From Acinetobacter dispersus (GTDB lineage Bacteria > Pseudomonadota > Gammaproteobacteria > Pseudomonadales > Moraxellaceae): a stretch of DNA of 64,000 bases. Of this stretch, positions 1-64,000 are shown in pieces. Location: positions 1,364,001-1,428,000 of the forward strand of contig NZ_CP041970.1 of assembly GCF_009884975.1 (NCBI RefSeq), given 5' to 3'. The first letter of the stretch is position 1, and each line of letters starts with the position of its first letter. Below the pieces are notes generated by a model that saw only the letters and a program-made list of their open reading frames with translations, ran no database searches and was not told the origin of the DNA. Made by a program: the position numbers and the translations under genes.

Positions 1-272
1 CCAGACTTTCTCTTAGATAAATATTCTTGATAGCTTTGACATACTTTTCTATTTTCAGATTGATACCAATTTTTTATTTCCTCAATATTATTGGGTATCT
101 GTGATTTATTTACGTTAACCGCTTCTAATTCATGAGTTAAAAAGTTAACGGCTTTCTTTTCTTTTTCAAAATTAGATATATCTCCATCCAAAAAGAAACT
201 AACAAAATCGTAATAATTTTTATGATCGTCCTGTAATAAATCAAGTAATCTTTTCTTTACGACGACTGGCAT
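1..272 (-). CDS. Hypothetical protein, 3' end cut by window edge
   Basis: An open frame runs on the minus strand from an ATG at 272 through base 1 without a stop, so about 90 residues of the N-terminus are visible. It is rich in Lys, Asn, Glu and aromatic residues, starts MPVVVKKRLLDLL and has no signal peptide or membrane segment. Its first 16 bases overlap the end of the upstream small ORF, which suggests translational coupling. The DNA is markedly AT-rich. I do not recognise the family. A toxin-immunity or phage-defence pair is conceivable for such an overlapping AT-rich couple, but nothing in the residues proves it. Confidence 0.5.
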   Translation of the reverse strand, partial: MPVVVKKRLLDLLQDDHKNYYDFVSFFLDGDISNFEKEKKAVNFLTHELEAVNVNKSQIPNNIEEIKNWYQSENRKVCQSYQEYLSKRKS

Positions 273-445
273 TTTCCTTCTCCGAATCGAAAATATAAAA
301 TCACATTACCTTCTCCCCCCCTTACTCCTACTTTAATTTTGTTAATTTCGGTTAATATTGCAACAGCATTTTTTCTAAAAAAACCATCCATATCAACACC
401 ATATCTTTTGCAACGCTTTACATTCTCATGTTTTGAATTAATCAT
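257..445 (-). CDS. Small hypothetical protein (62 aa)
   Basis: A 62-residue basic protein beginning MINSKHENVKRCKRYGVDMD, with two cysteines (one near residue 12, one near the C-terminus) and no membrane segment. Its stop codon lies inside the start of the next minus-strand gene (16-base overlap), the usual layout of a coupled pair. It is short and AT-rich, and no family is recognised. It could be a genuine first gene of a two-gene unit, or a chance ORF in the leader of the downstream gene. Confidence 0.4.
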   Translation of the reverse strand: MINSKHENVKRCKRYGVDMDGFFRKNAVAILTEINKIKVGVRGGEGNVILYFRFGEGKCQSS

Positions 446-714
446 TTAAAAATAAATCATAAAATATCTAAAATAACGATAAATAAAACCAATCTGTTGC
501 AACATGTAATTAATATATAAAGTTATATTAATACTGTTTTAATTTAAAAATAAAAACCAAGATAAGTTCTTAAAAAACAATATCTACCAACTTTAATTAA
601 GTTACATTTAAATATAGTGAAACAGCCCAGCTCTTCTTAAAATAAAAAAATATGTTTTAATTAAATCATCTGATTTACTCAGATAATATCTAAAACCAAA
701 TGAGGTGTACGATC

Positions 715-897
715 ATGAGTAATACAAATAATCAACGCAATGATGAGCGTAATAATCCACAGCAACAACAGCAGAACCAAAACAATGACAATCGTCAACA
801 GCAGCAACAACAGCAAAATGACAATCGTCAGCAACAAGGATCTCATCAAAAAGATTCTAACAGCCAAGGATCAAACCAAAATAATCAACAGAAATAA
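715..897 (+). CDS. Gln/Asn-rich low-complexity protein (60 aa)
   Basis: Sixty residues, of which about 22 are Gln and 16 Asn (roughly 63 percent). Most others are Asp, Arg, Ser and Lys. There is no hydrophobic residue after Met1 apart from one Pro. Runs of five and seven Gln are separated by an NDNR motif that occurs twice. The ATG at 715 follows TGAGGTG at a normal distance, which favours it over an upstream in-frame ATG, and a strong terminator follows at 924-958. So the frame looks expressed on its own. Such a sequence must be disordered and very hydrophilic. Acinetobacter is known to use hydrophilin-type disordered proteins for desiccation tolerance, and that role here is inference only. 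Confidence 0.7.
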   Translation: MSNTNNQRNDERNNPQQQQQNQNNDNRQQQQQQQNDNRQQQGSHQKDSNSQGSNQNNQQK

Positions 898-923
898 CTT
901 CTGATTATTTTGATCCACAGATA

Positions 924-958
924 TTTAGGAGAATAATAACAATATTCTCCTAAATTTT
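924..958 (+). terminator. Rho-independent terminator after Q/N-rich gene
   Basis: Perfect 12-bp stem (924-935 with 943-954) around a 7-base loop, followed by TTTT. It isolates the Q/N-rich gene from the next gene. Confidence 0.8.
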
Positions 959-990
959 ATCTAATCTGCAAAGTTAGCTGGAGAGTTATC

Positions 991-1311
991 ATGACAAACC
1001 CCAATTTAACCAATACGAATACTCAAGCTTCGCGTGTAAATATCGATCCCAATGATCATTGGCGCCAAAGTTATGTAACCCGCCCTTATTATCAAGAAGC
1101 TTCACTTGATACACCAGACCTTGATTATGATCGAGATTTTTCTAAGGCTTATGAGCTGGGCAGTCGTGCACGTTCTGAACACGACCGTAACACTCAGTTT
1201 GAAGATGTTGAAGGAAGCCTCAAAGAATCTTGGGAAGAACTGAAAGCCGAATCGAGATTGAAATGGGAACAGGCGAAGCAAGCCATCAAAGATGCTTGGG
1301 ACCGAATATAA
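991..1311 (+). CDS. WR-YY-LDYDRD domain protein, short form (106 aa)
   Basis: A soluble, charged 106-residue protein. Residues 20-106 form a domain with the landmarks HWRQSY, RPYY, LDYDRD, AYELG, a F-E-D/E-V-E segment, and a helical C-terminus with Trp-rich repeats (W81, W92, W103) ending AWDRI. The same domain in the same order ends the 180-residue protein at 4172-4714, so the two are paralogues and this one lacks the glycine-zipper part. RBS GGAGAG precedes the ATG, and a strong terminator follows at 1331. Function is unknown. Its company (disordered protein, hemerythrin-like protein, lipoprotein) suggests a stress or envelope role, which is inference. Confidence 0.8.
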   Translation: MTNPNLTNTNTQASRVNIDPNDHWRQSYVTRPYYQEASLDTPDLDYDRDFSKAYELGSRARSEHDRNTQFEDVEGSLKESWEELKAESRLKWEQAKQAIKDAWDRI

Positions 1312-1330
1312 AGTCAATAATGCGACAAAA

Positions 1331-1364
1331 AAATGAGCTTATTGGAAACATAAGCTCATTTTTA
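1331..1364 (+). terminator. Rho-independent terminator
   Basis: Perfect 12-bp stem (1331-1342 with 1350-1361) with loop TGGAAAC, then T residues. It ends the 991-1311 transcript. Confidence 0.85.
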
Positions 1365-1413
1365 TTGCGTAGAATATATAGACTTACCAAATATAATAAA
1401 GAGTATCTAATTA

Positions 1414-2091
1414 ATGGATTTAATAGGTATTTTCCTCCACGACACAACATGGACTCTGGTTCTTGAAATAATCATTCGATGTTGTGTGATGTTCCTCCTA
1501 ATCCTGATTTTTCTAAAACTTTCTGGTAAGCGCGGGATTAGACAATTATCAATCTTTGAAGTTGCCATCATTCTTAGTCTTGGTAGTGCAGCTGGCGACC
1601 CTATGTTTATTGATGATGCGCCGATTGCTCAAGCTTTTGTAGTGATGTGCACAATCATTATTTTATATCGCTTTGTCACTTGGGCAATGATGAAGAGTAA
1701 AAGCGTGGAAATCCTTTTGGAGGGAAAACCCCTGTGCATCGTAGAAAATGGGTTATTAGTGATACAAGATATGCAGAAAGAAAAATATTCACACGATGAA
1801 TTCTTTGCTGAAATGCGTCAGAAAAGTGTTGAACATTTGGGGCAAGTTAAAGTTGCCTTACTAGAAACCGATGGTTGTTTAAGTATTCTGTTTTATAACA
1901 AAGAAGAAACCAAATGGGGCTTACCCTTATTTCCTCAACATTATCAAAAAGCAGAAAAATTAAATTCTCAGCTTTTATACTCTTGCATGTATTGTGGTAT
2001 GACTGAGCATTTACATCATTTAGAGCAAGAATGCGCTCGTTGCAAAAGCAAAAACTGGGCTGAATCACTGCATACACCACACACGAGCTAA
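1414..2091 (+). CDS. DUF421 / YetF-YcaP family membrane protein
   Basis: 225 residues. Three hydrophobic segments cover roughly residues 12-35, 45-65 and 70-92 and hold the family hallmark SGKRGIRQLSIFEVAIILSL. A cytoplasmic domain follows (about 100-190), typical of DUF421 proteins, whose function is poorly known but linked to envelope or spore properties elsewhere. The C-terminus is unusual: CMYCGM then CARCKSK form two CxxC pairs, like a small zinc ribbon that the ordinary YcaP type lacks. It begins 102 bp after the previous gene with a terminator between, so it is likely expressed on its own. The family call rests on motifs and is good; the ribbon is inferred. Confidence 0.85.
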   Translation: MDLIGIFLHDTTWTLVLEIIIRCCVMFLLILIFLKLSGKRGIRQLSIFEVAIILSLGSAAGDPMFIDDAPIAQAFVVMCTIIILYRFVTWAMMKSKSVEILLEGKPLCIVENGLLVIQDMQKEKYSHDEFFAEMRQKSVEHLGQVKVALLETDGCLSILFYNKEETKWGLPLFPQHYQKAEKLNSQLLYSCMYCGMTEHLHHLEQECARCKSKNWAESLHTPHTS

Positions 2092-2121
2092 ATCTCATTT
2101 GATCCACTCACGACTACACCT

Positions 2122-2349
2122 TTAAGTTCCTATTTTAAAAATTTTTCCAGTGCGTGGATGGATAAATGTTAAGTCATCATTGAGTTGAATCACCGTATCT
2201 CTAATGACCACTTTTGACAATGGTGACCATGATAAGTTGCTGATTTCTAAATCAGTATCAGGTTCCTTTTCATAAATTTGCTCGACAATAATTTTATCAC
2301 CTGTGTCACTTCTGGCATCGACTTCTTTCAACATATATTGTTTTCCCAT
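2122..2349 (-). CDS. Hypothetical protein (75 aa)
   Basis: A small soluble protein starting MGKQYMLKEVDARS, predominantly beta-like and acidic, with no signal peptide or cysteines. It lies 51 bp downstream of the 2401-2829 gene on the same strand and may be co-transcribed with it. No family is recognised. Its 75 residues have normal codon structure and no low complexity, so I take it as real but cannot assign a role. Confidence 0.6.
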   Translation of the reverse strand: MGKQYMLKEVDARSDTGDKIIVEQIYEKEPDTDLEISNLSWSPLSKVVIRDTVIQLNDDLTFIHPRTGKIFKIGT

Positions 2350-2400
2350 TTTTAAACCCCTTCAATATAAATTAGTAAAGTTTGGGTAAAATTTCATATA

Positions 2401-2829
2401 TCAGACTGACTGCTTATCCTTAAAATATGAAACAATTGCTTCACCATTATTTTTTGATCGATTCACAATGTTTCCAACGTCATCATAGTGGTAGTCTGGC
2501 ACAATCACTTTACTGTTTAAGTGAGCTGCTTTTTTATTCTTGGATATTGTTACTTTCTCAATAAAACTGGCAAGCCATAGAATATATTCGGTTCTATTTT
2601 TACTTTTCGGTAAAATACTAATATCCAAGCTCAAAGGTAAGTCTTTTGAATTCATGAGTAGATCTTCAAAATTTATATAATTATAAAGTATCTTAAAATC
2701 TGTTTCTTTTATTTCAATCCGTAGTTCAATCATTAAATTATTTAGATCTTCTAAAGGTTCATCTACAAAGCCTTTTGAATTTTTAACATTCAAATATATT
2801 TTTTCTGCTAATTTTAAATATTGAGGCAT
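2401..2829 (-). CDS. MPQYLK family hypothetical protein, copy A (142 aa)
   Basis: Paralogue of the protein at 5524-5976. Shared landmarks in order are MPQYLK-AE-IY at the N-terminus, a D-DLN-L or QDCLNLI segment, E-TD-K-IYNYI-F near residue 40-50, LSLDIS--P, an E--LWLA-FIEK helix near residue 85, and a C-terminal GE-I-SYF motif. No signal peptide, membrane segment or catalytic signature is seen, so it is probably a small cytoplasmic protein. Both copies sit in the same stress-like island, which points to local duplication. Function unknown. Confidence 0.75.
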   Translation of the reverse strand: MPQYLKLAEKIYLNVKNSKGFVDEPLEDLNNLMIELRIEIKETDFKILYNYINFEDLLMNSKDLPLSLDISILPKSKNRTEYILWLASFIEKVTISKNKKAAHLNSKVIVPDYHYDDVGNIVNRSKNNGEAIVSYFKDKQSV

Positions 2830-3038
2830 GAGATTATTCCTTTAATTTTTCTATTATGCGATTTTGCTCTATTTAAAGTAATCAATTGTTAATATTGTTT
2901 TGACTTATGCTACTAAAATAAAAATTTGTATACATAAAAATTACAAGATAAGTGCCAAGAATATCGGTTATAAGAAATAATGAGAACCATGTCACAAAAA
3001 ACAAAATTTAGCTTTATATTTTTTTGCCTAAAACGACT

Positions 3039-3072
3039 GAAAAAGCTGAAGTTATTGTCAAAACTTCAACCT
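3039..3072 (-). terminator. Terminator after lipoprotein gene
   Basis: On the minus strand a 9-bp stem with one G-U pair (3062-3070 with 3045-3053) is followed by CTTTTT. It lies just downstream of the lipoprotein stop. Confidence 0.6.
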
Positions 3073-3105
3073 TTTCCTATAGACTTTTGTATTGAGTATT
3101 AACAG

Positions 3106-3360
3106 TTAAGGGGTTTGCTGCGTGGTAGCGCTGCCAGTATGTGCATCGGATGTGCCATGTTCGTTTGTTACAGGTGCTGAAGCATTATGCTGCATATCAT
3201 CGTGTAACTGATTACTGTTTGGCACAGGTTCAGCTTCCATCGAATGAGGTGTTGTTGTTTCCTGTCTAAGCGCTGAATTATCTGCTGTTTTGTTCTTTTC
3301 ACATGCTGCAAGTGTGAAAACAAAACTTAATGCTATACTTTTCAAAAGTAAATTCTTCAT
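3106..3360 (-). CDS. Small lipoprotein (84 aa)
   Basis: An N-terminal signal of the lipoprotein type (MKNLLLKSIALSFVFTLAAC) ends in the lipobox LAAC, so Cys20 would be acylated after cleavage. The rest is a short hydrophilic tail rich in Thr, Asn, His, Ser and Pro with no fold signature. The second ATG (3360) is chosen because AGAGG lies 8 bases upstream of it, against only 2 bases for the ATG at 3366. Its own terminator follows. It resembles many small Acinetobacter lipoproteins of unknown role. Confidence 0.75.
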   Translation of the reverse strand: MKNLLLKSIALSFVFTLAACEKNKTADNSALRQETTTPHSMEAEPVPNSNQLHDDMQHNASAPVTNEHGTSDAHTGSATTQQTP

Positions 3361-3510
3361 TTTCATTACCTCTCGCTTTTTTAAGATTTCACTAAAATAG
3401 ATAGAAAATTATGCGCCATCAAAATTATTATTTGATGCTATTTCATCACTATTTTTTCGATTATCTCTGCTTAGTTCCATTTATTTATATTGCATGGCTA
3501 TGGCTAGTAT

Positions 3511-3540
3511 AAAAGAAGCTTGTAACCAAGCTTCTTTTTT
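3511..3540 (-). terminator. Bidirectional terminator
   Basis: Perfect 9-bp stem (3514-3522 with 3526-3534) with loop TAAC and A/T runs on both sides. It lies directly downstream of the 3546-3707 gene. Confidence 0.85.
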
Positions 3541-3545
3541 CTAAT

Positions 3546-3707
3546 CTATTTGAGAAACTTACTCAGTACCTTTTTACCTTTCACATCATCAGCAACATGA
3601 ATATCCTCTTCTCTTTTCTCATCAGACAATTTAGTTTTATCCTTATGAGACTTATAATAGCAGCCTAAAGCAACACCTGTTCCTAAAGTAATAATTGTCT
3701 TTAACAT
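3546..3707 (-). CDS. Small single-pass membrane protein (53 aa)
   Basis: Begins MLKTIITLGTGVALGCYY, a short Gly-containing hydrophobic helix, followed by a 35-residue Lys/Asp/Glu-rich tail. This resembles the YtxH-like arrangement of a membrane helix with a charged stress-protein tail, but it is too short to call. The start at 3707 is preferred because GAGGTG lies 6 bases upstream. The same ATGAGGTGT string precedes the Q/N-rich gene. A strong terminator follows. Role unknown. Confidence 0.6.
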   Translation of the reverse strand: MLKTIITLGTGVALGCYYKSHKDKTKLSDEKREEDIHVADDVKGKKVLSKFLK

Positions 3708-3749
3708 GTGACACCTCATAATATATTTCAAAAACCCTATACTGCCCAT

Positions 3750-4122
3750 TTTTCATGTAACATTCTCTTCCATTTATTTTAATTTTCTTAAATAATGAAA
3801 TTTTATGTAATTAATTTAAAAACTTAAACACAACAAAAAAGAAGCAACGGCTTTAAAAATAAGGCCTTATATTTTTAACACATTTCTTAACAAACATCTG
3901 GAAACAAGTTCAATCTAAATAAAAACCAAGCGATTAACGTGTATTAAACTTAAAGTGCAACCATTTTCACTCATAGACTTTGACATAGATTTTAAATCTC
4001 ACTCATTAAAATAAAATATCTACTACAAGATGAAGGTAAAATTCATATTCGGTTTATTTGGCTTTATCAAAACGATCAGCCTCTAGAAAAACAAATAACA
4101 GCGAATATCCCTTCCATAAAAA
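3750..4122. other. AT-rich intergenic stretch
   Basis: About 370 bases of AT-rich DNA between the 3546-3707 gene and the terminator of the glycine-zipper gene. I see no convincing ORF, RNA gene or repeat in it. It presumably holds promoter elements for the minus-strand small membrane protein. Confidence 0.4.
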
Positions 4123-4150
4123 AACCCTATTCATTTTAGAATAGGGTTCC
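4120..4150 (-). terminator. Terminator after glycine-zipper gene
   Basis: Perfect 10-bp stem (4123-4132 with 4139-4148), loop of 6, then a run of seven T on the minus strand. Confidence 0.9.
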
Positions 4151-4171
4151 AAGTATTAGGAATAGCAATCT

Positions 4172-4714
4172 CTATTTGCTATGCTTTCGATTTCTATCCC
4201 AAGCATCACGTGAAGCATGTCTCGCCTCATCCCAAGATAAGCGTGATTCAGCTTTAGCCTGTTCCCAGTTGGTTCTCAATTCTGGTTCAACCTCTTCAAA
4301 CGCCACATCTGGGTCATAACCATAACGTTTTTCATAACCCACTCTATAGGCATCACGATAATCTCGATCATAATCTAGATTTGGATATTTGGTGTTTGCA
4401 TCGCGATAATAAGGCTGATTCAGGTAGTTTTCACGCCAGTAGGCATCTTCAATGGTAGGGTCTATTGCTTCTCCTACAGCCTTTCCAGCGAGACCACCTA
4501 CAACTGCACCTACGGCACCACCAACCAAAGTACCCACTGGACCACCTACACTCCCTACTACAGCACCTGTTGCTGCACCACCCGCAGCTCCAATGCCAGT
4601 CCCAATAGGATGTGAACCAGGCTCTCCTGTAATGGGATCTGCATTTAGATCTTGTTTAACTTCATCTGGTGCATTTCTAATACGTTCACGATCATAATCA
4701 TCATTGTTTATCAT
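4172..4714 (-). CDS. Glycine-zipper protein with WR-YY-LDYDRD domain (180 aa)
   Basis: Three parts are visible: a hydrophilic N-terminus (1-37), a glycine zipper of about 45 residues (38-83, repeated GxxxG with Ala/Val), and a C-terminal domain (88-180) matching the 106-residue protein at 991-1311 (WRENY, QPYY, LDYDRD, AYRVG, FEEVEPEL, then WEQAKAESRLSW and AWDR). No signal peptide is present. Glycine zippers of this type insert into or pack against membranes and are common in general-stress proteins. It has its own terminator. The role is probably stress or envelope related, inferred from architecture only. Confidence 0.8.
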   Translation of the reverse strand: MINNDDYDRERIRNAPDEVKQDLNADPITGEPGSHPIGTGIGAAGGAATGAVVGSVGGPVGTLVGGAVGAVVGGLAGKAVGEAIDPTIEDAYWRENYLNQPYYRDANTKYPNLDYDRDYRDAYRVGYEKRYGYDPDVAFEEVEPELRTNWEQAKAESRLSWDEARHASRDAWDRNRKHSK

Positions 4715-4912
4715 CTTTATTCTCCTTTAAAAAAATAATTCACTCGAAACATAATTCTCGATCGGAATTTGAATAAATGAATTGTGTACTTCCACCATAA
4801 GCAAGTTTCTTGTTAAAAACAGTGATAACAAATTTTTTTAAGTTAATGTTTATCACTTATGGTAAATAGAGAAATATTTTGAAATAGGATAAATTTTCGA
4901 ACCTTTTAAAAT

Positions 4913-4940
4913 AAAAACCCCTCATATTGAAGGGTGAATA
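4913..4940 (-). terminator. Terminator after hemerythrin-like gene
   Basis: On the minus strand ACCCTTC pairs with GAGGGGT (one G-U) around loop AATAT, then TTTTATTTT follows. Confidence 0.65.
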
Positions 4941-4960
4941 TTTTTATAAACTTTGATGAT

Positions 4961-5440
4961 TTAAGTAAGACTGTCTTTGTCTTTATTTAAATATTTTATA
5001 TATTCTGCATGATACTGTTGAGCTAATTCTTTTTTCTGCTGATCAGGTAAAATTTTTCCTGCTTGTTGAAAAAAACGATGCTCTTCTTCCTCTAAATGAT
5101 GATGAACGACATGTGATAACTTTTTAGCGATACTCAACCAGCCAGTATGACTAAATTCCGTTTCTGTAAGTTTTTCCAGCAGCTCATCCATTTCATGATG
5201 CTCTGACAAAGCATGCCGCGTAATATTCAATCCAGCATCTGACATCATCAATGGAATGTATAAATATCGATCTTCTGCGACAGCATGGGCGAACAGCTCA
5301 TTTTTCAGACGCTCAAAAAGTTCTCTTCTTTCTGGGCTATCACCTGAGGTTTTAATTAACTTTTCTGAAAAACTTCTTTGTTTTTCATGGCTCTCACGTA
5401 AAACATCAAATATTGTCAATGCATTATCGCTCTTTGGCAT
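4961..5440 (-). CDS. Hemerythrin HHE cation-binding domain protein
   Basis: 159 residues, all helical. His/Glu metal ligands fall at the spacing expected for an HHE four-helix bundle: H18, H52 with E56 (FAHAVAED), H81/H82 (SEHHEMDE) and H113/H114 with E117-E118 (HHHLEEEE). Such proteins bind a di-iron centre and serve in oxygen, nitric oxide or iron handling. Fe-S repair YtfE/ScdA types are longer with an N-terminal domain, so this is the short single-domain type. It begins 83 bp after the 5524-5976 gene and may share its transcript. Confidence 0.88.
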   Translation of the reverse strand: MPKSDNALTIFDVLRESHEKQRSFSEKLIKTSGDSPERRELFERLKNELFAHAVAEDRYLYIPLMMSDAGLNITRHALSEHHEMDELLEKLTETEFSHTGWLSIAKKLSHVVHHHLEEEEHRFFQQAGKILPDQQKKELAQQYHAEYIKYLNKDKDSLT

Positions 5441-5523
5441 ATCCTACACCTTGATTTGAAAGACGTTTTTTCTTCTCATTAAGATAGTTTTTAGTTAAGT
5501 CGTAATGAAATCTTTTATAGATT

Positions 5524-5976
5524 TCAAATACCTTTAATTTCATCAGCAAAATCATCACTTCTAAAGTAAGAAATAATTCTTTCCCCGCTATGCTCATTTC
5601 GCATATCCAAAATAACATTTGGGTCACTTTGAAAAGTAAATTCTGGAGGGATATCCTTATGTATAGGTGGTAAACGCTTCACCCCACCTTCTGTTATTTT
5701 TTCAATAAATCCAGCAAGCCATAGAACAAACTCATCCTTGTGCTTATAACTAGGAATAAGACTAATATCTAGACTGATCCGCCCATCTTTAACAGGTTCT
5801 TTAAATCCATCAACAAAATCGATGTAGTTATAAATCAACTTTAGATCCGTATCGATCAACTCTTTACGAATTTGCTTAATGATCAGATTTAAACAGTCTT
5901 GTTTATCAATCATAAACTGATCATTTTGCTCAAATTTTCGATAGATGTTTTCAGCAATTTTCAGATATTGAGGCAT
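5524..5976 (-). CDS. MPQYLK family hypothetical protein, copy B (150 aa)
   Basis: Paralogue of 2401-2829: MPQYLKIAENIY start, DTDLKLIYNYIDF, ISLDISLIPS, EFVLWLAGFIEKIT and a C-terminal GERIISYF. The start at 5976 gives the same N-terminus as copy A and has GAGAGG-type sequence upstream, so I prefer it to the ATG six codons earlier. It is soluble with no catalytic motif, and its function is unknown. The neighbour downstream is the hemerythrin-like gene. Confidence 0.75.
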   Translation of the reverse strand: MPQYLKIAENIYRKFEQNDQFMIDKQDCLNLIIKQIRKELIDTDLKLIYNYIDFVDGFKEPVKDGRISLDISLIPSYKHKDEFVLWLAGFIEKITEGGVKRLPPIHKDIPPEFTFQSDPNVILDMRNEHSGERIISYFRSDDFADEIKGI

Positions 5977-6320
5977 TTCTTTCCATCCTCTCAAGTTATG
6001 TACTTAGTTTTATTATGAAATGGAAATTATTCTTATTTGTAATGATTCACTTTAAACTTGTAAAAAGTATGATCATTATGCAATTTTTTAACATTTCGTA
6101 ATAATAAACGATCAGCAACTCTCTTTTAAATTCCAGATTTTCGACTCGACAAACAACAAAAAATACACCTAAAATTTCATTTGTAAAACAATCATTTAAT
6201 TAAAACAATTTTAGCTTACATCAGCTAATAATTTTAACAATTCAGTAAATAAATTAAGTTAAATCTTACATTTAATACCATTAACTTGAAAGAATACTTA
6301 TTAGCAAAGAATTAAAGCAA
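5977..6320. other. AT-rich divergent intergenic region
   Basis: About 340 bases of AT-rich DNA between two divergent genes, presumably carrying both promoters. I see no ORF, clear hairpin or repeat. Confidence 0.4.
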
Positions 6321-6773
6321 ATGGCTTATCAAAATGATATTCAAACCCTGACAAATATTGCCCATGCATTTCGCGAAGCTTTAGATCAGGTCACTCATGG
6401 TTTTATCACTGGAGCATTTAACAAGTTTCCAAAAGAATGCGGCGCAGATGCTTGTGATCTCTTGCAGTACTACTTACTCAATGTTCACGCGATCAAATCA
6501 GACTATCGGGTTGGCAAGGTTCAAATTTCACCTCAAACGCCTGAAATTGCTCACTGCTATCTGCTTGTGAATGGCATTATAGTTGATATTACTGCTGACC
6601 AATTTCATCAAGAGTGGTTTGCCAAAGTGATTGTATGTGAAAGTAATGAATATCCCCTGATTCCTTATTTTAAGTACGTCCGTAGTAAGTCTGGTCAAAC
6701 ACTGGTGCCATTGAATGATTATTTGGAATCTATTTACAAGCAGGTTATAAAAGTTTTACAGGCTAAAGTGTGA
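6321..6773 (+). CDS. Papain-like / transglutaminase-like fold hypothetical protein
   Basis: 150 residues with a possible Cys-His-Asp triad: C40 in FPKECGADAC followed by the helix DLLQYYLL, H78 in AHCYLLVNG, and D89 in VDITADQF. This order (F-P-x-x-C-G-D/A, then HCY/HAW, then hydrophobic-D-I-T-x-D-Q-F) matches a group of small papain-like fold proteins of unknown substrate. No signal peptide is visible. It stands alone between the island and dsdA. It may be a peptidase, amidase or toxin-type enzyme, and catalysis is unproven. Confidence 0.55.
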   Translation: MAYQNDIQTLTNIAHAFREALDQVTHGFITGAFNKFPKECGADACDLLQYYLLNVHAIKSDYRVGKVQISPQTPEIAHCYLLVNGIIVDITADQFHQEWFAKVIVCESNEYPLIPYFKYVRSKSGQTLVPLNDYLESIYKQVIKVLQAKV

Positions 6774-6855
6774 AAAACAGTACATCCAAAAGACAAATTA
6801 CTTTAGGCTGTATATCGTCAAGCATTAACTTTCTTTAGTTTTTTTGAGTACGCTT

Positions 6856-8181
6856 ATGCAATATGAACAGATCAAACAACTTGCAGCAGAATATCCTATT
6901 GTTAAAGACTTAATTGAACTAAAAGAGACGATCTGGTTTAACCCGTCATTCACTACACTTGAGCAAGGCTTGCCCTATGTTAGGCTGACACAAGCCGATA
7001 TTGATGATGCACGGGACCGTTTACAGCGTTTTGCACCCTACCTCATGGCGGTTTTCCCAGAAACGAGTGTAAGCAAAGGCATTATCGAATCAGAGCTGAT
7101 CGATATTCCGAATATGCAGCAGGCACTTGAAACGCGCTTCTATCAGAAAATCACAGGCAAACTATGGTTGAAAAAAGACAGCCATCTCCCCATTTCTGGA
7201 TCAATTAAGGCCCGTGGTGGTATCTATGAAGTGCTTTTTCGAGCCGAGCAACTTGCTCTACAAGCCAATCTGCTCAGTATTCACGATGATTACTCCAAAC
7301 TGAATAGCCCAGAATTTAGAAAGTTTTTTAGTCAATACAGCATCGCGGTCGGCTCAACAGGTAATCTCGGCCTCTCGATTGGTATCATGAGTGCAAAGCT
7401 CGGCTTTGATGTGACCGTGCATATGTCAGCGGATGCAAGACAATGGAAGAAAGATAAGTTACGTGCTCATGGCGTAACGGTCATTGAGTACGAGCAAGAC
7501 TATGGTGTTGCAGTAGAAGCAGGCCGAAAAGCAGCATTAGGAAATCCAAAGTGCTTTTTTATTGATGATGAAAACTCTAAAACCCTGTTCTTAGGTTATG
7601 CCGTTGCAGGTGAACGTTTAAAGAAACAGTTGGATCAACAGCGTATTGTTGTGGATGAAGATCATCCTTTATTTGTTTATTTGCCTTGTGGTGTGGGTGG
7701 CGGGCCTGGTGGTGTTGCATTTGGTCTAAAAATGGCCTTTGGCGATCATGTCCATTGTATCTTTGCTGAACCTACCCATTCTCCGTGTATGTTACTTGGT
7801 GTCGCGACTGGCCTACACGATGAAATTTCAGTTCAGGATATTGGCATTGACAATATTACTGCGGCAGATGGTCTCGCAGTGGGCCGTGCGTCAGGCTTTG
7901 TCGGCCGTGCCATGCAACGATTGTTAGATGGTTTTTATACGCTGGATGATCAAACTATGTATCGCTTACTCGGCATGCTTAACCAGTCCGAAAACCTAAA
8001 ACTTGAACCGTCTGCACTGGCAGGTATGCTAGGGCCAGTTTTAGTCAGTAAGTATCAAGATTATAAGAATCTACATCAATTGACTGAACAGCAGTTACAG
8101 CACGCTAATCATATTGTATGGGGAACAGGTGGCGGGATGGTACCCGCAGAAGAAATGCAAAATTATCTGGCAAAGGCTTAG
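6856..8181 (+). CDS. dsdA: D-serine ammonia-lyase (D-serine dehydratase)
   Basis: PLP enzyme converting D-serine to pyruvate and ammonia in the cytoplasm. With the ATG at 6856 the protein is 441 residues, and the Schiff-base lysine falls at K118 in SGSIKARGG, the register known for E. coli DsdA. Other hallmarks are [11 protein letters not shown], the glycine-rich phosphate loop [17 protein letters not shown], and the C-terminal WGTGGGMVP. An upstream TTG would add only four residues. No dsdX transporter or dsdC regulator lies beside it, so uptake must be served from elsewhere. The call is very secure. Confidence 0.95.
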
Positions 8182-8196
8182 AGCCCTCTTTAAAGC

Positions 8197-8230
8197 ATTC
8201 CAACAGCGTGAAAAGCCGCGTTGTTGGAAT
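8197..8230. repeat. Inverted repeat between convergent genes
   Basis: ATTCCAACA (8197-8205) is complementary to TGTTGGAAT (8222-8230), with extra GCG/CGC pairing possible in the loop. There is no T run on either side. It may be a weak terminator for dsdA and the convergent 8255-10087 gene. Confidence 0.4.
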
Positions 8231-8254
8231 CCTGATATGATCTATTTAAATGAA

Positions 8255-10087
8255 TTAAAAACTATATTTAAAGGCAAGCGATATAAAGTCTCTATCATCA
8301 ATGGTACTAAACTCATTTGAGCCAAAAAAGTTTTGATAGATCACTTCTGCTGAATATTTTTGTCGAAAATTGGCTGAGACTGCCGCTGCCAGACTCATTT
8401 GCCCTTGCTGAAAGTTCTGGCTATAGCCAGATAGATCATGGCGGAAAGTTAAACTGGGGCTAATTACTGTTGCAGGTAAAAGGTCTTGATAACTTAAGGC
8501 CGCGCGTAGGCGATAACCATAGGACCATTCACTAAAAAAACCGTCTTTATTACAATAACGTTCATTCAAACGATCAACTGCACCATTAGGCAGGTTTGCT
8601 GTTCCATAAGGCGTACACTTAAAGTTTCCTGTTTCCGGATCATAAGAGCCTGTTGATAGCTCACTGCGACCAAAAACCCCAACCCGCCCAAAACGATGAT
8701 TGCCAATATTGGCGATATGATTCACAGCAAATTCAGCACTCCAAGACAAGCGATTTGCTTTTAAAATATCTGTCATAGAATCACTGGCGCCGATGGAGAA
8801 TTGTGTGACAGGCAGCCGTACATAACCTTGCAAATACTCGCCCAATTCAGCAGCAACACCCGCAGGTTTGAGTGGCGTTTCTTTTGAGAGTACCTGAGCA
8901 TAGACAATATCAGTTCCATTCAGCTGTAAGGGTTGATTGGGCTTGTAGCTCAATTCACCAAACAGCTGCGTTGTGCCTACTTTTCCACTCAGGCTTAGAC
9001 CGTACATTTTGATATTTTCAGGATAAATAGAGAAAAACCGTGCCGTTTTAAAGTTATCAACGCCAGCAGCAGTCACGGCGGTCCCATTGAAGTTTGCATT
9101 ACGATGATGATAATTGGCGAAATAAACACCCAATTCAGCTTGATTCAGGCTCGATAAATTTCGTTTCAGTGCAACACCATATTGCCCACTGTCTTTTGCA
9201 TAATGACTGGCTGAACGAGGGATATAAGTTTGCGCCTTGGCAGCAGTTTCAGTTAACTTGTCACCCGGTGTCACGGTTAACATAATCGGTCCACAATTTT
9301 CGGGAACAAAATCTGAAATTGCAAAAAACGTCCCACAGCCATCTACCACCGACGGTCTAAATTTGAATTGATAGAATCCTTCTAATTTTAAGTTCGGCTG
9401 AATCACGGCTTCAAAAGACAACATCTCGACCGGAATCACCCGTTCCTTGGCTTCACTGGCAGGTCGATTGATGGCTGCAAAATCAAAGGCGCTGACCGAG
9501 TTCAAGCCATTTTGGAAAAATTGGGATTTCCCCCAATTCAAGCGATGTTTACCCAGTTTTAGGTTGAGAGACTGCTTGGAATCAAATTCGATATTTTTCC
9601 AGAGATAGGCATCCCATAGTTCAATCCCCTTAAACTTAACCAGACTAGGCCACTCAGCATCATCGAAAGGCTTTAAATCACCTTCCCCAGTTTCATAGGC
9701 ATGGTCATACCAGTATTTCACGCTCAACACCGCACCTTGCTGCGCTCCGTTTAAACGCAATTCGGTTAAACCTTTAACCATTTGTGAAATGGCATCACCG
9801 CGATCGAAGTTGGCACGTCCATCATCACCGTTAATATCTACACTCATGCCATTTTTGCCAATATGATTGGCATCGGGTTTATATAACAATGCAGCTGATG
9901 GCGCTTGGGTACTCCAACTTGCCCCCAGAGCAATCGTGGTATTACTCTCTAAACGCCAGTCTTCATTGATTTGATAACTGGCTGCTGAAGCATCTGAAAG
10001 TGAACACAGCAGTCCCAGCAACACAGTTATTGGGGCTAAGACACTGGCGATTATTTGTTCATTTGAATGTTTAACATGACAAACCAT
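8255..10087 (-). CDS. DUF1302 family outer-membrane protein
   Basis: 610 residues. An N-terminal signal peptide (hydrophobic IIASVLAPITVLLGLLCSLS, cleavage near ASA-AS) is followed by a beta-rich body with alternating aromatic strands ending in a terminal Phe, as in outer-membrane proteins. The WRLESNTTIALGASWST start and RFDWGKS-like HRLNWGKSQFFQNGLN motif fit the DUF1302 family, often found near catabolic or steroid/aromatic genes with DUF1329 partners. No DUF1329 gene is present here. The start at 10087 has GGAG seven bases upstream. Role is likely outer-membrane uptake or export of hydrophobic compounds, which is inferred. Confidence 0.8.
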   Translation of the reverse strand: MVCHVKHSNEQIIASVLAPITVLLGLLCSLSDASAASYQINEDWRLESNTTIALGASWSTQAPSAALLYKPDANHIGKNGMSVDINGDDGRANFDRGDAISQMVKGLTELRLNGAQQGAVLSVKYWYDHAYETGEGDLKPFDDAEWPSLVKFKGIELWDAYLWKNIEFDSKQSLNLKLGKHRLNWGKSQFFQNGLNSVSAFDFAAINRPASEAKERVIPVEMLSFEAVIQPNLKLEGFYQFKFRPSVVDGCGTFFAISDFVPENCGPIMLTVTPGDKLTETAAKAQTYIPRSASHYAKDSGQYGVALKRNLSSLNQAELGVYFANYHHRNANFNGTAVTAAGVDNFKTARFFSIYPENIKMYGLSLSGKVGTTQLFGELSYKPNQPLQLNGTDIVYAQVLSKETPLKPAGVAAELGEYLQGYVRLPVTQFSIGASDSMTDILKANRLSWSAEFAVNHIANIGNHRFGRVGVFGRSELSTGSYDPETGNFKCTPYGTANLPNGAVDRLNERYCNKDGFFSEWSYGYRLRAALSYQDLLPATVISPSLTFRHDLSGYSQNFQQGQMSLAAAVSANFRQKYSAEVIYQNFFGSNEFSTIDDRDFISLAFKYSF

Positions 10088-10317
10088 ATCATCTCCATAT
10101 CGATATGATGTATGAATAATTGACACCTGACCCATTCAGCAAAATGCAATCATTTCAGGTCATTCTATTTTTGTTTTAAGCACACAAGCTAAAACCCCGC
10201 CTTCCGATGGGTCTTTATGCTTTAAGGCGTGCTGTACTTACATACGAAATCAAGAAAATCTAGCCAAACATGGTTCGGCATAAGACAATGTTTTAGGTTG
10301 ATTTGTAGCAAGATTAA

Positions 10318-10911
10318 TTATGCAATCAGGCTCGGTTGATCGACCTTACAATCCAGTTGCTGAATTAATTGTTCTGCCTGAGGCCATGGACCAAACCCAG
10401 ATACAGGATTGAGATGCCCGACAGAACCTAAATTAATCAATACACTGCCCCATGTTTTCGCCATTGCCGCCACGGCATTAAAATGCGCTAATGGATCATT
10501 AACACTAGCAGCCACAATACTTGGAAATGGCAGCACTTGATTAGGCAATGGCGACCATCCTGCTTGTCTGAGCATTTTGGGCGAAGGATAATGTTCTGGC
10601 CAAACGTCATTCAAGTCAGGTGGTGTCACCAACAATGCCCCTTGAATAGCGTGTTGATATCGCGCGGCCCAATGTATCGCCATCAGTACCCCTGCGCTAT
10701 GCGCCACCAGAATCACTGGACCTTGTATTTTTTCCAGTTCAGCCTGTATCGCAGCAACACGTTTTGCACAGTTGAGCTTATCTTCTTGCAAAGGAGGCAC
10801 TGAACGGACCTTGGCTAAGCGTGTTTCTAAAATGGTTTGCCAATGCGAAGCCATATGGTCACGCAAACCAGGGATAATTAAAACCGTCGCCTCTGTTTGT
10901 ATTTTTTCCAT
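10318..10911 (-). CDS. RBBP9/YdeN family alpha/beta hydrolase
   Basis: 197 residues. Family motifs in order are PGLRDHMASHWQ at the N-terminus, the nucleophile elbow HSAG (VAHSAGVL), the acid in ASVNDPLAHF, and the catalytic His in VGHLNP. These small serine hydrolases are cytoplasmic with unknown natural substrates. It lies about 230 bp upstream of the DUF1302 gene on the same strand. The ATG at 10911 is preferred to an upstream TTG. The family is secure, the substrate unknown. Confidence 0.88.
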   Translation of the reverse strand: MEKIQTEATVLIIPGLRDHMASHWQTILETRLAKVRSVPPLQEDKLNCAKRVAAIQAELEKIQGPVILVAHSAGVLMAIHWAARYQHAIQGALLVTPPDLNDVWPEHYPSPKMLRQAGWSPLPNQVLPFPSIVAASVNDPLAHFNAVAAMAKTWGSVLINLGSVGHLNPVSGFGPWPQAEQLIQQLDCKVDQPSLIA

Positions 10912-11211
10912 CTTTACACCAATCAACCCTTGTTTTGATAAAAATAACGGGGACGCATCACGTCATATTCAACATAGAGGGCCAATAGAATGTCCGATAT
11001 ACATGGCACGACAGGCACTTTTCATTTGATGACAGCACGCTTCAAACGATCTCATATATATCAATATGCTTAGCAGAAAAAGTCGCTTCAAAAACAATAA
11101 TCATCATGCCAACATCAATTTATATAAGCCTTAGTGCTTTTCTAAACAGCATATTTTAGTTATAAATAATGCATAACTAGGAAGGTTATTTTAAAAAATC
11201 GGGAGATCAGC

Positions 11212-12228
11212 ATGGTGCCACTCGCCCATACTGCTGTGCTTAAAAATTATTTAGCTGTCAGCCAGCAATTAGACCTGAATCCATACCAACTGTTGTCCGA
11301 TGCAGGCATCTATCCTGCACAGCTACAAGATAGTGCACAGCGTATTCCCGTAGACAAAGCGGTGACGCTACTGGAACAATCAGCACAGTTAAGTGGTTGT
11401 GAATACTTCGGGTTACATATGGCAGAACAACGCCAACTCGCAGATTTTGGTGAGCTGAGTTTATTATTGAGTTATCAACATACCTTGCGTGATGGCTTAT
11501 ACACCCTTGTGCAGTATCGAAATCTAATCAATAACGCATTGGAAATGTATATTGAAGAAGTCGGTCATACCGTCATTATTCGAGTCGAGGTGATTACGAC
11601 AGCAACAGAGTACAGTCGTCAAGCCATCGAGCTTGCTTTAGGCATCACCCACCGCTTCTGTGCTGCTTTTTTGCAGAAATGGCATCCTTTGAGTATTCAT
11701 TTTACCCATGATGCCCCGCATGATACGGCGATGCATCAACGTATGTTTGGTTGTTCGTTAGAGTTTGGCAGCGAATTTAACGGTATTGTTTGCAATGCAA
11801 CAGAATTAGATAAAACCAATCCACATGCCAATACCACGATGCTGGCACATGCCAAACGTTTTCTTGAAACGGATCTATTGCATCGTGAAAGTGAATCTTC
11901 AATTATTTTTGATATTCGTAAAAGTATTCATCTGCTGTTACCGATGGGACGGGCCACGATTGATCAAGTCGCCCATACTCATGGCATCAACGTCCGTACC
12001 CTACAGCGCCGACTGGAAGCTGCACATACCAACTTCAGTGTGTTGATCAACGATGTACGTCGTAATTTGGTTTTTCGCTATCTAAAAAACCTGAATTACT
12101 CTCTAGGACAGGTCTCGGATATTTTAGGTTATTCAATGCCAAGTTCATTTACCCGTTGGTTTAGCAGCGAATTTGGTATGTCACCCACCACTTGGCGGAA
12201 TAATAACAAGACAGTTATGAAGTCCTAA
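11212..12228 (+). CDS. AraC-family transcriptional regulator (OruR/ArgR-like arrangement)
   Basis: 338 residues. An N-terminal effector domain (about 15-200) has the PVDKAVTLLEQSAQLSGCEYFGLHMAE segment typical of the arabinose-operon-regulator N-domain. A C-terminal double helix-turn-helix (about 235-335) carries NVRTLQRRLEAAHTNFSVLINDVRRNLVFRYL and LGYSMPSSFTRWFSSEFGMSPTTWR. GGGAG precedes the ATG. It is divergent from the hydrolase at 10318-10911 and may control it and the DUF1302 gene, which is inferred from layout. Confidence 0.9.
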   Translation: MVPLAHTAVLKNYLAVSQQLDLNPYQLLSDAGIYPAQLQDSAQRIPVDKAVTLLEQSAQLSGCEYFGLHMAEQRQLADFGELSLLLSYQHTLRDGLYTLVQYRNLINNALEMYIEEVGHTVIIRVEVITTATEYSRQAIELALGITHRFCAAFLQKWHPLSIHFTHDAPHDTAMHQRMFGCSLEFGSEFNGIVCNATELDKTNPHANTTMLAHAKRFLETDLLHRESESSIIFDIRKSIHLLLPMGRATIDQVAHTHGINVRTLQRRLEAAHTNFSVLINDVRRNLVFRYLKNLNYSLGQVSDILGYSMPSSFTRWFSSEFGMSPTTWRNNNKTVMKS

Positions 12229-12240
12229 ACACAAGGTTTA

Positions 12241-12272
12241 GAGATCAAAGCCGACTACTTGTCTTTGATCTC
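12241..12272. repeat. Perfect inverted repeat between convergent genes
   Basis: GAGATCAAAG (12241-12250) and CTTTGATCTC (12263-12272) form a perfect 10-bp stem with a 12-base loop. It lacks a T tract. It may serve as a weak terminator for the AraC gene and the convergent YeiH operon. Confidence 0.5.
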
Positions 12273-12301
12273 GACAGCATATGATGATGAGGTATTGCCC
12301 T

Positions 12302-13306
12302 CTAAAACATCCAATGCATCAATAGTAAGACCAATACCACCAAGAAAATGGTTTCACCCAGCATCAGTAAAATCGGCTTGATTCCAACAGAAGCCAGTTC
12401 CTTCAGTTGTGTTTTCATGCCTAAGGCACTAATTGCAATCACTAAACACCATTTCGATAATTCATTCACCCCTTGCTGTAGCATGCTTGGAACCCAACCC
12501 GTGCTATTGATACAGGCAAGAACTAAAAAACCAACGGCAAACCAAGGCAATAAAGGTGGATGTTTGCCTGTAGCGTCTCCACCTTGCATACGCGTGATCA
12601 TTGCCGCACAAATAATGACAGGCAATAACATGGCAACCCGCATCAATTTAACTACAGTTGCAGTATCACCTGTTTCTGGCGACATGCTATAACCCGCGCC
12701 TACAACTTGTGCGACGTCATGGATAGTTGCCCCTAAAAACACACCTGCCTGCTGTGGCGATAGTTCTAACCATCGTGCAATCATCGGATAAACAATCATA
12801 GCCAAAGTGGACAATGCAGAAACACCAATGACAGTGAATAAAGTGGCTTTTTCTTTTTGAGGATGTTGAGGAAATGCAGCGGAAAGCGCCAAGGCTGCTG
12901 ATGCACCACAAATTGCAGTTGCACCGCCGGTCAGCATTCCAAAAAGTTTTTTAAAACCTAGAATTTTAGCCGTGATCACTGAAACTGAAATCGTAACGAT
13001 CACCAATGTCATTACCAGTACAATCGGTTGCCAGCCCAACGCGGTAATTTGTCCTAGCGTAATCCGCATCCCCAACAAGGCAATCCCGATGCGTAACACT
13101 GTTCGTGCCGTAAATTCGATGCCTGCTTTACATTGACTTTCACTAGAAAGAAAGTTCAAACCCATTCCCAACAGCAAAGCAAATAACATCACAGGTGCAC
13201 CATAATGCTCTGAAAGAAAACAGGCTGCTGCTGCAACAACGGTACTGACAATAAGACCTGGCATCAACTCACGGGTACGCAGACGAAAATCCATGAATTT
13301 AGTCAT
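12302..13306 (-). CDS. YeiH / UPF0324 family putative sulfate exporter
   Basis: 334 residues with about ten hydrophobic segments. Family landmarks are the N-terminal PGL, GAPVMLFALLLGMGLNFL, VLRIGIALLGMRITL, the central TGGATAICGASAALALS and a LGATIHDVAQVVGAG segment. UPF0324 proteins are predicted anion (sulfate or sulfite) exporters, and the TauZ type occurs in taurine clusters. It is the last gene of the seven-gene operon and overlaps the Rieske gene by 8 bp. The transport function is inferred from family context. Confidence 0.85.
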   Translation of the reverse strand: MTKFMDFRLRTRELMPGLIVSTVVAAAACFLSEHYGAPVMLFALLLGMGLNFLSSESQCKAGIEFTARTVLRIGIALLGMRITLGQITALGWQPIVLVMTLVIVTISVSVITAKILGFKKLFGMLTGGATAICGASAALALSAAFPQHPQKEKATLFTVIGVSALSTLAMIVYPMIARWLELSPQQAGVFLGATIHDVAQVVGAGYSMSPETGDTATVVKLMRVAMLLPVIICAAMITRMQGGDATGKHPPLLPWFAVGFLVLACINSTGWVPSMLQQGVNELSKWCLVIAISALGMKTQLKELASVGIKPILLMLGETIFLVVLVLLLMHWMF

Positions 13307-13625
13307 TGTTTTCTCCTGTATCTATCAGGATAAATAGCTGCGCTGCATCGACTTCAACCGGATAGGTCGCCACTTTTAAATGCTTTGAATTCAACATATA
13401 TCCCGTCGCCAGATCAAAAACCAAACCATGGGCACAACAACGAATCGCTTGCCCTTCTAATTTGCCGCTAAATAAAGACGCACCTTGATGTGGGCAGCGA
13501 TCCTCAATCGCATAAAACTGTGTACCAATATGAAACAGTGCAATATTTTTCCCCTCAATTTGGAGAAAAGCTCTCGCACCTGATACAGGGATTTTTTCTT
13601 GTGGAACCTGAAAACGAATAGTCAT
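13299..13625 (-). CDS. Rieske [2Fe-2S] ferredoxin-like protein
   Basis: 108 residues with a complete Rieske cluster motif: C44-P-H46 and C63-x2-H66 (CPHQGASL and CCAHGLVF). It is small and soluble with no oxygenase domain, like the ferredoxin components of ring-hydroxylating dioxygenases or NirD-type proteins that keep the cluster. No Rieske oxygenase lies nearby, so the electron acceptor is unclear. It starts 5 bp after the DsbA-like gene and overlaps the exporter gene, which shows co-translation within the operon. Confidence 0.88.
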   Translation of the reverse strand: MTIRFQVPQEKIPVSGARAFLQIEGKNIALFHIGTQFYAIEDRCPHQGASLFSGKLEGQAIRCCAHGLVFDLATGYMLNSKHLKVATYPVEVDAAQLFILIDTGENND

Positions 13626-13630
13626 TGCCC

Positions 13631-14278
13631 TTATCCTTGTACCACCAAGGCTTCTAACATGGCTTGATAGAGCACATCGACTGAATGTGCACCAGCCAAG
13701 TTCAGGTAACCATCAAAAATAAAATAAGGCACGCCATTTGCTCCTGTATAGGTCGACTGAAAAGACGGGTTGACTTCCGACCATCCACGGCCCTGTTCAT
13801 TCACCGAGTAACCACATTGCTTGAGAATCCTTTGCAACACAGCGCTATCTCCCAAGTTTTCACCTGCTTCAAAATAGGCAGCAAAAAGCTGTTCCAATAA
13901 ATGCTCTGCTTGCTGCGCTGTTCCCAGTTTTAAAACGCTTTGAAACAGATGATGCGCTTGAGCCGTATTTGGCATCCATTTGATTTTTTCAAAATGCAGC
14001 TCGACACTAACTGTCTTGGCTGCCTGACGCACTTGGGTTTGGCGTTGTTTTACAGCGTCTAAACTGCCCAATCGTTTTTCATAGAACAGTTTGAAATCGA
14101 CACCCGCTATCGGAATCTCAGGGAGTAACTGCATACCATGCCAATGTACAATGACTTCAACTTCAGGATCACTTTGCTGTAATTGCGCAATTGCAGCCTG
14201 TAACTGACGTTTTCCGATTAGGCACCACGGACAAATAAAATCAAAAAAGACATCGATATTTAATTCACGCATCATCAT
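13631..14278 (-). CDS. DsbA/FrnE-family oxidoreductase
   Basis: 215 residues of DSBA-like thioredoxin fold. The active site CPWC (about residues 16-19) lies in DVFFDFICPWCLIGKRQL, and the C-terminal cis-Pro region is GVPYFIFDGYLNLAGAHS. This subgroup (FrnE, 2-hydroxychromene-2-carboxylate isomerase relatives) is cytoplasmic; no signal peptide is present. Three ATGs in a row begin the gene, and the first overlaps the stop of the MFS gene. It could act as a disulfide reductase or glutathione-dependent isomerase in the pathway. Family sure, role open. Confidence 0.87.
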   Translation of the reverse strand: MMMRELNIDVFFDFICPWCLIGKRQLQAAIAQLQQSDPEVEVIVHWHGMQLLPEIPIAGVDFKLFYEKRLGSLDAVKQRQTQVRQAAKTVSVELHFEKIKWMPNTAQAHHLFQSVLKLGTAQQAEHLLEQLFAAYFEAGENLGDSAVLQRILKQCGYSVNEQGRGWSEVNPSFQSTYTGANGVPYFIFDGYLNLAGAHSVDVLYQAMLEALVVQG

Positions 14279-15615
14279 TTTTCTTCCGCACCACTTGAAC
14301 CAGTGCTGTCTAGATTGGGTAAAACTGCTTGCTCAGTTAACCGTGCAATATCTTGGTGGTAGTAGTTTTTGGCATAGAGAAACACGGCTGCTGCGACCAT
14401 ACTGACCAAAGGCATCCATTGAAAGGCATGATCTAAACCAATCACATCGGAGAGCTTGCCTATAACTAGAGGGCCAAGTGCCAATCCCAACAAATTATTG
14501 GCTAAGGTTAAGGTCGCGAAAGCTGTACTGTGGACGCTGTTATGGGTGAGATTGGCCACCATTGCACTGGATGGGCCATTGGTTCCCAGCGCAATAAACA
14601 TCCCCATGCATATCAGCAACAATTGGGATTTTCCTGCAGGCATTGCAAACGCAATCGAAAGTAGTACGCAACTCCCGAGACAGTAGCCAATTGCTAAACT
14701 CACCTTACGGTCTGGGCAGTTTTGACCAAAGCGATCACTGAGCATGCCGCATAGAATGCTCCCGACCGCACTACACAGTACAATCACGGCGGCTAGCACA
14801 CCTGCAGAATCAGTATTCATGCCGTAATAACGATTTAAATAACTCGGCATCCACACAATGACGGTGCCGCCAACAAACAGTTGAAAGCCACTACCGATAT
14901 AGGTTGCGATCACTGATCGACTTGAATAAATCGTGCTTAAACATTGTTTGCTCTGTTGCTGTTTCTGAGTGTTGTGGGATGTTTTGCTGCTTAGATTGAC
15001 TCTTTTTTCTTTAACCACCATGGGATAGAGCAAAGCCAAGATCAAACCAAACAATGCCATACCACCAAATGCCCAACGCCAGCCAAAATGCTCTGCCATC
15101 ACACCGCCCAGTGCCATCCCGAGAAATGAGCCGAATACCCCACCTGCCATAAATGCACTGGCCAGCGTAGCTCGCATTTCGCGTGGAAAAATCGCCACTA
15201 CCACTGCAATGCCAACACTGCCATAAGCAGCCTCACCCACACCGACCATAAAACGGGCCACAAACATTTGCTGATAGTTTTCAGCAACAGCACAACCCAA
15301 AGTCGCTAAACTCCATAGCACCGCCATAATGACTAGGCTTTTCACGCGTCCAAAACGGTCGGCCAGTAAGGATAAGGGCAAAGTTAATATCCCGACCATC
15401 AGCGCGACAATACCGCTTAATAAGCCGAGCTGACTATCGGTCAAGGCCCATTCAGTTTTAATCAATGGAAATACGGCATTTAACACTTGCCGAGACATAT
15501 AGTCTGAAATCAACAAGCCAAATGTCAGTGCAAATACCAGCCACGCATAACTGCGCGGGACATTCGTTGAGGTATCAACATGATCCGTATGTACGGTATA
15601 TGGATGAGCACCCAT
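14275..15615 (-). CDS. MFS transporter (metabolite:H+ symporter type)
   Basis: 446 residues with about 12 membrane segments and a loop of polar residues (near 200-225) between the two halves. Motif A appears as LADRFGRVKSL after TM2 and again as LSDRFGQNCPDRK in the second half. AAGGAGG lies upstream of the ATG. In this operon it probably imports the substrate handled by the dioxygenase and cleavage enzyme. The specific substrate cannot be read from sequence. Confidence 0.88.
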   Translation of the reverse strand: MGAHPYTVHTDHVDTSTNVPRSYAWLVFALTFGLLISDYMSRQVLNAVFPLIKTEWALTDSQLGLLSGIVALMVGILTLPLSLLADRFGRVKSLVIMAVLWSLATLGCAVAENYQQMFVARFMVGVGEAAYGSVGIAVVVAIFPREMRATLASAFMAGGVFGSFLGMALGGVMAEHFGWRWAFGGMALFGLILALLYPMVVKEKRVNLSSKTSHNTQKQQQSKQCLSTIYSSRSVIATYIGSGFQLFVGGTVIVWMPSYLNRYYGMNTDSAGVLAAVIVLCSAVGSILCGMLSDRFGQNCPDRKVSLAIGYCLGSCVLLSIAFAMPAGKSQLLLICMGMFIALGTNGPSSAMVANLTHNSVHSTAFATLTLANNLLGLALGPLVIGKLSDVIGLDHAFQWMPLVSMVAAAVFLYAKNYYHQDIARLTEQAVLPNLDSTGSSGAEEK

Positions 15616-15732
15616 AGCAACCTCCTTGTATTGTTATGATTTATATTTTTGATTGCAGTACGTGGCTTGCTATTTGAATACGCTTGCTGCGTACTGCATT
15701 TATTGTGACATTCAATCCATTGCTGCTCAGAC

Positions 15733-16785
15733 TTAATGGCGCTGAGGTACACCTTTTTGTTTTGGTTGGCGGTTTGGTGACATACCATTAGCCTGCAAAG
15801 TTTCTTCAATACTTTGATATTGCACACCAATCCGATAGATTTCTCGTGCCTCTGGGCCTGTTGCCACTTCACGACCTAATTCATGTGCAATACGTACAGT
15901 TTGCTGAATTTGTTGTACAGATGAGAAGCGCTGACCACGATGATCGATAATGGTATCTTCATTACCAACCCGTGCATGAAAACCCATCGCCATCGACATG
16001 GTATTGAATGGCAATACATTTTTAAGCAATGACTCCGAAGTCAGGGTGCAACCATCTGGTACACGATGAATAAAATTAAAGAAATTAAATGGATTTGGCC
16101 CATCGAATCCGCCGCCAATTCCAATCCAAGTCAAATTCAGTGGCCCCATGTATAGGCCCTTACGTACCATCCGTTCTAGGGTCTCTAGGCCATGCATTCC
16201 AGTCAGTTGAAAATGCGGTTGAATATTATTTTGGCAAAGACGTTTTAAATGCTCTGTAACCCACGCAGGTCCAGCCGGAACCGTCATTTCAGCATAAGCT
16301 TCCTGAATTGCAGGATGTGCCAAAGATGTGCCTTCCAAATATTCTGGATAGAGCAACTCCATAATATTCATTTGTGTGGTGTTAATTGCGACCGTGACCT
16401 GATCAGGTTTTGGTGTTAATTCAGCCAGCATATGACGGGTATCATCACTCAGCCACAAAGCTGCCTCACCTTCGCTTTCAGGTGCAAAGGAGATCGAGCC
16501 ACCGACTTGAATGATCATCTCGGGTACGGCTTCACGCACCCCTGCAATCAGTTCATTAAACTTGGACAACCGTTTAGAACCCTTACCATCCAGTTCACGC
16601 ACATGCAAATGCAGCACTGTTGCACCAGCCTCATAGCATTCCACCGCTTTCTGAATCTGCTCATCCATGGTCACTGGAATATCCTCGGGAAAGTCTTCTG
16701 GCATCCACTCTGGGCCATAGGGCGCAACGGTAATGACCACTTTTTCCATATTTTCTGGGTGCAAAGAATCGTCAAAGAATTGCAT
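15733..16785 (-). CDS. Beta-keto acid cleavage enzyme (BKACE, DUF849)
   Basis: 350 residues, TIM-barrel zinc enzyme family that condenses a beta-keto acid with acetyl-CoA to give acetoacetate and a CoA ester. Visible are the N-terminal VVITVAPYGPEWMP (in place of the usual N-G), the zinc-binding HLHVR (H59, H61), a GGSISF loop, and a glycine-rich IGIGGG segment. The ATG at 16785 is chosen because AGGAG lies 6 bases upstream; the one at 16791 is too close. Family members act on keto-aminohexanoate, dehydrocarnitine and others. The substrate here is unknown and probably set by the neighbouring dioxygenase. Confidence 0.87.
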   Translation of the reverse strand: MQFFDDSLHPENMEKVVITVAPYGPEWMPEDFPEDIPVTMDEQIQKAVECYEAGATVLHLHVRELDGKGSKRLSKFNELIAGVREAVPEMIIQVGGSISFAPESEGEAALWLSDDTRHMLAELTPKPDQVTVAINTTQMNIMELLYPEYLEGTSLAHPAIQEAYAEMTVPAGPAWVTEHLKRLCQNNIQPHFQLTGMHGLETLERMVRKGLYMGPLNLTWIGIGGGFDGPNPFNFFNFIHRVPDGCTLTSESLLKNVLPFNTMSMAMGFHARVGNEDTIIDHRGQRFSSVQQIQQTVRIAHELGREVATGPEAREIYRIGVQYQSIEETLQANGMSPNRQPKQKGVPQRH

Positions 16786-16845
16786 GTGCATCTCCTGTTT
16801 GTATTTTATAAAACGGTATTGAATTAAAAAGCTTGGATTTGGAAT

Positions 16846-17694
16846 TTAATAGGTTGCATCACCGACGATACCTGCCCGCTCCATTTTGCGATGGCATGGC
16901 GGGTAATCCATCACTGCATAATGTTGGGTACTTCGATTATCCCAAATAGCGATGCTATTCGGCTCCCAACTCCAACGCACCTGATATTCAGGAATCGCAG
17001 CTTGGGTGATTAAGTAACGCAGTAGATCTCCTGCACCTGGATTGGCATCTTGCCCAAACCGTACGCGGTCTTTGGTGTGGTAATTACTAAAATGGGTAGT
17101 GAATGCATTGACGTAGAGAATCTGCTCACCTGTCTCTGGATGTGTTCGTACGACAGGATGTTCAGCATCTGGAAACTGTGCCTTCAATGCCAAACGTTTT
17201 TCGATAGGCATGGCAGCGCCAAAACTGGCTTCGATACTGTGATAGGCACGTAAAGGCGCAATCTTTTCCTTGATATCTTCAGGCAGATTTTCATAGGCCA
17301 TCACCATATTGGTCCACATGGTATCGCCGCCAACAGGTGGACATTCCACACAACGCAGTACACATCCCATCGGTGGAATTTTGCGCCAGCTGGCATCGCT
17401 ATGCCACGCATTTTCATACCGGTCAATCGGACTGTCAGGATGTTTATAAATTTGCACCAAGCCTGGATGATCTGGATGACTCCCCACCGCAGGATGATCC
17501 TCCAACGGCCCAAAGCGTTCGGCAAAAGCCACATGTTCAGCCCGCGTCATCTGCTGATTACGCAAGAACACCACGCGGTGCTTAAGCAATTGCATCCGAA
17601 TTTCCGCGAATAACCCGTCATCATGAATCGCATCGGCTAAGTGGACACCACGCAGTTCTGCGCCAATATTGCAAGTTAGCTGTTCAATTTGCAT
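16846..17694 (-). CDS. TauD/TfdA-family alpha-ketoglutarate dioxygenase
   Basis: 282 residues, nearly the length of E. coli TauD (283). The iron facial triad is complete and in register: H98 and D100 in WHSD, and H258 in TQHYAVMDY. R269/R273 (CHRKMERAG) are candidates for the alpha-ketoglutarate or substrate carboxylate. T125 fits the second cofactor contact. Family members hydroxylate taurine, alkyl sulfates, 2,4-D or quaternary amines. The ATG at 17694 follows AAGGGA at a good distance. It sits 11 bp after the quinone-oxidoreductase gene. Activity type is secure, substrate open. Confidence 0.9.
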   Translation of the reverse strand: MQIEQLTCNIGAELRGVHLADAIHDDGLFAEIRMQLLKHRVVFLRNQQMTRAEHVAFAERFGPLEDHPAVGSHPDHPGLVQIYKHPDSPIDRYENAWHSDASWRKIPPMGCVLRCVECPPVGGDTMWTNMVMAYENLPEDIKEKIAPLRAYHSIEASFGAAMPIEKRLALKAQFPDAEHPVVRTHPETGEQILYVNAFTTHFSNYHTKDRVRFGQDANPGAGDLLRYLITQAAIPEYQVRWSWEPNSIAIWDNRSTQHYAVMDYPPCHRKMERAGIVGDATY

Positions 17695-17705
17695 CAGAAA
17701 TCCCT

Positions 17706-18692
17706 TCAAATTACAAAAATGGATGAACCTATGGTTTTACGTGCTTCCAGATCACGATGTGCTTGTACGGCATCTTCAAGTGCATAGCGATGATTGATCT
17801 CGATCTTGATGCGTCCACTGCTCACATGATCAAACAGTTCCTTGGCTAAAGCTCTTTTTTCTTCTGGATCGGCAATATAATCGGCTAAAGCTGGGCGGGT
17901 GATAAACAAAGAACCTTTCATTGCCAGTAACACAGGGTTAAAGTCAGGAATTGGCCCTGATGCGGTACCTACACAAACCAATAAGCCACGGCGTTTGAGC
18001 GAGTCTAATGAGGCCATAAAGGTATTTTTACCCACACTATCAAAGACCACGTTGACCCCGATACCATCGGTCAACTCACGCACCCGTTCAGCCACATTCT
18101 CATGGCTATAATTAATCACATGATCACAGCCATAGGCACGTGCGACGGCTGCTTTTTCATCCGTCGAGGTGGTCCCAATCACAGTTAGGCCCAACAATTT
18201 GGCCCACTGCGATACAATCAGCCCCACACCACCTGCGGCTGCATGTAATAAAATGTGATCGCCTGCTTTAAAGTCATAGATACGACGCATCAGATACGCT
18301 GCAGTTAAACCACGCATGGTCATTGCAGCCGCAGTTTCACAGGAAATATCTTCAGGGAGTTTGATTAATGCATCTGCGGCTATAAGGCGTTCGGTGCTAT
18401 AAGCGCCAAGCGTATTCAGAAATCCTGTATAGGTGACGCGATCACCCACCACAAAATCGGTTACGCCATCACCCACCGCTTCGATAATGCCAGAGGCTTC
18501 GACACCCATTCCATTCGGTAATGTAATCGGATAAGTCCCATCGCGGAAATAGGTATCTGCATAATTGAGACCCACCGCTACGTGGCGTAGACGTACTTGT
18601 CCAACCGCAGGTGCGCCGACTTCGATATCCTCATAACGCATCACCTCTGGTGTCCCTGTTCTGTAGAACCGTATCGCTTTATTCAACGTCAT
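17706..18692 (-). CDS. Quinone oxidoreductase-like (zinc-less MDR) dehydrogenase
   Basis: 328 residues of the medium-chain reductase superfamily: GroES-like N-half with VGLNYADTYFRDGTYP and G-EASGIIEAVG, and an NADPH-binding Rossmann half with LLHAAAGGVGLIVSQWAKLLG. The cysteine and histidine zinc ligands are missing, as expected for QOR types, which reduce quinones or enones. It is the first gene of the operon after the LysR gene. In this context it may reduce or oxidise a pathway intermediate, which is an inference. Confidence 0.88.
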   Translation of the reverse strand: MTLNKAIRFYRTGTPEVMRYEDIEVGAPAVGQVRLRHVAVGLNYADTYFRDGTYPITLPNGMGVEASGIIEAVGDGVTDFVVGDRVTYTGFLNTLGAYSTERLIAADALIKLPEDISCETAAAMTMRGLTAAYLMRRIYDFKAGDHILLHAAAGGVGLIVSQWAKLLGLTVIGTTSTDEKAAVARAYGCDHVINYSHENVAERVRELTDGIGVNVVFDSVGKNTFMASLDSLKRRGLLVCVGTASGPIPDFNPVLLAMKGSLFITRPALADYIADPEEKRALAKELFDHVSSGRIKIEINHRYALEDAVQAHRDLEARKTIGSSIFVI

Positions 18693-18837
18693 TTTCCTGT
18701 CCATCTTGTATTTTTATTCAGTGCCGAAGCAATATGACTAAAAAATACAATACTCAGGAGAATGTCGACTTTACTTAACACGACACGCACATCACCTTTG
18801 GCGACAAATACACAATCGGCATAATTGTTTTATAGGA

Positions 18838-19740
18838 TTACATAAGGCCGCTGGATTCCTCCTCAAGCTGCTGATTCATACCTTTCACATGCTCAACAAA
18901 ATGATGCATATTGGTTGCCCATGTGCTCATATCACGATGTGCAATCAGATAGGTATTGATCTGCGCTGTAGCCGAGTCAATGGGATGAATCTTCACACTT
19001 TGGGCAAAATGAGATTGCTGTACATAGCTCATCGGCAAAATTGCAAGGCCAACATCTAAACTGACACAGCTGATAATGCCATCTAGGCTGCCCATTTCAA
19101 TCACGTTGGCTGCGGGTAAATGATGGGCAGATAAAAACTGATCAATGGCTTTGCGGTAACTACAGCCTTGCTTAAAAGCAATAAATTTCTTTTGAATCAG
19201 ATCGTCATTTGTAAGTCGTTCAGGCACATGCTTTGAAGAAATAAGTACCAATTGCTCAGTCCAGACATGTAAATTAAACATCCCGTCGATTGGTGCATGA
19301 TGTGCTACAAATGCACAATCCAGCTTGGATGCATGGACTAAATCAATTAAATCTCGTGTGGGTGCTGTCGATAACGCAAAAGGAAAATCCGGGCTATGCT
19401 GTTGTAAATCGCGGAACAACGATGGCAGTCGAACTGCAGCCGTAGTTTCCATACTACCAATCTCTAAAGAGAAATTGGCTGTCAGCTGACTATGGGAAAA
19501 CGTGTCTAACAGCTCTTTTTGTAGATGCAGCATTTTTTCAGCATAACCATACAACTGCACCCCAGCTCTGGTCGGTTGAATTGGATTCTGCCGATGTAGC
19601 AATTCGACATTCAATTCTGTTTCCAGTTTTTTGATATGACTGGTGACATTGGATTGTACGGTATAGAGCGTTTTTGCCGCCTCGGAAAAACTTCTTAACT
19701 TCACAACCATCATAAAAATTTCTAAAGACTTAATCTGCAT
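18838..19740 (-). CDS. LysR-family transcriptional regulator
   Basis: 300 residues. A winged helix-turn-helix occupies the N-terminus (IKSLEIFMMVVKLRSFSEAAKTLYTVQSNVTSHIKKLE), and the effector domain (about 90-290) has no unusual features. It lies 145 bp upstream of the catabolic operon on the same strand and is divergent from the MFS gene at 19994, so it is the likely regulator of one or both. No clear RBS separates the several possible starts; 19740 gives the usual family N-terminus. Confidence 0.9.
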   Translation of the reverse strand: MQIKSLEIFMMVVKLRSFSEAAKTLYTVQSNVTSHIKKLETELNVELLHRQNPIQPTRAGVQLYGYAEKMLHLQKELLDTFSHSQLTANFSLEIGSMETTAAVRLPSLFRDLQQHSPDFPFALSTAPTRDLIDLVHASKLDCAFVAHHAPIDGMFNLHVWTEQLVLISSKHVPERLTNDDLIQKKFIAFKQGCSYRKAIDQFLSAHHLPAANVIEMGSLDGIISCVSLDVGLAILPMSYVQQSHFAQSVKIHPIDSATAQINTYLIAHRDMSTWATNMHHFVEHVKGMNQQLEEESSGLM

Positions 19741-19848
19741 CACCATCACTATTAGAGATAGTTTGTATCAATTCAAATCATTTTACATGATTAATAGTGC
19801 TTGCTTAAATACTTATTCATATTTCAACACCCAAAGATGGTTCAAACA

Positions 19849-19974
19849 ATGTCTGGTACTAAGCTGTTATTTTTAATCTGTATTTTAAGCTTCTTCAGCT
19901 ATGCACTTTATTTATTTGACTACAAATTTATTGCCAAAGCACAACCTCTCGCACATATGAGTCATAGCGACTAA
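19849..19974 (+). CDS. Possible 41-aa single-pass membrane peptide
   Basis: An ATG-initiated frame of 41 residues with a hydrophobic helix (LLFLICILSFFSYALYLF) near the N-terminus and a polar His/Ser-rich tail ending MSHSD. The stop is 19 bp before the MFS start on the same strand. Small hydrophobic leader peptides are often coupled to transporters. The RBS is poor (AAAGATGG) and the frame is short, so this may be chance. Confidence 0.35.
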   Translation: MSGTKLLFLICILSFFSYALYLFDYKFIAKAQPLAHMSHSD

Positions 19975-19993
19975 TTGTTGGAGTGAACAGGCC

Positions 19994-21139
19994 ATGACTG
20001 AGCTAGCAAAAAACAGCAACAACGCCATGCAATCAGCGATCAGTGCCACCTTGATTATGGCAATTGGCATGGGTTTCGGACGCTTTGCATTTACTGCTGT
20101 CTACCCACATATGATTGATGAAGGCATCATCAATCTACAGCATGCCAGTTTGGCTGCTTCTGCAAACTATGCGGGCTATCTGTTGGGTGCTTTATTTGCG
20201 ATCAAGATGAAATCCCAGCAGAGTTATCTCGGTAGTATTGTTGCCACTGTGGGTACCATACTTTGTCTGATCCTGCTCAGTTGTATTAACACGATTGGCC
20301 TGATCATCTTGATTCGGGGTTTCGCTGGGGTTTTTAGTGCTTTTGCCATGGTATCTGCTTCATTATGGCTGCTTGAACAGCAGAAACAAACGCAACAAGC
20401 CCCTATCTTGTATGCAGGCGTTGGTCTCGGGATTGCGCTCTCTGCCGAGCTTTTGGTTTTCGGTACGCATCTCAGTTGGCACAGCAAAATGCTTTGGTTA
20501 TCACTCGGTCTATCCAGTCTAGTCCTTGGTTGCATTGCAATGTTTGGTTTATCGCAAGCTCAACCAAATGCTGTTTCAACTCATGAGATATCAAGCACAA
20601 ATCGCAAAGCTCCCCATGCCTACGCCCTGATTCTGATTTATGCCTTGGCAGGTTTTGGCTACATCATTACCGCAACCTATTTACCTTTATTGGTGAAACA
20701 GGCCTTACCGAATATTGATGCGGCACAGATCTGGGCAATCTTTGGTTTAGGTGCGATTCCTTCGTGTTTTTTCTGGCATCGTATCCACCGCAGCTTCGGC
20801 ACACAAGTCGCCTTATCCTCTAATTTAGGTTTACAGGCTTTCGGTGTTGTATTACCGATCCCTCTGCCAACAACTTTGTGTTATTTGCTCAGTGCATTGT
20901 TGGTCGGTGCAACCTTTATGGGAACAGTGACCATTGCAATGCCAGTTGCACAGCAAATCGCAGGTCAAAGCAAAAGTAATTTAATTGCCATAATGACCGT
21001 GGTATATGGCCTAGGTCAGATCATCGGCCCAATCGTAGTGAATGCCCTATTCACGATCTATCATACGCTCAATAGCTCACTGATTACCGCGGCTACAGCA
21101 TTATTAATTGCAGCAGTGATTAGTCTGAAATCAACCTAA
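19994..21139 (+). CDS. YbfB/YjiJ-family MFS transporter
   Basis: 381 residues with about 12 membrane segments. The family start is visible as MAIGMGFGRFAFTAVYPHM, a group of MFS carriers of unknown substrate, followed by SLAASANYAGYLLGAL. TTGGAGTGAACAGGCC gives a good RBS (GGAG). It diverges from the LysR gene and so may be under its control and serve the same pathway as a second carrier. Substrate unknown. Confidence 0.87.
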   Translation: MTELAKNSNNAMQSAISATLIMAIGMGFGRFAFTAVYPHMIDEGIINLQHASLAASANYAGYLLGALFAIKMKSQQSYLGSIVATVGTILCLILLSCINTIGLIILIRGFAGVFSAFAMVSASLWLLEQQKQTQQAPILYAGVGLGIALSAELLVFGTHLSWHSKMLWLSLGLSSLVLGCIAMFGLSQAQPNAVSTHEISSTNRKAPHAYALILIYALAGFGYIITATYLPLLVKQALPNIDAAQIWAIFGLGAIPSCFFWHRIHRSFGTQVALSSNLGLQAFGVVLPIPLPTTLCYLLSALLVGATFMGTVTIAMPVAQQIAGQSKSNLIAIMTVVYGLGQIIGPIVVNALFTIYHTLNSSLITAATALLIAAVISLKST

Positions 21140-21408
21140 TTTTTTGTTTTTACTTAGATACTTGTCAAATATACTAGAAATTTTCAGTTGTTCATCCGCA
21201 TTGAATTATCCTAATTTTATAAAAGTTAGATACAGAGGAAATCACAAAATAAATATTTATATTTAATGTGAGAAATTGAAGTAAAAAACTAATAATTTGG
21301 GTGTTAAATATACTTTAAACATCCATAAATCATATATATTTAAATGATATTCTAATTTTTAGTATAAAATCTTACTTCTCTTATTGTAGTGTGAGTTAGA
21401 ATATTTAA

Positions 21409-21760
21409 ATGCTTTCGTTAAAAAAATTTATTGTAATAAACCTCATTTTTTTAACATGAATTCCAAATATCTTTGCTGCACAAAATACTAATCAATCAAC
21501 TACTGGCTTAGTTCAACGTATTTATTCTTTCAGGTGACAACTATTTTATCCGTTTGCAAGGCCCAGACACATGCGCTAAAAGTACAAATGGCTATAACGA
21601 ATATTATTCTTTCTCAGCCCCAACTCCTCTAGCCAAATCATATTATGCATTAGTATTATCCGCTGCAATCTCAAACAAGCCAATAACTATTCGTGTAAAA
21701 ACTGATTGCGCAACAGATGCGCAAAAAGAGATTCTATATATTTTTCAATATCTTAATTTA
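21409..21760 (+). pseudogene. Decayed duplicate of the 22092-22436 secreted protein gene
   Basis: The start codon at 21409 and a frame homologous to the intact copy are recognisable (MLSLKKFIVINLIFLT, then TGA at the place of the signal peptide). One inserted base near 21531-21534 shifts the frame after IYS, and the stop codon of the intact gene is read through (TTA at 21758). A 95-bp block (21625-21719) is identical to 22301-22395 in the intact copy. The gene is therefore broken at three points and cannot make the full product. A downstream ATG-initiated frame through 21985 is an artefact of the decay. Confidence 0.85.
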
Positions 21761-21945
21761 AAAGATATACGAATAATGCTTATCTACAAACCTTCATCTG
21801 CTTGTATTTTTGCAGTTCATCTAATGAATACTATGACAAAACAGGTTTTACTTTTGAAATACCTCCGTCTTCTCTACATTCAATTGTTTAAAACAATCTC
21901 GCAAACTCAGTTTTTTCTCGGCTATCACTTGCTCCATCATCTAAA
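21625..21945 (+). repeat. Tandem duplication unit, left copy part
   Basis: From 21625 the left copy matches 22301 onward: 95 identical bases, then one mismatch and 28 more identical bases. After that it diverges but is still recognisable through a region that corresponds to the 3' end of the mobA-like gene (22456-22620). The unit thus carries the secreted-protein gene plus the tail of the neighbouring gene on the opposite strand. Confidence 0.8.
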
Positions 21946-22091
21946 ACCGCTTTTTTTAGAAAAGCGTACTTTTCAGCCGTATTAACAGTTATAAAAACCA
22001 TTTGATCATTTGTGTAGCGATGATCTTATTTTTTAATGTAGAATATTATTCCCCATAATAGTTACAATCGTTATATTAGTAGGATACCAGT

Positions 22092-22436
22092 ATGCAAAGA
22101 TTAAAAAAAATCATCTTAATCAATCTTTTGATTCTAACAAGTATCTCAAATGTTTTTGCTGCGCAAAATACTAATCAAGATGCGATTGGTTTAGTTCAGC
22201 GTATTTATCTTTTTGGTGATAACTACTTTATTCGTTTACAGGGACCTGATACTTGCGCAAAAAACGCAAAAAACGAATATTATACGTTTTCAGCCACGAA
22301 TCCTCTAGCCAAATCATATTATGCATTAGTATTATCCGCTGCAATCTCAAACAAGCCAATAACTATTCGTGTAAAAACTGATTGCGCAACAGATGGGCAA
22401 AAAGAGATTCTATATATTTTTCAAGATTTTAATTAA
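22092..22436 (+). CDS. Small secreted hypothetical protein (114 aa), intact copy
   Basis: N-terminal signal peptide (MQRLKKIILINLLILTSISNVFA, cleavage before AQN), then about 90 residues with two cysteines that could form a disulfide (GPDTCAK and KTDCATD). The order of landmarks is GLVQRIY, DNYFIRLQGPDTCAK, YYALVLSAAISNKPITIRV and QKEILYIFQDF. It is probably periplasmic or secreted and its function is unknown. Its gene ends 19 bp from the end of the convergent mobA-like gene. The broken twin lies directly to the left. Confidence 0.75.
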   Translation: MQRLKKIILINLLILTSISNVFAAQNTNQDAIGLVQRIYLFGDNYFIRLQGPDTCAKNAKNEYYTFSATNPLAKSYYALVLSAAISNKPITIRVKTDCATDGQKEILYIFQDFN

Positions 22437-22455
22437 AAATATATACGAATAATGC

Positions 22456-23067
22456 TTATCTACAAACCTTCATCTGCTTGTATTGTTGCAGTTCATCTAA
22501 TGAGTTAATACTATGACAAAACAGGCCTTGCTTTTGAAATGCCACCACCTGTGCATCCAATTGTTTAAAACAATCTCGCAAACTCAGTTTATTCTCAGCA
22601 ATCGCTTGCTCCAACACAGATAAACTTTCTCGCTTAAGTAAACAAAATGGATATAAAGCTTCACCATTGATATTGACATAAGCCACTTGCGCCAACGGCT
22701 GCTTTTGCAAAGCGCGATGCAGTTTAAGCACAACCTGACTAGGAATATAAGTCACATCACAGGGAATAAATAAAGCATAGTCAGCTTGCAGATGTGACCA
22801 AGCACTCTTCATCCCCATCAACGGGCCAAGGAAACCATTTTGATCATCTGCATAGCATCGAATATCAGGTTCAATCTGTTTATAGATCGAGTTATCACGG
22901 TGGCTATTCACCCAAATGTGTTGAACCTGGGCCTTAAAACTTTCACATATTTTTGACAGCTGAATCTGGTCATCAAACTGTTGTAGCAGTTTGTTGGTCC
23001 CGTTCATACGACGCGCTTGCCCTCCCGCCAAGATCACTAGATCTGTAGCGGGATATTCTGTATTCAT
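22456..23067 (-). CDS. mobA: MobA-like molybdenum cofactor guanylyltransferase
   Basis: 203 residues with the nucleotide-binding LAGGQARRMNGTNK near residue 12, the MobA consensus LAGGxxxRMxGxxK, followed by NSHRDNSIY and a FIPCDVTYIP metal-binding Asp. MobA joins GMP to molybdopterin to make the bis-MGD cofactor that nitrate reductase needs. It overlaps the nasA stop by 4 bp at the end of the nitrate operon, which agrees with serving NasA. The 3' part was also duplicated to the left as a fragment. Confidence 0.85.
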   Translation of the reverse strand: MNTEYPATDLVILAGGQARRMNGTNKLLQQFDDQIQLSKICESFKAQVQHIWVNSHRDNSIYKQIEPDIRCYADDQNGFLGPLMGMKSAWSHLQADYALFIPCDVTYIPSQVVLKLHRALQKQPLAQVAYVNINGEALYPFCLLKRESLSVLEQAIAENKLSLRDCFKQLDAQVVAFQKQGLFCHSINSLDELQQYKQMKVCR

Positions 23068-25844
23068 GCTTCTGCCTCCAATTGACAGGTTTTAATCAGA
23101 CCACGAATCTCAGGTAAACAAGAACCACAATTGCCACCTGCTTTTAAACAAGCCGTGACTTGTTTTTCATGGGTGATATTTTGCGTTTTGATGGCTTCGA
23201 TAATTTTATTCTTACCCACTTTAAAACAACTACAAACCAGAGGTCCATCGTTATTTGCAGCAGACATTGGCATCCCTGCCAGCAAAGCTTTACGATGCAA
23301 AGCACTTAGTCGTTCACGTTTAAACAGACTCGCTACCCAATCGCGATTTGGCAATAAATCGACAGGTGCAATATATAAACTGGCAATCAGGATACCATCT
23401 TTTAAAATTACACTATGGCTGAGCTGTGATGAAATATCTTCAAGACTTAACCATTCATAGGTTTCATCGACAAAAGGCAGGAAGCTTTTCAGATTCTTTT
23501 GGGTCTCATCAATACTATGACGATCGGCAATTTCATAACGCATCGCTTTTGCGGTTTTGATCTTGGTCCACCATGCACAACTTTGTAAAGATGTTTTGAT
23601 ATGATGTTCAAAGCCTTCACGTACATAAAGCACGCCTTGCCAAGTGGTATGGAATGGCTGAATCGCAACGGGTGTATGTTTAAATTCAGGTTCGCCTGAG
23701 ATCGCATCCACCACTGGATTAACCACTTTACCAATCCGCGCATCAGAAGCGACTTGCTCAGTCCAGTGAATCGGTGCAAAGATTTGGCCACGACGCACAC
23801 CTTGTGCCAGCGTCACACGCAATATACAACGCCCCCATTGTGAGCGGACTTCCACCAAAGCTTTATCACGGATACCAAATTTTAATGCATCATTCGGATG
23901 AATCTCACAAAATGGTTCAGCACGATGCGTGGTGAGGTTTGCCGATAAACCCGTACGAGTCATGGTATGCCATTGATCACGGATACGTCCTGTATTCAAC
24001 ACCAATGGATAATCTTCAGAGATGGCATGCACTGGATCAATGGCAATGGTAGGAATCAGCTTGGCTTTTTTGTTTTTATGGCTAAAACTGCCACGATCAA
24101 ATAACCGTTCAACAGCAATACTTTGCCCTTTCTCCCACACAGGCCATTGAGTTGGGCGTAAATGGTTATATTCATCCAGACTTAAATTCATTAGCCCTTT
24201 TAAATTGAAATAACGGAAATTTTCAACATGATCACGTTGATCAATACTGGCATTTTGATAGGCCGATAAAGCCGCGTGTTCATTAAAAATATCACAGGCA
24301 TGATTAAAATCAAAACCAGTAAAGCCGAGTTTTTTTGCAACCTCTGCCACCGCCCACCAATCCGCTTTGGCTTGCTTTGGCGAATTTAAAAAGGCACGTT
24401 GCCGTGAAATACGGCGTTCAGAATTGGTGACCGTACCATCTTTCTCTCCCCAACCTAATGCAGGCAACAACACATCTGCATAGGCTGTGGTATCAGTATC
24501 CGCACAAATATCAGAAACCACCACAAATTCACATTTTTCCAAGGCGCGTTTGACTTGATCTGCATCGGGCAAACTCACTACAGGATTGGTTGCCATAATC
24601 CAGATGGCTTTGATTTTGCCGCTTTCCACCGCTTGGAATAAATCAACTGCTTTTAAACCTGCTTGCTTGGCAATCACAGGACTGTTCCAAAAGCTTTGCA
24701 CCAGATGTTGATGTGACGGATTATCTAAATCCAGATGTGCTGCCAGCATATTGGCCAATCCACCCACCTCACGACCGCCCATGGCATTGGGTTGACCCGT
24801 CATTGAAAATGGTGCTGCACCTAATTTGCCAATTTTTCCAGTGAGTAAATGGCAGTTGATAATACTATTGGCTTTATTTACACCTTGAGAGGATTGATTA
24901 ACCCCCATCGAAAACAAGGTGATTACTTTTTCTGTTTGAGCAAACTTATCAAAAAACAGTTGTAATTTTTCTGCAGAAATTCCTGTACGTTTCACCAAAG
25001 TATTAAAATCTTGCTCGCTTTCACTCGCAGCTAACAGTGCTGCTAAACCTTCGGTATAGGTCTCTACAAAATGATGGTCGATATAATCATGATGGTAAAG
25101 ATACTGAAACAGACCATTAAATAAAGCCACATCCTGACCGGGTAAGATCGGCAAATGTAAATCCGCTTGCTCGCAGGTACTGGTAAAACGAGGATCGACC
25201 ACCACTACAAATAAATCTGGATTCTTGCTCTTGGCTTGCATGATACGTTGATACAATACGGGATGACACCATGCTGTATTAGAGCCAACGAGAATCACCA
25301 TATCGGTATGTTCAAAGTCTTCATAACTGGCAGGTACGATATCTTCACCGAAGGCACGTTTATGCGCAGCAACCGCAGATGACATACATAGGCGTGAATT
25401 GGTATCAATATTGGCAGTGCCTAAATAGCCTTTTACAAACTTATTCACCACATAGTAGTCTTCAGTCAGCAACTGTCCTGAGACATAAAATGCAACGCTG
25501 TCAGCGCCATATTGATCAATACAGGCTTGAAACTGGTCTGCAATTTTCTCAATCGCCTGATCCCATGTCGTGACTTGACGATGGTTTTTACGGCCAAACA
25601 TCGGATGCAAGACTCGAGTTTCCAAGCCTAAAGTATCGGCTAAATTACTGCCTTTAATGCAGAGTCGTCCAAAGTTTGAAGGATGATCCAGATCTCCTGC
25701 AACTTTTACCGTTGTACCATGCGCTTTATGTTGGACACTAACATCAACGCCACAACCCACGCCACAATAAGGACATGTTGTTTTTGTAATGATTGTTTCT
25801 GCTTGATCGGAGCGACTGTGTTCTAAATTTTGAATACTGTTCAT
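23064..25844 (-). CDS. nasA: Assimilatory nitrate reductase catalytic subunit
   Basis: 926 residues, cytoplasmic molybdopterin enzyme reducing nitrate to nitrite. An N-terminal [4Fe-4S] motif C24-x2-C27-x3-C31 with C62 lies in TTCPYCGVGCG, followed by molybdopterin domains (CMSSAVAAHKRAFG, GSNTAWCHPV, TGQPNAMGGREVGGLA, TGRIRDQWHTMTRTG). A C-terminal BFD-type [2Fe-2S] domain has CSCFKVG and CLKAGGNCGSCLPE, as in NasA/NarB fusions. AAGGGGC precedes the ATG at 25844. Reducing power would come from the NirD-FAD fusion protein upstream in the operon. Confidence 0.93.
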   Translation of the reverse strand: MNSIQNLEHSRSDQAETIITKTTCPYCGVGCGVDVSVQHKAHGTTVKVAGDLDHPSNFGRLCIKGSNLADTLGLETRVLHPMFGRKNHRQVTTWDQAIEKIADQFQACIDQYGADSVAFYVSGQLLTEDYYVVNKFVKGYLGTANIDTNSRLCMSSAVAAHKRAFGEDIVPASYEDFEHTDMVILVGSNTAWCHPVLYQRIMQAKSKNPDLFVVVVDPRFTSTCEQADLHLPILPGQDVALFNGLFQYLYHHDYIDHHFVETYTEGLAALLAASESEQDFNTLVKRTGISAEKLQLFFDKFAQTEKVITLFSMGVNQSSQGVNKANSIINCHLLTGKIGKLGAAPFSMTGQPNAMGGREVGGLANMLAAHLDLDNPSHQHLVQSFWNSPVIAKQAGLKAVDLFQAVESGKIKAIWIMATNPVVSLPDADQVKRALEKCEFVVVSDICADTDTTAYADVLLPALGWGEKDGTVTNSERRISRQRAFLNSPKQAKADWWAVAEVAKKLGFTGFDFNHACDIFNEHAALSAYQNASIDQRDHVENFRYFNLKGLMNLSLDEYNHLRPTQWPVWEKGQSIAVERLFDRGSFSHKNKKAKLIPTIAIDPVHAISEDYPLVLNTGRIRDQWHTMTRTGLSANLTTHRAEPFCEIHPNDALKFGIRDKALVEVRSQWGRCILRVTLAQGVRRGQIFAPIHWTEQVASDARIGKVVNPVVDAISGEPEFKHTPVAIQPFHTTWQGVLYVREGFEHHIKTSLQSCAWWTKIKTAKAMRYEIADRHSIDETQKNLKSFLPFVDETYEWLSLEDISSQLSHSVILKDGILIASLYIAPVDLLPNRDWVASLFKRERLSALHRKALLAGMPMSAANNDGPLVCSCFKVGKNKIIEAIKTQNITHEKQVTACLKAGGNCGSCLPEIRGLIKTCQLEAEA

Positions 25845-25856
25845 GACTGCCCCTTT

Positions 25857-26030
25857 GAATCCCACCCAGCCTCCCTTTATCAAGGGAGGAGTAGCGCGAA
25901 TTCATATCTTAAATATAATTGAAAAACAGTCCCTCTTTCATATAGGAAGGAAGCCACGAACCATCGTCATTGCTTAAATTCGTGGCATTCCCCCGCTTTC
26001 ATAAAGAGGGGGTTAGGGGGAGATTCATCA
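25857..26030. repeat. Composite multi-hairpin intergenic repeat
   Basis: Three or four palindromes lie in series: CCTCCCTT/AAGGGAGG (25870-25877 with 25882-25889), a degenerate CCTCTTT/AGGAAGG pair near 25931-25950, GCCACGAA/TTCGTGGC (25953-25960 with 25979-25986), and CCCCCGCTTT/AAAGAGGGGG (25990-25999 with 26003-26012), followed by GTTAGGGGGAGATTC. It resembles dispersed GC-rich palindromic units seen between Acinetobacter genes. It sits between the NirD-FAD fusion and nasA, so it may affect transcript stability or the relative level of the two. Confidence 0.7.
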
Positions 26031-27647
26031 CCCTGCCTTTTTCATTGCAAAATCCTTACCAAATAACAGCTTATTTCTAAAAGTAGAAACAGGCGTTTGA
26101 TCTGCAATCAACTCGGCATACCACATCCCATCTTCCGTATCACCAAATAGAACCGCACCAATCACTTTGTCTTTCTGGATAATGATACGTTTGTAAATCT
26201 GACGTTTATCATCATTGAGAATGATGTCTTCATAATCTTCTTTTGGTTCAAAGTTCCCAGCTGAGAATACATCAACCCCACTGACTTTTAACTGTGTTGG
26301 TACGGTCGGTGATTTAAAGGTTAAGCTGCCATGTTCAGCCAAATGCGTTGCACAGATGAAGGCTTGTCCCCAAAGTGGTTCAACTAGACCAAAGGTTTGA
26401 TTACGATGTTCGATGCATTCACCAACCGCATAGATACTTGGATCAAAAGTTTGCATGGTGTCATTAACTAAAATACCTCGGTTACAACGCAGTCCAGCAC
26501 TTTGAGCTAAAGCAATATTTGGGCGAATCCCGACCGCAAAAATCACTAAATCCGCGTCCAGTACCGTTCCATCTTTAAGACGGACTTGACTGACATGCCC
26601 CTCTTCGCCAATCAACGCTTCAGTATTGGCCTCGGTAATAATATTGATCCCCTTTTGTTCGATACTATGACGCAACATGCGGCTGGCACGTCCATCCAAC
26701 TGACGCTCCATAATTCGATCCATCAGGTGCAGAACCGTGACATTCATACCACGTTGTTTCAGTCCGTAGGCCGCTTCCAAACCCAACAAACCGCCACCAA
26801 TCACCACCGCATTCTTTTTGGTTTCGCAATATTTGATCATGGTGTTTACATCATAAATATCACGGAAGCTGATCACACCTTTTAGATCTACACCTTGAAC
26901 AGGTGGAATAAATGGTGATGAGCCTGTTGCGATGATCAATCGATCATAATCAACACTTTCGCCTTTCTCGGTATGCACCACTTTACGGGTACGATCAATC
27001 TTGATCGCAGGATCATCAGCAATAAATTGAATCCCTTTATCGCGATACCACGCATGTGGATGCAACATGATGTCATCAATGGTTTTTTCACCTGAAAGTA
27101 CTGGCGACAACATGATTCGGTTGTAATTGCCCCATGGCTCCTCTCCGATTACGGTGACGTCATAACGATCTGGGGCCATATCCAGTAAGTCCTCAAGACA
27201 ACGCATCCCCGCCAGACCATTGCCAATCAGCACCAGTTTCAGCTTTTCTTGCGCAGCGCCATTGTTGGTAATATAAGTCTTTTGCGGAACAGACCCGACC
27301 CACACCCGACCATTTTCAATTTTGGTTGGAAAAACCAAGAGCTTTTGATCTTTATCTTCCAAACAACGACCCGTCGCTAAACTAAAATGCTGTTTATAAA
27401 TCGGCGATGCGATCACGCGCTCACCTTGTAAATCGCCAATGATGCCGCGACACATCACATTGGCTTGGCTGAATGGATCTTTATTACTTAAGGCATAGAT
27501 CCGCTTTTCATAACCGACACGAAACAGTGCAACGGATTGACCTTCGATCAGTGCGCCCACACCCGTATTTGGTGTGATGTCTTCCAAAGCACACACCTCG
27601 ACCCATTGATTTTCTGGCAGCATATCGATGTTCTTTAAACTGGTCAT
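26028..27647 (-). CDS. NirD-like domain fused to FAD/NAD(P) oxidoreductase
   Basis: 539 residues in two parts. Residues 1-115 resemble NirD: a Rieske-type beta fold without the four cluster ligands (WVEVCALEDITPNTGVGALIEGQSVALFRVG). Residues about 135-520 resemble the FAD-NAD(P) half of NirB/NasB, with two dinucleotide-binding motifs (LIGNGLAGMRCLE and VVIGGGLLGLEAAYGL) and a Fe-S-free C-terminus. The likely role is the NAD(P)H-dependent electron donor of assimilatory nitrate (and perhaps nitrite) reductase. Separate NirD and NirB halves are the usual form, and full NirB is the next gene upstream. Confidence 0.85.
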   Translation of the reverse strand: MTSLKNIDMLPENQWVEVCALEDITPNTGVGALIEGQSVALFRVGYEKRIYALSNKDPFSQANVMCRGIIGDLQGERVIASPIYKQHFSLATGRCLEDKDQKLLVFPTKIENGRVWVGSVPQKTYITNNGAAQEKLKLVLIGNGLAGMRCLEDLLDMAPDRYDVTVIGEEPWGNYNRIMLSPVLSGEKTIDDIMLHPHAWYRDKGIQFIADDPAIKIDRTRKVVHTEKGESVDYDRLIIATGSSPFIPPVQGVDLKGVISFRDIYDVNTMIKYCETKKNAVVIGGGLLGLEAAYGLKQRGMNVTVLHLMDRIMERQLDGRASRMLRHSIEQKGINIITEANTEALIGEEGHVSQVRLKDGTVLDADLVIFAVGIRPNIALAQSAGLRCNRGILVNDTMQTFDPSIYAVGECIEHRNQTFGLVEPLWGQAFICATHLAEHGSLTFKSPTVPTQLKVSGVDVFSAGNFEPKEDYEDIILNDDKRQIYKRIIIQKDKVIGAVLFGDTEDGMWYAELIADQTPVSTFRNKLLFGKDFAMKKAG

Positions 27648-27658
27648 TTGAGTTCTCC

Positions 27659-30205
27659 TTATGCTTCAACCATTGGGATACGATCGACTGAACGTTCAGC
27701 GTCATTCAAAGGACGAATCTGATCACGTACTTGGGTAAATTGAATATGTGGGTCAGCTTGCTCTTCCGCACGGGCATTGATATAGGTTTGGAAACGTTTA
27801 CGAATCTCAGGGTCTTCAACCGCAGTACGCCATTCATCTTGATAAGTGCCAATCACATGGCTCATACGGCTTTCAAGCTCTTCAGCTAGCCCTAGAGAAT
27901 CATCGACAATCACTGATTTGAGATAATCCAAACCACCTTCCATATTGTCACGCCATACGCTGGTACGTTGTAAACGATCTGCCGTTTGGATATAGAACAT
28001 AAAGAAACGGTCAATATAACGAATCAAGGTTTCAGTATTGAGGTCAGAAGCCAATAATTCTGCATGGCGTGGTTTCATACCGCCATTTCCACAGACATAT
28101 AAGTTCCAGCCTTTCTCAGTTGCAATTACCCCAACATCTTTACCTTGCGCTTCGGCACATTCACGGGTACAGCCCGACACCGCCATTTTCAATTTATGTG
28201 GCGAACGTAAGCCTTTATAGCGGTTCTCAAGTTCAATCGCCAAGCCAACAGAATCGTCCACTCCATAACGGCACCATGTACTACCAACACATGATTTCAC
28301 GGTACGCAAAGATTTCCCGTAAGCATGACCTGATTCAAAACCTGCTGCGTTGAGCTCTTCCCAGATAAACGGGAGTTGATGGATTTGCGCACCAAATAAG
28401 TCGACACGTTGTCCACCGGTAATTTTGGTATACAGGTTATATTTTTTGGCAATTTGACCGACAGCAATTAAGCCATCTGGTGTGACTTCACCACCTGCCA
28501 TACGCGGCACAACCGAGTAAGAACCATCTTTTTGGATATTACCTAAGTAGTAATCGTTACTGTCTTGTAGGCCTGCATGGCTAGGTTCTAGTACGAAATC
28601 ATTCCAGCAGGATGCCAAAATATTGGCCGCCATCGGCTTACAAATATCACAGCCTAGACCATGACCATGTTGGTGAATCAAATCATCAAAGGTCTTGATT
28701 TCATTGACACGAACCAAGTGATAAATTTCTTGGCGTGAGTACGGGAAGTGCTCACACACATGGTTATTGACCGTTACGCCTTGGCGTTGTAGTTCAGACT
28801 TCAACACTTGCGTGACTAAAGGTGCACAACCACCACAGGCTGTCGCCGCTTTGGTACATTTTTTCAAAGCACCGAGTGAGGTTGAACCATCACAAATTGC
28901 TTGGCAAATATCGGCTTTAGACACGTTATTACATGAACAAATGGTTGCACTATCAGGTAGTAAATCGACACCGCTGCCACCAGCTTTGGCACCTGAATCG
29001 GCAAAACCTGGCATGATCAAACTTTCAGGCGTTTCTGGTAATGCCAGACCGTTCAACATCATTTGTAGCAGGTCGTTATATTCTTTGGCATCACCGACCA
29101 AGACCGCACCGAGCAACTTGGTTTTATCTGCATCGACCACGATCTTTTTATACACAAGGCTATCTTCATCGGCATAAAAATAGCTAAGTGAGTTTGGTGT
29201 CATCCCATGCGCATCACCGACTGATGCCACATCAACGCCCATCAACTTCAACTTGGTGCTCATATCTGCACCCGCGAAACAATGGGTTTCTTCGGCTAAG
29301 ATATGTTTTGCGGCAATACGTGCCATGTCATAACCGGGCGCGACCAGACCGTAGATTTTGTTATCCCACAGCGCACATTCACCAATCGCATAGATATGTT
29401 GATCTGAGGTTTGGCAATAATCGTTGATTTTAATCCCGCCACGCTCACCCAACGCTAAACCACTCACCCGCGCTAATTCATCACGTGGACGAATCCCCGC
29501 AGAGAATAAAATGATATCTGTTTCCAGCTCGCTACCATCAGCAAACTTCATGATGTGCGTTGTGTTATCACCGGCTTCAATACATTGTGTGGCTTTTTGG
29601 GTGTGGACTTTCACCCCAAGATTTTCAATTTTACGGCGCAATACCTTGCCACCAAGATCATCAATCTGTACCGCCATCAAACGTGGTGCAAACTCCACCA
29701 CATGCGTTTCCAGATTTAAATCTCGCAATGCTTTAGCCGCTTCCAAACCTAATAAGCCGCCACCAATCACCACACCTGTTTTGGCATTTAAGCTTGCAGC
29801 ACGGATGGCATCTAAATCTTCAATGGTTCGATAGACAAAACAGTTTTCACGATCATTGCCTGAGATTGGCGGAACAAAGGCATACGACCCTGTTGCTAAG
29901 ACCAATTTGTCATAATGAATCACATCGCCAAAGTTGGTGGTCACCGTTTGCTCAGCTGCATTAATTTCTACCGCTTTGGTATTCAGTCTTAAATCAATAC
30001 CGTGCGCGTCTGCAAAATCAAAGCGAGCCAGTGATAAGTCTTTTGCTGTTTTACCAGAGAAGTATTCAGTCAAATGTACGCGGTCATAGGCAATACGTGG
30101 TTCTTCTGCAAGGATGGTAATTTCTAATTCATCATCAGCTTTCTCCAAGATGGCTTCGATGAATTTATGCCCTACCATACCGTGACCAATCATCACTAAT
30201 TTCAT
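27659..30205 (-). CDS. nirB: Nitrite reductase (NADH) large subunit
   Basis: 848 residues. An FAD/NAD(P) part (1-400) has GHGMVGHKFIE and VVIGGGLLGLEAA, then a BFD [2Fe-2S] domain (CSCNNVSKADICQ and CGGCAPLV near 420-480), and a siroheme/[4Fe-4S] sulfite/nitrite reductase half with VKSCVGSTWCRYG and SGCTRECAE holding the four cluster cysteines. It reduces nitrite to ammonia in the cytoplasm with six electrons. GAGGAG precedes the ATG at 30205. Its own gene for a separate NirD is absent because that domain is fused in the next gene. Confidence 0.95.
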   Translation of the reverse strand: MKLVMIGHGMVGHKFIEAILEKADDELEITILAEEPRIAYDRVHLTEYFSGKTAKDLSLARFDFADAHGIDLRLNTKAVEINAAEQTVTTNFGDVIHYDKLVLATGSYAFVPPISGNDRENCFVYRTIEDLDAIRAASLNAKTGVVIGGGLLGLEAAKALRDLNLETHVVEFAPRLMAVQIDDLGGKVLRRKIENLGVKVHTQKATQCIEAGDNTTHIMKFADGSELETDIILFSAGIRPRDELARVSGLALGERGGIKINDYCQTSDQHIYAIGECALWDNKIYGLVAPGYDMARIAAKHILAEETHCFAGADMSTKLKLMGVDVASVGDAHGMTPNSLSYFYADEDSLVYKKIVVDADKTKLLGAVLVGDAKEYNDLLQMMLNGLALPETPESLIMPGFADSGAKAGGSGVDLLPDSATICSCNNVSKADICQAICDGSTSLGALKKCTKAATACGGCAPLVTQVLKSELQRQGVTVNNHVCEHFPYSRQEIYHLVRVNEIKTFDDLIHQHGHGLGCDICKPMAANILASCWNDFVLEPSHAGLQDSNDYYLGNIQKDGSYSVVPRMAGGEVTPDGLIAVGQIAKKYNLYTKITGGQRVDLFGAQIHQLPFIWEELNAAGFESGHAYGKSLRTVKSCVGSTWCRYGVDDSVGLAIELENRYKGLRSPHKLKMAVSGCTRECAEAQGKDVGVIATEKGWNLYVCGNGGMKPRHAELLASDLNTETLIRYIDRFFMFYIQTADRLQRTSVWRDNMEGGLDYLKSVIVDDSLGLAEELESRMSHVIGTYQDEWRTAVEDPEIRKRFQTYINARAEEQADPHIQFTQVRDQIRPLNDAERSVDRIPMVEA

Positions 30206-30233
30206 TGTGTTTCTCCTCAAATCGAATCTTTGA

Positions 30234-31586
30234 TTAAGCTGCGCTACTTTGTTCTGAGCTACGTTCCAACATGGCTTGTTCGAACAGCTGTTGTTCTTTT
30301 TCTTTATGCTCCACCGAGAATCGGATAAGCATTACTGAGCTTGCAGCAATCACTACCAAGCCACCTAAAACCATTAAACAAGTTTGAAAATCGACCATTC
30401 CTTTCAGCAAGAATCCTGCTGCGACTGCCCCGACATTGCCACCTGCACCAATAATGCCTGCCACACCACCGAGTGCTTCACGATCAATAAATGGAACCAA
30501 TGCATAGGTCGCACCACATGCCATATGGGTAAACAGTGCGAAGATGGTCATACTGAGGATTGCAAGAACGGCACTATTCATATGCGCGAATAACATCAGG
30601 AACAGTCCTTCACCCAAGATCAACAGAAACAAGATTTTGGTACGACCATCCAAACCTTTTTTCAGCGCCACTTTGTCTGAAACAATCCCGCCAAGCGCAC
30701 GGGCAAACAGTGCCAGCAAACCAAAAACCCCTGCTGCCAGTCCTGCTTCTTTTAAACCAAAGTTAAAGTGCTCGACGTAATACATCGCAATGATGTTGTG
30801 CATGAAGATTTCAATGCCGAAACATGCCGCATAAGAGCAGAATAGAATCCAGACCCGATAGTTACGCGCTGCGTGCATTAGGATGGCTAAGCCACCTTTT
30901 TTGTCGCTTCCAACTACAACACCTTGGGCACGCAGTTCTTTAAAATCACCTTGCGGGCAGTCTTGAGTCAGCTTCCAATAAAGCACACCCACGATCAGCA
31001 TCATCACACCAGGTACAAGCAATGCAATTCTCCACCCCATGGCTTGTTCAACACCGAACATCACCAAGGCAGACAACAGTAAAGGCATCAAGGCTTGTGT
31101 TGCACCACCACCTGCATTCCCCCAACCCGCTGAAGCGGCATTGGCGGTGCCTACAACATTTGGCGCAAACATAATGCTGGTATGGTATTGCGTGATCACA
31201 AAGCTGGCGCCAATTGCACCTATCAATAAACGGAAAAATAGGAAGGATTCATAACTATTGGCTGCAGCAACACCAAATACAGGAATACTGCCCAGCAATA
31301 ACAATGCAGTATACGTTTTACGTGGGCCATATTTATCACACAGTGGGCCAACGATTAATCGAACCACAATCGTGATTGCAACAGCAGCAATATTGATATT
31401 GGCGATCTGATCTTTGGTGAGATGGAACTCGCCTGCGATCACTGGCATTAACGGTGCACAAGCAAACCAAGCAAAGAAACAAACGAAGAAAGCAAGCCAA
31501 CTCATGTGGAATGCCCGCATCGCTGGTGCAGAAAAGTTGAATAACTTAATTGATGTGGCTTTTTTCGCCGATAAATCTAAAGACAT
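30234..31586 (-). CDS. Nitrate/nitrite MFS transporter (NarK/NasA type)
   Basis: 450 residues with about 12 membrane segments. Nitrate-signature glycine-rich helices are visible: GWGNAGGGATQALMPLL in the first half and AGIIGAGGNVGAVAAG in the second, which line the nitrate path of NNP carriers. The start at 31586 (MSLDLSAKK) has GGGAG seven bases upstream, so the earlier ATGs in the leader are not used. It is the first gene of the nitrate operon, directly behind the NasT-responsive leader. Confidence 0.93.
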   Translation of the reverse strand: MSLDLSAKKATSIKLFNFSAPAMRAFHMSWLAFFVCFFAWFACAPLMPVIAGEFHLTKDQIANINIAAVAITIVVRLIVGPLCDKYGPRKTYTALLLLGSIPVFGVAAANSYESFLFFRLLIGAIGASFVITQYHTSIMFAPNVVGTANAASAGWGNAGGGATQALMPLLLSALVMFGVEQAMGWRIALLVPGVMMLIVGVLYWKLTQDCPQGDFKELRAQGVVVGSDKKGGLAILMHAARNYRVWILFCSYAACFGIEIFMHNIIAMYYVEHFNFGLKEAGLAAGVFGLLALFARALGGIVSDKVALKKGLDGRTKILFLLILGEGLFLMLFAHMNSAVLAILSMTIFALFTHMACGATYALVPFIDREALGGVAGIIGAGGNVGAVAAGFLLKGMVDFQTCLMVLGGLVVIAASSVMLIRFSVEHKEKEQQLFEQAMLERSSEQSSAA

Positions 31587-31622
31587 TGCCATCTCCCATA
31601 CTGAACGTATCATGTGTTGTTC

Positions 31623-31651
31623 ATACAGCACGCTGTATCAACAAACCGATC
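31623..31651 (-). repeat. Second leader hairpin before narK
   Basis: ATACAG-CGTG-CTGTAT with flanking TGTT/AACA pairing gives an 11-bp stem with one mismatch, 40 to 60 bases before the narK start. It has no following T run. It could adjust translation or mRNA stability. Confidence 0.45.
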
Positions 31652-31702
31652 AGATCGGACATCGTTGGCCGTCTTACAATTTTGCAAGTCATCTTTGACT
31701 CA
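31639..31702 (-). promoter_or_regulatory. NasT-type ANTAR leader with overlapping terminator
   Basis: Read on the minus strand. Hairpin P1 (stem 31702-31697 with 31690-31685) has the hexaloop AAAGAT. Hairpin P2 (CGGCC 31671-31667 with GTCCG 31660-31656, one C-U mismatch) has the hexaloop AACGAT. Both loops keep A1 and G4, the bases that ANTAR antiterminators recognise. A shorter hairpin CCGAT-CTG-ATCGG (31658-31646) followed by TTTGTT uses the same CCG as P2, so P2 and this terminator exclude each other. The divergent nasT gene supplies the partner. The terminator T run is weak, which lowers certainty on that part. Confidence 0.7.
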
Positions 31703-31711
31703 AGGAATAGT

Positions 31712-31729
31712 TAGCAAATGTTATGCCAA
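31712..31729 (-). promoter_or_regulatory. Sigma-54 promoter of the nitrate operon
   Basis: The minus strand reads TTGGCATAACATTTGCTA. This fits the TGGCAC-N5-TTGC consensus, with GG and GC exactly 12 bases apart as required at -24 and -12. Transcription would start about base 31702, the first base of the P1 hairpin. NtrC control is therefore expected for the nitrate genes; no NtrC site was traced. Confidence 0.8.
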
Positions 31730-32119
31730 GTTCTAATCACAATCACACCAACAAAACATTAGTTATTGTTTTATATTGATTTTATTAACTTATTCTTTAC
31801 TTTAAATAAATACCACTTCATTTGAAGAGAGCAAGTTCAGTACAACGACCTGTTTTAAAGCATAATTCGTACTGCTTCAAAACAACTCTTTTTATGCACT
31901 TAAAAAGTGCAGTTTTTATTCTAGAGGATATAATTCAAATTTTTCATTTCTTCTACTTGGTCACAGCGATACAATAAAGCGCATAAACAATACGCCCCAT
32001 GGAGCGATTGCACCGAATAAGAAATCAAAATAGCTTCACTGGCACTATTTTTGCTTCAAAAACAATACGCACAGCACTTTAATCTCTGTGCATAACCCCA
32101 CCGTTTGACCTATATACTT

Positions 32120-32710
32120 ATGCCGAAACTCAAGATCGCACTTATTGATGACGACCAGGCTCGGGCTGAATACATAAAAACCTGTTTGATTGAACATGAC
32201 TTTGATGTAGTGGCTTGTTTTACCCTCGATCATCTCAATATTTTTAAACTCGAACATCTTCAAGCCGATGTCATTCTGCTTGATATGGATCATCCACATC
32301 GCGATGTGATTGAAAGTTGTGTCAGTAATTTTGATCTGCCTACGGTCTTATTTACCAAGAACACCGATAAAGACACCATCAAACAAGCCATCGATGCAGG
32401 GATTACCGCCTATATCGTTGATGGTATCGACCCAAGCCGCTTACACACAATTTTAGATATTTCGATTGAGCAGTATAAAAAGCATAAAAAACTGGAATGT
32501 GACCTGAAAGATGCCAAGACAAAGCTTGCAGATCGTAAAGATGTCGAAAAAGCCAAAGTGTTGCTGATGCAACTGCATGGCTTAACTGAAGACACTGCGT
32601 TTCAATTACTCAGAAAAAATGCCATGAGCCATCGCATGACCATTGGAGAAATGGCACGGCGCTTACTGGATGCCCAACAACTTTTAAATAATCAACTAAA
32701 GGATGAATAG
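32120..32710 (+). CDS. nasT: ANTAR transcription antiterminator, NasT type
   Basis: 196 residues. An N-terminal receiver-like domain (LKIALIDDDQARAEYI, with LLDMDHPHRD) is followed by a coiled linker (about 110-135) and an ANTAR domain at the C-terminus with AKVLLMQLHGLTEDTAFQLLRKNAMSHRMTIGEMARRLL. NasT binds paired-hexaloop leader RNA and lets polymerase pass the terminator when nitrate frees it from NasS. It is divergent from the operon that carries such a leader. The ATG at 32120 is chosen; the upstream TTG has no RBS either. Confidence 0.9.
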   Translation: MPKLKIALIDDDQARAEYIKTCLIEHDFDVVACFTLDHLNIFKLEHLQADVILLDMDHPHRDVIESCVSNFDLPTVLFTKNTDKDTIKQAIDAGITAYIVDGIDPSRLHTILDISIEQYKKHKKLECDLKDAKTKLADRKDVEKAKVLLMQLHGLTEDTAFQLLRKNAMSHRMTIGEMARRLLDAQQLLNNQLKDE

Positions 32711-33745
32711 ATGAGCCATTTAGTCGAATTAGCAAAAGTAGAAAAAACCGAATTACAACTGGGCTATATTCCCTTACTTGATTGTGTCGCATTACTCTGG
32801 GCAAAACAGCGTGGTTTTTTTGAAGAAGTCGGTTTAAATGTCAATTTAGTCAAGGAAGCTTCTTGGGCCAGTTTACGTGATCGTTTAGCTTTTGGCTCAC
32901 TCGATGCTGCACATTGCCTGTCTGCTATGCTGCCAGCAGCAGCGGCCGGCACAGATCAAATTGGCATTCCACTACAAACCCCTCTCGTGCTGAGTGAAAA
33001 TCGAGCCTTTATTAGCTTAAGCCAAAAGCTCTGTTATGCGCTGAATATTCAAAAACAAGATACTGCAGAAAGTTCAGCCAAGAAACTGACGAATTATATC
33101 CAGCAAGATCAAAACATCTCTTTGGCGCATGTGTTTCAACACTCAATTCATCACTATTGCTTAAGAGAATGGCTTGCTTTGGCCGACCCTCAACTAGCGC
33201 AATCCATTCAAATGAAAACCCTGCCACCTCCCTATATGGTTGAAGCGATCAGTAATCATTTAATAGATGGGTTTTGTGTCGGAGAACCTTGGAATACTCA
33301 AGCTGAGTTACAAGGTCTAAGCCAAATTGTCTGTTCAAGTCAGCACATTATCCCGAATGTTGCCGACAAAGTCTTAGCGGTCACGCAAGAATGGGCGCAA
33401 CAACATCCACACAGCTTGATTGCCTTAACCAGTGCCATTCTCAAAGCGCAACAAGAATTACGTCAACTCGAAGATTTTGCACCTGTATGGCAACTTCTGA
33501 TTGAATTTGATGTGATTCAGTTCCATTGCTCGCCAGACATTCATGTTGAAAAATACTTTACCATCCAGAATATCATTCGTAATTTTGTACAGAACAATGC
33601 TGAACCGAAAGCCCAAGATTTTGAATGGCTATTTCAACAAATGCATAAATGGAATGCTGTAGAACTTGAACGAGACACTTATATGACTCAAGCACAGAAT
33701 TGCCTACTGCTTGAAACCTATAAAGCTGCTGCGAATCCCACATAA
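32711..33745 (+). CDS. nasS: Nitrate sensor of the NrtA/CmpA substrate-binding type, NasS
   Basis: 344 residues resembling nitrate/bicarbonate-binding proteins (LQLGYIPLLDCVALLWAKQRGFFEEVGLNVNLVKEASWASLRDRLAFGSLDAAHCL) but with no signal peptide, so it is cytoplasmic. AAAGGATG precedes the ATG, which begins one base after the nasT stop. In NasST systems it holds NasT inactive until it binds nitrate or nitrite. The nasT-nasS order, the divergent operon and its leader all agree. Confidence 0.92.
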   Translation: MSHLVELAKVEKTELQLGYIPLLDCVALLWAKQRGFFEEVGLNVNLVKEASWASLRDRLAFGSLDAAHCLSAMLPAAAAGTDQIGIPLQTPLVLSENRAFISLSQKLCYALNIQKQDTAESSAKKLTNYIQQDQNISLAHVFQHSIHHYCLREWLALADPQLAQSIQMKTLPPPYMVEAISNHLIDGFCVGEPWNTQAELQGLSQIVCSSQHIIPNVADKVLAVTQEWAQQHPHSLIALTSAILKAQQELRQLEDFAPVWQLLIEFDVIQFHCSPDIHVEKYFTIQNIIRNFVQNNAEPKAQDFEWLFQQMHKWNAVELERDTYMTQAQNCLLLETYKAAANPT

Positions 33746-33756
33746 AACAAAGGACA

Positions 33757-33792
33757 AAAAAAGCTGTCTTTAAGTATCAAGACAGCTTTTGA
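33757..33792 (+). terminator. Terminator after nasTS
   Basis: Perfect 12-bp stem AAAAGCTGTCTT (33759-33770) with AAGACAGCTTTT (33779-33790) around an 8-base loop. Confidence 0.85.
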
Positions 33793-34471
33793 AAGACCCA
33801 AAAGGGATTACGCCAATCAAAAGTAACCCCTTAAGTAATAACTATCATATTGAAAGCAGAGATATCTTTTTCGGACATTTTTATGTCATTAACTGCCATC
33901 TAGAATGCGAATTTTTATCATTTCTGCCAACTGAATAAGCGATAACAGTGTTCAATCTCTAATCATCTTACATTGCTGTTATCAAGCGCTTCACAATGTC
34001 ACGCAATCACCAAGTAGCATCAGAAAATGTTCAATATTTATATTTTAGCAACTACAGGTTTAAGATCTTCACAAATAATAATTTAAGCACATAAAAACAA
34101 TATGTTAGTATAAAACCATTACCCTAATGAGTCTCATCAAAATACGCTCTAATCGATTCCTTTCTAAGGATTTAAATCGCGCTAAAATACGAAAATATAT
34201 ATAGTTTGACTGCTGAGTTACACAAATCCCATGAACGAAATGGGGTAATTCAGTTTAGAATGTTTAAAAATAAAATTACGCTAAATTTTGTCATATTTTA
34301 ACATTGCCAATTCCTTGCAAAGTTTTCATTATATGCACCATGCTTGGCATGCAAATTTCTTCATCGATTAAAACAAATTATAAAAAAATTGCAGAATTTT
34401 GTGCCATAATAAGCAAACTTTGCAGACATCTTGCAAAAAACTTTTGCAGATTTAGAATTGGAGCAGGCTGA
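33793..34471. other. Intergenic region before aroQ
   Basis: About 680 bases of AT-rich DNA with no convincing ORF. It holds an imperfect stem near 33808-33842 (GGGATTAC with GTAACCCC), an inverted repeat GATAACAG (33941-33948) with CTGTTATC (33976-33983), and presumably the promoter of aroQ-accB-accC. A small RNA here cannot be excluded. Confidence 0.4.
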
Positions 34472-34921
34472 ATGAGCTCAACCATTTTGGTAATTCATGG
34501 ACCGAATTTGAACTTGCTAGGAAAACGCGAACCAGAGGTATATGGTTATCTGACGCTAGATGATGTTAACCAGCAACTCATCGCTCAAGCCCAACATGCA
34601 TCACATACACTAGATACTTTTCAAAGCAACTGGGAAGGTGCGATTGTCGATCGTATCCATCAAGCACAAAACGAGGGTGTGAAATTTATCATTATCAACC
34701 CTGCTGCCTTGACCCATACCTCAGTTGCTTTACGCGATGCTTTACTTGGTGTTGCCATTCCATTTATTGAGGTTCATTTGTCAAATGTTCACGCTCGTGA
34801 ATCATTCCGTCATCACTCATATTTATCAGATAAAGCCATTGGCGTAATTTGTGGCTTAGGTGCAAAGGGTTATTCCTTTGCTCTCGATTACGCTATCGAA
34901 AAAATTCAATCTTCTAACTAA
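34472..34921 (+). CDS. aroQ: 3-dehydroquinate dehydratase, type II
   Basis: 149 residues, the usual length. Hallmarks: [21 protein letters not shown] with catalytic R19 and Y24, [17 protein letters not shown], and the active-site His/Arg segment [18 protein letters not shown]. It dehydrates 3-dehydroquinate to 3-dehydroshikimate in aromatic amino-acid synthesis. GGAGCAGG precedes the ATG. It leads the accB-accC operon, a common arrangement in gamma-proteobacteria. Confidence 0.97.
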
Positions 34922-34947
34922 TTTAGACTTTTTAGGAATGCTCACTC

Positions 34948-35367
34948 ATGGATATCCGTAAAATCAAGAAGCTCATCGACTTGATGATTGAATCTGACTT
35001 ACAAGCGATTGAAGTTAAGGAAGGCGACCAATCCATCTCATTAACTCGCCCTACTCCTGTTTATGCCGCGGCTGCTGTAGCTGCAGCTCCAACGGTTGCT
35101 GCTCCAGCACCAGCAGCAAAAACACCACGTGGTGCAGTTGAATCATCACCAATGGTTGGTGTGTTCTATGCAGCGCCAAGTCCAGGTGAAGCACCATTTG
35201 TAAATGTAGGTCAAACAGTATCTGCGGGTGAAACATTGGGGATCATTGAGGCAATGAAAATCATGAACCCAATTGAAGCAACAAAAAGCGGCGTAATTGA
35301 AGAAATTCTAGTGAAAAATGGTGAAGTGATCCAATTCGGTCAACCACTTTTCCGCTACCGTGCTTAA
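34948..35367 (+). CDS. accB: Acetyl-CoA carboxylase biotin carboxyl carrier protein
   Basis: 139 residues. An N-terminal helical part (1-35), a Pro/Ala-rich linker (36-60) and a biotinyl domain follow, with the biotin lysine K104 in EAMKIMN and the thumb-like [15 protein letters not shown]. It carries carboxybiotin to the carboxyltransferase in the first step of fatty-acid synthesis. It lies 26 bp after aroQ and 17 bp before accC. Confidence 0.97.
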
Positions 35368-35384
35368 TCAGTTTGGGGATTCCT

Positions 35385-36749
35385 ATGTTGCAAAAAGTAT
35401 TAATTGCAAACCGTGGCGAAATCGCTTTACGAATTACTCGGGCTTGTAAAACTCTTGGCATTAAAACAGTTGGTATCTATTCAGATGCTGATAAAGACTT
35501 AATGCACTTACGCTTCGTTGATGAAGCAGTGTGTATCGGACCGGGTGCAAGTAGCGAAAGCTATTTAAATATTCCTGCAATTATTACTGCTGCAGAAATC
35601 ACAGGTGCAGATGCAATCCATCCTGGCTATGGTTTCTTGTCCGAGAATGCGGAATTTGCGGAAATTGTAGAAAGTTCTGGCTTTATTTTTATTGGCCCTC
35701 GCCCTGAACATATTCGCCTGATGGGGAATAAAGTATCAGCGATTATTGCCATGAAAAAATCAGGCGTACCAACAGTACCGGGCTGTGACCATGCAGTAAC
35801 CATTAACAATGCGCTTGCGGAAGCAAAAGAAATCGGCTTTCCATTGATCGTGAAAGCTGCTTCTGGCGGCGGCGGTCGTGGTATGCGTATTGTAGAACGT
35901 GTCGACACCCTACTTGAATCTGTTCAAGCTGCTCAGCGTGATGCTGAAATGTGGTTCGGTGACGATACCGTTTATATGGAACGTTTCTTACAAAAGCCTC
36001 GCCATGTCGAAGTACAGGTTCTTGGTGATGGTAATGGCCATGCGATTCACCTCTATGATCGTGACTGTTCTTTACAACGTCGCCATCAAAAGGTATTAGA
36101 AGAAGCACCTGCCCCAAACCTACCTGAACAAGCGCGCGCTGATATTTTAGAAGCGTGTGTGAATGCTTGTAAGTTGATGCAGTATCGTGGTGCGGGTACA
36201 TTTGAGTTCTTATTTGAAGATGGTGAATTCTTCTTCATCGAAATGAATACTCGTGTGCAAGTTGAACATCCTGTCACTGAAATGGTGACTGGGGTTGATA
36301 TCATTGAACAGCAACTTCGTATTGCAGCTGGTTTAGGTCTTGAACTTGAACAAGAGCAGATCGAAGTTAAAGGTCATGCGATTGAATGCCGTATCAATGC
36401 TGAAGATCCAACCACGTTCTTGCCTTCTCCAGGCAAAATTGAAAGTTTCTATGCGCCAGGCGGTGCAGGTATCCGTTTGGATTCACACATCTATCAGGGC
36501 TATAACATCCCGCCTTACTATGACTCAATGATTGCAAAATTGATTTCTCATGGTAAAGACCGTGAAACATCATTAGCTCGCATGCGCCAAGCATTAGATG
36601 AAATGATTTTGACAGGGATCAAAACCAATATTCCTTTGCATAAAGATTTGATCTTAAAAGACAAAAATTTCTGTGAACAGGCAATGGATATTCATTATCT
36701 TGAAAAACATTTGCTAAAGCAGCTTGAACCAAAAGCTGAAACAGCATAA
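35385..36749 (+). CDS. accC: Acetyl-CoA carboxylase biotin carboxylase
   Basis: 454 residues. ATP-grasp enzyme that carboxylates the biotin on AccB. Visible are [10 protein letters not shown] at the N-terminus, [14 protein letters not shown], the glycine-rich ATP loop [28 protein letters not shown], and RINAED at the C-terminal part. The start at 35385 gives the same MLxK-I-ANRGEI beginning as the E. coli protein. A strong terminator follows at 36754. Confidence 0.97.
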
Positions 36750-36753
36750 ATAA

Positions 36754-36782
36754 AAAAGCCTCTTACTCAAGAGGCTTTTTTA
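36754..36782. terminator. Bidirectional terminator after accC
   Basis: Perfect stem AAAAGCCTCTT (36754-36764) with AAGAGGCTTTT (36769-36779), loop ACTC, T/A runs on both sides. It also ends the convergent 36800-37279 gene. Confidence 0.9.
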
Positions 36783-36799
36783 TGTCTAACTCAATCTTA

Positions 36800-37279
36800 T
36801 TAAGGTAAAACACGACGCAAAGTCGCAAAACACTTATCACCTTTCTCGCTGGCACAAAAATCGATGGTTGAATCATTGGCCCATTTTACAAAGTATTGGG
36901 AAACTTCACCCGTTTGATCCTGCTTTTGACCTGAACAGTCCATTTCATTATTGTCATATTTGATTTGCAGAACCAATGCAGGCAAACGCTCTTTATGATC
37001 TTCTGATGGCTGATAATCATATAAACCATACGACCATTCTTGACCACTTTTAATCACCACATCACTTGCACCACGGAAGTTATAGTATTCGACACACTTC
37101 TTATTGTTCGGAATTTCCATTCCCCACAGACCCATAATTTCAGGGCGAGTTGTGACCCGAATCGCATTGGCTTTAGCTATTTGTTGAGGTGTTACTGCTG
37201 CTTTGTCATTTACGACCGTCTCTGCCATAGTCCATGTTGAGCAAGCCCATAATAATCCAATAATATAAATATTTTTCAT
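36800..37279 (-). CDS. Secreted hypothetical protein (159 aa)
   Basis: A signal peptide MKNIYIIGLLWACSTWTMA is cleaved before ETVV. The mature part (about 140 residues) has five cysteines, including KCVEYYNF, EMDCSGQ and DFCASEKGDKC, likely disulfide-linked in the periplasm. It has no recognised domain. It is convergent with accC and divergent from the amidase. Confidence 0.7.
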   Translation of the reverse strand: MKNIYIIGLLWACSTWTMAETVVNDKAAVTPQQIAKANAIRVTTRPEIMGLWGMEIPNNKKCVEYYNFRGASDVVIKSGQEWSYGLYDYQPSEDHKERLPALVLQIKYDNNEMDCSGQKQDQTGEVSQYFVKWANDSTIDFCASEKGDKCFATLRRVLP

Positions 37280-37483
37280 AGATTTAATTAAGTCGTCATC
37301 TTAACGGTGCATAGGCTTAAATTAGCATATTTTTTGATAAAAGCATGCATTCATAACCATATAAACACAATATTTTTACCATGTAATTTAATTGCTTGTT
37401 TTGCCACTTTTTCAGGTATCCTATTTTTCAAATTGTATTTAACTTTTTACTTTATAAAGATTTTCGCTTTAGGGATAAAAGCC

Positions 37484-38974
37484 ATGAAATTTTCAGAATA
37501 CGTACAGTACGATGGTTTGGGGTTAGCTGAGTTAGTCAAAAACAAAGAAGTTCACCCATCAGAGTTACTCGAAATCGCATTAGAACGAAGCAATCAGGTC
37601 AATCCAAAGCTAAATGCCATCATTATCCCAATGTATGAGCAAGCCAAACAACGCGCTCAACACGCTTTATCAGGTCCATTCGCTGGTGTTCCATTCTTAG
37701 TCAAAGATCTATTCCAAGAATACCGCGGTGTACCAACCTCTTATGGCAGTCAAGCATTAAAGAAAATCAATTACACGCCAGACTTTAATGCAGAAATTGT
37801 CAATCGCTGGGAACAAACTGGTATTGTCACCTTTGGTCGTACCAACACGCCTGAATTTGGTATTAAAGGGATTACTGAGCCTGACGCTTGGGGAGCATGC
37901 CATAATCCTTGGAATTTAAAATATAACAGCGGTGGATCTTCAGGCGGTTCTGCTTCAGCTGTTGCAGGCGGCTTAGTCCCGATTGCTGGTGCTGGTGATG
38001 GTGGTGGATCAATTCGTATTCCTGCCTCCTATTGTGGTCTATTTGGGCTTAAACCGAGTCGTGGGCGTACACCATGGGGACCACAATTTAGCGAAGCCAT
38101 GCACGGCGCAGCGATGCAACACGTATTGACCAAAACCGTTCGGGATAGTGCAGCAATGCTTGATGCCGTACAAGGTCCTGAACAAACCTCACTATTTCGT
38201 ATTGAAGCTCCTGAACAAAACTATTTAGACGTGATTCAACAGACTCCGAAAAAACTCCGCATTGCCTTCAGTACCCAATCACCAATTGGTACCAAAATTT
38301 CTAAAGATGCTATCCAAGCTGTGCAACAAACCGCGAAGCTATTGGAGTCATTGGGTCATATCGTGGTTGAAGACCGACCTAAAATTGATGGCCTCGAACT
38401 GGCAAAAGATTTTGTCACCACATGGTTTAGCCAATTCTCTTATATGCAGGCACAAATCAAACAAATGGCGGGTGCAACAGATGGTGATTTCGAACTCGAT
38501 TCAATTGCTTTGGCTGCCTTTGGAGCGAAGACCACCGCGACAGAATATATTCATACGCTCAATAATTGGGGGCTGTACAGCACCCAGATGAATATTTTCT
38601 TTGAAAAATATGACTTATACCTCACCCCAACCACGGCCTCAGTCGCGCCTAAAAATGGTGAAGTTGCTACACCTGCTTGGCAGAAGCCAATCCTAAAAGG
38701 CTTGTTAAAAGTTGGTAAAGCGCATTATTTAGCGCAAGGCAAGTTAGTTGAAAAAATGGTACAGGACAATTTAAGCTGGGTACCATTTACCCAATTGGCC
38801 AATGTAACGGGCCTACCTGCCATGTCGGTGCCACTTTATTGGAACAAACATGGTATGCCACTCGGTAGCCAGTTTATTGCACCGTTTGGACGTGAGGATC
38901 GTTTGTTGCAACTTGCGGCTCAACTTGAACAAGCACAACCATGGTTGCCGCAATATAAACACATCCAAATCTAG
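37484..38974 (+). CDS. Amidase-signature hydrolase
   Basis: 496 residues, cytoplasmic amidase-signature family. The Ser-cisSer-Lys triad is in register: K74 (VPFLVKDLF), cis-Ser 152 in SGGSSGGS and nucleophile S176 in [10 protein letters not shown], 24 residues apart as in the family. It is closest in style to 6-aminohexanoate cyclic-dimer hydrolases and other broad amidases. AGGGAT lies before the ATG at 37484. It ends one base before the convergent MFS gene and has no terminator between. Exact amide substrate unknown. Confidence 0.88.
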
Positions 38975-38975
38975 T

Positions 38976-40148
38976 CTAAGTTTTGGCTGCTGTTTCCACT
39001 TGATTCGGCAGCCATAGCACCAGTAATAAACCAAACAAGACCACCACACTGGCACAGTAAAAAATGGTCGCACCTGAAAAAACTTGCCAATAGTGCCCTG
39101 CCAACAAACTTCCAGATGCCACCCCCAAGCCCCACATGGTGCTATACAATGCCTGTCCTCGGCCTTGCTGCTCTGGTGTAAAGTTTTGGAAAATCACTTT
39201 CATGGCAATCAGGTGGAACAGGCCAAAACTAAAAGCATGTAAACACTGAGCAAGCAACTGTCCAATGTAATTGGTTTCTAAGATACCAACCAAGAACCAA
39301 CGTAAACTGGTCAAGACTAAGCAAATCACCACCAATGTTCGCCATGAAAAGCGAGTGAAGAATAGCTTTTGTGCCACAGCAAACATGACGATTTCAGCAA
39401 TCACTCCCATTGCCCATAAACTACCGATTTGTGTGGTACTAAATCCAATCTCTTTAAGGAAGTTACTATAGAAGCTATAAAACGGAGCCAATGAAAACAG
39501 CAAAATAAATTCAATACTAAAAAATGCAGCAACGATGGGCCGTTTTAAAATCGGGAGTAGCGGTTCAAGCCTTTTCTGAGAGCTCGGTGCGTGTTCAGGT
39601 TCTTTAATACTAAATGACCAAAGAAAAGCCAAAAATGAAACAGAGAGAAGTAAGATTGGCAGCATTGAAATTGGAATAACCTCCAACAAAGCCCCAATTA
39701 CAAATACACCGACAATAAAACCAACAGATCCCCATTTACGCACTTTGCCATAGAGTTCCGCACGCTTTTCACCTAGCCAAAATAAAGTCACGCCCTCAAA
39801 TTGCGCCAAGATAGCATTTTGGAAAAAGCTAAAAATCAGCATCAGTAAAGCCACCGATTGGAAACTATTCGGAATGACGAAGATGGCGAACCAGATACAG
39901 GCTTCCATCCATGTTGCAATTCGAACCAAAAGCATTCGTTTACCTGATTTATCGGCAATCCAGCCCCAAATCAGCGGTGCAAAAAAACGCGTGATAATCG
40001 CAATTGACGAAAGAATGCCGATCTCTTGGTAATTGAACCCCTGATCTTGTAGATACAGGTTCCAATACGGCATGAAAGTTCCAACTATGGCATAGTAGAA
40101 CAGGTAGAAACCACCCAATCGTGTTTGGATACTTAATGATTGAAGCAA
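38976..40148 (-). CDS. HcaT/PPP-family MFS transporter
   Basis: 390 residues with 12 membrane segments. The start LGGFYLFYYAIVGTFMPYWNLYLQDQGF and PLIWGWIADKSGKRMLLVR match the phenylpropionate permease (HcaT) family, which also includes nucleoside and sugar-like carriers. It is convergent with the amidase and has a terminator of the next gene upstream. Substrate unknown; an aromatic acid is possible in this neighbourhood. Confidence 0.85.
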   Translation of the reverse strand: MLQSLSIQTRLGGFYLFYYAIVGTFMPYWNLYLQDQGFNYQEIGILSSIAIITRFFAPLIWGWIADKSGKRMLLVRIATWMEACIWFAIFVIPNSFQSVALLMLIFSFFQNAILAQFEGVTLFWLGEKRAELYGKVRKWGSVGFIVGVFVIGALLEVIPISMLPILLLSVSFLAFLWSFSIKEPEHAPSSQKRLEPLLPILKRPIVAAFFSIEFILLFSLAPFYSFYSNFLKEIGFSTTQIGSLWAMGVIAEIVMFAVAQKLFFTRFSWRTLVVICLVLTSLRWFLVGILETNYIGQLLAQCLHAFSFGLFHLIAMKVIFQNFTPEQQGRGQALYSTMWGLGVASGSLLAGHYWQVFSGATIFYCASVVVLFGLLLVLWLPNQVETAAKT

Positions 40149-40280
40149 TTCAAATGCCTTTTTTAAGGTGTCAAATAAGAATAAACAGAGAAAGGAAACT
40201 CGATTGATATAAGTGAATTTTAGCTCATTTCACCAAACAATTCGCCAAATATCAGCATGAATATCAAAGCCGATATGTAA

Positions 40281-40312
40281 AAAACAGGGCTGAAAATTCA
40301 GCCCTGTTTTTA
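40281..40312 (-). terminator. Terminator after aroP-like gene
   Basis: Perfect 14-bp stem AAAACAGGGCTGAA (40281-40294) with TTCAGCCCTGTTTT (40297-40310), with a run of T on each strand. Confidence 0.9.
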
Positions 40313-40328
40313 AATATCGCTTTGAAGG

Positions 40329-41717
40329 TTAAACATCCGTATTTAAAGCTACACTCGGCTGAGCATTTCTTAATTTTCGCTGTTTCAAAAAATAGGCCAG
40401 CATCAAACACAGAATCCATGCAGGAATCATCATGACTGCGATACGCATATCTGCAGTCATTGACATCACCACAAGAATACTAAGCATAAAAATAATGCAT
40501 AGATAATTACTGAATGGATAAGCAATACTTGGGAATTTGGTGGTTAGCCCTTGTGCTTGCATGGCTTTACGGAACTTTAAATGCGTCCATGAAATCACCA
40601 CCCAGTTAATCACAATCGCAGCAACTACCAGCATCATTAACAAACCAAATGCTTTCTCAGGGAATGCATAGTTCAACAACACACACAGTACAGTGACAAA
40701 TGCAGATATATAAACCGCATTGGTTGGAATACCACGTTTATTGATTTTCTTAAGGAACTTAGGTGCATTACCTTGTTGAGCCAAGCCCAATAACATACGG
40801 CTACTGCAATAGCTGGTTCCGTTATAAACAGATACAGCCGCAGTTAAGATCACAAAGTTCAACATTGTTGCCACGCCTTGGCTATCCAATGATGCGAAGA
40901 CCATCACGAATGGGCTACCACCTTGCGCCATTTGGTTCCAAGGGAACAGTGCGAATAAGATGAAAAGCGTTGCAATATAGAAAATCAAAATACGATAGAT
41001 AATTTGATTCACTGCTTTCGGCAAAGTTTTATCAGGATCACGTGCTTCTGCCGCAGTAATACCAAATAACTCGATGCCACCAAAAGCAAAGATGATCACC
41101 GCCATTGCCATGACCAGACCTTCTACACCAAATGGAAAGAATCCACCCAATGCCCAAAGGTTACTGATACCAGCCTGTGGCCCTGCTGTTCCTGTTGCAA
41201 GTAAATACGAACCAAAACCAATCATGGCCAAGATTGCTAAAATTTTGATGATAGAGAACCAAAACTCCATTTCACCAAAAAACTTGACATGCAAAAGGTT
41301 GATACCGTTAATTAAGATAAAAAAGGCCAATGCCGAAACCCATGTCGGGATTTCAGGCCACCAGTATTGAATATATAACCCAATCGCTGTGAGCTCAGCC
41401 ATACAGACCAGCACATTGAGTACCCAATAGTTCCAACCTGACATGAAACCTGCAAATGAGCCCCAGTATTTGTAAGCAAAATGGCTAAATGAACCACTGA
41501 CTGGCTCTTGTACCACCATTTCGCCTAGCTGTCGCATCATTAAAAATGCAATAAGCCCTGCAATCGCATAACCTAGAATGACCGATGGGCCCGCCAGCTT
41601 AATCGATTGTGAGATACCTAGAAACAAACCTGTGCCAATCGCACCACCTAGCGCAATAAGCTGGATATGCCGATTGCTTAAACCTGGGTTCAGGTTTCCT
41701 TGCTCCTGTTTTGACAT
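40329..41717 (-). CDS. Amino-acid permease, AroP/PheP-like (APC family)
   Basis: 462 residues with 12 membrane segments. APC hallmarks: RHIQLIALGGAIGTGLFLGIS with the TM1 breaker GGAIGTGLF, SGSFSHFAYKYWG, IIFAFGGIELFGITAAEARDPDKTLPKAV, and NGTSYCSSRMLLGLA. Such proteins import aromatic amino acids or close relatives; GABA or proline subtypes cannot be excluded. It is divergent from fahA across the regulatory region with the 15-bp boxes, so tyrosine or phenylalanine uptake is likely. Confidence 0.8.
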   Translation of the reverse strand: MSKQEQGNLNPGLSNRHIQLIALGGAIGTGLFLGISQSIKLAGPSVILGYAIAGLIAFLMMRQLGEMVVQEPVSGSFSHFAYKYWGSFAGFMSGWNYWVLNVLVCMAELTAIGLYIQYWWPEIPTWVSALAFFILINGINLLHVKFFGEMEFWFSIIKILAILAMIGFGSYLLATGTAGPQAGISNLWALGGFFPFGVEGLVMAMAVIIFAFGGIELFGITAAEARDPDKTLPKAVNQIIYRILIFYIATLFILFALFPWNQMAQGGSPFVMVFASLDSQGVATMLNFVILTAAVSVYNGTSYCSSRMLLGLAQQGNAPKFLKKINKRGIPTNAVYISAFVTVLCVLLNYAFPEKAFGLLMMLVVAAIVINWVVISWTHLKFRKAMQAQGLTTKFPSIAYPFSNYLCIIFMLSILVVMSMTADMRIAVMMIPAWILCLMLAYFLKQRKLRNAQPSVALNTDV

Positions 41718-41759
41718 ATGATTATTCTCATCCGTGTCGCGTAATTTTTCTGTCTAAAA

Positions 41760-41774
41760 TTACGTATATCATAA
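41760..41774. promoter_or_regulatory. 15-bp TTAYG-N5-CRTAA box before aroP-like gene
   Basis: TTACGTATATCATAA lies 43 to 57 bases before the aroP-like start and fits the pattern of the boxes at 41870, 41890, 47003 and 47023. A separate 9-bp inverted repeat (CGTAATTTT 41740-41748, AAAATTACG 41756-41764) overlaps it. Confidence 0.45.
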
Positions 41775-41869
41775 GTTAATCACAAATGCCTATATCTAAC
41801 TCGAAAAATAATTAATTCACTTTTCGAATAACCGCGCATATAAACAGAAAATTCAATAAATAACAAATA

Positions 41870-41904
41870 TTATGAATAATGTAATTAAATTATGTATTGC
41901 GTAA
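41870..41904. promoter_or_regulatory. Twin 15-bp boxes between aroP-like and fahA
   Basis: TTATGAATAATGTAA (41870-41884) and TTATGTATTGCGTAA (41890-41904) share TTATG-N5-YRTAA and begin exactly 20 bp apart, two helical turns. A matching pair occurs before hpd. An IclR-type (HmgR-like) regulator dimer pair is the likely binder, inferred. Confidence 0.65.
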
Positions 41905-42073
41905 TTAATTATTTTCAGTATGATAGAAATTAAGACACAGGGATTTTTGCTCTAAGCAAACTAGAATTGGCCGATAAAAACCTATACATCATTTTATCTT
42001 TCAATCGCTTAGATAAAATAATCCCTAAACAACCAGATTAGACCAACAGAATTAAAGACAAGGAAAGCGAATC

Positions 42074-43378
42074 ATGGCACATCATTTAACTTCTTTTCTT
42101 GAGATTGATGCCCAATCAGATTTCACAATACATAATTTGCCATACGGCATTTTCAGCGAGACCGCACAAGGTGAAAAACGCGTTGGCGTTGCAATTGGTG
42201 AATGGGTGCTTGACCTTGCGGCATTAGAACAAAAAGGCTTATTACAGCTCACAACAGCGAACTGCTTTAATCAGCCAACACTGAATAAATTCATCAAAAC
42301 AGGCAAACAGAATTGGCATACGGTTCGCAGCACTTTGCAAAGCTTATTGTCCGCAGAAAACCCGACCTTACGTGATCATGCCGATTTACGTCAGCAAGTG
42401 TTGTTTAAACAAAAAGATGTAGTTTTACATTTACCGATTCATGTTCCTGGCTATACCGACTTCTATTCATCTAAAGAACATGCCACCAATGTCGGTACCA
42501 TGTTTAGAGATCCTAAAAATGCGCTATTGCCGAACTGGAGTGAACTTCCTGTAGGCTATAACGGTCGTGCCAGTTCTGTGATTGTGAGTGGTAAAGACAT
42601 TGTGCGCCCGTCAGGCCAAATCAAATTACCCAATGAAGAACGTCCTGTGTTCTCGGCAACCCGTAAACTCGACTTCGAATTAGAAACCGCTTTTGTAGTG
42701 GGTAAAGCAACTGAATTGGGCGAGCCGATTGCCATTGAAAACGCATGGGAACATATCTTTGGCATGGTGTTGCTGAATGATTGGTCAGCTCGTGATATTC
42801 AACAATGGGAATATGTCCCTTTAGGCCCTTTCAACGCCAAAACTTTTGCTAGTGCCATTTCACCATGGGTAGTGACGATGGAGGCACTCGAACCATTTAA
42901 AGTTAAAGGTCCAGAGCAACAACCAAAACCATTGGGCTACCTACAAGAAAACACTGCAAACAGCTATGACATTCACCTTAGTGTTGAAGTGCAAACACCT
43001 CAGTCAGAACAAGCCGATGTGATTTGCCAAACCAACTTCAAATATATGTATTGGTCAATGTCACAGCAACTGACTCACCACACCATCGCAGGCTGTAATG
43101 TTCAAGTGGGTGATTTAATGGGTTCAGGCACGATTTCAGGCCCAACTGAAGACTCTTATGGCAGCTTACTGGAACTGACTTGGAATACCACCAAACCGCT
43201 CAACCTTTCCAACGGCGAAAAGCGTGGCTTCTTGGAAGATGGTGACCGTGTTGTGATGAAAGGCTACTGTGAAAAAGATGGAATTCGCGTTGGCTTTGGT
43301 GAAGTTGCCAATACCATTTTACCAGCACGTCACTTTCGTTTTAATGAACAAAAGGACGAACGCTATGAAACTGTATAG
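42074..43378 (+). CDS. fahA: Fumarylacetoacetase
   Basis: 434 residues, hydrolyses fumarylacetoacetate to fumarate and acetoacetate, the last step of tyrosine breakdown. Visible: LPYGIFSE start, YTDFYSSKEHATNVGTMFR, the metal-binding region DFELETAFVVGK with NDWSARDIQQWEYVPLGPFNAKTF, and DLMGSGTISGP with the C-terminal VGFGEV. The length matches the eukaryote-like two-domain form. It overlaps maiA by 14 bp, so the two are co-translated. Confidence 0.95.
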   Translation: MAHHLTSFLEIDAQSDFTIHNLPYGIFSETAQGEKRVGVAIGEWVLDLAALEQKGLLQLTTANCFNQPTLNKFIKTGKQNWHTVRSTLQSLLSAENPTLRDHADLRQQVLFKQKDVVLHLPIHVPGYTDFYSSKEHATNVGTMFRDPKNALLPNWSELPVGYNGRASSVIVSGKDIVRPSGQIKLPNEERPVFSATRKLDFELETAFVVGKATELGEPIAIENAWEHIFGMVLLNDWSARDIQQWEYVPLGPFNAKTFASAISPWVVTMEALEPFKVKGPEQQPKPLGYLQENTANSYDIHLSVEVQTPQSEQADVICQTNFKYMYWSMSQQLTHHTIAGCNVQVGDLMGSGTISGPTEDSYGSLLELTWNTTKPLNLSNGEKRGFLEDGDRVVMKGYCEKDGIRVGFGEVANTILPARHFRFNEQKDERYETV

Positions 43379-43997
43379 TTACTTTCGTAGCTCCGCGGCT
43401 TATCGGGTACGTATTGCACTTAACCTGAAAACATTGCCCTATGAAACTGAAGCAGTGCATCTCGTTAAAAATGAGCAGCAACTGGCAAGTTATCGTGCCC
43501 TCAATCCAAGTCAGTTGGTGCCAACGCTGCTTGACCAAGATCAGACCTTTACTCAGTCGCTTAGTATTTTGGAATATCTGGAAGAACGTTATCCAGCCAA
43601 AGCGCTGCTACCTAAAGATCTAGTTGAACGTGCCAAAGTCCGTGCCTTTGCACAAAGCATTGCCTGCGATATTCATCCGATCAATAACCTGAGAGTGTTG
43701 AAGTACCTGCAAAATGATCTTGCGATCAGTAACGAGCAAAAAACGCTGTGGTACCGACACTGGATTTTAGAAGGCTTTCACAGCTTAGAAATGCAATTAC
43801 AGCATTCCAATGGGCAATTCTGTTTTGGCTCACAGCCGACTTTTGCAGACTGCTGTTTGATTCCTCAAGTCTACAACGCCAAGCGCTTTAAAATTGATTT
43901 AAGTGCTTTTCCGAAGATTGAGTCGATATATCAACATTGCTTAACCCTTCCCGCATTCTTAAATGCGACCCCAGAACAACAACCAGATTGGGAATAG
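43365..43997 (+). CDS. maiA: Maleylacetoacetate isomerase (zeta-class GST)
   Basis: 210 residues. GST fold with the zeta signature SSAAYRVRIALNLK at the glutathione site, NPSQLVPTLLDQDQTFTQSLSILEYLEE, and IACDIHPINNLRVLKYL in the C-terminal half. It isomerises maleylacetoacetate to fumarylacetoacetate. The start at 43365 overlaps fahA and follows AAAGGACG. Confidence 0.94.
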   Translation: MKLYSYFRSSAAYRVRIALNLKTLPYETEAVHLVKNEQQLASYRALNPSQLVPTLLDQDQTFTQSLSILEYLEERYPAKALLPKDLVERAKVRAFAQSIACDIHPINNLRVLKYLQNDLAISNEQKTLWYRHWILEGFHSLEMQLQHSNGQFCFGSQPTFADCCLIPQVYNAKRFKIDLSAFPKIESIYQHCLTLPAFLNATPEQQPDWE

Positions 43998-44016
43998 AGA
44001 TAAAAGGAGTTTTATC

Positions 44017-44565
44017 ATGAGCTTTGCAATTAAAAAAATTCATCATGTGGCTTATCGCTGTAAAGATGCTAAAGAAACCGTCGAATGGTACAAAAAAATG
44101 CTGCATATGGATTTCATTCTGGCCTTTGCAGAAGACCATGTGCCATCCACCAAAGCCTTTGATCCGTACATGCATTTGTTTTTAGATGCGGGCCAAGGCA
44201 ATGTATTGGCATTTTTTGAACTGCCGACTCAACCAGATATGGGCCGTGATGAAAACACACCGCAATGGGTGCAACATATTGCTTTTGAAGTAGAAGACTT
44301 AGATGCACTGATGGCAGCAAAAGCACATCTCGAAGCCAATGATGTGAAGGTATTAGGAGTCACCAACCATGGTATCTTCCATTCGATTTACTTCTTCGAT
44401 CCAAATGGTCACCGTCTGGAATTGACCTATAATGATGTCCATGCCGATGCTAAAATTGCACGAATTACTGAAGAAATGAAATTAGAAATGCTGGATGAGT
44501 GGAGTCGCACCAAACGTGCACCGCACCATACCCACTTCTTACACGAAGATGAACTCGGTGCATAA
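44017..44565 (+). CDS. VOC-family (glyoxalase-fold) protein of the tyrosine cluster
   Basis: 182 residues with a vicinal-oxygen-chelate fold: IHHVAYRCKDAKETVEWYKKM at the start, VQHIAFEVEDLDALM in the middle and FDPNGHRLELTYN at the end, with metal ligands H9/H10, H-E in the repeats. AAAGGAG precedes the ATG, 19 bp after maiA. It could handle a pathway intermediate or act as an extradiol-type dioxygenase; the exact reaction is unknown. Confidence 0.82.
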   Translation: MSFAIKKIHHVAYRCKDAKETVEWYKKMLHMDFILAFAEDHVPSTKAFDPYMHLFLDAGQGNVLAFFELPTQPDMGRDENTPQWVQHIAFEVEDLDALMAAKAHLEANDVKVLGVTNHGIFHSIYFFDPNGHRLELTYNDVHADAKIARITEEMKLEMLDEWSRTKRAPHHTHFLHEDELGA

Positions 44566-44583
44566 ATCCACATCAATGAATTT

Positions 44584-44617
44584 GGCATTAGCATTGTAAA
44601 ATGCTAATGCCTTTTTT
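44584..44617 (+). terminator. Terminator after tyrosine operon
   Basis: Perfect 12-bp stem GGCATTAGCATT (44584-44595) with AATGCTAATGCC (44600-44611), loop GTAA, then six T. Confidence 0.95.
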
Positions 44618-44847
44618 ATGGTCTGAATTTAAAGCATTCTGTATGTTTTTAAGGCATAGTAGGCTCAGCAAAATAGTGTGCAATCGCTCTAAAAACAATT
44701 GTATGCTTATGCAATTCACCGATTTGATTCATTTAAAAAGATGATTTCTATTTTGCCCAATGCTCAGGCATTATGTGCTGGATGTAAATTGTCCATGATT
44801 GACAGCAACAAATACGGCGTGAAAGCACGCAGCTTAAGGGTTATTGA

Positions 44848-45627
44848 ATGATTGAAGAAAAGTTATCTGGTGGGGTTCAATCACTTGAGGTCGGCTTAGC
44901 CGTGCTCAATGCCCTTTTGGAACATAACAAGCCCATTATATTAAAAGACCTATCCAGCAAACTGGATATGCATCCTGCCAAGGTACACCGCTATCTGGTC
45001 AGTCTGATTCGCATGAATTACGCCAAGCAACTCACTGATGGTCAGTATGCATTAGGCGATCAAGCTTGGCGTTTAGGCTTGAACTGTATCCAGCATACTG
45101 ATGTATTACAGCTGGTTCAGCACCTGATTTATGAATTACAAAACAAGATTGGCTGTGGTATTCAAATCAGTAAATGGTCGCCTAAAGGACCTTTAGTGGT
45201 TCAATCGATTGAATCCAATCATCCGATATCGATTGTGACTAAAGTCGGTTCGATCATGCCATTGGTCAATTCAGCAGCGGGTCGTGTGTTCGCTTCTTAT
45301 ATGCCTGAAGCAATGATCAAACCACTCATGCAAGCGGAATGGGAAAAAGCAGCACATAACCATTACCCGATTAGACCGACCGATTGGGATGAGTTCTTAG
45401 TATTAAAAGAAAATGTTCTGCAACATGGCATGTCGATTGCTCAGGGTGATCTTTTGGTCGGGATTAATGCGGTTGGCTTACCGATCTTTAATGCGCATCA
45501 TTCAATGGAGTTTTGTATTGTGGCATTGGACAGTGAAATGTTTTTCTCGGTTCATGAAGGCAGCGAGAACTTAGAACTGTTTAAACGTGAAGTTGCAGCA
45601 ATCAATCAATATATTCAAACCCGTTAA
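44848..45627 (+). CDS. IclR-family regulator, candidate HmgR-like controller
   Basis: 259 residues. An N-terminal winged HTH (VQSLEVGLAVLNALLEHNKPIILKDLSSKLDMHPAKVHRYLVSLIRM) is followed by an effector domain (about 85-250). The position between maiA and hpd fits a homogentisate-responsive IclR repressor as known for Pseudomonas HmgR. The 15-bp boxes in both control regions are its likely sites. The call as IclR is firm, its ligand is inferred. Confidence 0.88.
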   Translation: MIEEKLSGGVQSLEVGLAVLNALLEHNKPIILKDLSSKLDMHPAKVHRYLVSLIRMNYAKQLTDGQYALGDQAWRLGLNCIQHTDVLQLVQHLIYELQNKIGCGIQISKWSPKGPLVVQSIESNHPISIVTKVGSIMPLVNSAAGRVFASYMPEAMIKPLMQAEWEKAAHNHYPIRPTDWDEFLVLKENVLQHGMSIAQGDLLVGINAVGLPIFNAHHSMEFCIVALDSEMFFSVHEGSENLELFKREVAAINQYIQTR

Positions 45628-45641
45628 TTTTTCATCCATAT

Positions 45642-45676
45642 AAAAAAGCCAAGAAGCGAACTTCTTGGCTTTTTTA
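45642..45676. terminator. Bidirectional terminator between IclR gene and hpd
   Basis: Perfect 15-bp stem (45642-45656 with 45661-45675), loop CGAA (UUCG on the minus strand), flanked by A and T runs. Confidence 0.95.
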
Positions 45677-45696
45677 ATTTCAAGCGTTGAGCTGAA

Positions 45697-46752
45697 TTAT
45701 TTTGCTTCTAGTACACCACGGCGGATCTGGTCACGTTCGATGGATTCAAACAATGCCTTAAAGTTTCCTTCACCAAAACCATCATCATCTTTACGTTGAA
45801 TAAATTCAAAGAACACAGGTCCAAGCATGTTTTGCGAGAAAATCTGTAATAACAGTTTTTTCTGACCATCTTTGGTATTGCCATCTAACAAGATACCGCG
45901 TTTTTGCAATTCTTCCGTTGGCTCACCATGATTAGGTAAACGCTCTTTCAACATTTCATAATAGGTTTCAGGCGGTGCTGTCATAAACTGCATGCCGATC
46001 CCTTTTAATTTATCCCATGTTGAAAGCAAGTCATCGGTAATAAACGCGATATGCTGAATGCCTTCACCATTGAAATCTGCCAGGAACTCTGCAATTTGAC
46101 CATTACCTTTGTCTGAATCTTCATTCAATGGAATACGAATCATGCCATCTGGCGCAGTCAAGGCTTTCGAGGTTAAACCTGTATATTCGCCTTTGATATC
46201 AAAGTAGCGGATTTCTTGGAAGTTAAAGATTTTCTCGTAGAAGTTCGCCCAATACTCCATACGTCCTTTATAGACGTTATGGGTTAAATGGTCGATTTCG
46301 TTCAGGCCTGCACCTTTTGGATTTCTGTCTGCATCATCAAAGAAAACGAAGTCATTTTCATAGATATCACGATCCACAAGGAAAATTGGCATGCCTCCAA
46401 TCCCTTTAATCGCAGGGATATTTAATTCCATCGGCCCAGCTTGTGAATACATTGGCTCTGCGCCAAGCTCCACAGCTTTGCTAAATGCTTTGGCTGCATC
46501 ACGAGTTCTGAAACCCATTGCACAGGCTGAAGGACCATGTTCTTTAAAGAAGAATGAAGCATAAGATTCAGGCTGGTAGTTCAAGATAATGTTGATATTA
46601 CCCTGACGCCATAAATAAACTTTTTTAGACTTATGCTTTGCGACTTTAGAAAAACCGATGGTCTCAAAGATCTGATCTAATCCGTTTTCCGTCGAAACAA
46701 ATTCAATAAAAGCAAAACCACATAATTCTAATGGGTTATCTAAAATGTCCAT
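45697..46752 (-). CDS. hpd: 4-hydroxyphenylpyruvate dioxygenase
   Basis: 351 residues, non-heme iron enzyme turning 4-hydroxyphenylpyruvate into homogentisate. The C-terminal half has the metal-binding His of [27 protein letters not shown], the second His in [13 protein letters not shown], and the C-terminal Glu segment [29 protein letters not shown]. It feeds the ring-cleavage route whose last two enzymes are encoded at 42-44 kb; no homogentisate dioxygenase gene is in this window. Confidence 0.96.
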
Positions 46753-47226
46753 CTAGTTTCCCTTATTTAGATAAATTCATCCGTTTAATGCTCTGCATAG
46801 GTCCTATTCTTCAATTGCTTAAAAAGCTGTCTAAAAGCATCAACCTATACATGCGTTATCAGAAAAGGCGACAGGTGTTTTTATAAGTATGTAAAAGCAT
46901 CCGTGTTTAAGCCCTTTCCGTCCATGAGTCAGCCAAATGAAGAAATCATCGTTCTTAATCTTGGCTCTCAGCTATAAATTCATGCTACAAGAAAGTCTAA
47001 ATTTATGCAATACATAATTAAATTATGTTATGTGTAATTTTATTGCTGTTTGGCTCTGCCAATAAAGGTCGCTATTAAAGAATAATTGGCAATATCACTA
47101 AATCAGACCATGGTCTCAAGCTGATACGAATAAATGTATTGTGATTAGACTACTTGTCTTATTTCCTTAACAAAGTTCGATTAGCTTAAACCTGTGATTT
47201 ACAAAGGCGAATGAGATATTTTAGAC
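46753..47226. other. Regulatory intergenic region upstream of hpd
   Basis: About 470 bases between hpd and the small protein at 47227, with twin boxes at 47003-47037 as its only clear feature. The rest is AT-rich and shows no RNA gene or ORF. Confidence 0.5.
47003..47037. promoter_or_regulatory. Twin 15-bp boxes upstream of hpd
   Basis: TTATGCAATACATAA (47003-47017), a perfect palindrome with 5-bp arms, and TTATGTTATGTGTAA (47023-47037) start 20 bp apart, exactly as in the aroP/fahA pair. They are about 250 bases before hpd, so a long 5' UTR or a distant promoter must be assumed. Confidence 0.65.
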
Positions 47227-47460
47227 ATGACGCAAACTTCGATTTTCGAACAGTTAACTCAACTCATTGAAAGCTATAGCCATGAACATGGTGGTAGACC
47301 GCAAAAGATCTTGATTGGTTATAAGGCCTATTATGACTTGATGGGAAATTCGAGTTTTGCCACGGAGGTCACTGACTCGGCTTTGAACCCGAATAAAAGA
47401 AAGTATAAAAAGATTAAAATAAAAGTCACCAAAGATGACTATCAGCTTGAGCTAGAGTAA
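47227..47460 (+). CDS. Small hypothetical protein (77 aa)
   Basis: 77 residues beginning MTQTSIFEQLTQLIESYSHEHGGRPQKILIGYKAYYDLM, with a basic Lys-rich C-terminal segment (NPNKRKYKKIKIKVTKDDYQLELE). It resembles the small phage-capsid-like or HK97-type helper fragments only weakly, so I give no name. Its own RBS is not clear (TTTTAGAC upstream). Confidence 0.5.
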   Translation: MTQTSIFEQLTQLIESYSHEHGGRPQKILIGYKAYYDLMGNSSFATEVTDSALNPNKRKYKKIKIKVTKDDYQLELE

Positions 47461-47810
47461 TTTTTTTGCCTTGAGAAATACTTTTTCCTACATTCTTTCA
47501 TAAAGCATAACACCCCACCAAAACAACAATTAAAAGTTGTGGGGTGAATAATAAATATTGAATTAGATCATATCAGCACTAAGGTCTTGATCACTCTCTT
47601 TTACTCCTAGTTTTAAAACACGATTCCTCAATAATTTTCTTATAGGGCTTTGTTTTTAATTTATTTTTAAGAAAAAAAACCGCATGCAATCTAAAACTCA
47701 CCAAAGAAACATGATTAGTTCATTTTTATCTTTTTCTAAGTTTTCTATTCATCATCTCCCGAAAATTATTTTTATAAAATCAGCCAACCTTCCAATTACT
47801 TTAGGCTAAT
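47461..47810. other. AT-rich intergenic region
   Basis: About 350 bases before the GntP promoter. Only an imperfect inverted repeat CACCCCAC (47511-47518) with GTGGGGTG near 47538-47545 is visible. No gene. Confidence 0.4.
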
Positions 47811-47818
47811 TTCGATAC

Positions 47819-47847
47819 TTGACTTCAGTTAGATTAAATTATATACA
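47819..47847 (+). promoter_or_regulatory. Sigma-70 promoter of the GntP operon
   Basis: TTGACT (47819-47824), a 17-base spacer, then TATACA (47842-47847). Near consensus. The start would lie near 47854, inside the palindromic operator. Confidence 0.75.
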
Positions 47848-47850
47848 TTA

Positions 47851-47875
47851 ATAATGATACGTTTCGTATCATTAT
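47851..47875. promoter_or_regulatory. Perfect 11+3+11 palindromic operator
   Basis: ATAATGATACG (47851-47861), spacer TTT, CGTATCATTAT (47865-47875): a perfect 11-bp inverted repeat that covers the predicted transcription start. It is a repressor operator by position. The IclR gene at the end of this locus is the candidate binder. Confidence 0.8.
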
Positions 47876-47902
47876 ACAAAACTACAAGAACAGGTGTATA
47901 AA

Positions 47903-49294
47903 ATGGTAGGACTAATTGGAATAGTCTTGTCCTTAATATTGTTGATGTATTTAGCATATAAAGGATTTAGCGTAATCGTACTTGCACCCTTACTGGCATT
48001 ATTTGCTGTCGCATGGAGCGGTCTCAGCGATCAACTACTTGGGTTTTATTCCCAAGTGTTTATGACAGGTTTAGGCGGTTATATCATCAAATACTTCCCT
48101 CTATTTTTACTAGGTGCAGTATTTGGAAAATTAATGGAAGATTCTGGCTCAGCACAAACCATAGCCAATTTCTTTGTTGAAAAGCTTGGTCATCATAGAG
48201 CGATGCTTTCAATCGTGCTGTCTTGTGCAATTTTAACCTATGGAGGCGTTTCACTTTTTGTTGTCGGTTTTGCAGTTTTTCCGATTGCTTCGGCATTATT
48301 TAAAGAACTCGGCATTCCTAAACGCCTGATCCCCGCAGCGATTATGCTAGGTGCACTCACCTTTACCATGACCGCATTACCAGGCACACCCGCTATTCAG
48401 AATGCAATTCCAATGCCTTTTTTTGATACTGATCTCTATGCTGCACCTGGTTTAGGTGTTTTAGCATCTATCTTTATCTTGATCACAGGCATGTGGTGGC
48501 TCAATCAGCGAGTTAAAAAAGCGGATTTAAGTCTCGAAGGATATGGCAACCATCTCGAAAGTCATCTTGAACAAAATCCAACGAGTGCCAAACCAAGTCT
48601 TATGGTCGCGTTTATTCCAATTTTCATTGTGATTGTGAGCAACTTAGTCCTCACTAAACTGATCTTACCTTCACTGGATACCGCCTATTTAGCAACGGAT
48701 CAATTTGGGAATACCTCACTTAATTCAGTGATTGGATTATGGGCAATTATATGCGCCTTGGTTCTGGCTTGTTTAAGCATCATTGTTCTCAACTGGAAGT
48801 CTATTGTTGATATCAAAAACTCAATTCAACAAGGTGTTTCCTCATCTTTTTTACCTATTTTTAATACCGCCTCAGAAGTCGGTTATGGCTCAGTGATTGC
48901 GTCTTTGGCAGGCTTTATTATTTTACGAGACTTTCTTGTCGGCATTGCCCCTAACAACCCACTTATCTCAGAAGCAATCGTGATCAATGTATTAGCAGGT
49001 ATCACGGGTTCTGCTTCGGGTGGTTTGAGTATTGCGCTGAATACAATGGGAGAAACCTATAAGGATTTGGCCTTTCAACATGGTATTTCATTGGAACTGA
49101 TGCATCGAGTTGCCTCTATGGCTTCTGGTGCACTGGATTCACTTCCTCACAATGGTGCTGTCATTACCATTATTACCTTGTGTGGTTTAACCCATAAACA
49201 ATCTTATTACGACATGTTCATTGTCGCCGTCATCATTCCATTGATTGCGCTAAGTGGCGTGATCACATTGGGAACAATATTCGGTTCATTTTAA
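47903..49294 (+). CDS. GntP-family permease
   Basis: 463 residues with 12 or more membrane segments. Family landmarks are GLGGYIIKYFPLFLLGAVFGKLMEDSGSA near the start, TMTALPGTPAIQNAIPMPFF, VGYGSVIASLAGF and ITGSASGGLSIAL in the second half. GntP members import gluconate, D-serine, hydroxybutyrate or similar acids. The ATG at 47903 is preferred to GTG nine bases earlier, with AGG upstream. It leads a three-gene operon for a hydroxy acid. Confidence 0.87.
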   Translation: MVGLIGIVLSLILLMYLAYKGFSVIVLAPLLALFAVAWSGLSDQLLGFYSQVFMTGLGGYIIKYFPLFLLGAVFGKLMEDSGSAQTIANFFVEKLGHHRAMLSIVLSCAILTYGGVSLFVVGFAVFPIASALFKELGIPKRLIPAAIMLGALTFTMTALPGTPAIQNAIPMPFFDTDLYAAPGLGVLASIFILITGMWWLNQRVKKADLSLEGYGNHLESHLEQNPTSAKPSLMVAFIPIFIVIVSNLVLTKLILPSLDTAYLATDQFGNTSLNSVIGLWAIICALVLACLSIIVLNWKSIVDIKNSIQQGVSSSFLPIFNTASEVGYGSVIASLAGFIILRDFLVGIAPNNPLISEAIVINVLAGITGSASGGLSIALNTMGETYKDLAFQHGISLELMHRVASMASGALDSLPHNGAVITIITLCGLTHKQSYYDMFIVAVIIPLIALSGVITLGTIFGSF

Positions 49295-49330
49295 AAACAA
49301 TCAATTTTGACTTTAATACGGAGAATTAAA

Positions 49331-50494
49331 ATGTCATTTTCAACTCACCTTCCAAGGATTATGGAAATTGGAAAAAATGCGAGAGCTAAGCTTCCGATGA
49401 TTCTAGAAAGCTTAGGTGCAAGCAAGCCACTGATTATTACCGATAAAATGATGGTTTCACTTGGCTATATCCAGCAGATTCAAGACCTACTCAAAGCAGC
49501 ACATATAGACAGTGACTATTTTGCTGAAACCATTCCAGAGCCGACCTCTAGCTCCATCGAAGCAGGTGTAAAATATATTCAGGCGCAGCAGTATGATGCC
49601 ATTATTGCGATTGGCGGTGGCAGCCCGATTGATAGTGCCAAAGCGATTAGTATCTTAAGCAAACATGGCGGGGACATCTCTGATTATAAATTCCCTAGAC
49701 AAGTCAATGAGCTAGGTCTGCCCATCATTGCCATTCCAACCACAGCAGGAACAGGCTCCGAATGCACGCGTTTTACCATTATTACCAATGATAAAACCAG
49801 TGAGAAAATGCTGTGTGCTGGGCTCGGTTTTCTACCAATCGCGGCGATTATCGACTACGAACTCACCCTATCTCTGCCTCCACGTACAACCGCAGATACA
49901 GGCATTGATGCGCTTACCCATGCCATCGAAGCTTATGTCAGCAAGAAAGCCAGCCCATATAGCGATGCACAAGCGCTTGCAGCGATGAAACTGATTGGTC
50001 CAAATTTACAGATCGTTTATCACCAACCCAACAATGAACTAGCACGAGAAAAAATGATGCTCGGCTCTACTTTGGCAGGTATCGCTTTTTCAAACGCCTC
50101 TGTTGCACTGGTACATGGTATGAGCCGACCCATTGGTGCTTTCTTTCATGTTCCGCATGGCTTATCTAATGCAATGCTGCTTCCTCTTATCACAGAGTTT
50201 TCTATTCAGGCAGCACCAGAACGCTATGCCGATTGTGCCAAGGCAATAGGTTGTGCACATGCAGATGATCCGATTGAGGTCGCCAATCAAAAACTCATAA
50301 AAACCTTAATCGCGATTAATCAAGATTTGAAAGTCCCCACATTGGCTGAGTTCGGTGTAGACAAACAATATTTTGATGAAGTTGTTCAGACCATGGCCGA
50401 GCAAGCACTTGCCTCAGGTTCACCATCCAATAACCCTATTGTGCCGACGATTGAGCAAATGGTCAGCTTGTATCAACAACTTTGGTCAGCATAA
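49331..50494 (+). CDS. Iron-containing alcohol dehydrogenase
   Basis: 387 residues. Family hallmarks: ALGGGSPIDSAKAIS (here AIGGGSPIDSAKAIS) for the nucleotide, PTTAGTGSECTRF, and metal His residues in TGIDALTHAIEAYVSK and HGMSRPIGAFFHVPHGLSNAM. It reversibly oxidises alcohols with NAD(P). ACGGAG precedes the ATG at 49331. Between a GntP carrier and MmsA it probably makes a semialdehyde from a hydroxy acid such as 3-hydroxypropionate or 3-hydroxyisobutyrate. Confidence 0.9.
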   Translation: MSFSTHLPRIMEIGKNARAKLPMILESLGASKPLIITDKMMVSLGYIQQIQDLLKAAHIDSDYFAETIPEPTSSSIEAGVKYIQAQQYDAIIAIGGGSPIDSAKAISILSKHGGDISDYKFPRQVNELGLPIIAIPTTAGTGSECTRFTIITNDKTSEKMLCAGLGFLPIAAIIDYELTLSLPPRTTADTGIDALTHAIEAYVSKKASPYSDAQALAAMKLIGPNLQIVYHQPNNELAREKMMLGSTLAGIAFSNASVALVHGMSRPIGAFFHVPHGLSNAMLLPLITEFSIQAAPERYADCAKAIGCAHADDPIEVANQKLIKTLIAINQDLKVPTLAEFGVDKQYFDEVVQTMAEQALASGSPSNNPIVPTIEQMVSLYQQLWSA

Positions 50495-50529
50495 ACGCTT
50501 TCATTTTTTATAACAGAGGAAAAATTCAC

Positions 50530-52026
50530 ATGGAACTCATTGGACATTTTATTCAGGGTGCAATCAATACAGCACATACACGCACGCAAGCCATCTATAA
50601 CCCGTCATTAGGCATACAAACAAAAGAAGTCGCACTTGCCAGCAAAACAACCGTGGAGGAAGCAATTGCAGCGGCAGAAGCGGCTTTCCCAGAATGGCGC
50701 AATACCCCAGTGATCAAACGGGCTCGCGTCATGTTTAAATTTAAGGAATTGCTGGAAAACAATGCTGAAAAAATCTGCCAGCTGATTGGTGAAGAGCATG
50801 GCAAAATCGGACATGATGCCGCAGGCGAATTACAACGTGGCATCGAAAATGTTGAGTATGCTTGTAGTGCCCCTGAATTTTTAAAAGGTGAATTTAGTAA
50901 GAATGTCGGACCTGCAATCGACTCATGGAGTGAGTTTCAACCTTTAGGGGTTGTTGCAGGGATTACCCCATTTAACTTTCCAGTTATGGTTCCATTGTGG
51001 ATGTTCCCAATGGCCATTGTGTGTGGAAACACTTTCGTGCTTAAACCTTCCGAGCGTGATCCTTCATCAACGTTGTTTATTGCCCAACTGCTCAAAGAAG
51101 CAGGACTCCCAGATGGCGTACTGAATGTCGTGAATGGAGACAAAGAAGCAGTTGATACCTTGCTGCATGATCCACGTGTTCAAGCTGTTAGCTTTGTCGG
51201 TTCTACACCCATTGCAGAATATATCTATCAAACCGCGACTGCGGCAGGTAAACGCTGTCAGGCACTGGGGGGCGCAAAAAACCATGCCATTGTCATGCCT
51301 GATGCAGATTTAGATAATGTAGTCAGCTCTTTATTAGGTGCAGCATTTGGTTCATCTGGCGAACGCTGCATGGCACTTTCAGTCGCAGTCGCGGTAGGTG
51401 ATGACATTGCCGATCAAATGATTGCAAAATTATCCAAAGAAATCGATTTGCTCAAATATGGTCCATATTCCAATAAAGACAATGATTTTGGTCCAGTGAT
51501 TACGGCGCAACATAAAGCCAAAGTAGTCAACTATATTGATAGTGCAGAACAACAAGGCGCCAGCGTGATTGTCGATGGTCGAAATGCAGCGCCTGAAGGC
51601 TATGAAAATGGTTTTTATGTTGGTGCAACGCTAATTGATCAAGTAACACCAAATATGACCAGCTATAAAGAAGAGATCTTTGGTCCCGTACTGCAAGTCA
51701 TCCGTGTAAAAACCATGCAGGAGGCAATGGACCTGATCGACAATCATGAATATGGAAACGGCACCTGTATTTATACCCGTGATGGAGAAGCCGCACGCTA
51801 TTTTAGCGATAATATTAAAGTAGGAATGGTAGGTATCAATATTCCGCTTCCTGTCCCTGTCGCTTATCATAGTTTTGGCGGTTGGAAGCGTTCACTGTTT
51901 GGTGATTTACATGCCTACGGACCAGATGGTGCTCGTTTCTATACACGTCGTAAAACCATTACTCAACGCTGGCCAAGTACCAATGTTCGTGAAGGCGCTC
52001 AATTTTCAATGCCGACACTCAACTAA
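50530..52026 (+). CDS. mmsA: CoA-acylating methylmalonate-semialdehyde dehydrogenase
   Basis: 498 residues of the aldehyde dehydrogenase superfamily. Visible are GVVAGITPFNFPVMVPLWMFP, the NAD loop FVGSTPIAEYIY, ALGGAKNHAIVMPDADLD, and the catalytic Cys in GSSGERCMALS. This type converts methylmalonate or malonate semialdehyde to propionyl- or acetyl-CoA with CO2 release. AGAGGAAAAATTCAC precedes the ATG. It is the last gene of the operon and ends at a strong terminator. Confidence 0.94.
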   Translation: MELIGHFIQGAINTAHTRTQAIYNPSLGIQTKEVALASKTTVEEAIAAAEAAFPEWRNTPVIKRARVMFKFKELLENNAEKICQLIGEEHGKIGHDAAGELQRGIENVEYACSAPEFLKGEFSKNVGPAIDSWSEFQPLGVVAGITPFNFPVMVPLWMFPMAIVCGNTFVLKPSERDPSSTLFIAQLLKEAGLPDGVLNVVNGDKEAVDTLLHDPRVQAVSFVGSTPIAEYIYQTATAAGKRCQALGGAKNHAIVMPDADLDNVVSSLLGAAFGSSGERCMALSVAVAVGDDIADQMIAKLSKEIDLLKYGPYSNKDNDFGPVITAQHKAKVVNYIDSAEQQGASVIVDGRNAAPEGYENGFYVGATLIDQVTPNMTSYKEEIFGPVLQVIRVKTMQEAMDLIDNHEYGNGTCIYTRDGEAARYFSDNIKVGMVGINIPLPVPVAYHSFGGWKRSLFGDLHAYGPDGARFYTRRKTITQRWPSTNVREGAQFSMPTLN

Positions 52027-52042
52027 TTTATTTACTTACTAG

Positions 52043-52073
52043 AAAAGAGTGAGCATTCAGCTCACTCTTTTTA
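52043..52073. terminator. Bidirectional terminator between mmsA and IclR gene
   Basis: Perfect 12-bp stem AAAAGAGTGAGC (52043-52054) with GCTCACTCTTTT (52060-52071), loop ATTCA. Confidence 0.9.
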
Positions 52074-52820
52074 TACATCGATCAGTTTATTTAAATCACT
52101 TGCCGCCTGACGTAACAAAGGCTCATACGCCACTAGATCTTCAAGAGACTTTCTTATTGTGGGTGCATGCACATATAGGCATGCGACAATGGTACCTGCT
52201 CTTTGAATCGGGACTGAACACGCCACCATACCTGAAATAAACTCTTCATTATCAGTTCCAAGTTTATTCAAAAAAATTCGCTCCAGATTTTCTTCAAGTA
52301 ATACTGGATCGGTAATGGTATTTTTGGTGAGTTGCACAATCGGGAGATGTTCTAATATATTTTTCCTGCGATTCACAGGCTGAAAACTTAAAAATAATTT
52401 TCCACTCGATGTACACCACAAAGGTACTGTCGCACCAACGGGTAAATAAACCTGTAGCGGCCAATTCGCCTGAACCCTGTCGGTATAGAGCATTTGATTA
52501 TCACTGAGTATTGCGATACCACAGGTTTCATTAATCTGATCAGATAGTTTTTGCAGGATTGCCAAGCGTTCCATCTTTCGAGGTTCCTGCTCCCAAGCAT
52601 TCATCAGCAGCTTATAGGTGCGATCACCTAAAATATAACCACCATACATATCCGTCTTCACAAACTTTTCTTGTTCTAAAGTTTGCAATAAACGATGGAT
52701 ACTTGGCTTTGGGATATCTAACTCTACCGAAAGATCTAAAGGTGATGGTGGATGTTTTGCAGTTGAAATTGCCTCAATAATGTCTAAAACTCGAGTAATT
52801 GATGAACCTTTTTTATTCAT
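52071..52820 (-). CDS. IclR-family regulator of the GntP operon (candidate)
   Basis: 249 residues. HTH at the N-terminus (ITRVLDIIEAISTAKHPPSPLDLSVELDIPKPSIHRLLQTLEQE) and an IclR effector domain (about 80-245) with GISFI-like SGMVACSVPIQRAG. It is convergent with the operon and so may bind the perfect palindrome at 47851. The target is inferred by proximity. Confidence 0.87.
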   Translation of the reverse strand: MNKKGSSITRVLDIIEAISTAKHPPSPLDLSVELDIPKPSIHRLLQTLEQEKFVKTDMYGGYILGDRTYKLLMNAWEQEPRKMERLAILQKLSDQINETCGIAILSDNQMLYTDRVQANWPLQVYLPVGATVPLWCTSSGKLFLSFQPVNRRKNILEHLPIVQLTKNTITDPVLLEENLERIFLNKLGTDNEEFISGMVACSVPIQRAGTIVACLYVHAPTIRKSLEDLVAYEPLLRQAASDLNKLIDV

Positions 52821-53092
52821 TTTTAAGTCCTAAAACCTGCATATCGCTAATTTCTTTTCGAATACAGTACATCTATATTTATGAAAGTTACCAATATTCA
52901 AGATAGTAATCGTGTTAGGAACATGGATTCAAGTAAATCTTCCGCTGTAAACAGGAAAGTTACTTTCCAATAAAGAATCAAATAAGTAGGCTTATAAGAG
53001 AATAATTCTCATATCTAACAATTCATTACTTGAGCTTGTGTGAGCTTCTTGGCATCGTTTGTCAGTTGCTTCATTATGGGAATCTCCTGCCG

Positions 53093-54763
53093 ATGGCTAG
53101 TCCAGCGCAAGCTATAAGACATAAATTACTTAACACTTTCTTTTCAAGACATTCTGTTTGGTTTCTTTGTATTTTTACTGCTTTAACCATTACTTGGTTT
53201 AAATTTACCTATACCCCACATACTATTTATTATTTTATATCCGATACGCTTTTAAACGGTCTTTGGTTAGTCACTGGATTACTCAGCATTGTTGGTTTAC
53301 GCGATTTACTGCAAAAGAAACATGCCATTTTAAGAAACTATCCAATTTTGGGACATTTTCGTTTTCTTTTTGAAGATGTTCGCCCTGAAATTCGTCAATA
53401 TTTCATAGAATCAGATCAAGATGCCCTGCCTTTTTCACGCATGCAACGCAGCCTTGTTTATCAACGTGCAAAAAATGAAAATGCTGATAAACCGTTCGGT
53501 TCAATTATTGATGTCTATGATCCAAACTATCGCTTTATTGTGCATTCAATTGCCCCTTGCCCACCTGCGAACCCAGAATCTTTTCGCGTCCTGATTGGTA
53601 ATGCGCAATGTAGCCAGCCTTATAGTGCATCGATCATGAATATCTCTGCCATGAGTTTTGGTAGCCTGAGTGCGAATGCAATTCGCGCATTGAACAAAGG
53701 TGCACATTTAGGCAACTTTTACCACGATACAGGTGAAGGTAGTCTAAGCCCCTACCATCTAGAGCATGGTGGCGATATTGTCTGGCAAATTGCTAGTGGT
53801 TATTTTGGTTGCCGTACCGCTGAAGGCTTATTTGATCCAGACAAGTTTGCACAGCAAGCCAAAAATCCGAATATTAAAATGATTGAGGTCAAGCTTTCCC
53901 AAGGCGCGAAACCAGGTCACGGCGGTATTTTGCCCAAGCATAAAATCACTGAAGAAATTGCTCGTATTCGTGGCATTTCCAGAGACCATGACTGTGTTTC
54001 CCCTTCTAAGCACCCAAGTTTTAACACCCCAATTGAAATGATGCATTTCATCCAAAAACTCAGAGAGCTTTCAGGCGGTAAACCTGTTGGCTTTAAATTA
54101 TGTATTGGCCAACCATGGCAATTTATGAGCATTGTCAAAGCCATGCTCGAAACCAAAATTGTGCCTGACTTTGTGGTGGTTGATGGCTCTGAAGGCGGAA
54201 CTGGTGCAGCGCCAATCGAGTTTAGTGACTATATTGGTACACCACTCAGAGAAGGTTTGCGCTTTGTACATAATACACTGGTGGGTGCAGGACTTCGCAA
54301 TCAAGTCAAAATTGGTGCCAGTGGTAAAATGATCAGTGCCTTTGATATTGCCAGCACCTTTGCCTTAGGTGCGGATTGGGTCAATTCCGCACGTGGCTTT
54401 ATGTTTGCGGTAGGTTGTATCCAAGCTCAAAGCTGTCATACCAACCAATGTCCTGTTGGCGTTGCAACGCAGGATAAAGATCGCCAAAAAGCGATTGATG
54501 TTCCAAGCAAAGCAGAACGTGTGTTTAATTTCCATAAAAACACGTTACACGCCTTATCTGAAATGATTGCTGCTGCAGGTTTGCATCATCCATCCGACAT
54601 TAAAGCACATCATTTGGCACAGCGGATGAATGATCGTGAAATCAAAAACTATGCACAGATCCACTTCTTCTTAAAAGAAAATGAATTGTTGCACAGCGAT
54701 TTAAATGATGACGAGAATTTCTACTATCGTATGTGGAAAATGGCAAATGCCAATCAATTTTAA
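53093..54763 (+). CDS. FMN-binding glutamate-synthase-like membrane protein
   Basis: 556 residues. Two hydrophobic N-terminal segments (about residues 22-42 and 52-72) are followed by a GltB-type FMN barrel: ISAMSFGSLSANAIRALNKGA, GEGSLSPYHLEHGGDIVWQIASGYFGCR, KLSQGAKPGHGGILPK and SEGGTGAAPIEF. A [3Fe-4S]-type motif C-x5-C-x4-C lies in CIQAQSCHTNQCPVG. No glutaminase domain is present, so this is not a full glutamate synthase. It probably acts as a membrane-bound FMN/Fe-S oxidoreductase. The start is uncertain: an upstream TTG frame extends it by 21 residues. Confidence 0.85.
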   Translation: MASPAQAIRHKLLNTFFSRHSVWFLCIFTALTITWFKFTYTPHTIYYFISDTLLNGLWLVTGLLSIVGLRDLLQKKHAILRNYPILGHFRFLFEDVRPEIRQYFIESDQDALPFSRMQRSLVYQRAKNENADKPFGSIIDVYDPNYRFIVHSIAPCPPANPESFRVLIGNAQCSQPYSASIMNISAMSFGSLSANAIRALNKGAHLGNFYHDTGEGSLSPYHLEHGGDIVWQIASGYFGCRTAEGLFDPDKFAQQAKNPNIKMIEVKLSQGAKPGHGGILPKHKITEEIARIRGISRDHDCVSPSKHPSFNTPIEMMHFIQKLRELSGGKPVGFKLCIGQPWQFMSIVKAMLETKIVPDFVVVDGSEGGTGAAPIEFSDYIGTPLREGLRFVHNTLVGAGLRNQVKIGASGKMISAFDIASTFALGADWVNSARGFMFAVGCIQAQSCHTNQCPVGVATQDKDRQKAIDVPSKAERVFNFHKNTLHALSEMIAAAGLHHPSDIKAHHLAQRMNDREIKNYAQIHFFLKENELLHSDLNDDENFYYRMWKMANANQF

Positions 54764-54765
54764 TG

Positions 54766-54798
54766 AAAAACAAGCCACCACAAGGTGGCTTGTTTTTA
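54766..54798. terminator. Bidirectional terminator
   Basis: Perfect stem AAAACAAGCCACC (54767-54779) with GGTGGCTTGTTTT (54784-54796), loop ACAA. It separates two convergent genes. Confidence 0.95.
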
Positions 54799-54814
54799 AT
54801 CTAATACCTACAAG

Positions 54815-55447
54815 TTAGCGACTTACCAGACGATAAATACCGAAAATCACAACCATTAAAATCACTAAAAATTTGAGATAAGAGGTCCAATTATATTGCG
54901 AGCCTTTACCCTGCCAGACCTGAACCTCAACGGACTTAAACTGAATGTTTGAAGCTTCCATTAGTTCCGCATGAATACTGTAGATCATGCCGTTATTTTG
55001 TTCATTTACCGAGAATGGATCGGAACTAACGACCAATAATAGAGACTCATTTAAATCATAGGAGTGCTTATCATCACTTTGAAAAACCTCAGGGTGATAA
55101 CCATTAGAGGATTCACTCTGCACACCCCCGATCCATTTTAACTCGACTTTACCCTGTTGCTGAGTCGCTCCTTTTGCAACAATAACAAAACGATATGGAT
55201 TTTTGCTGTGATCTGCTTGAAAACTAATACCTATGTTCGGCCTTTTAAAAGTGTCCTTTGGCTTTTCAATAACAGCTTTATTCAATGCATCAATTTCACT
55301 TGACGTTAAAAGAACGGAATTAACTAAACTTTCCCCGTATTCACCAACTTTAGGCTCATGGGCTACTTTTCCACACGCAGCCAAGCTAAACATCATGAAT
55401 AATAGAAGTGTGAACGTACCCAATTGGTTTTTTAAATTTATATACAT
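54815..55447 (-). CDS. Lipoprotein with C-terminal membrane helix (210 aa)
   Basis: Lipobox SLAACGK gives an acylated Cys near residue 25. A beta-rich body follows, and a C-terminal hydrophobic helix (YLKFLVILMVVIFGIYRLVSR) is present. A lipid anchor plus a C-terminal membrane segment is unusual, and it suggests insertion in two places or a C-terminal anchor in the inner membrane. Unknown family. It lies 20 bp after the 55468-56196 gene and so probably shares its operon. Confidence 0.7.
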   Translation of the reverse strand: MYINLKNQLGTFTLLLFMMFSLAACGKVAHEPKVGEYGESLVNSVLLTSSEIDALNKAVIEKPKDTFKRPNIGISFQADHSKNPYRFVIVAKGATQQQGKVELKWIGGVQSESSNGYHPEVFQSDDKHSYDLNESLLLVVSSDPFSVNEQNNGMIYSIHAELMEASNIQFKSVEVQVWQGKGSQYNWTSYLKFLVILMVVIFGIYRLVSR

Positions 55448-55467
55448 TTTTTTATCAAAACCTTCAT

Positions 55468-56196
55468 TTAAAAAACACTCACTGAAATATGCCTATTTAA
55501 CATCCAACGAATCACAGGAGCTTGTTCTTCTGGGGGGAGAGACAAAATATATTCAAAAGTCCGTATGACCACCTCACACTGTTTATTCTTGTCTTGTGCT
55601 GTTTCCCCAGCATTGAGTAAGTCAGCATCCTGACCATAATCTTGACGTAATTTATCAGCAATCTGTCCCCATGCCTGCGGAGCTTGCATACGATCAATGG
55701 AAGAATGAGCTCCTTGATGCATTAGAATATATGTTAATGCCGCTACAGTTTGCTGCTGTGTAGCTGAACTCAGTAATGCCTTTCGCTCATCTATACTGGT
55801 TTTACCATAGAGAGGGAAAGCAATTGGAAAACAATTCCCTTTACGTTTGGCATCATAAAGCTGTTGTAAATAAGCTTTTGTCCATAACCTTTGCCCTTCA
55901 TCATCCGCTTGTTTTTCGACAATATCACGTAATTTCCACCACAATGTGCTACTTACAGCAGCAAGCATTTCTTCTGGCTGTACTGAAGCATTCGCGGTTT
56001 GCTGTAGTGTTTCATAATCCTTGGGCAAGTGTTGCTTTAACGGCTGCAATAAAGAGATTTGATCTAAAGCCTGTTGTCTTTGTTCAATTGGATTATGATT
56101 AATGGACTGATCTGATGTTGCATCGCGATGAGAACAACGATTTAACAAGAAAAAAGTTGCAAAAATAACCCCAATTACAATAAATGCTGCTTTCAC
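55468..56196 (-). CDS. Membrane-anchored hypothetical protein (242 aa)
   Basis: An N-terminal helix (FIVIGVIFATFFLLNRC) with a Cys right behind suggests an anchor. The long helical body (about 60-240) is rich in Gln, Leu and Asp, with WWKLRDIVEKQADDEGQRLWTKAYLQQLYDA. No domain recognised. It lies in a three-gene minus-strand run with a lipoprotein and a DUF4124-like protein, likely an envelope set. Confidence 0.68.
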   Translation of the reverse strand: MKAAFIVIGVIFATFFLLNRCSHRDATSDQSINHNPIEQRQQALDQISLLQPLKQHLPKDYETLQQTANASVQPEEMLAAVSSTLWWKLRDIVEKQADDEGQRLWTKAYLQQLYDAKRKGNCFPIAFPLYGKTSIDERKALLSSATQQQTVAALTYILMHQGAHSSIDRMQAPQAWGQIADKLRQDYGQDADLLNAGETAQDKNKQCEVVIRTFEYILSLPPEEQAPVIRWMLNRHISVSVF

Positions 56197-56245
56197 GACT
56201 AATTACCATTTTTTAATATTTATCAATGTATGTCTTTAAAAACAT

Positions 56246-56764
56246 CTACCTTTTCAATGGGCAAGTCGGACTAGTCTGAGTCAACAATGTATTGGTGGCT
56301 GCATTACAACTCACATATACGCTGCCATCATCCGTACAAACTCTTGCGGCATAAAATCGACTGTTATTTTCAACTAACTGAGAGCGACGATCAGAATAAC
56401 GAGCAAATCTTTGTAAAGCCATAATGCGCTGTTTACATTCAGGGAATTCAACAATTGCTCGTTGAAACTCGGATTGTCTCGTTTCTGTTCTAGTTTTATT
56501 ATTTGCTAAATCCTGTGTATAAGCATTTTTTTCATAAGACATTCCTTGCTGCCTTTGCTGTTCCATAGAACGACAATCACCCGAAAAGCCGTCCGCAACT
56601 GAGCCTGTGCATGCTGTTCTTTGTGCTGTCTTTGTTGCACATGGTCTACTTTGATATGTTGTTCCCTGACTGGTTACGCACTTATATAACTCTTGTGCGA
56701 AAACAGGAAAAGAAAAACATAACAAAATAAAGACACAAAAAACCCTTAATGTATCTATTTTCAT
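56246..56764 (-). CDS. DUF4124-like secreted protein (172 aa)
   Basis: Signal peptide (MKIDTLRVFCVFILLCFSFPVFA, cleavage before QEL). Then the DUF4124-type start ELYKCVTSQGTTYQSRPC. The rest is Arg/Gln-rich with several cysteines (ACTGS, GDCRS, PECKQ, VCTDD, SCNAA, PTCPL) likely in disulfides. GGGGTAATA precedes the ATG at 56764. Periplasmic role unknown. Confidence 0.72.
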   Translation of the reverse strand: MKIDTLRVFCVFILLCFSFPVFAQELYKCVTSQGTTYQSRPCATKTAQRTACTGSVADGFSGDCRSMEQQRQQGMSYEKNAYTQDLANNKTRTETRQSEFQRAIVEFPECKQRIMALQRFARYSDRRSQLVENNSRFYAARVCTDDGSVYVSCNAATNTLLTQTSPTCPLKR

Positions 56765-56847
56765 TATTACCCCAAACATCTAATTTATTGATATTTTTTT
56801 AAGATATGAGAAATTCTATCATTTAAATAATAACGAAAAAAGCACAA

Positions 56848-57876
56848 TTAATAGTAATGGTGATTTGGTTTTGCATGCAGGAAAGCAGGAATTAAACCCG
56901 TCAATGCCGCACGAATATCTGCACGTTCATTAATTAATTGATGCGAGCCCTCTTCCAGCATCAATAACGTCTGCAATCTAAACTTACGGCGAATATATTC
57001 AATGTTATAACGCCAATCTACAGTTTGATCTAAAGCACCTTGTGCGAGCCACACAGGAATACGACATGCAGGTCGTTGTTCCATTTCCAGCATCCATTTT
57101 GACATCGCCAAAATCCAGTCCATGCCCATCATTCGAGGTTGTAAAGGATCTTTTAAACGAACAAAACGTAGAAACTCTGGATTATGGTTATTACGGCGGA
57201 AATGTCGTGGTACTTGGCTTTTGATCCGACGAATAATGCCTAGACCAACTGAGTTATGCCACCAAGCCGTTTTCGCAGGCCGGATCAAAGGCGACAACAA
57301 TAATACACGGTCAACAATAGGATCTTCTCTACGTTCTGCATATTCAAGTAAGTGATGCATCCAAATAGCACCACCCGTACTCTGTCCAATCCCTAGCCAC
57401 GGCTTTGGTAATTGTTTCGCACCACGCACGGCATCATAAACTGCATGTAACACTTGCTGATAATGATCAAAATTCTGAATACTGGCTGGTGAGCCATTGC
57501 TTAAACCATGTCCAGGCAGATCGTAAGTGACGATGCTAAAACCCTGATCTAGAATCTCTTTAATAATCGGCTGGTAAATACCACTATGTTCCAAATAACC
57601 ATGTAGCAAACACACGCTACCTTGGATTTTTTGTTGTTTCGGCTGAAATACTTGGACATGTAAGCGAAACAATGGCATTTCTACATAACCCTGCCAATGC
57701 TCACAATCCAATAAATGTAAGCCATATAATTTACGATAGGCTTGCAATGGTTTCGAGATTTCAGTGACACTAGATAAGTCCAGAGGTTCAAGCACCTGTG
57801 GCGTTGTCTCTCGATTGGGTACAGGTAAATCCAGTTGTTTTAAAATTGTCGGATTTAAAAATGGAAGATCGGACAT
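56848..57876 (-). CDS. Alpha/beta hydrolase (lysophospholipase-like)
   Basis: 342 residues. Hydrolase_4-type fold: SVCLLHGYLEHSGIYQPII near the oxyanion, YDLPGHGLSNG, the nucleophile elbow GQSTGG, an Asp in ALDQTVDWRYN and a His in EEGSHQLINE. Such enzymes act on lipid esters or monoacylglycerol; the exact substrate is unknown. It overlaps the ElyC-like gene by one base (TAATG) at the end of the murB operon. Confidence 0.87.
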   Translation of the reverse strand: MSDLPFLNPTILKQLDLPVPNRETTPQVLEPLDLSSVTEISKPLQAYRKLYGLHLLDCEHWQGYVEMPLFRLHVQVFQPKQQKIQGSVCLLHGYLEHSGIYQPIIKEILDQGFSIVTYDLPGHGLSNGSPASIQNFDHYQQVLHAVYDAVRGAKQLPKPWLGIGQSTGGAIWMHHLLEYAERREDPIVDRVLLLSPLIRPAKTAWWHNSVGLGIIRRIKSQVPRHFRRNNHNPEFLRFVRLKDPLQPRMMGMDWILAMSKWMLEMEQRPACRIPVWLAQGALDQTVDWRYNIEYIRRKFRLQTLLMLEEGSHQLINERADIRAALTGLIPAFLHAKPNHHYY

Positions 57877-59012
57877 TATGGTATCTCTCGACAATCACTT
57901 GAGCCAAATAACATATCACGTATCGTTGCCAGCATTTCATAGTTCGCACGGCGGCTATGATCATAGTTTTGTTCACTTGGACGCCATTGAGTTAATGTTG
58001 TTGGCATCGGAGCAACCACAGGAATCGTTTCAATTCCATTCAAGGCAAACAAACGACGAGTACGCGGCATGTGGTATTCATCAGTAATGAGGATCACTGT
58101 TGGTGCACCGCCTTTCTTTTGCAGCAATAAAGAACTGAATCGAGAGTTTTCACAAGTATTCATACTGCGATTCTCAAGTAGCTTCGCTTCAACACCACGT
58201 TCTTTTAACCATGCTTGCATATAAGGTGCTTCAACACCACTCAGTACAATTGGTAATGCATATTTCTTCTCGACTTGTAATGTTTTTTCCAAGCGCAAGC
58301 GAGTGTAGTTATTCACAACAATATCTTTACCATTTGCCCCAAGCGTCAAGCCGCCACCCAATACGACGATTGCATTTGGTTGCGAAATACTTTGTTGCTC
58401 GGCCGCACTATCTTTGTTTTTTTTGAGTTCAATCAAGTCTTTATTGGTCTGATCTTTGTCATCCTCGCTCACAGGCAATGCGATCGGATAAGTTTCTAAA
58501 AAGGCAATATACTTCCCCATGAGTGCCTGATTATCAGGTGTATTCCATTGCAAAAAGTCCAATGGTGTATTGATCACAACTGCAGAACTCTCCTGATCCT
58601 GATCAGGCTGCTGTTCACTCATTAATGGAATATTCGGTTGCTTTTTCTCATATTGGTTTTCTTTTTCTTGCTCTTCAGCAATCAATTCTTGCAGCAATTT
58701 ATAACGCGCTTGAATTAACCTTAAATCCTCTGATTTTTCAGATTGAAAGGTTTTTTCCATAAGCTTCAAATAGGCCTGACGAGCAATCCACAAATTAGAA
58801 CCTGGTTCAAGCGTTTCATGTTCACTTAAAGCTGCAGGCCGTTGACTTTGTGCCGCCACTTCATTGACATCGACAGGGACAAAACGATTCAAACCTTTTA
58901 CAACAAACTGTGAGTAAAAAGGTGAATATAAAAAAAGTACAAAACAGCCTAATAGCACGAATAATATGGTAATTACCCGTACTAAACTGACCATCCAATG
59001 TACTTTCGCCAT
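57876..59012 (-). CDS. ElyC/SanA/YdcF-family (DUF218) envelope protein
   Basis: 378 residues. An N-terminal membrane anchor (VSLVRVITILFVLLGCFVLFLYSPF), a long charged helical region (about 60-205) and a C-terminal DUF218 domain with AIVVLGGGLTLGANGKDIVVNNYTRLRLEKTL, LSGVEAPYMQAWL, TCENSRFSS and VILITDEYHMPRTRRLFA. ElyC takes part in control of peptidoglycan or lipid-carrier metabolism in E. coli. Its place behind murB fits. The ATG at 59012 is preferred; GTG at 59024 is possible. Confidence 0.85.
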   Translation of the reverse strand: MAKVHWMVSLVRVITILFVLLGCFVLFLYSPFYSQFVVKGLNRFVPVDVNEVAAQSQRPAALSEHETLEPGSNLWIARQAYLKLMEKTFQSEKSEDLRLIQARYKLLQELIAEEQEKENQYEKKQPNIPLMSEQQPDQDQESSAVVINTPLDFLQWNTPDNQALMGKYIAFLETYPIALPVSEDDKDQTNKDLIELKKNKDSAAEQQSISQPNAIVVLGGGLTLGANGKDIVVNNYTRLRLEKTLQVEKKYALPIVLSGVEAPYMQAWLKERGVEAKLLENRSMNTCENSRFSSLLLQKKGGAPTVILITDEYHMPRTRRLFALNGIETIPVVAPMPTTLTQWRPSEQNYDHSRRANYEMLATIRDMLFGSSDCREIP

Positions 59013-59020
59013 AGATTTCT

Positions 59021-60055
59021 TCACCCACTATGCGCTTGAATCAAACCTTGTTCACTGTATAACACAGGTTCAGGTTCCAATAGAATACTAAACTTTTGTT
59101 TTACATCACTTTGTACAGCCTGATAGGTATTTTGTACATCCGCTAGAGTCGCCTCAGCATAATTCACCAAAACCAAAGCTTGCTTATGAAACATTCCAAC
59201 CGAACCTAATTGCTTACCCTTCCAACCTGCTTGATCAATTAACCAGCCTGCAGCCACTTTAACACTGCTATTTGCCTGCGGATAATGCGGAATGTTTGGA
59301 AATTGTTGAGTAATTTTATCAAATTCAACTTGTGCCAAAATTGGATTCTTAAAAAAGCTTCCAACATTTGGGAATTCTTTCGGGTCTGGCAATTTACTTT
59401 GGCGAATTTGTATCACCTGATTTTGTAAGTTTTCTGCGGTCAATGTATCGCCTACTGCTTGCTTAAGATCACCATAATTCAGTTTAAGCTCAGCTTGTTT
59501 CAATAGTTTAAAAGTCACACTGACAATGATGTAACGATTGGGATGATCTTTGAAAATACTATGGCGATAAGCAAAATGGCAATCTTGCGCAGAGATCGAA
59601 TCAAACTGTTTTAGTTCACGATCATAAACTTGTACCGATTCAATAAACTCACCCGCTTCCACGCCATAAGCACCAATATTCTGTACAGGTGAAGCGCCGA
59701 CTAACCCTGGTATCAAAGCAAGATTTTGCAATCCAAACCATTGCTGTTGCGTACTATACAAAACAAAGTCATGCCATACTTGCCCAGCACCCACTTTAAC
59801 TGTAATGGTATTTTCATCTTCAGAAAGGACTTCAATGCCCTGAATATTTAAATGCATTACCAAGGCTTGTACTTGCTGCGGCAATAAAACATTACTGCCA
59901 CCCGAGAGCACCAAAACGTTTAAATGCTGCTGTTCCGCAAATGCTAATGCCGCAATCACATCATCTGGATGATTGATTTGCACATAATGTGAAGCAATCG
60001 CATTCAAATTTAATGTATTTAAGTTTTTAAGCTGAACCTGCGCTTGTAGCTGCAT
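59021..60055 (-). CDS. murB: UDP-N-acetylenolpyruvoylglucosamine reductase
   Basis: 344 residues, FAD enzyme making UDP-MurNAc for peptidoglycan. Visible: [14 protein letters not shown] for [52 protein letters not shown], and [11 protein letters not shown] with the catalytic Ser. The length and the type I Tyr-loop agree with the gamma-proteobacterial MurB. It is 13 bp after the phosphatase gene and overlaps the next gene region. Confidence 0.95.
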
Positions 60056-60068
60056 ATTAAATTAAATC

Positions 60069-60578
60069 CTATTGCCCTACTTTCATTTGCTTTTTAAAAA
60101 TATCGACCCATGCTTGGCTGCTGGATTCACACTGATCAAGTACTCGATTAAATCCATCTGCACCACCATAATAAGGATCTGGTACAGCTTGTTGACTAAA
60201 CTGCGGATCATGTTCACTCATCAATGCCAACTTGGCGCGAATCTGATGCCTACCAAACTGTTGCACAGCCTTTGACATGAGTGTTTGAATATCATCAAAG
60301 TTTTCATGATCCATTGCTAAAATCAAATCAAATTCAACAAAGTCTGCTAAAACAATCTGTCTGGCACGTAACGTAGACAAATCATAACCACGTTTTACCG
60401 CATGCGCCTGACTGCGTGTATCTGGTGCTTTATTTGGATGGTAATTGCTTGTTCCAGCAGAGTCGACTATGACATTTAGGCCATGTGCATCACAATAATG
60501 TCTGAGAATCGCTTCCGCAGTTGGAGAACGGCAAATATTCCCTAAACAGACACATAACACCTTATATTGTGCTGTCAT
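60069..60578 (-). CDS. Low-molecular-weight protein tyrosine phosphatase
   Basis: 169 residues. The P-loop C11-LGNIC-R17 (CLGNICRSPTAEAIL) matches C-x5-R, and the general acid Asp is in VPDPYYGG. Bacterial members remove phosphate from tyrosine-kinase targets such as Wzc, or phospho-arginine. It leads the murB operon here with no tyrosine kinase in the window. Confidence 0.9.
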   Translation of the reverse strand: MTAQYKVLCVCLGNICRSPTAEAILRHYCDAHGLNVIVDSAGTSNYHPNKAPDTRSQAHAVKRGYDLSTLRARQIVLADFVEFDLILAMDHENFDDIQTLMSKAVQQFGRHQIRAKLALMSEHDPQFSQQAVPDPYYGGADGFNRVLDQCESSSQAWVDIFKKQMKVGQ

Positions 60579-61094
60579 CAGAGAAAAGTCCCAATATTTT
60601 GTTTTATAAGGAGATTAAAATATTGCATGCAAAATTCCTGCAAAATAAACGCAAAATGATTAAATGTCATTATGCCTGAATTGACCTTTCTGACATCAGC
60701 TATTTTGTCAAAAATTGCTTTGATTTGAAAGGAAATAGTGTTTGTCTCTTTTGAATATTCTGTATGAATATGTACTTTTTTGGAATTAACAATGTGTACC
60801 ACGCACAACCGTTGCAAGAAACCTTACTGAACAATCAGATTGATAAAGAAACTTAATTTTAAAGTTTAGGTATACAAAGCTCAAATGTAAGGAAACCGAG
60901 GAAATGTGAGATTCCTAAAAATTAAGATCTTTCAAATTATAGACTTACAGTACAAAGCTGCGCTTAAATAAGAATTCGATATAGACAGTTACATCTTCTA
61001 ATTTATCTTAAAAATTATTTTACATTCTGAAATGTGACTCTATCCTCGAATTGTATAAAATTACCACTACCAATCTTTTTTAAGAGGCATTTTT
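60579..61094. other. AT-rich intergenic region
   Basis: About 515 bases between divergent genes. A minus-strand 79-codon frame (60578-60817) overlaps the phosphatase start but lacks an RBS and protein-like composition. I see no RNA gene or clear promoter. Confidence 0.4.
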
Positions 61095-61355
61095 TTGAAG
61101 ATTAATGCAGTGGTTCTTCAGGATGAAGACTTAAAGTTACATAAGCTCCAAAAAGTTCAAGACTCCGTGTACGATTCAACCCACAAGAATAGAGTCTCAA
61201 ATTGGCTATGGATTTATGCTGAAACAGCCGAGTTTTTTAACTTTGATATATGGGATGAGCTAGACAATGCCTACGTCAATAAAGTAATTCATTATAAGAA
61301 CAAGCTTTACAAGGTCATTGAAATTAACTCTATAGGTAAAATTAGATATTCCTGA
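61095..61355 (+). CDS. Hypothetical protein (86 aa), TTG start
   Basis: An 86-residue protein starting at TTG with GAGG seven bases upstream. It is acidic and aromatic (VSNWLWIYAETAEFFNFDIWDELDNAYVN). No domain recognised. It stands alone next to the BLUF pair, to which it is convergent. Confidence 0.5.
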   Translation: MKINAVVLQDEDLKLHKLQKVQDSVYDSTHKNRVSNWLWIYAETAEFFNFDIWDELDNAYVNKVIHYKNKLYKVIEINSIGKIRYS

Positions 61356-61414
61356 ACCACTTAAACACTGCACATTTACCTAAAATCTATCCTCTCATAG
61401 CTTCAATCAATTTT

Positions 61415-61882
61415 TCAAAGATATGGGTGAATACCTCTTTGATTTAGACCCACTCTTTTACGAACGCGAGTTTGATTTTCATTCAATAATGCTTCAAGCA
61501 ATCCATTCAAATTTTGATCATTCAAAACAGATGGGATAAATTCTTCACAGCCTAACCGATTAAAGAAAATATCGACTTTCGAGCTTTTTTGAACATACTT
61601 CATAGACCAGTTTTTAAAACTATATTTCTGAATTTTTTTAACTTCAAATTCAATAATACTGTTATGTCTAGCGTCTTTTTTGATACTTTCGAATAAAGGT
61701 AAAACAATAAAGTCTTCCCCTTCTAAACATTGGAAGAATGCATTATTTGCATAATACAAAACTCCAAATACAGCATTCTTGGAATTAAAGTCTCTTGCTA
61801 CAGTCAGGATATTGCTTAGATCATCAATCAGATCGTCAGCAAGACCTTGTCGTGAACTTGCATAGCACAACTGAATCTTCAT
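61415..61882 (-). CDS. BLUF-domain photoreceptor, second of the pair (155 aa)
   Basis: Short single-domain BLUF protein. Flavin-site residues are in place: Y7 (LCYASS), N33 (ARDFNSKN), Q51 (FFQCLEG) and W92/M94 (NWSM). The 18-residue N-to-Q spacing is standard, but the Y-to-N distance has two extra residues. The C-terminal tail (about 100-155) has no effector domain, so it would signal by protein binding, as Acinetobacter BlsA does. It begins 39 bp after the other BLUF gene. Confidence 0.88.
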   Translation of the reverse strand: MKIQLCYASSRQGLADDLIDDLSNILTVARDFNSKNAVFGVLYYANNAFFQCLEGEDFIVLPLFESIKKDARHNSIIEFEVKKIQKYSFKNWSMKYVQKSSKVDIFFNRLGCEEFIPSVLNDQNLNGLLEALLNENQTRVRKRVGLNQRGIHPYL

Positions 61883-61921
61883 TTTCTTCTCTTATGTACG
61901 ATGCACGGTTAAAATTGGATA

Positions 61922-62371
61922 CTAGCCATTTACTTCAAAAACATATGGCTCTGTCGCATACTCTGAAGCTAGAAGCTCAATGAATGATGGGATTGAATTT
62001 GTAGTAAGTAAGAAAGGATTAAAATCATCTCTATGGTTTTCTAAGAAGAAATCCCCTAATCTTTTATTAATTGGTGCAAACTTCATGTTCCAATGTTTAA
62101 AAAGTCCAAAATCACATTTTTCATAAAATAAAATTTCGCAGTTTTTATGACGATCATCTTTTAAAATTTTTTCATAGAAAAGCTCGTCAATTTTACTCTT
62201 ACGCCCTTCTAAACACTGAACAAAGTATCCATGCCCATAGTAAAGAACGCCTGTAATTTCATTTCTAGAATTGAAATCTACAGCTGTATCCAAGATTTTT
62301 ATCAAATCCTGTTTAAGATCTGGATAGATATTGGTGGCCTTGCTTGCGTATAAAACTCTCACGAACTCCAT
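61922..62371 (-). CDS. BLUF-domain photoreceptor, first of the pair (149 aa)
   Basis: A second short BLUF protein with Y8 (VLYASK), N34 (VDFNSRNEITGVLYY), Q52 (FVQCLEG) and W95/M97 (HWNM). GGAAGTGATCAAA precedes the ATG at 62371. It has no effector domain. The two genes are tandem and probably co-transcribed. They share the Tyr-to-Asn spacing of 26, so they arose from one duplication. Confidence 0.88.
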   Translation of the reverse strand: MEFVRVLYASKATNIYPDLKQDLIKILDTAVDFNSRNEITGVLYYGHGYFVQCLEGRKSKIDELFYEKILKDDRHKNCEILFYEKCDFGLFKHWNMKFAPINKRLGDFFLENHRDDFNPFLLTTNSIPSFIELLASEYATEPYVFEVNG

Positions 62372-62845
62372 TTTGATCACTTCCAGCTATAAAATTATAT
62401 AATAGGGAAAAGCTAAACCTACCGACTAAAGTTAAAAGTCTATAGGATCAGCGACTACAATAAAACTGTCTAATACAATACATGCATTTGTTTTTTAATA
62501 CTATTTTAATTTTTTACTTCATTACATATGCCTTCTGCCATACTTCTGTTAAAAAATATTAATGGAATTTTGGCAACTCCAGAGTAATTAAAATTAAGCA
62601 TTTGATATAAATAAATATTAAATTTTAATTCGAATTACTTATTGATTAAATAATAATCAAATGTACGAAATTTCTTATGATCATGTAAGCCAAAGATTAT
62701 ACCGTTAGATTTTTGAATAACTATAATTTTCTCATACACCAGTATTTCGATAATCCATTATTTTTATTGAGTTTAAAATTCTAGCCATGATTATTTTAGA
62801 CGACAAAACCAATAGATAGGCTTACTTTAAAAATGGTGTACATAC
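62372..62845. other. AT-rich region upstream of BLUF genes
   Basis: About 470 bases without a gene, presumably holding the BLUF promoter on the minus strand. No plus-strand gene precedes the hairpin at 62846. Confidence 0.4.
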
Positions 62846-62893
62846 AAATCCCCACCTTTGAGATGAGGCCCTTAAAGGTGGGGATTTTCTTTT
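62846..62893 (+). terminator. Orphan hairpin with terminator features
   Basis: Perfect 14-bp stem AAATCCCCACCTTT (62846-62859) with AAAGGTGGGGATTT (62874-62887), loop of 14, then TCTTTT. There is no plus-strand gene upstream for it to terminate, so it may end a short RNA or attenuate the next gene. Confidence 0.65.
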
Positions 62894-62916
62894 CAACTTG
62901 AATTAGAGGAAAAACA

Positions 62917-63252
62917 ATGAATATCATCAAGAATTTTTTTATTTTTGCTCTTTCTGTAATAATTATTTCTCTAGTTATAATCGTGTTTGACAAGATGGGA
63001 ATGAACCAAAACTTTAATTTATTCTTTTCCTCACTCTTATACTCTGTATTTATCACACTGTATTTTAAAAATTTTTTGGTCAGTCTTCTATGCTTTTCTG
63101 TGTTTTACACGATACTATTTCTATTAAGTCATTCTCTAGAAGTTTTGTTGATGCTTTTGACTTCATTATCTACGCTCATTTTAATTGAAACGCTTATGCC
63201 AAAGCTAAAAAAGAATGTAGTCATTCCACTTTATAAAACTGATGCTTTTTAA
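62917..63252 (+). CDS. Small membrane protein (111 aa)
   Basis: Four hydrophobic stretches (about residues 5-25, 32-50, 52-70 and 75-95) with a short basic loop and a polar tail ending YKTDAF. TTAGAGG precedes the ATG. No family recognised. It lies directly after the orphan hairpin, so its expression may depend on read-through. Confidence 0.6.
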   Translation: MNIIKNFFIFALSVIIISLVIIVFDKMGMNQNFNLFFSSLLYSVFITLYFKNFLVSLLCFSVFYTILFLLSHSLEVLLMLLTSLSTLILIETLMPKLKKNVVIPLYKTDAF

Positions 63253-63321
63253 TTTCTTAGTCAATATTCGAATACAAGGCTGCTAGACGCATTGAAAACT
63301 CAAGCTCGAATCAATTGAGTA

Positions 63322-63354
63322 AAAAAAAAGCCCACATGAAGTAGGCTTTTTTTA
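63322..63354 (-). terminator. Terminator after cold-shock gene
   Basis: AAAAAGCC with GGCTTTTT plus inner AC/GT pairs around loop ATGAA and one C-A mismatch, with T runs on the minus strand. Confidence 0.8.
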
Positions 63355-63368
63355 CTGTTCTAAACGAG

Positions 63369-63578
63369 TTAGATAACAGTGATCAGCGTTGCTTGTGGCC
63401 CTTTTTTACCTTGTCCAGGCACATAAGAAACACGTTGGCCTTCGCTCAAAACTTTGAAGCCACTGCTTTGAATTTCGCTGAAATGAGCGAATAAATCTTC
63501 ACCTGAATCAGCTTGAATAAAACCAAAACCTTTAGTTTCGTTGAACCACTTAACTGTACCAGTAGATGTATTAGACAT
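63369..63578 (-). CDS. Cold-shock domain protein (CspA family)
   Basis: 69 residues, single cold-shock domain. RNP1 KGFGFI and RNP2 LFAHF are intact, with [30 protein letters not shown]. Binds single-stranded RNA/DNA and acts as an RNA chaperone. The upstream 5' region (to about 63700) is long and AT-rich, as usual for csp leaders. Its own terminator follows. Which csp paralogue it is cannot be told. Confidence 0.95.
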
Positions 63579-63762
63579 ATTTTAAACCTTTTATACTTTA
63601 CTTAAAGATCAAATCAAAGTTTCAGTAATGACTTGATCCATTTAATCTTTTTAAAAAAAGATACTACAAATGTGTGAATTATTTATATCAATCGATAAAG
63701 CTGATTAACATCAGTATAGAAACTTTTTCCATCTAAATTAAAATCAATTTCCAGACCCGAAT

Positions 63763-63927
63763 CTAAAAGTATTTTTTTCCAACCTCAACCCATTTAAAAC
63801 CTTCCAACGTATTTTGTTGACGTTTAAGTGGGATAATTTGCACACAGATTTCATTGCCATTGCTGGCTTTGGCTACACGCCATTCATTAATAATTTTTAA
63901 CACACAATCACTCTTTAAAGAGCTCAA
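63763..63927 (-). CDS. Possible small hypothetical ORF (54 aa) near the right edge
   Basis: A frame on the minus strand from TTG at 63927 (or GTG at 63903) reads VLKIINEWRVAKASNG, then NEICVQIIPLKRQQNTLEG and FKWVEVGKKYF. The composition is protein-like and no stop interrupts it, but no ATG and no RBS are present. It may be a short real gene, or a remnant of one whose start was lost. The remaining bases 63579-63762 hold the csp leader. Confidence 0.35.
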   Translation of the reverse strand: MSSLKSDCVLKIINEWRVAKASNGNEICVQIIPLKRQQNTLEGFKWVEVGKKYF

Positions 63928-64000
63928 ATGATTGATTTTATTTACTATACGCTAGACAGATAAGAGATGATAACTGAGTTTCTAGAATTTAATAATATTT

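Follow-up and report, generated by a model that had tools for sequence, protein, structure and literature searches.

The leader in front of the nitrate/nitrite transporter gene narK of Acinetobacter dispersus is probably a NasT-responsive RNA that acts on the translation start of narK, that is, a candidate translational ON switch activated by NasT and not an attenuator with an intrinsic terminator. In the predicted folds, the conserved alternative to its second hexaloop hairpin (P2) is a structure over the ribosome-binding site and start codon of narK, which the initial annotation of the locus had missed. There is good support here for the proposal made there that a sigma-54 promoter feeds a NasT-type dual-hexaloop RNA, a combination already known from elsewhere; promoter, first hairpin (P1) and P2 were found at 114 of 121 loci. 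The window, meaning the whole stretch of DNA analyzed, comprises 64,000 nt (GCF_009884975.1, NZ_CP041970.1, positions 1,364,001–1,428,000 of the forward strand). Its features are collected in Table 1.

Table 1. Features of the leader and its neighbouring genes, in window positions.
Feature	Position	Strand	Remark
Nitrate-reductase-like protein (nasA)	23064–25883	−	name from sequence alone
NirD-like Rieske + reductase fusion protein	26028–27647	−	
nirB, nitrite reductase large subunit	27659–30220	−	downstream of narK
narK, nitrate/nitrite transporter	30234–31586	−	first gene of the run
Shine-Dalgarno GGGAG	31593–31597	−	31596–31594 predicted partner of the P2 3' arm UCC in free RNA
Inner helix, 3' strand CGTTCAG	31601–31607	−	conserved
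Variable hairpin within inner helix	31614–31646 (core 31638–31623)	−	
Compact hairpin CCGAT-CTG-ATCGG	31646–31658	−	−3.3 kcal/mol; unlikely working terminator
Inner helix, 5' strand CTGATCG	31647–31653	−	conserved
P2 hairpin, hexaloop AACGAT	31656–31672 (loop 31666–31661)	−	sequence and folding
P1-P2 linker	31673–31685	−	31682–31673 predicted to pair with narK codons 2–5 in free RNA
P1 hairpin, hexaloop AAAGAT	31686–31701	−	presumed NasT recognition element
Predicted transcription start	31702	−	from the −12 position
Sigma-54 promoter TGGCAT-N5-TTGC	31714–31728	−	predicted; sequence and conservation
NtrC-like palindrome TGCAC-N7-GTGCA	31895–31911	−	begins 183 nt upstream of the promoter
nasT, receiver + ANTAR domain	32105–32710	+	start TTG 32105 or a later ATG
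nasS, NMT1-like	32711–33745	+	presumed nitrate/nitrite-binding partner

Promoter, hexaloop hairpins and gene context

The ATG of narK (31586–31584, minus strand) lies 116 nt from the predicted transcription start. The narK product scored 301.5 bits against the NarK family TIGR00886, slightly below the cut-off of 311.7. Adjoining the leader in divergent orientation are nasT and nasS (ANTAR 62.6 bits, NMT1_2 191.5 bits), and the genome holds one ANTAR match. The minus-strand promoter with exact spacing described in the initial annotation is present: read from the sequence, the first G of GG and the first G of GC are 12 bases apart. Among 94 distinct leaders the box reads TGGCA in 92 and TGGTA in two, although the search pattern already included the TGG and the GC of the promoter. 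For 78 of the 94, the spacing between the −12 C and P1 is 14. The GG-N10-GC element stands in a conserved context, and the genome has a single RpoN match as well as one NtrC scoring over its family cut-off; on these grounds we regard this as a predicted sigma-54 promoter. A relaxed NtrC-like palindrome (at least 8 of 10 bases) was found upstream of 68 of the 94 leaders, compared to 41 of 940 mononucleotide shuffles; the strict palindrome occurs at 6 of 114 loci only.

P1 and P2 lie where they had been placed, with the loops as given. The P2 stem, however, is not clean, its second pair being a C-U mismatch, and this pyrimidine-pyrimidine mismatch is conserved. The A at loop position 1 and the G at position 4 pointed out for both loops are kept in the relatives: all 94 P2 loops have A1 and G4, while the P1 loops show G4 in 94, A1 in 87 and G1 in seven, under a search pattern that already prescribed G4 for P1 and P2 alike and, for P1, A or G at position 1. 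The P1 and P2 structure contains 25 cells changed on both sides, every one within P1; shuffling gives a mean of 10.1. The fold of the 152-nt region has a z value of −3.0, with 1 of 200 shuffles equally good.

A leader match was obtained in 100 of 100 NasT-positive and in 1 of 19 NasT-negative Acinetobacter genomes, a count in which some leaders had trained the search model. The dual A1/G4 hexaloops and the co-occurring ANTAR protein identify the RNA as a predicted target of NasT. A search of the window with Rfam gave nothing reaching the gathering score; a sub-threshold rliB match on the opposite strand was taken as chance. The plasmid records searched gave no match. In g90, a genus of the family whose NasT is about 50% identical, no leader was seen near nasT at four loci (ORFs listed for one), and the single genome-wide model match was weak and by eye chance-like.

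A predicted alternative fold over the narK start

In the window, the Shine-Dalgarno sequence and start codon sit 59–72 nt 3' of P2 and thus outside the dual hairpin. When the free RNA is folded, the start codon and the bases immediately preceding it are taken up by the P2 5' arm, and codons 2–5 by the linker. Counting pairings with a probability above 0.5, the P2 3' arm reaches the Shine-Dalgarno region (−20 to −4) in 84 of the 94 leaders; start-proximal bases are bound by the P2 5' arm in 74 and the first codons by the linker in 73. The inner helix forms in 92 and the P2 hairpin in none. In L103, L114, L125 and L149–L151 the linker pairing is weak or absent, with Shine-Dalgarno and inner-helix pairing kept.

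The comparison of folds with and without P2, suggested along with the initial annotation, gave a predicted switch: the opening cost of the start region in the window drops from 15.0 to 6.1 kcal/mol. All energies are equilibrium predictions. Over the 94 leaders, the median opening cost is 14.0 kcal/mol in the free RNA and 7.8 kcal/mol with P1 and P2 imposed; the start region becomes easier to open in all 94, by more than 3 kcal/mol in 79. According to the model, P2 alone gives nearly the whole effect and P1 alone none. Of 47 ORF starts picked mechanically across the window, one is as costly to open as that of narK, and it may be narK with an upstream ATG. For 32 leaders, a comparison was made with shuffles in which P1, P2 and the start region stayed unchanged: the mean drop is 5.4 versus 0.5 kcal/mol, and in 28 leaders at most 2 of 30 shuffles match it. 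The window leader shows 8.9 versus 0.9 kcal/mol, with none of the 30 shuffles as large. The opening cost itself is exceptional in 17 of the 32 only. Opening energies proved more decisive than two measures used before them, raw duplex energies and mean unpaired probabilities; the unpaired probabilities shift less, the AUG opening by more than 0.2 in 27 of the 94 leaders and the Shine-Dalgarno sequence in 20.

Terminator-type leaders of other genera gave drops of −1.3 to 0.2 kcal/mol in eight of nine cases and 3.9 in one (10 of 13 controls tried, start codons assigned automatically, no shuffle comparison, two reading frames running off the locus). Leaders in front of a second narK switch weakly, with a drop above 3 kcal/mol in 5 of 18 and of 0.8 kcal/mol for the narK2 leader of the window genome. 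These leaders, from which independent confirmation had been hoped, confirm only partly.

Covariation in the occluding structure is modest. At fixed register it contains 8 two-sided pairs compared to 5.0 in shuffles (9 of 500 as many), and 6–10 when slid out of register. RNAalifold recovered P1 and P2 only, not the long-range structure, from an alignment of 93 leaders (A1), from which L104 was left out owing to a long insertion. Swaps of linkers and starts among 15 hand-made groups (49 of the 94 leaders) gave −144.4 for the matched set against a permuted mean of −125.2 (sd 7.2), and 105 of 20,000 permutations were as low. In groups D, E and F, the best partner of each group's linker is the start of that same group; the group F leader sits in front of a short ORF and nirB instead of narK. 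Other linkers pair these starts equally or more strongly in some cases, namely those of groups A, I_083 and I_127 with the E start and that of L104 with the D and F starts. When only the linker was shuffled, 50 of the 94 leaders stood out; the window leader ranked at 27 of 200.

Proposed mechanism and rival explanations

Under nitrogen limitation, sigma-54 polymerase activated by NtrC would start at about 31702, so that P1 would form the 5' end of the RNA. Without NasT the RNA would refold as soon as the Shine-Dalgarno region has been transcribed. The Shine-Dalgarno sequence would then be covered by the UCC of the P2 3' arm, the start codon and preceding bases by the P2 5' arm and codons 2–5 by the linker, and the CTGATCG/CGTTCAG helix would close the middle, leaving narK untranslatable. 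In the presence of nitrate or nitrite, NasS would release NasT, which could bind both hexaloops and hold P2 together. The two P2 arms would thereby be engaged with one another, which would set free both the Shine-Dalgarno sequence and the start codon together.

Lost translation may also lower the amount of operon RNA via Rho. Translation and Rho action are generally known to be coupled, and occlusion of the start might act mainly on transcription, with Rho cutting untranslated narK RNA short; NasT would then in effect be an antiterminator without an intrinsic terminator. This explanation shares the structural evidence for the translational switch. The paired elements lie, however, on the Shine-Dalgarno sequence and the start codon, which points towards initiation as the first controlled step, and we consider a main action through Rho unlikely.

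The initial annotation held that NasT stabilizes P2 and so blocks termination by an overlapping hairpin, CCGATCTGATCGG at 31658–31646 (minus strand) followed by TTTGTTGATA. Mutual exclusion of this compact hairpin and P2 is indeed seen in simulated nascent chains, where its probability rises up to 0.70 at 64–70 nt, with further pairs between the P2 loop and UUGUUG lengthening it. A simple scan found three terminator-like sites in the region compared to 0.5 expected, the compact hairpin among them, and NasT-type leaders elsewhere use overlapping terminators. As a terminator, however, the hairpin is not supported: its stem has five pairs and −3.3 kcal/mol (an energy computed on nine relatives that share the hairpin), its T tract is broken and the bases of the tract also pair, and it is present in 16 of the 94 leaders, the remaining ones retaining P1 and P2 without it. 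An intrinsic terminator that excludes P2 and is relieved by NasT is unsupported: the hairpin is weak, occurs in few leaders and lacks the T tract of 12 of the 13 scored leaders from other genera. The OFF alternative that is kept across leaders covers the narK start instead.

A loose perfect-stem criterion was matched by 32 of the 94 Acinetobacter leaders but by just 4 of 13 controls from other genera, whose terminators have bulges and long loops; 16 of the 32 matches are the compact hairpin, and several others are P1 itself or stems spanning the start codon. It was replaced by an energy-based scan. With 6 T in 8, 19 of the 94 leaders have any hairpin (strongest −10.0 kcal/mol); with 5 T in 8, 12 of the 94 reach −8 (strongest −13.4, L082). 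Under the criterion of 6 T in 8, 12 of the 13 scored leaders of other genera carry hairpins of −18.9 to −34.7 kcal/mol; the terminator of L167 was scored in part only (−4.8). Between P2 and the start codon, T runs do not exceed 4 in 90 of the 94 leaders. A P2-overlapping intrinsic terminator with T tract, the mark of NasR/NasT antitermination leaders, is not supported here, and termination by the compact hairpin appears still less probable than a main action through Rho.

The scan of other genera gave rows for 17 of 38 loci; because it requires two hexaloops as well as a sigma-54 motif, NasT genomes lacking these do not enter the count. Excluded from the 13 controls were L185 (same genome as L158), L165 and L180 (chance-like) and L152. 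In L152 a possible hairpin is followed by a T5 run.

Least probable of all, and hardly credible to us, is the view that start-region pairing only reflects A+T-rich sequence and conserved coding, with P1 and P2 alone being active: linker shuffles that are unexceptional in 44 of the 94 leaders, the occluding helix missed in consensus folding and the mostly weak narK2 switches speak for it, but the switch exceeds shuffles in 28 of 32 leaders, is absent in eight of nine terminator-type leaders, and some clades with different start sequences retain their own complement.

Relation to known ANTAR systems

The NasR/NasT leaders of Klebsiella nasF, Azotobacter nasAB, Paracoccus and Bradyrhizobium resemble the present one in the ANTAR protein, the two hairpins with A1/G4 hexaloops (as in the Klebsiella leader), the association with nitrate and denitrification genes and a P2 exclusive with an OFF structure. 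They differ in that Acinetobacter has no strong intrinsic terminator and its OFF structure is predicted to cover the ribosome-binding site and start codon. Sigma-54/NtrC promoters have reportedly been described for the Klebsiella and Azotobacter leaders. In translational riboswitches, anti-SD and anti-anti-SD elements give two folds, one of which hides the Shine-Dalgarno sequence; here the sensor would be a protein-bound dual hairpin, and coding sequence would form one arm of the lock. A blue-light receptor with an ANTAR domain, similar in tying an ANTAR-type protein to translation, is said to bind RNA and regulate translation through one aptamer hairpin at the ribosome-binding site in engineered reporters. 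We know of no natural competing lock in that system.

EutV leaders of Enterococcus, as portrayed in Ramesh 2012 (PMC3369931), share the dual hexaloop, the importance of loop bases 1 and 4 and the competition with an OFF structure, but are terminator-based. The same study suggests that terminator-less hits may control translation initiation, some being near or overlapping the ribosome-binding site. Actinobacterial and mycobacterial ANTAR RNAs (PMC8164766) likewise control translation at the ribosome-binding site; there the site lies inside the ANTAR RNA and the activated protein represses, whereas Shine-Dalgarno sequence and start codon lie outside P2 here. Since the Acinetobacter hairpins compete with occlusion, binding should activate.

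ANTAR regulators are known chiefly as antiterminators, with translational repression described for actinobacteria. On our best reading, ANTAR-driven opening of a hidden start site would be a new variant of ANTAR control, in which one protein-RNA recognition module would be re-plumbed from transcription to translation. We give about even chances to the further idea that NasT of Acinetobacter, once an antiterminator, now acts as a translational activator, and that a lock with the P2 arms as anti-SD and anti-start has replaced the ancestral terminator, with a linker co-evolving with the first codons of the following gene and no termination step left. The leader is spread across Acinetobacter, including the A. 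baumannii group. With A. baylyi, whose type-strain leader is L079, as a laboratory test species, natural variants (G1 loops, clades with altered pairing, a NasT-less relic) could serve as controls.

Architecture of the narK leader and its occurrence with NasT

The promoter, the two hexaloop hairpins P1 and P2 and the small hairpin overlapping the P2 3' arm were all found at the positions assigned by the initial annotation. Genes and pairing segments are compiled in the table. Against the NarK family the narK product reaches 301.5 bits, slightly below the cut-off of 311.7. Two more in-frame ATGs lie 5' of the narK start at 31586 (31592 and 31613); relatives favour 31586. A genome-wide search of the window's genome gave a single ANTAR match, and this genome has a single RpoN match and one NtrC exceeding the family cut-off. 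AvnR, the ANTAR regulator of A. baumannii ATCC 17978, may be the counterpart of this NasT.

Genes and segments pairing in the computed free-RNA fold of the window
Feature	Position	Strand	Remark
narK	31586-30234	minus	first gene of its run; the others are nirB, a gene for a NirD-like reductase fusion and one resembling nitrate reductase
nasT	32105-32710	plus	divergent from narK run
nasS	32711-33745	plus	divergent from narK run
Linker between P1 and P2	31682-31673	minus	pairs with codons 2-5, 31582-31573
P2 5' arm	31672-31667	minus	pairs with U and G of the start codon, with the next base and with 31588-31590
UCC of P2 3' arm	31659-31657	minus	pairs with Shine-Dalgarno, 31594-31596
Inner helix	31653-31647 / 31607-31601	minus	CTGATCG / CGTTCAG, enclosing a variable hairpin

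Conservation was investigated at 121 loci, comprising the window, 80 loci kept of 88 in a NasT-based sample (up to 99% identical to the window NasT) and 40 more picked for lower NasT identity, with species partly overlapping between the sets. A pattern combining the promoter with P1 and P2 is matched at 114 of them, corresponding to 94 distinct leaders. Three of the seven misses are contig ends (L054, L065, L111), and the nasT neighbourhood of the other four (L109, L110, L132, L134) showed no leader; for L132 and L134 a leader match occurs elsewhere in the genome. Among 175 Acinetobacter genomes, 144 yield a leader match to R1, a covariance model of P1-P2 built from 41 leaders. NasT was searched in 119 genomes: all 100 positives (match 2.1e-77 or better) have a leader match vs one of the 19 negatives, where 8 of the 18 absences were deduced from not appearing among the 144 listed matches. 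In the sole NasT-negative genome with a match (G093, leader L209) P2 pairing is lost and the narK frame, by eye, is interrupted by a stop some 40 codons in; L209 is probably a relic following loss of the regulator. Under stricter filters than those of the in-genus search, R1 matched 1 of 145 genomes in the order sample, the window's own, and in the family sample gave one weak match outside the genus (G263, E 0.0056).

With transcription predicted to start at 31702, P1 is the extreme 5' end of the RNA. A spacing of 14 between the -12 C and P1 is shared by 78 of the 94 leaders, so the short promoter-P1 distance that had been flagged is a conserved feature, not an oddity. The core of the promoter reads TGGCA in 92 leaders and TGGTA in two. 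An NtrC-like palindrome (at least 8 of 10 bases) occurs in 68/94 leaders vs 41/940 mononucleotide shuffles, and 56 of the 60 palindromes listed begin 147-183 nt upstream of the promoter; we infer use of this promoter by sigma-54 and NtrC.

The P2 stem lies where it had been drawn, but its second pair is mismatched. This pair is pyrimidine-pyrimidine in 94/94 leaders (C-U 85, U-C 8, C-C 1), and the mismatch persists even where both bases are swapped from C-U to U-C. It is perhaps kept since both bases are needed for other pairings in the OFF state. In 7 of the 94 distinct leaders (L056-L063 and L085), from A. pittii, lactucae, seifertii, nosocomialis, calcoaceticus and one other species, the P1 loop is GAAGAC, its first base being G. 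A1 of the loop has been reported as important for ANTAR binding, and these loops provide a natural test of that rule. In L104, from a record titled A. calcoaceticus strain JUb89, a long insertion separates P1 and P2.

Proposed terminator and predicted start-site lock

The small hairpin had been interpreted as a terminator mutually exclusive with P2, a reading that its stability of only -3.3 kcal/mol does not sustain. Its sequence, CCGATCTGATCGG, is present in 16/94 leaders. Requiring 6 T in 8, any hairpin was found in 19/94 Acinetobacter leaders, the strongest at -10.0 and the annotated type at -3.3; requiring 5 T in 8, 12/94 reach -8, with -13.4 (L082) as the strongest, and the window's own best hairpin (-8.5) spans the start codon. 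A looser perfect-stem criterion admits 32/94. Comparison leaders from other genera of the order were picked by scanning for the combination of a sigma-54 motif with two hexaloops. There, in contrast, a T tract directly follows a hairpin of -18.9 to -34.7 kcal/mol in 12 of 13 scored leaders, and the 5' strand of that hairpin, by eye, overlaps a hexaloop hairpin; the thirteenth, L167, was only partly scored (-4.8).

The minimum-energy fold computed for the free window RNA (-45.3 kcal/mol, z = -3.0) would instead lock the narK start site by pairing it with the linker and both P2 arms. Of the 94 free leaders, 73 are predicted to form the linker contact with a probability >0.5, 74 the P2 5' arm contact, 84 the anti-Shine-Dalgarno contact and 92 the inner helix; no leader reaches this value for the P2 hairpin. 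When nascent chains of the window leader are simulated, P2 is formed at 52-58 nt, reduced at 64-82 nt (0.26-0.57), back at 88-106 nt and gone at 112 nt, after the Shine-Dalgarno bases emerge. Since P2 is present over parts of the simulated transcription, NasT could capture it during those stretches.

Imposing P1 and P2 lowers the computed cost of opening the start region (-15 to +13) from a median of 14.0 to 7.8 kcal/mol, with a decrease in 94/94 leaders that exceeds 3 kcal/mol in 79. The window changes from 15.0 to 6.1 kcal/mol; for 47 ORF starts picked mechanically in the window the median is 8.3, one being at 15.0. P2 alone gives nearly the full effect (median drop 5.48 vs 5.53) and P1 alone none. 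When linker and mid-leader were shuffled with the rest fixed (32 of the 94 leaders, 30 shuffles each), the mean drop was 5.4 vs 0.5 in shuffles. At most 2/30 shuffles matched the drop in 28/32 leaders, and the opening cost itself in 17/32. For nine terminator-type leaders of other genera the drop is -1.3 to 0.2 in eight and 3.9 in one. Mean unpaired probability shifts less: the AUG opens by >0.2 in 27/94 leaders and the Shine-Dalgarno in 20/94. Lock structure and switching are shown at the level of computed folds, from which we infer the biology of the lock.

Co-variation and second leaders

Kept in fixed register, the occluding structure has 88.2% of its cells paired vs 28-44% in slid versions. 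Two-sided changes are found in 8 pairs vs 5.0 in shuffles (9/500), a modest excess, with 6-10 in slid versions. Co-variation between clades is better evidence than these counts. Linker and codon 3 are both altered in L106, L130, L131 and L148; in L066 and L075 GGCC becomes GGTC alongside GACC ahead of the start, with a contact probability of only 0.23 in L066; and in the clade L136-L145 AACAACGGCC (most members) faces GGTCAGTTGTT. The leader of this clade and of L215 precedes a short, poorly conserved ORF and then nirB, not narK. Genome G292 has a narK with its own leader about 15 kb from such a nirB-type leader.

Permuting linkers against start regions among 15 hand-made groups (49/94 leaders), the true pairing was equalled or bettered by 105/20,000 permutations. 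Linkers of groups D, E and F have their own start as best partner; viewed from the starts, some other linkers equal or exceed the group's own on the E start, as does the L104 linker on the D and F starts. Weak or absent linker pairing in L103, L114, L125 and L149-L151 counts against linker co-variation, and linker-only shuffles left 44/94 leaders unremarkable, the window included.

A second leader, L191, precedes a narK paralogue (narK2) in the window's genome (G000:C1:349511-349568), and in the family-sample search 20 Acinetobacter genomes gave a match, ten of them two. A-U of the inner helix gives way to U-A and U-G in the second leaders L214 and L191, and to a U-U mismatch in L212, L216, L218 and L219. 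Among 18 distinct narK2 leaders the drop exceeds 3 kcal/mol in 5, at most 2/30 shuffles are as large in 10, and the window genome's own has a drop of 0.8. These leaders are a weaker case for start-site switching and could use a different mode. CAKLQF020000006.1 and CAKLQH020000012.1, both labelled 'Acinetobacter phage MD-2021a' but possibly bacterial contigs, match 64% of the 181-base leader query at 71.8% identity.

Comparison with known ANTAR leaders

Antitermination is described for NasT/NasR leaders (PMC5424462, PMC3795266, PMC6759348, PMC8164766, PMC8934654, PMC12316311, PMC6363711, PMC10269061, PMC3369931), and Paracoccus NasT has been reported to bind its own nasA leader RNA. Some ANTAR RNAs were suggested to act on translation initiation (Ramesh 2012, PMC3369931); overlap with the RBS is common among the actinobacterial ones, with repression as the outcome of binding in mycobacteria (PMC8164766). 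Nitrate control at translation has also been proposed for P. denitrificans, with an RNA mechanism absent from the cited part of that account. Among the matches listed in the open-licence literature, none dealt with a NasT leader of Acinetobacter or with translation naturally activated through ANTAR. A sigma-54 promoter feeding a NasT dual-hexaloop leader is already known; what is new here is the predicted lock. Whereas 12 of the 13 leaders scored from other genera of the order have a strong terminator, the Acinetobacter leader is predicted to have a start-site lock in its stead.
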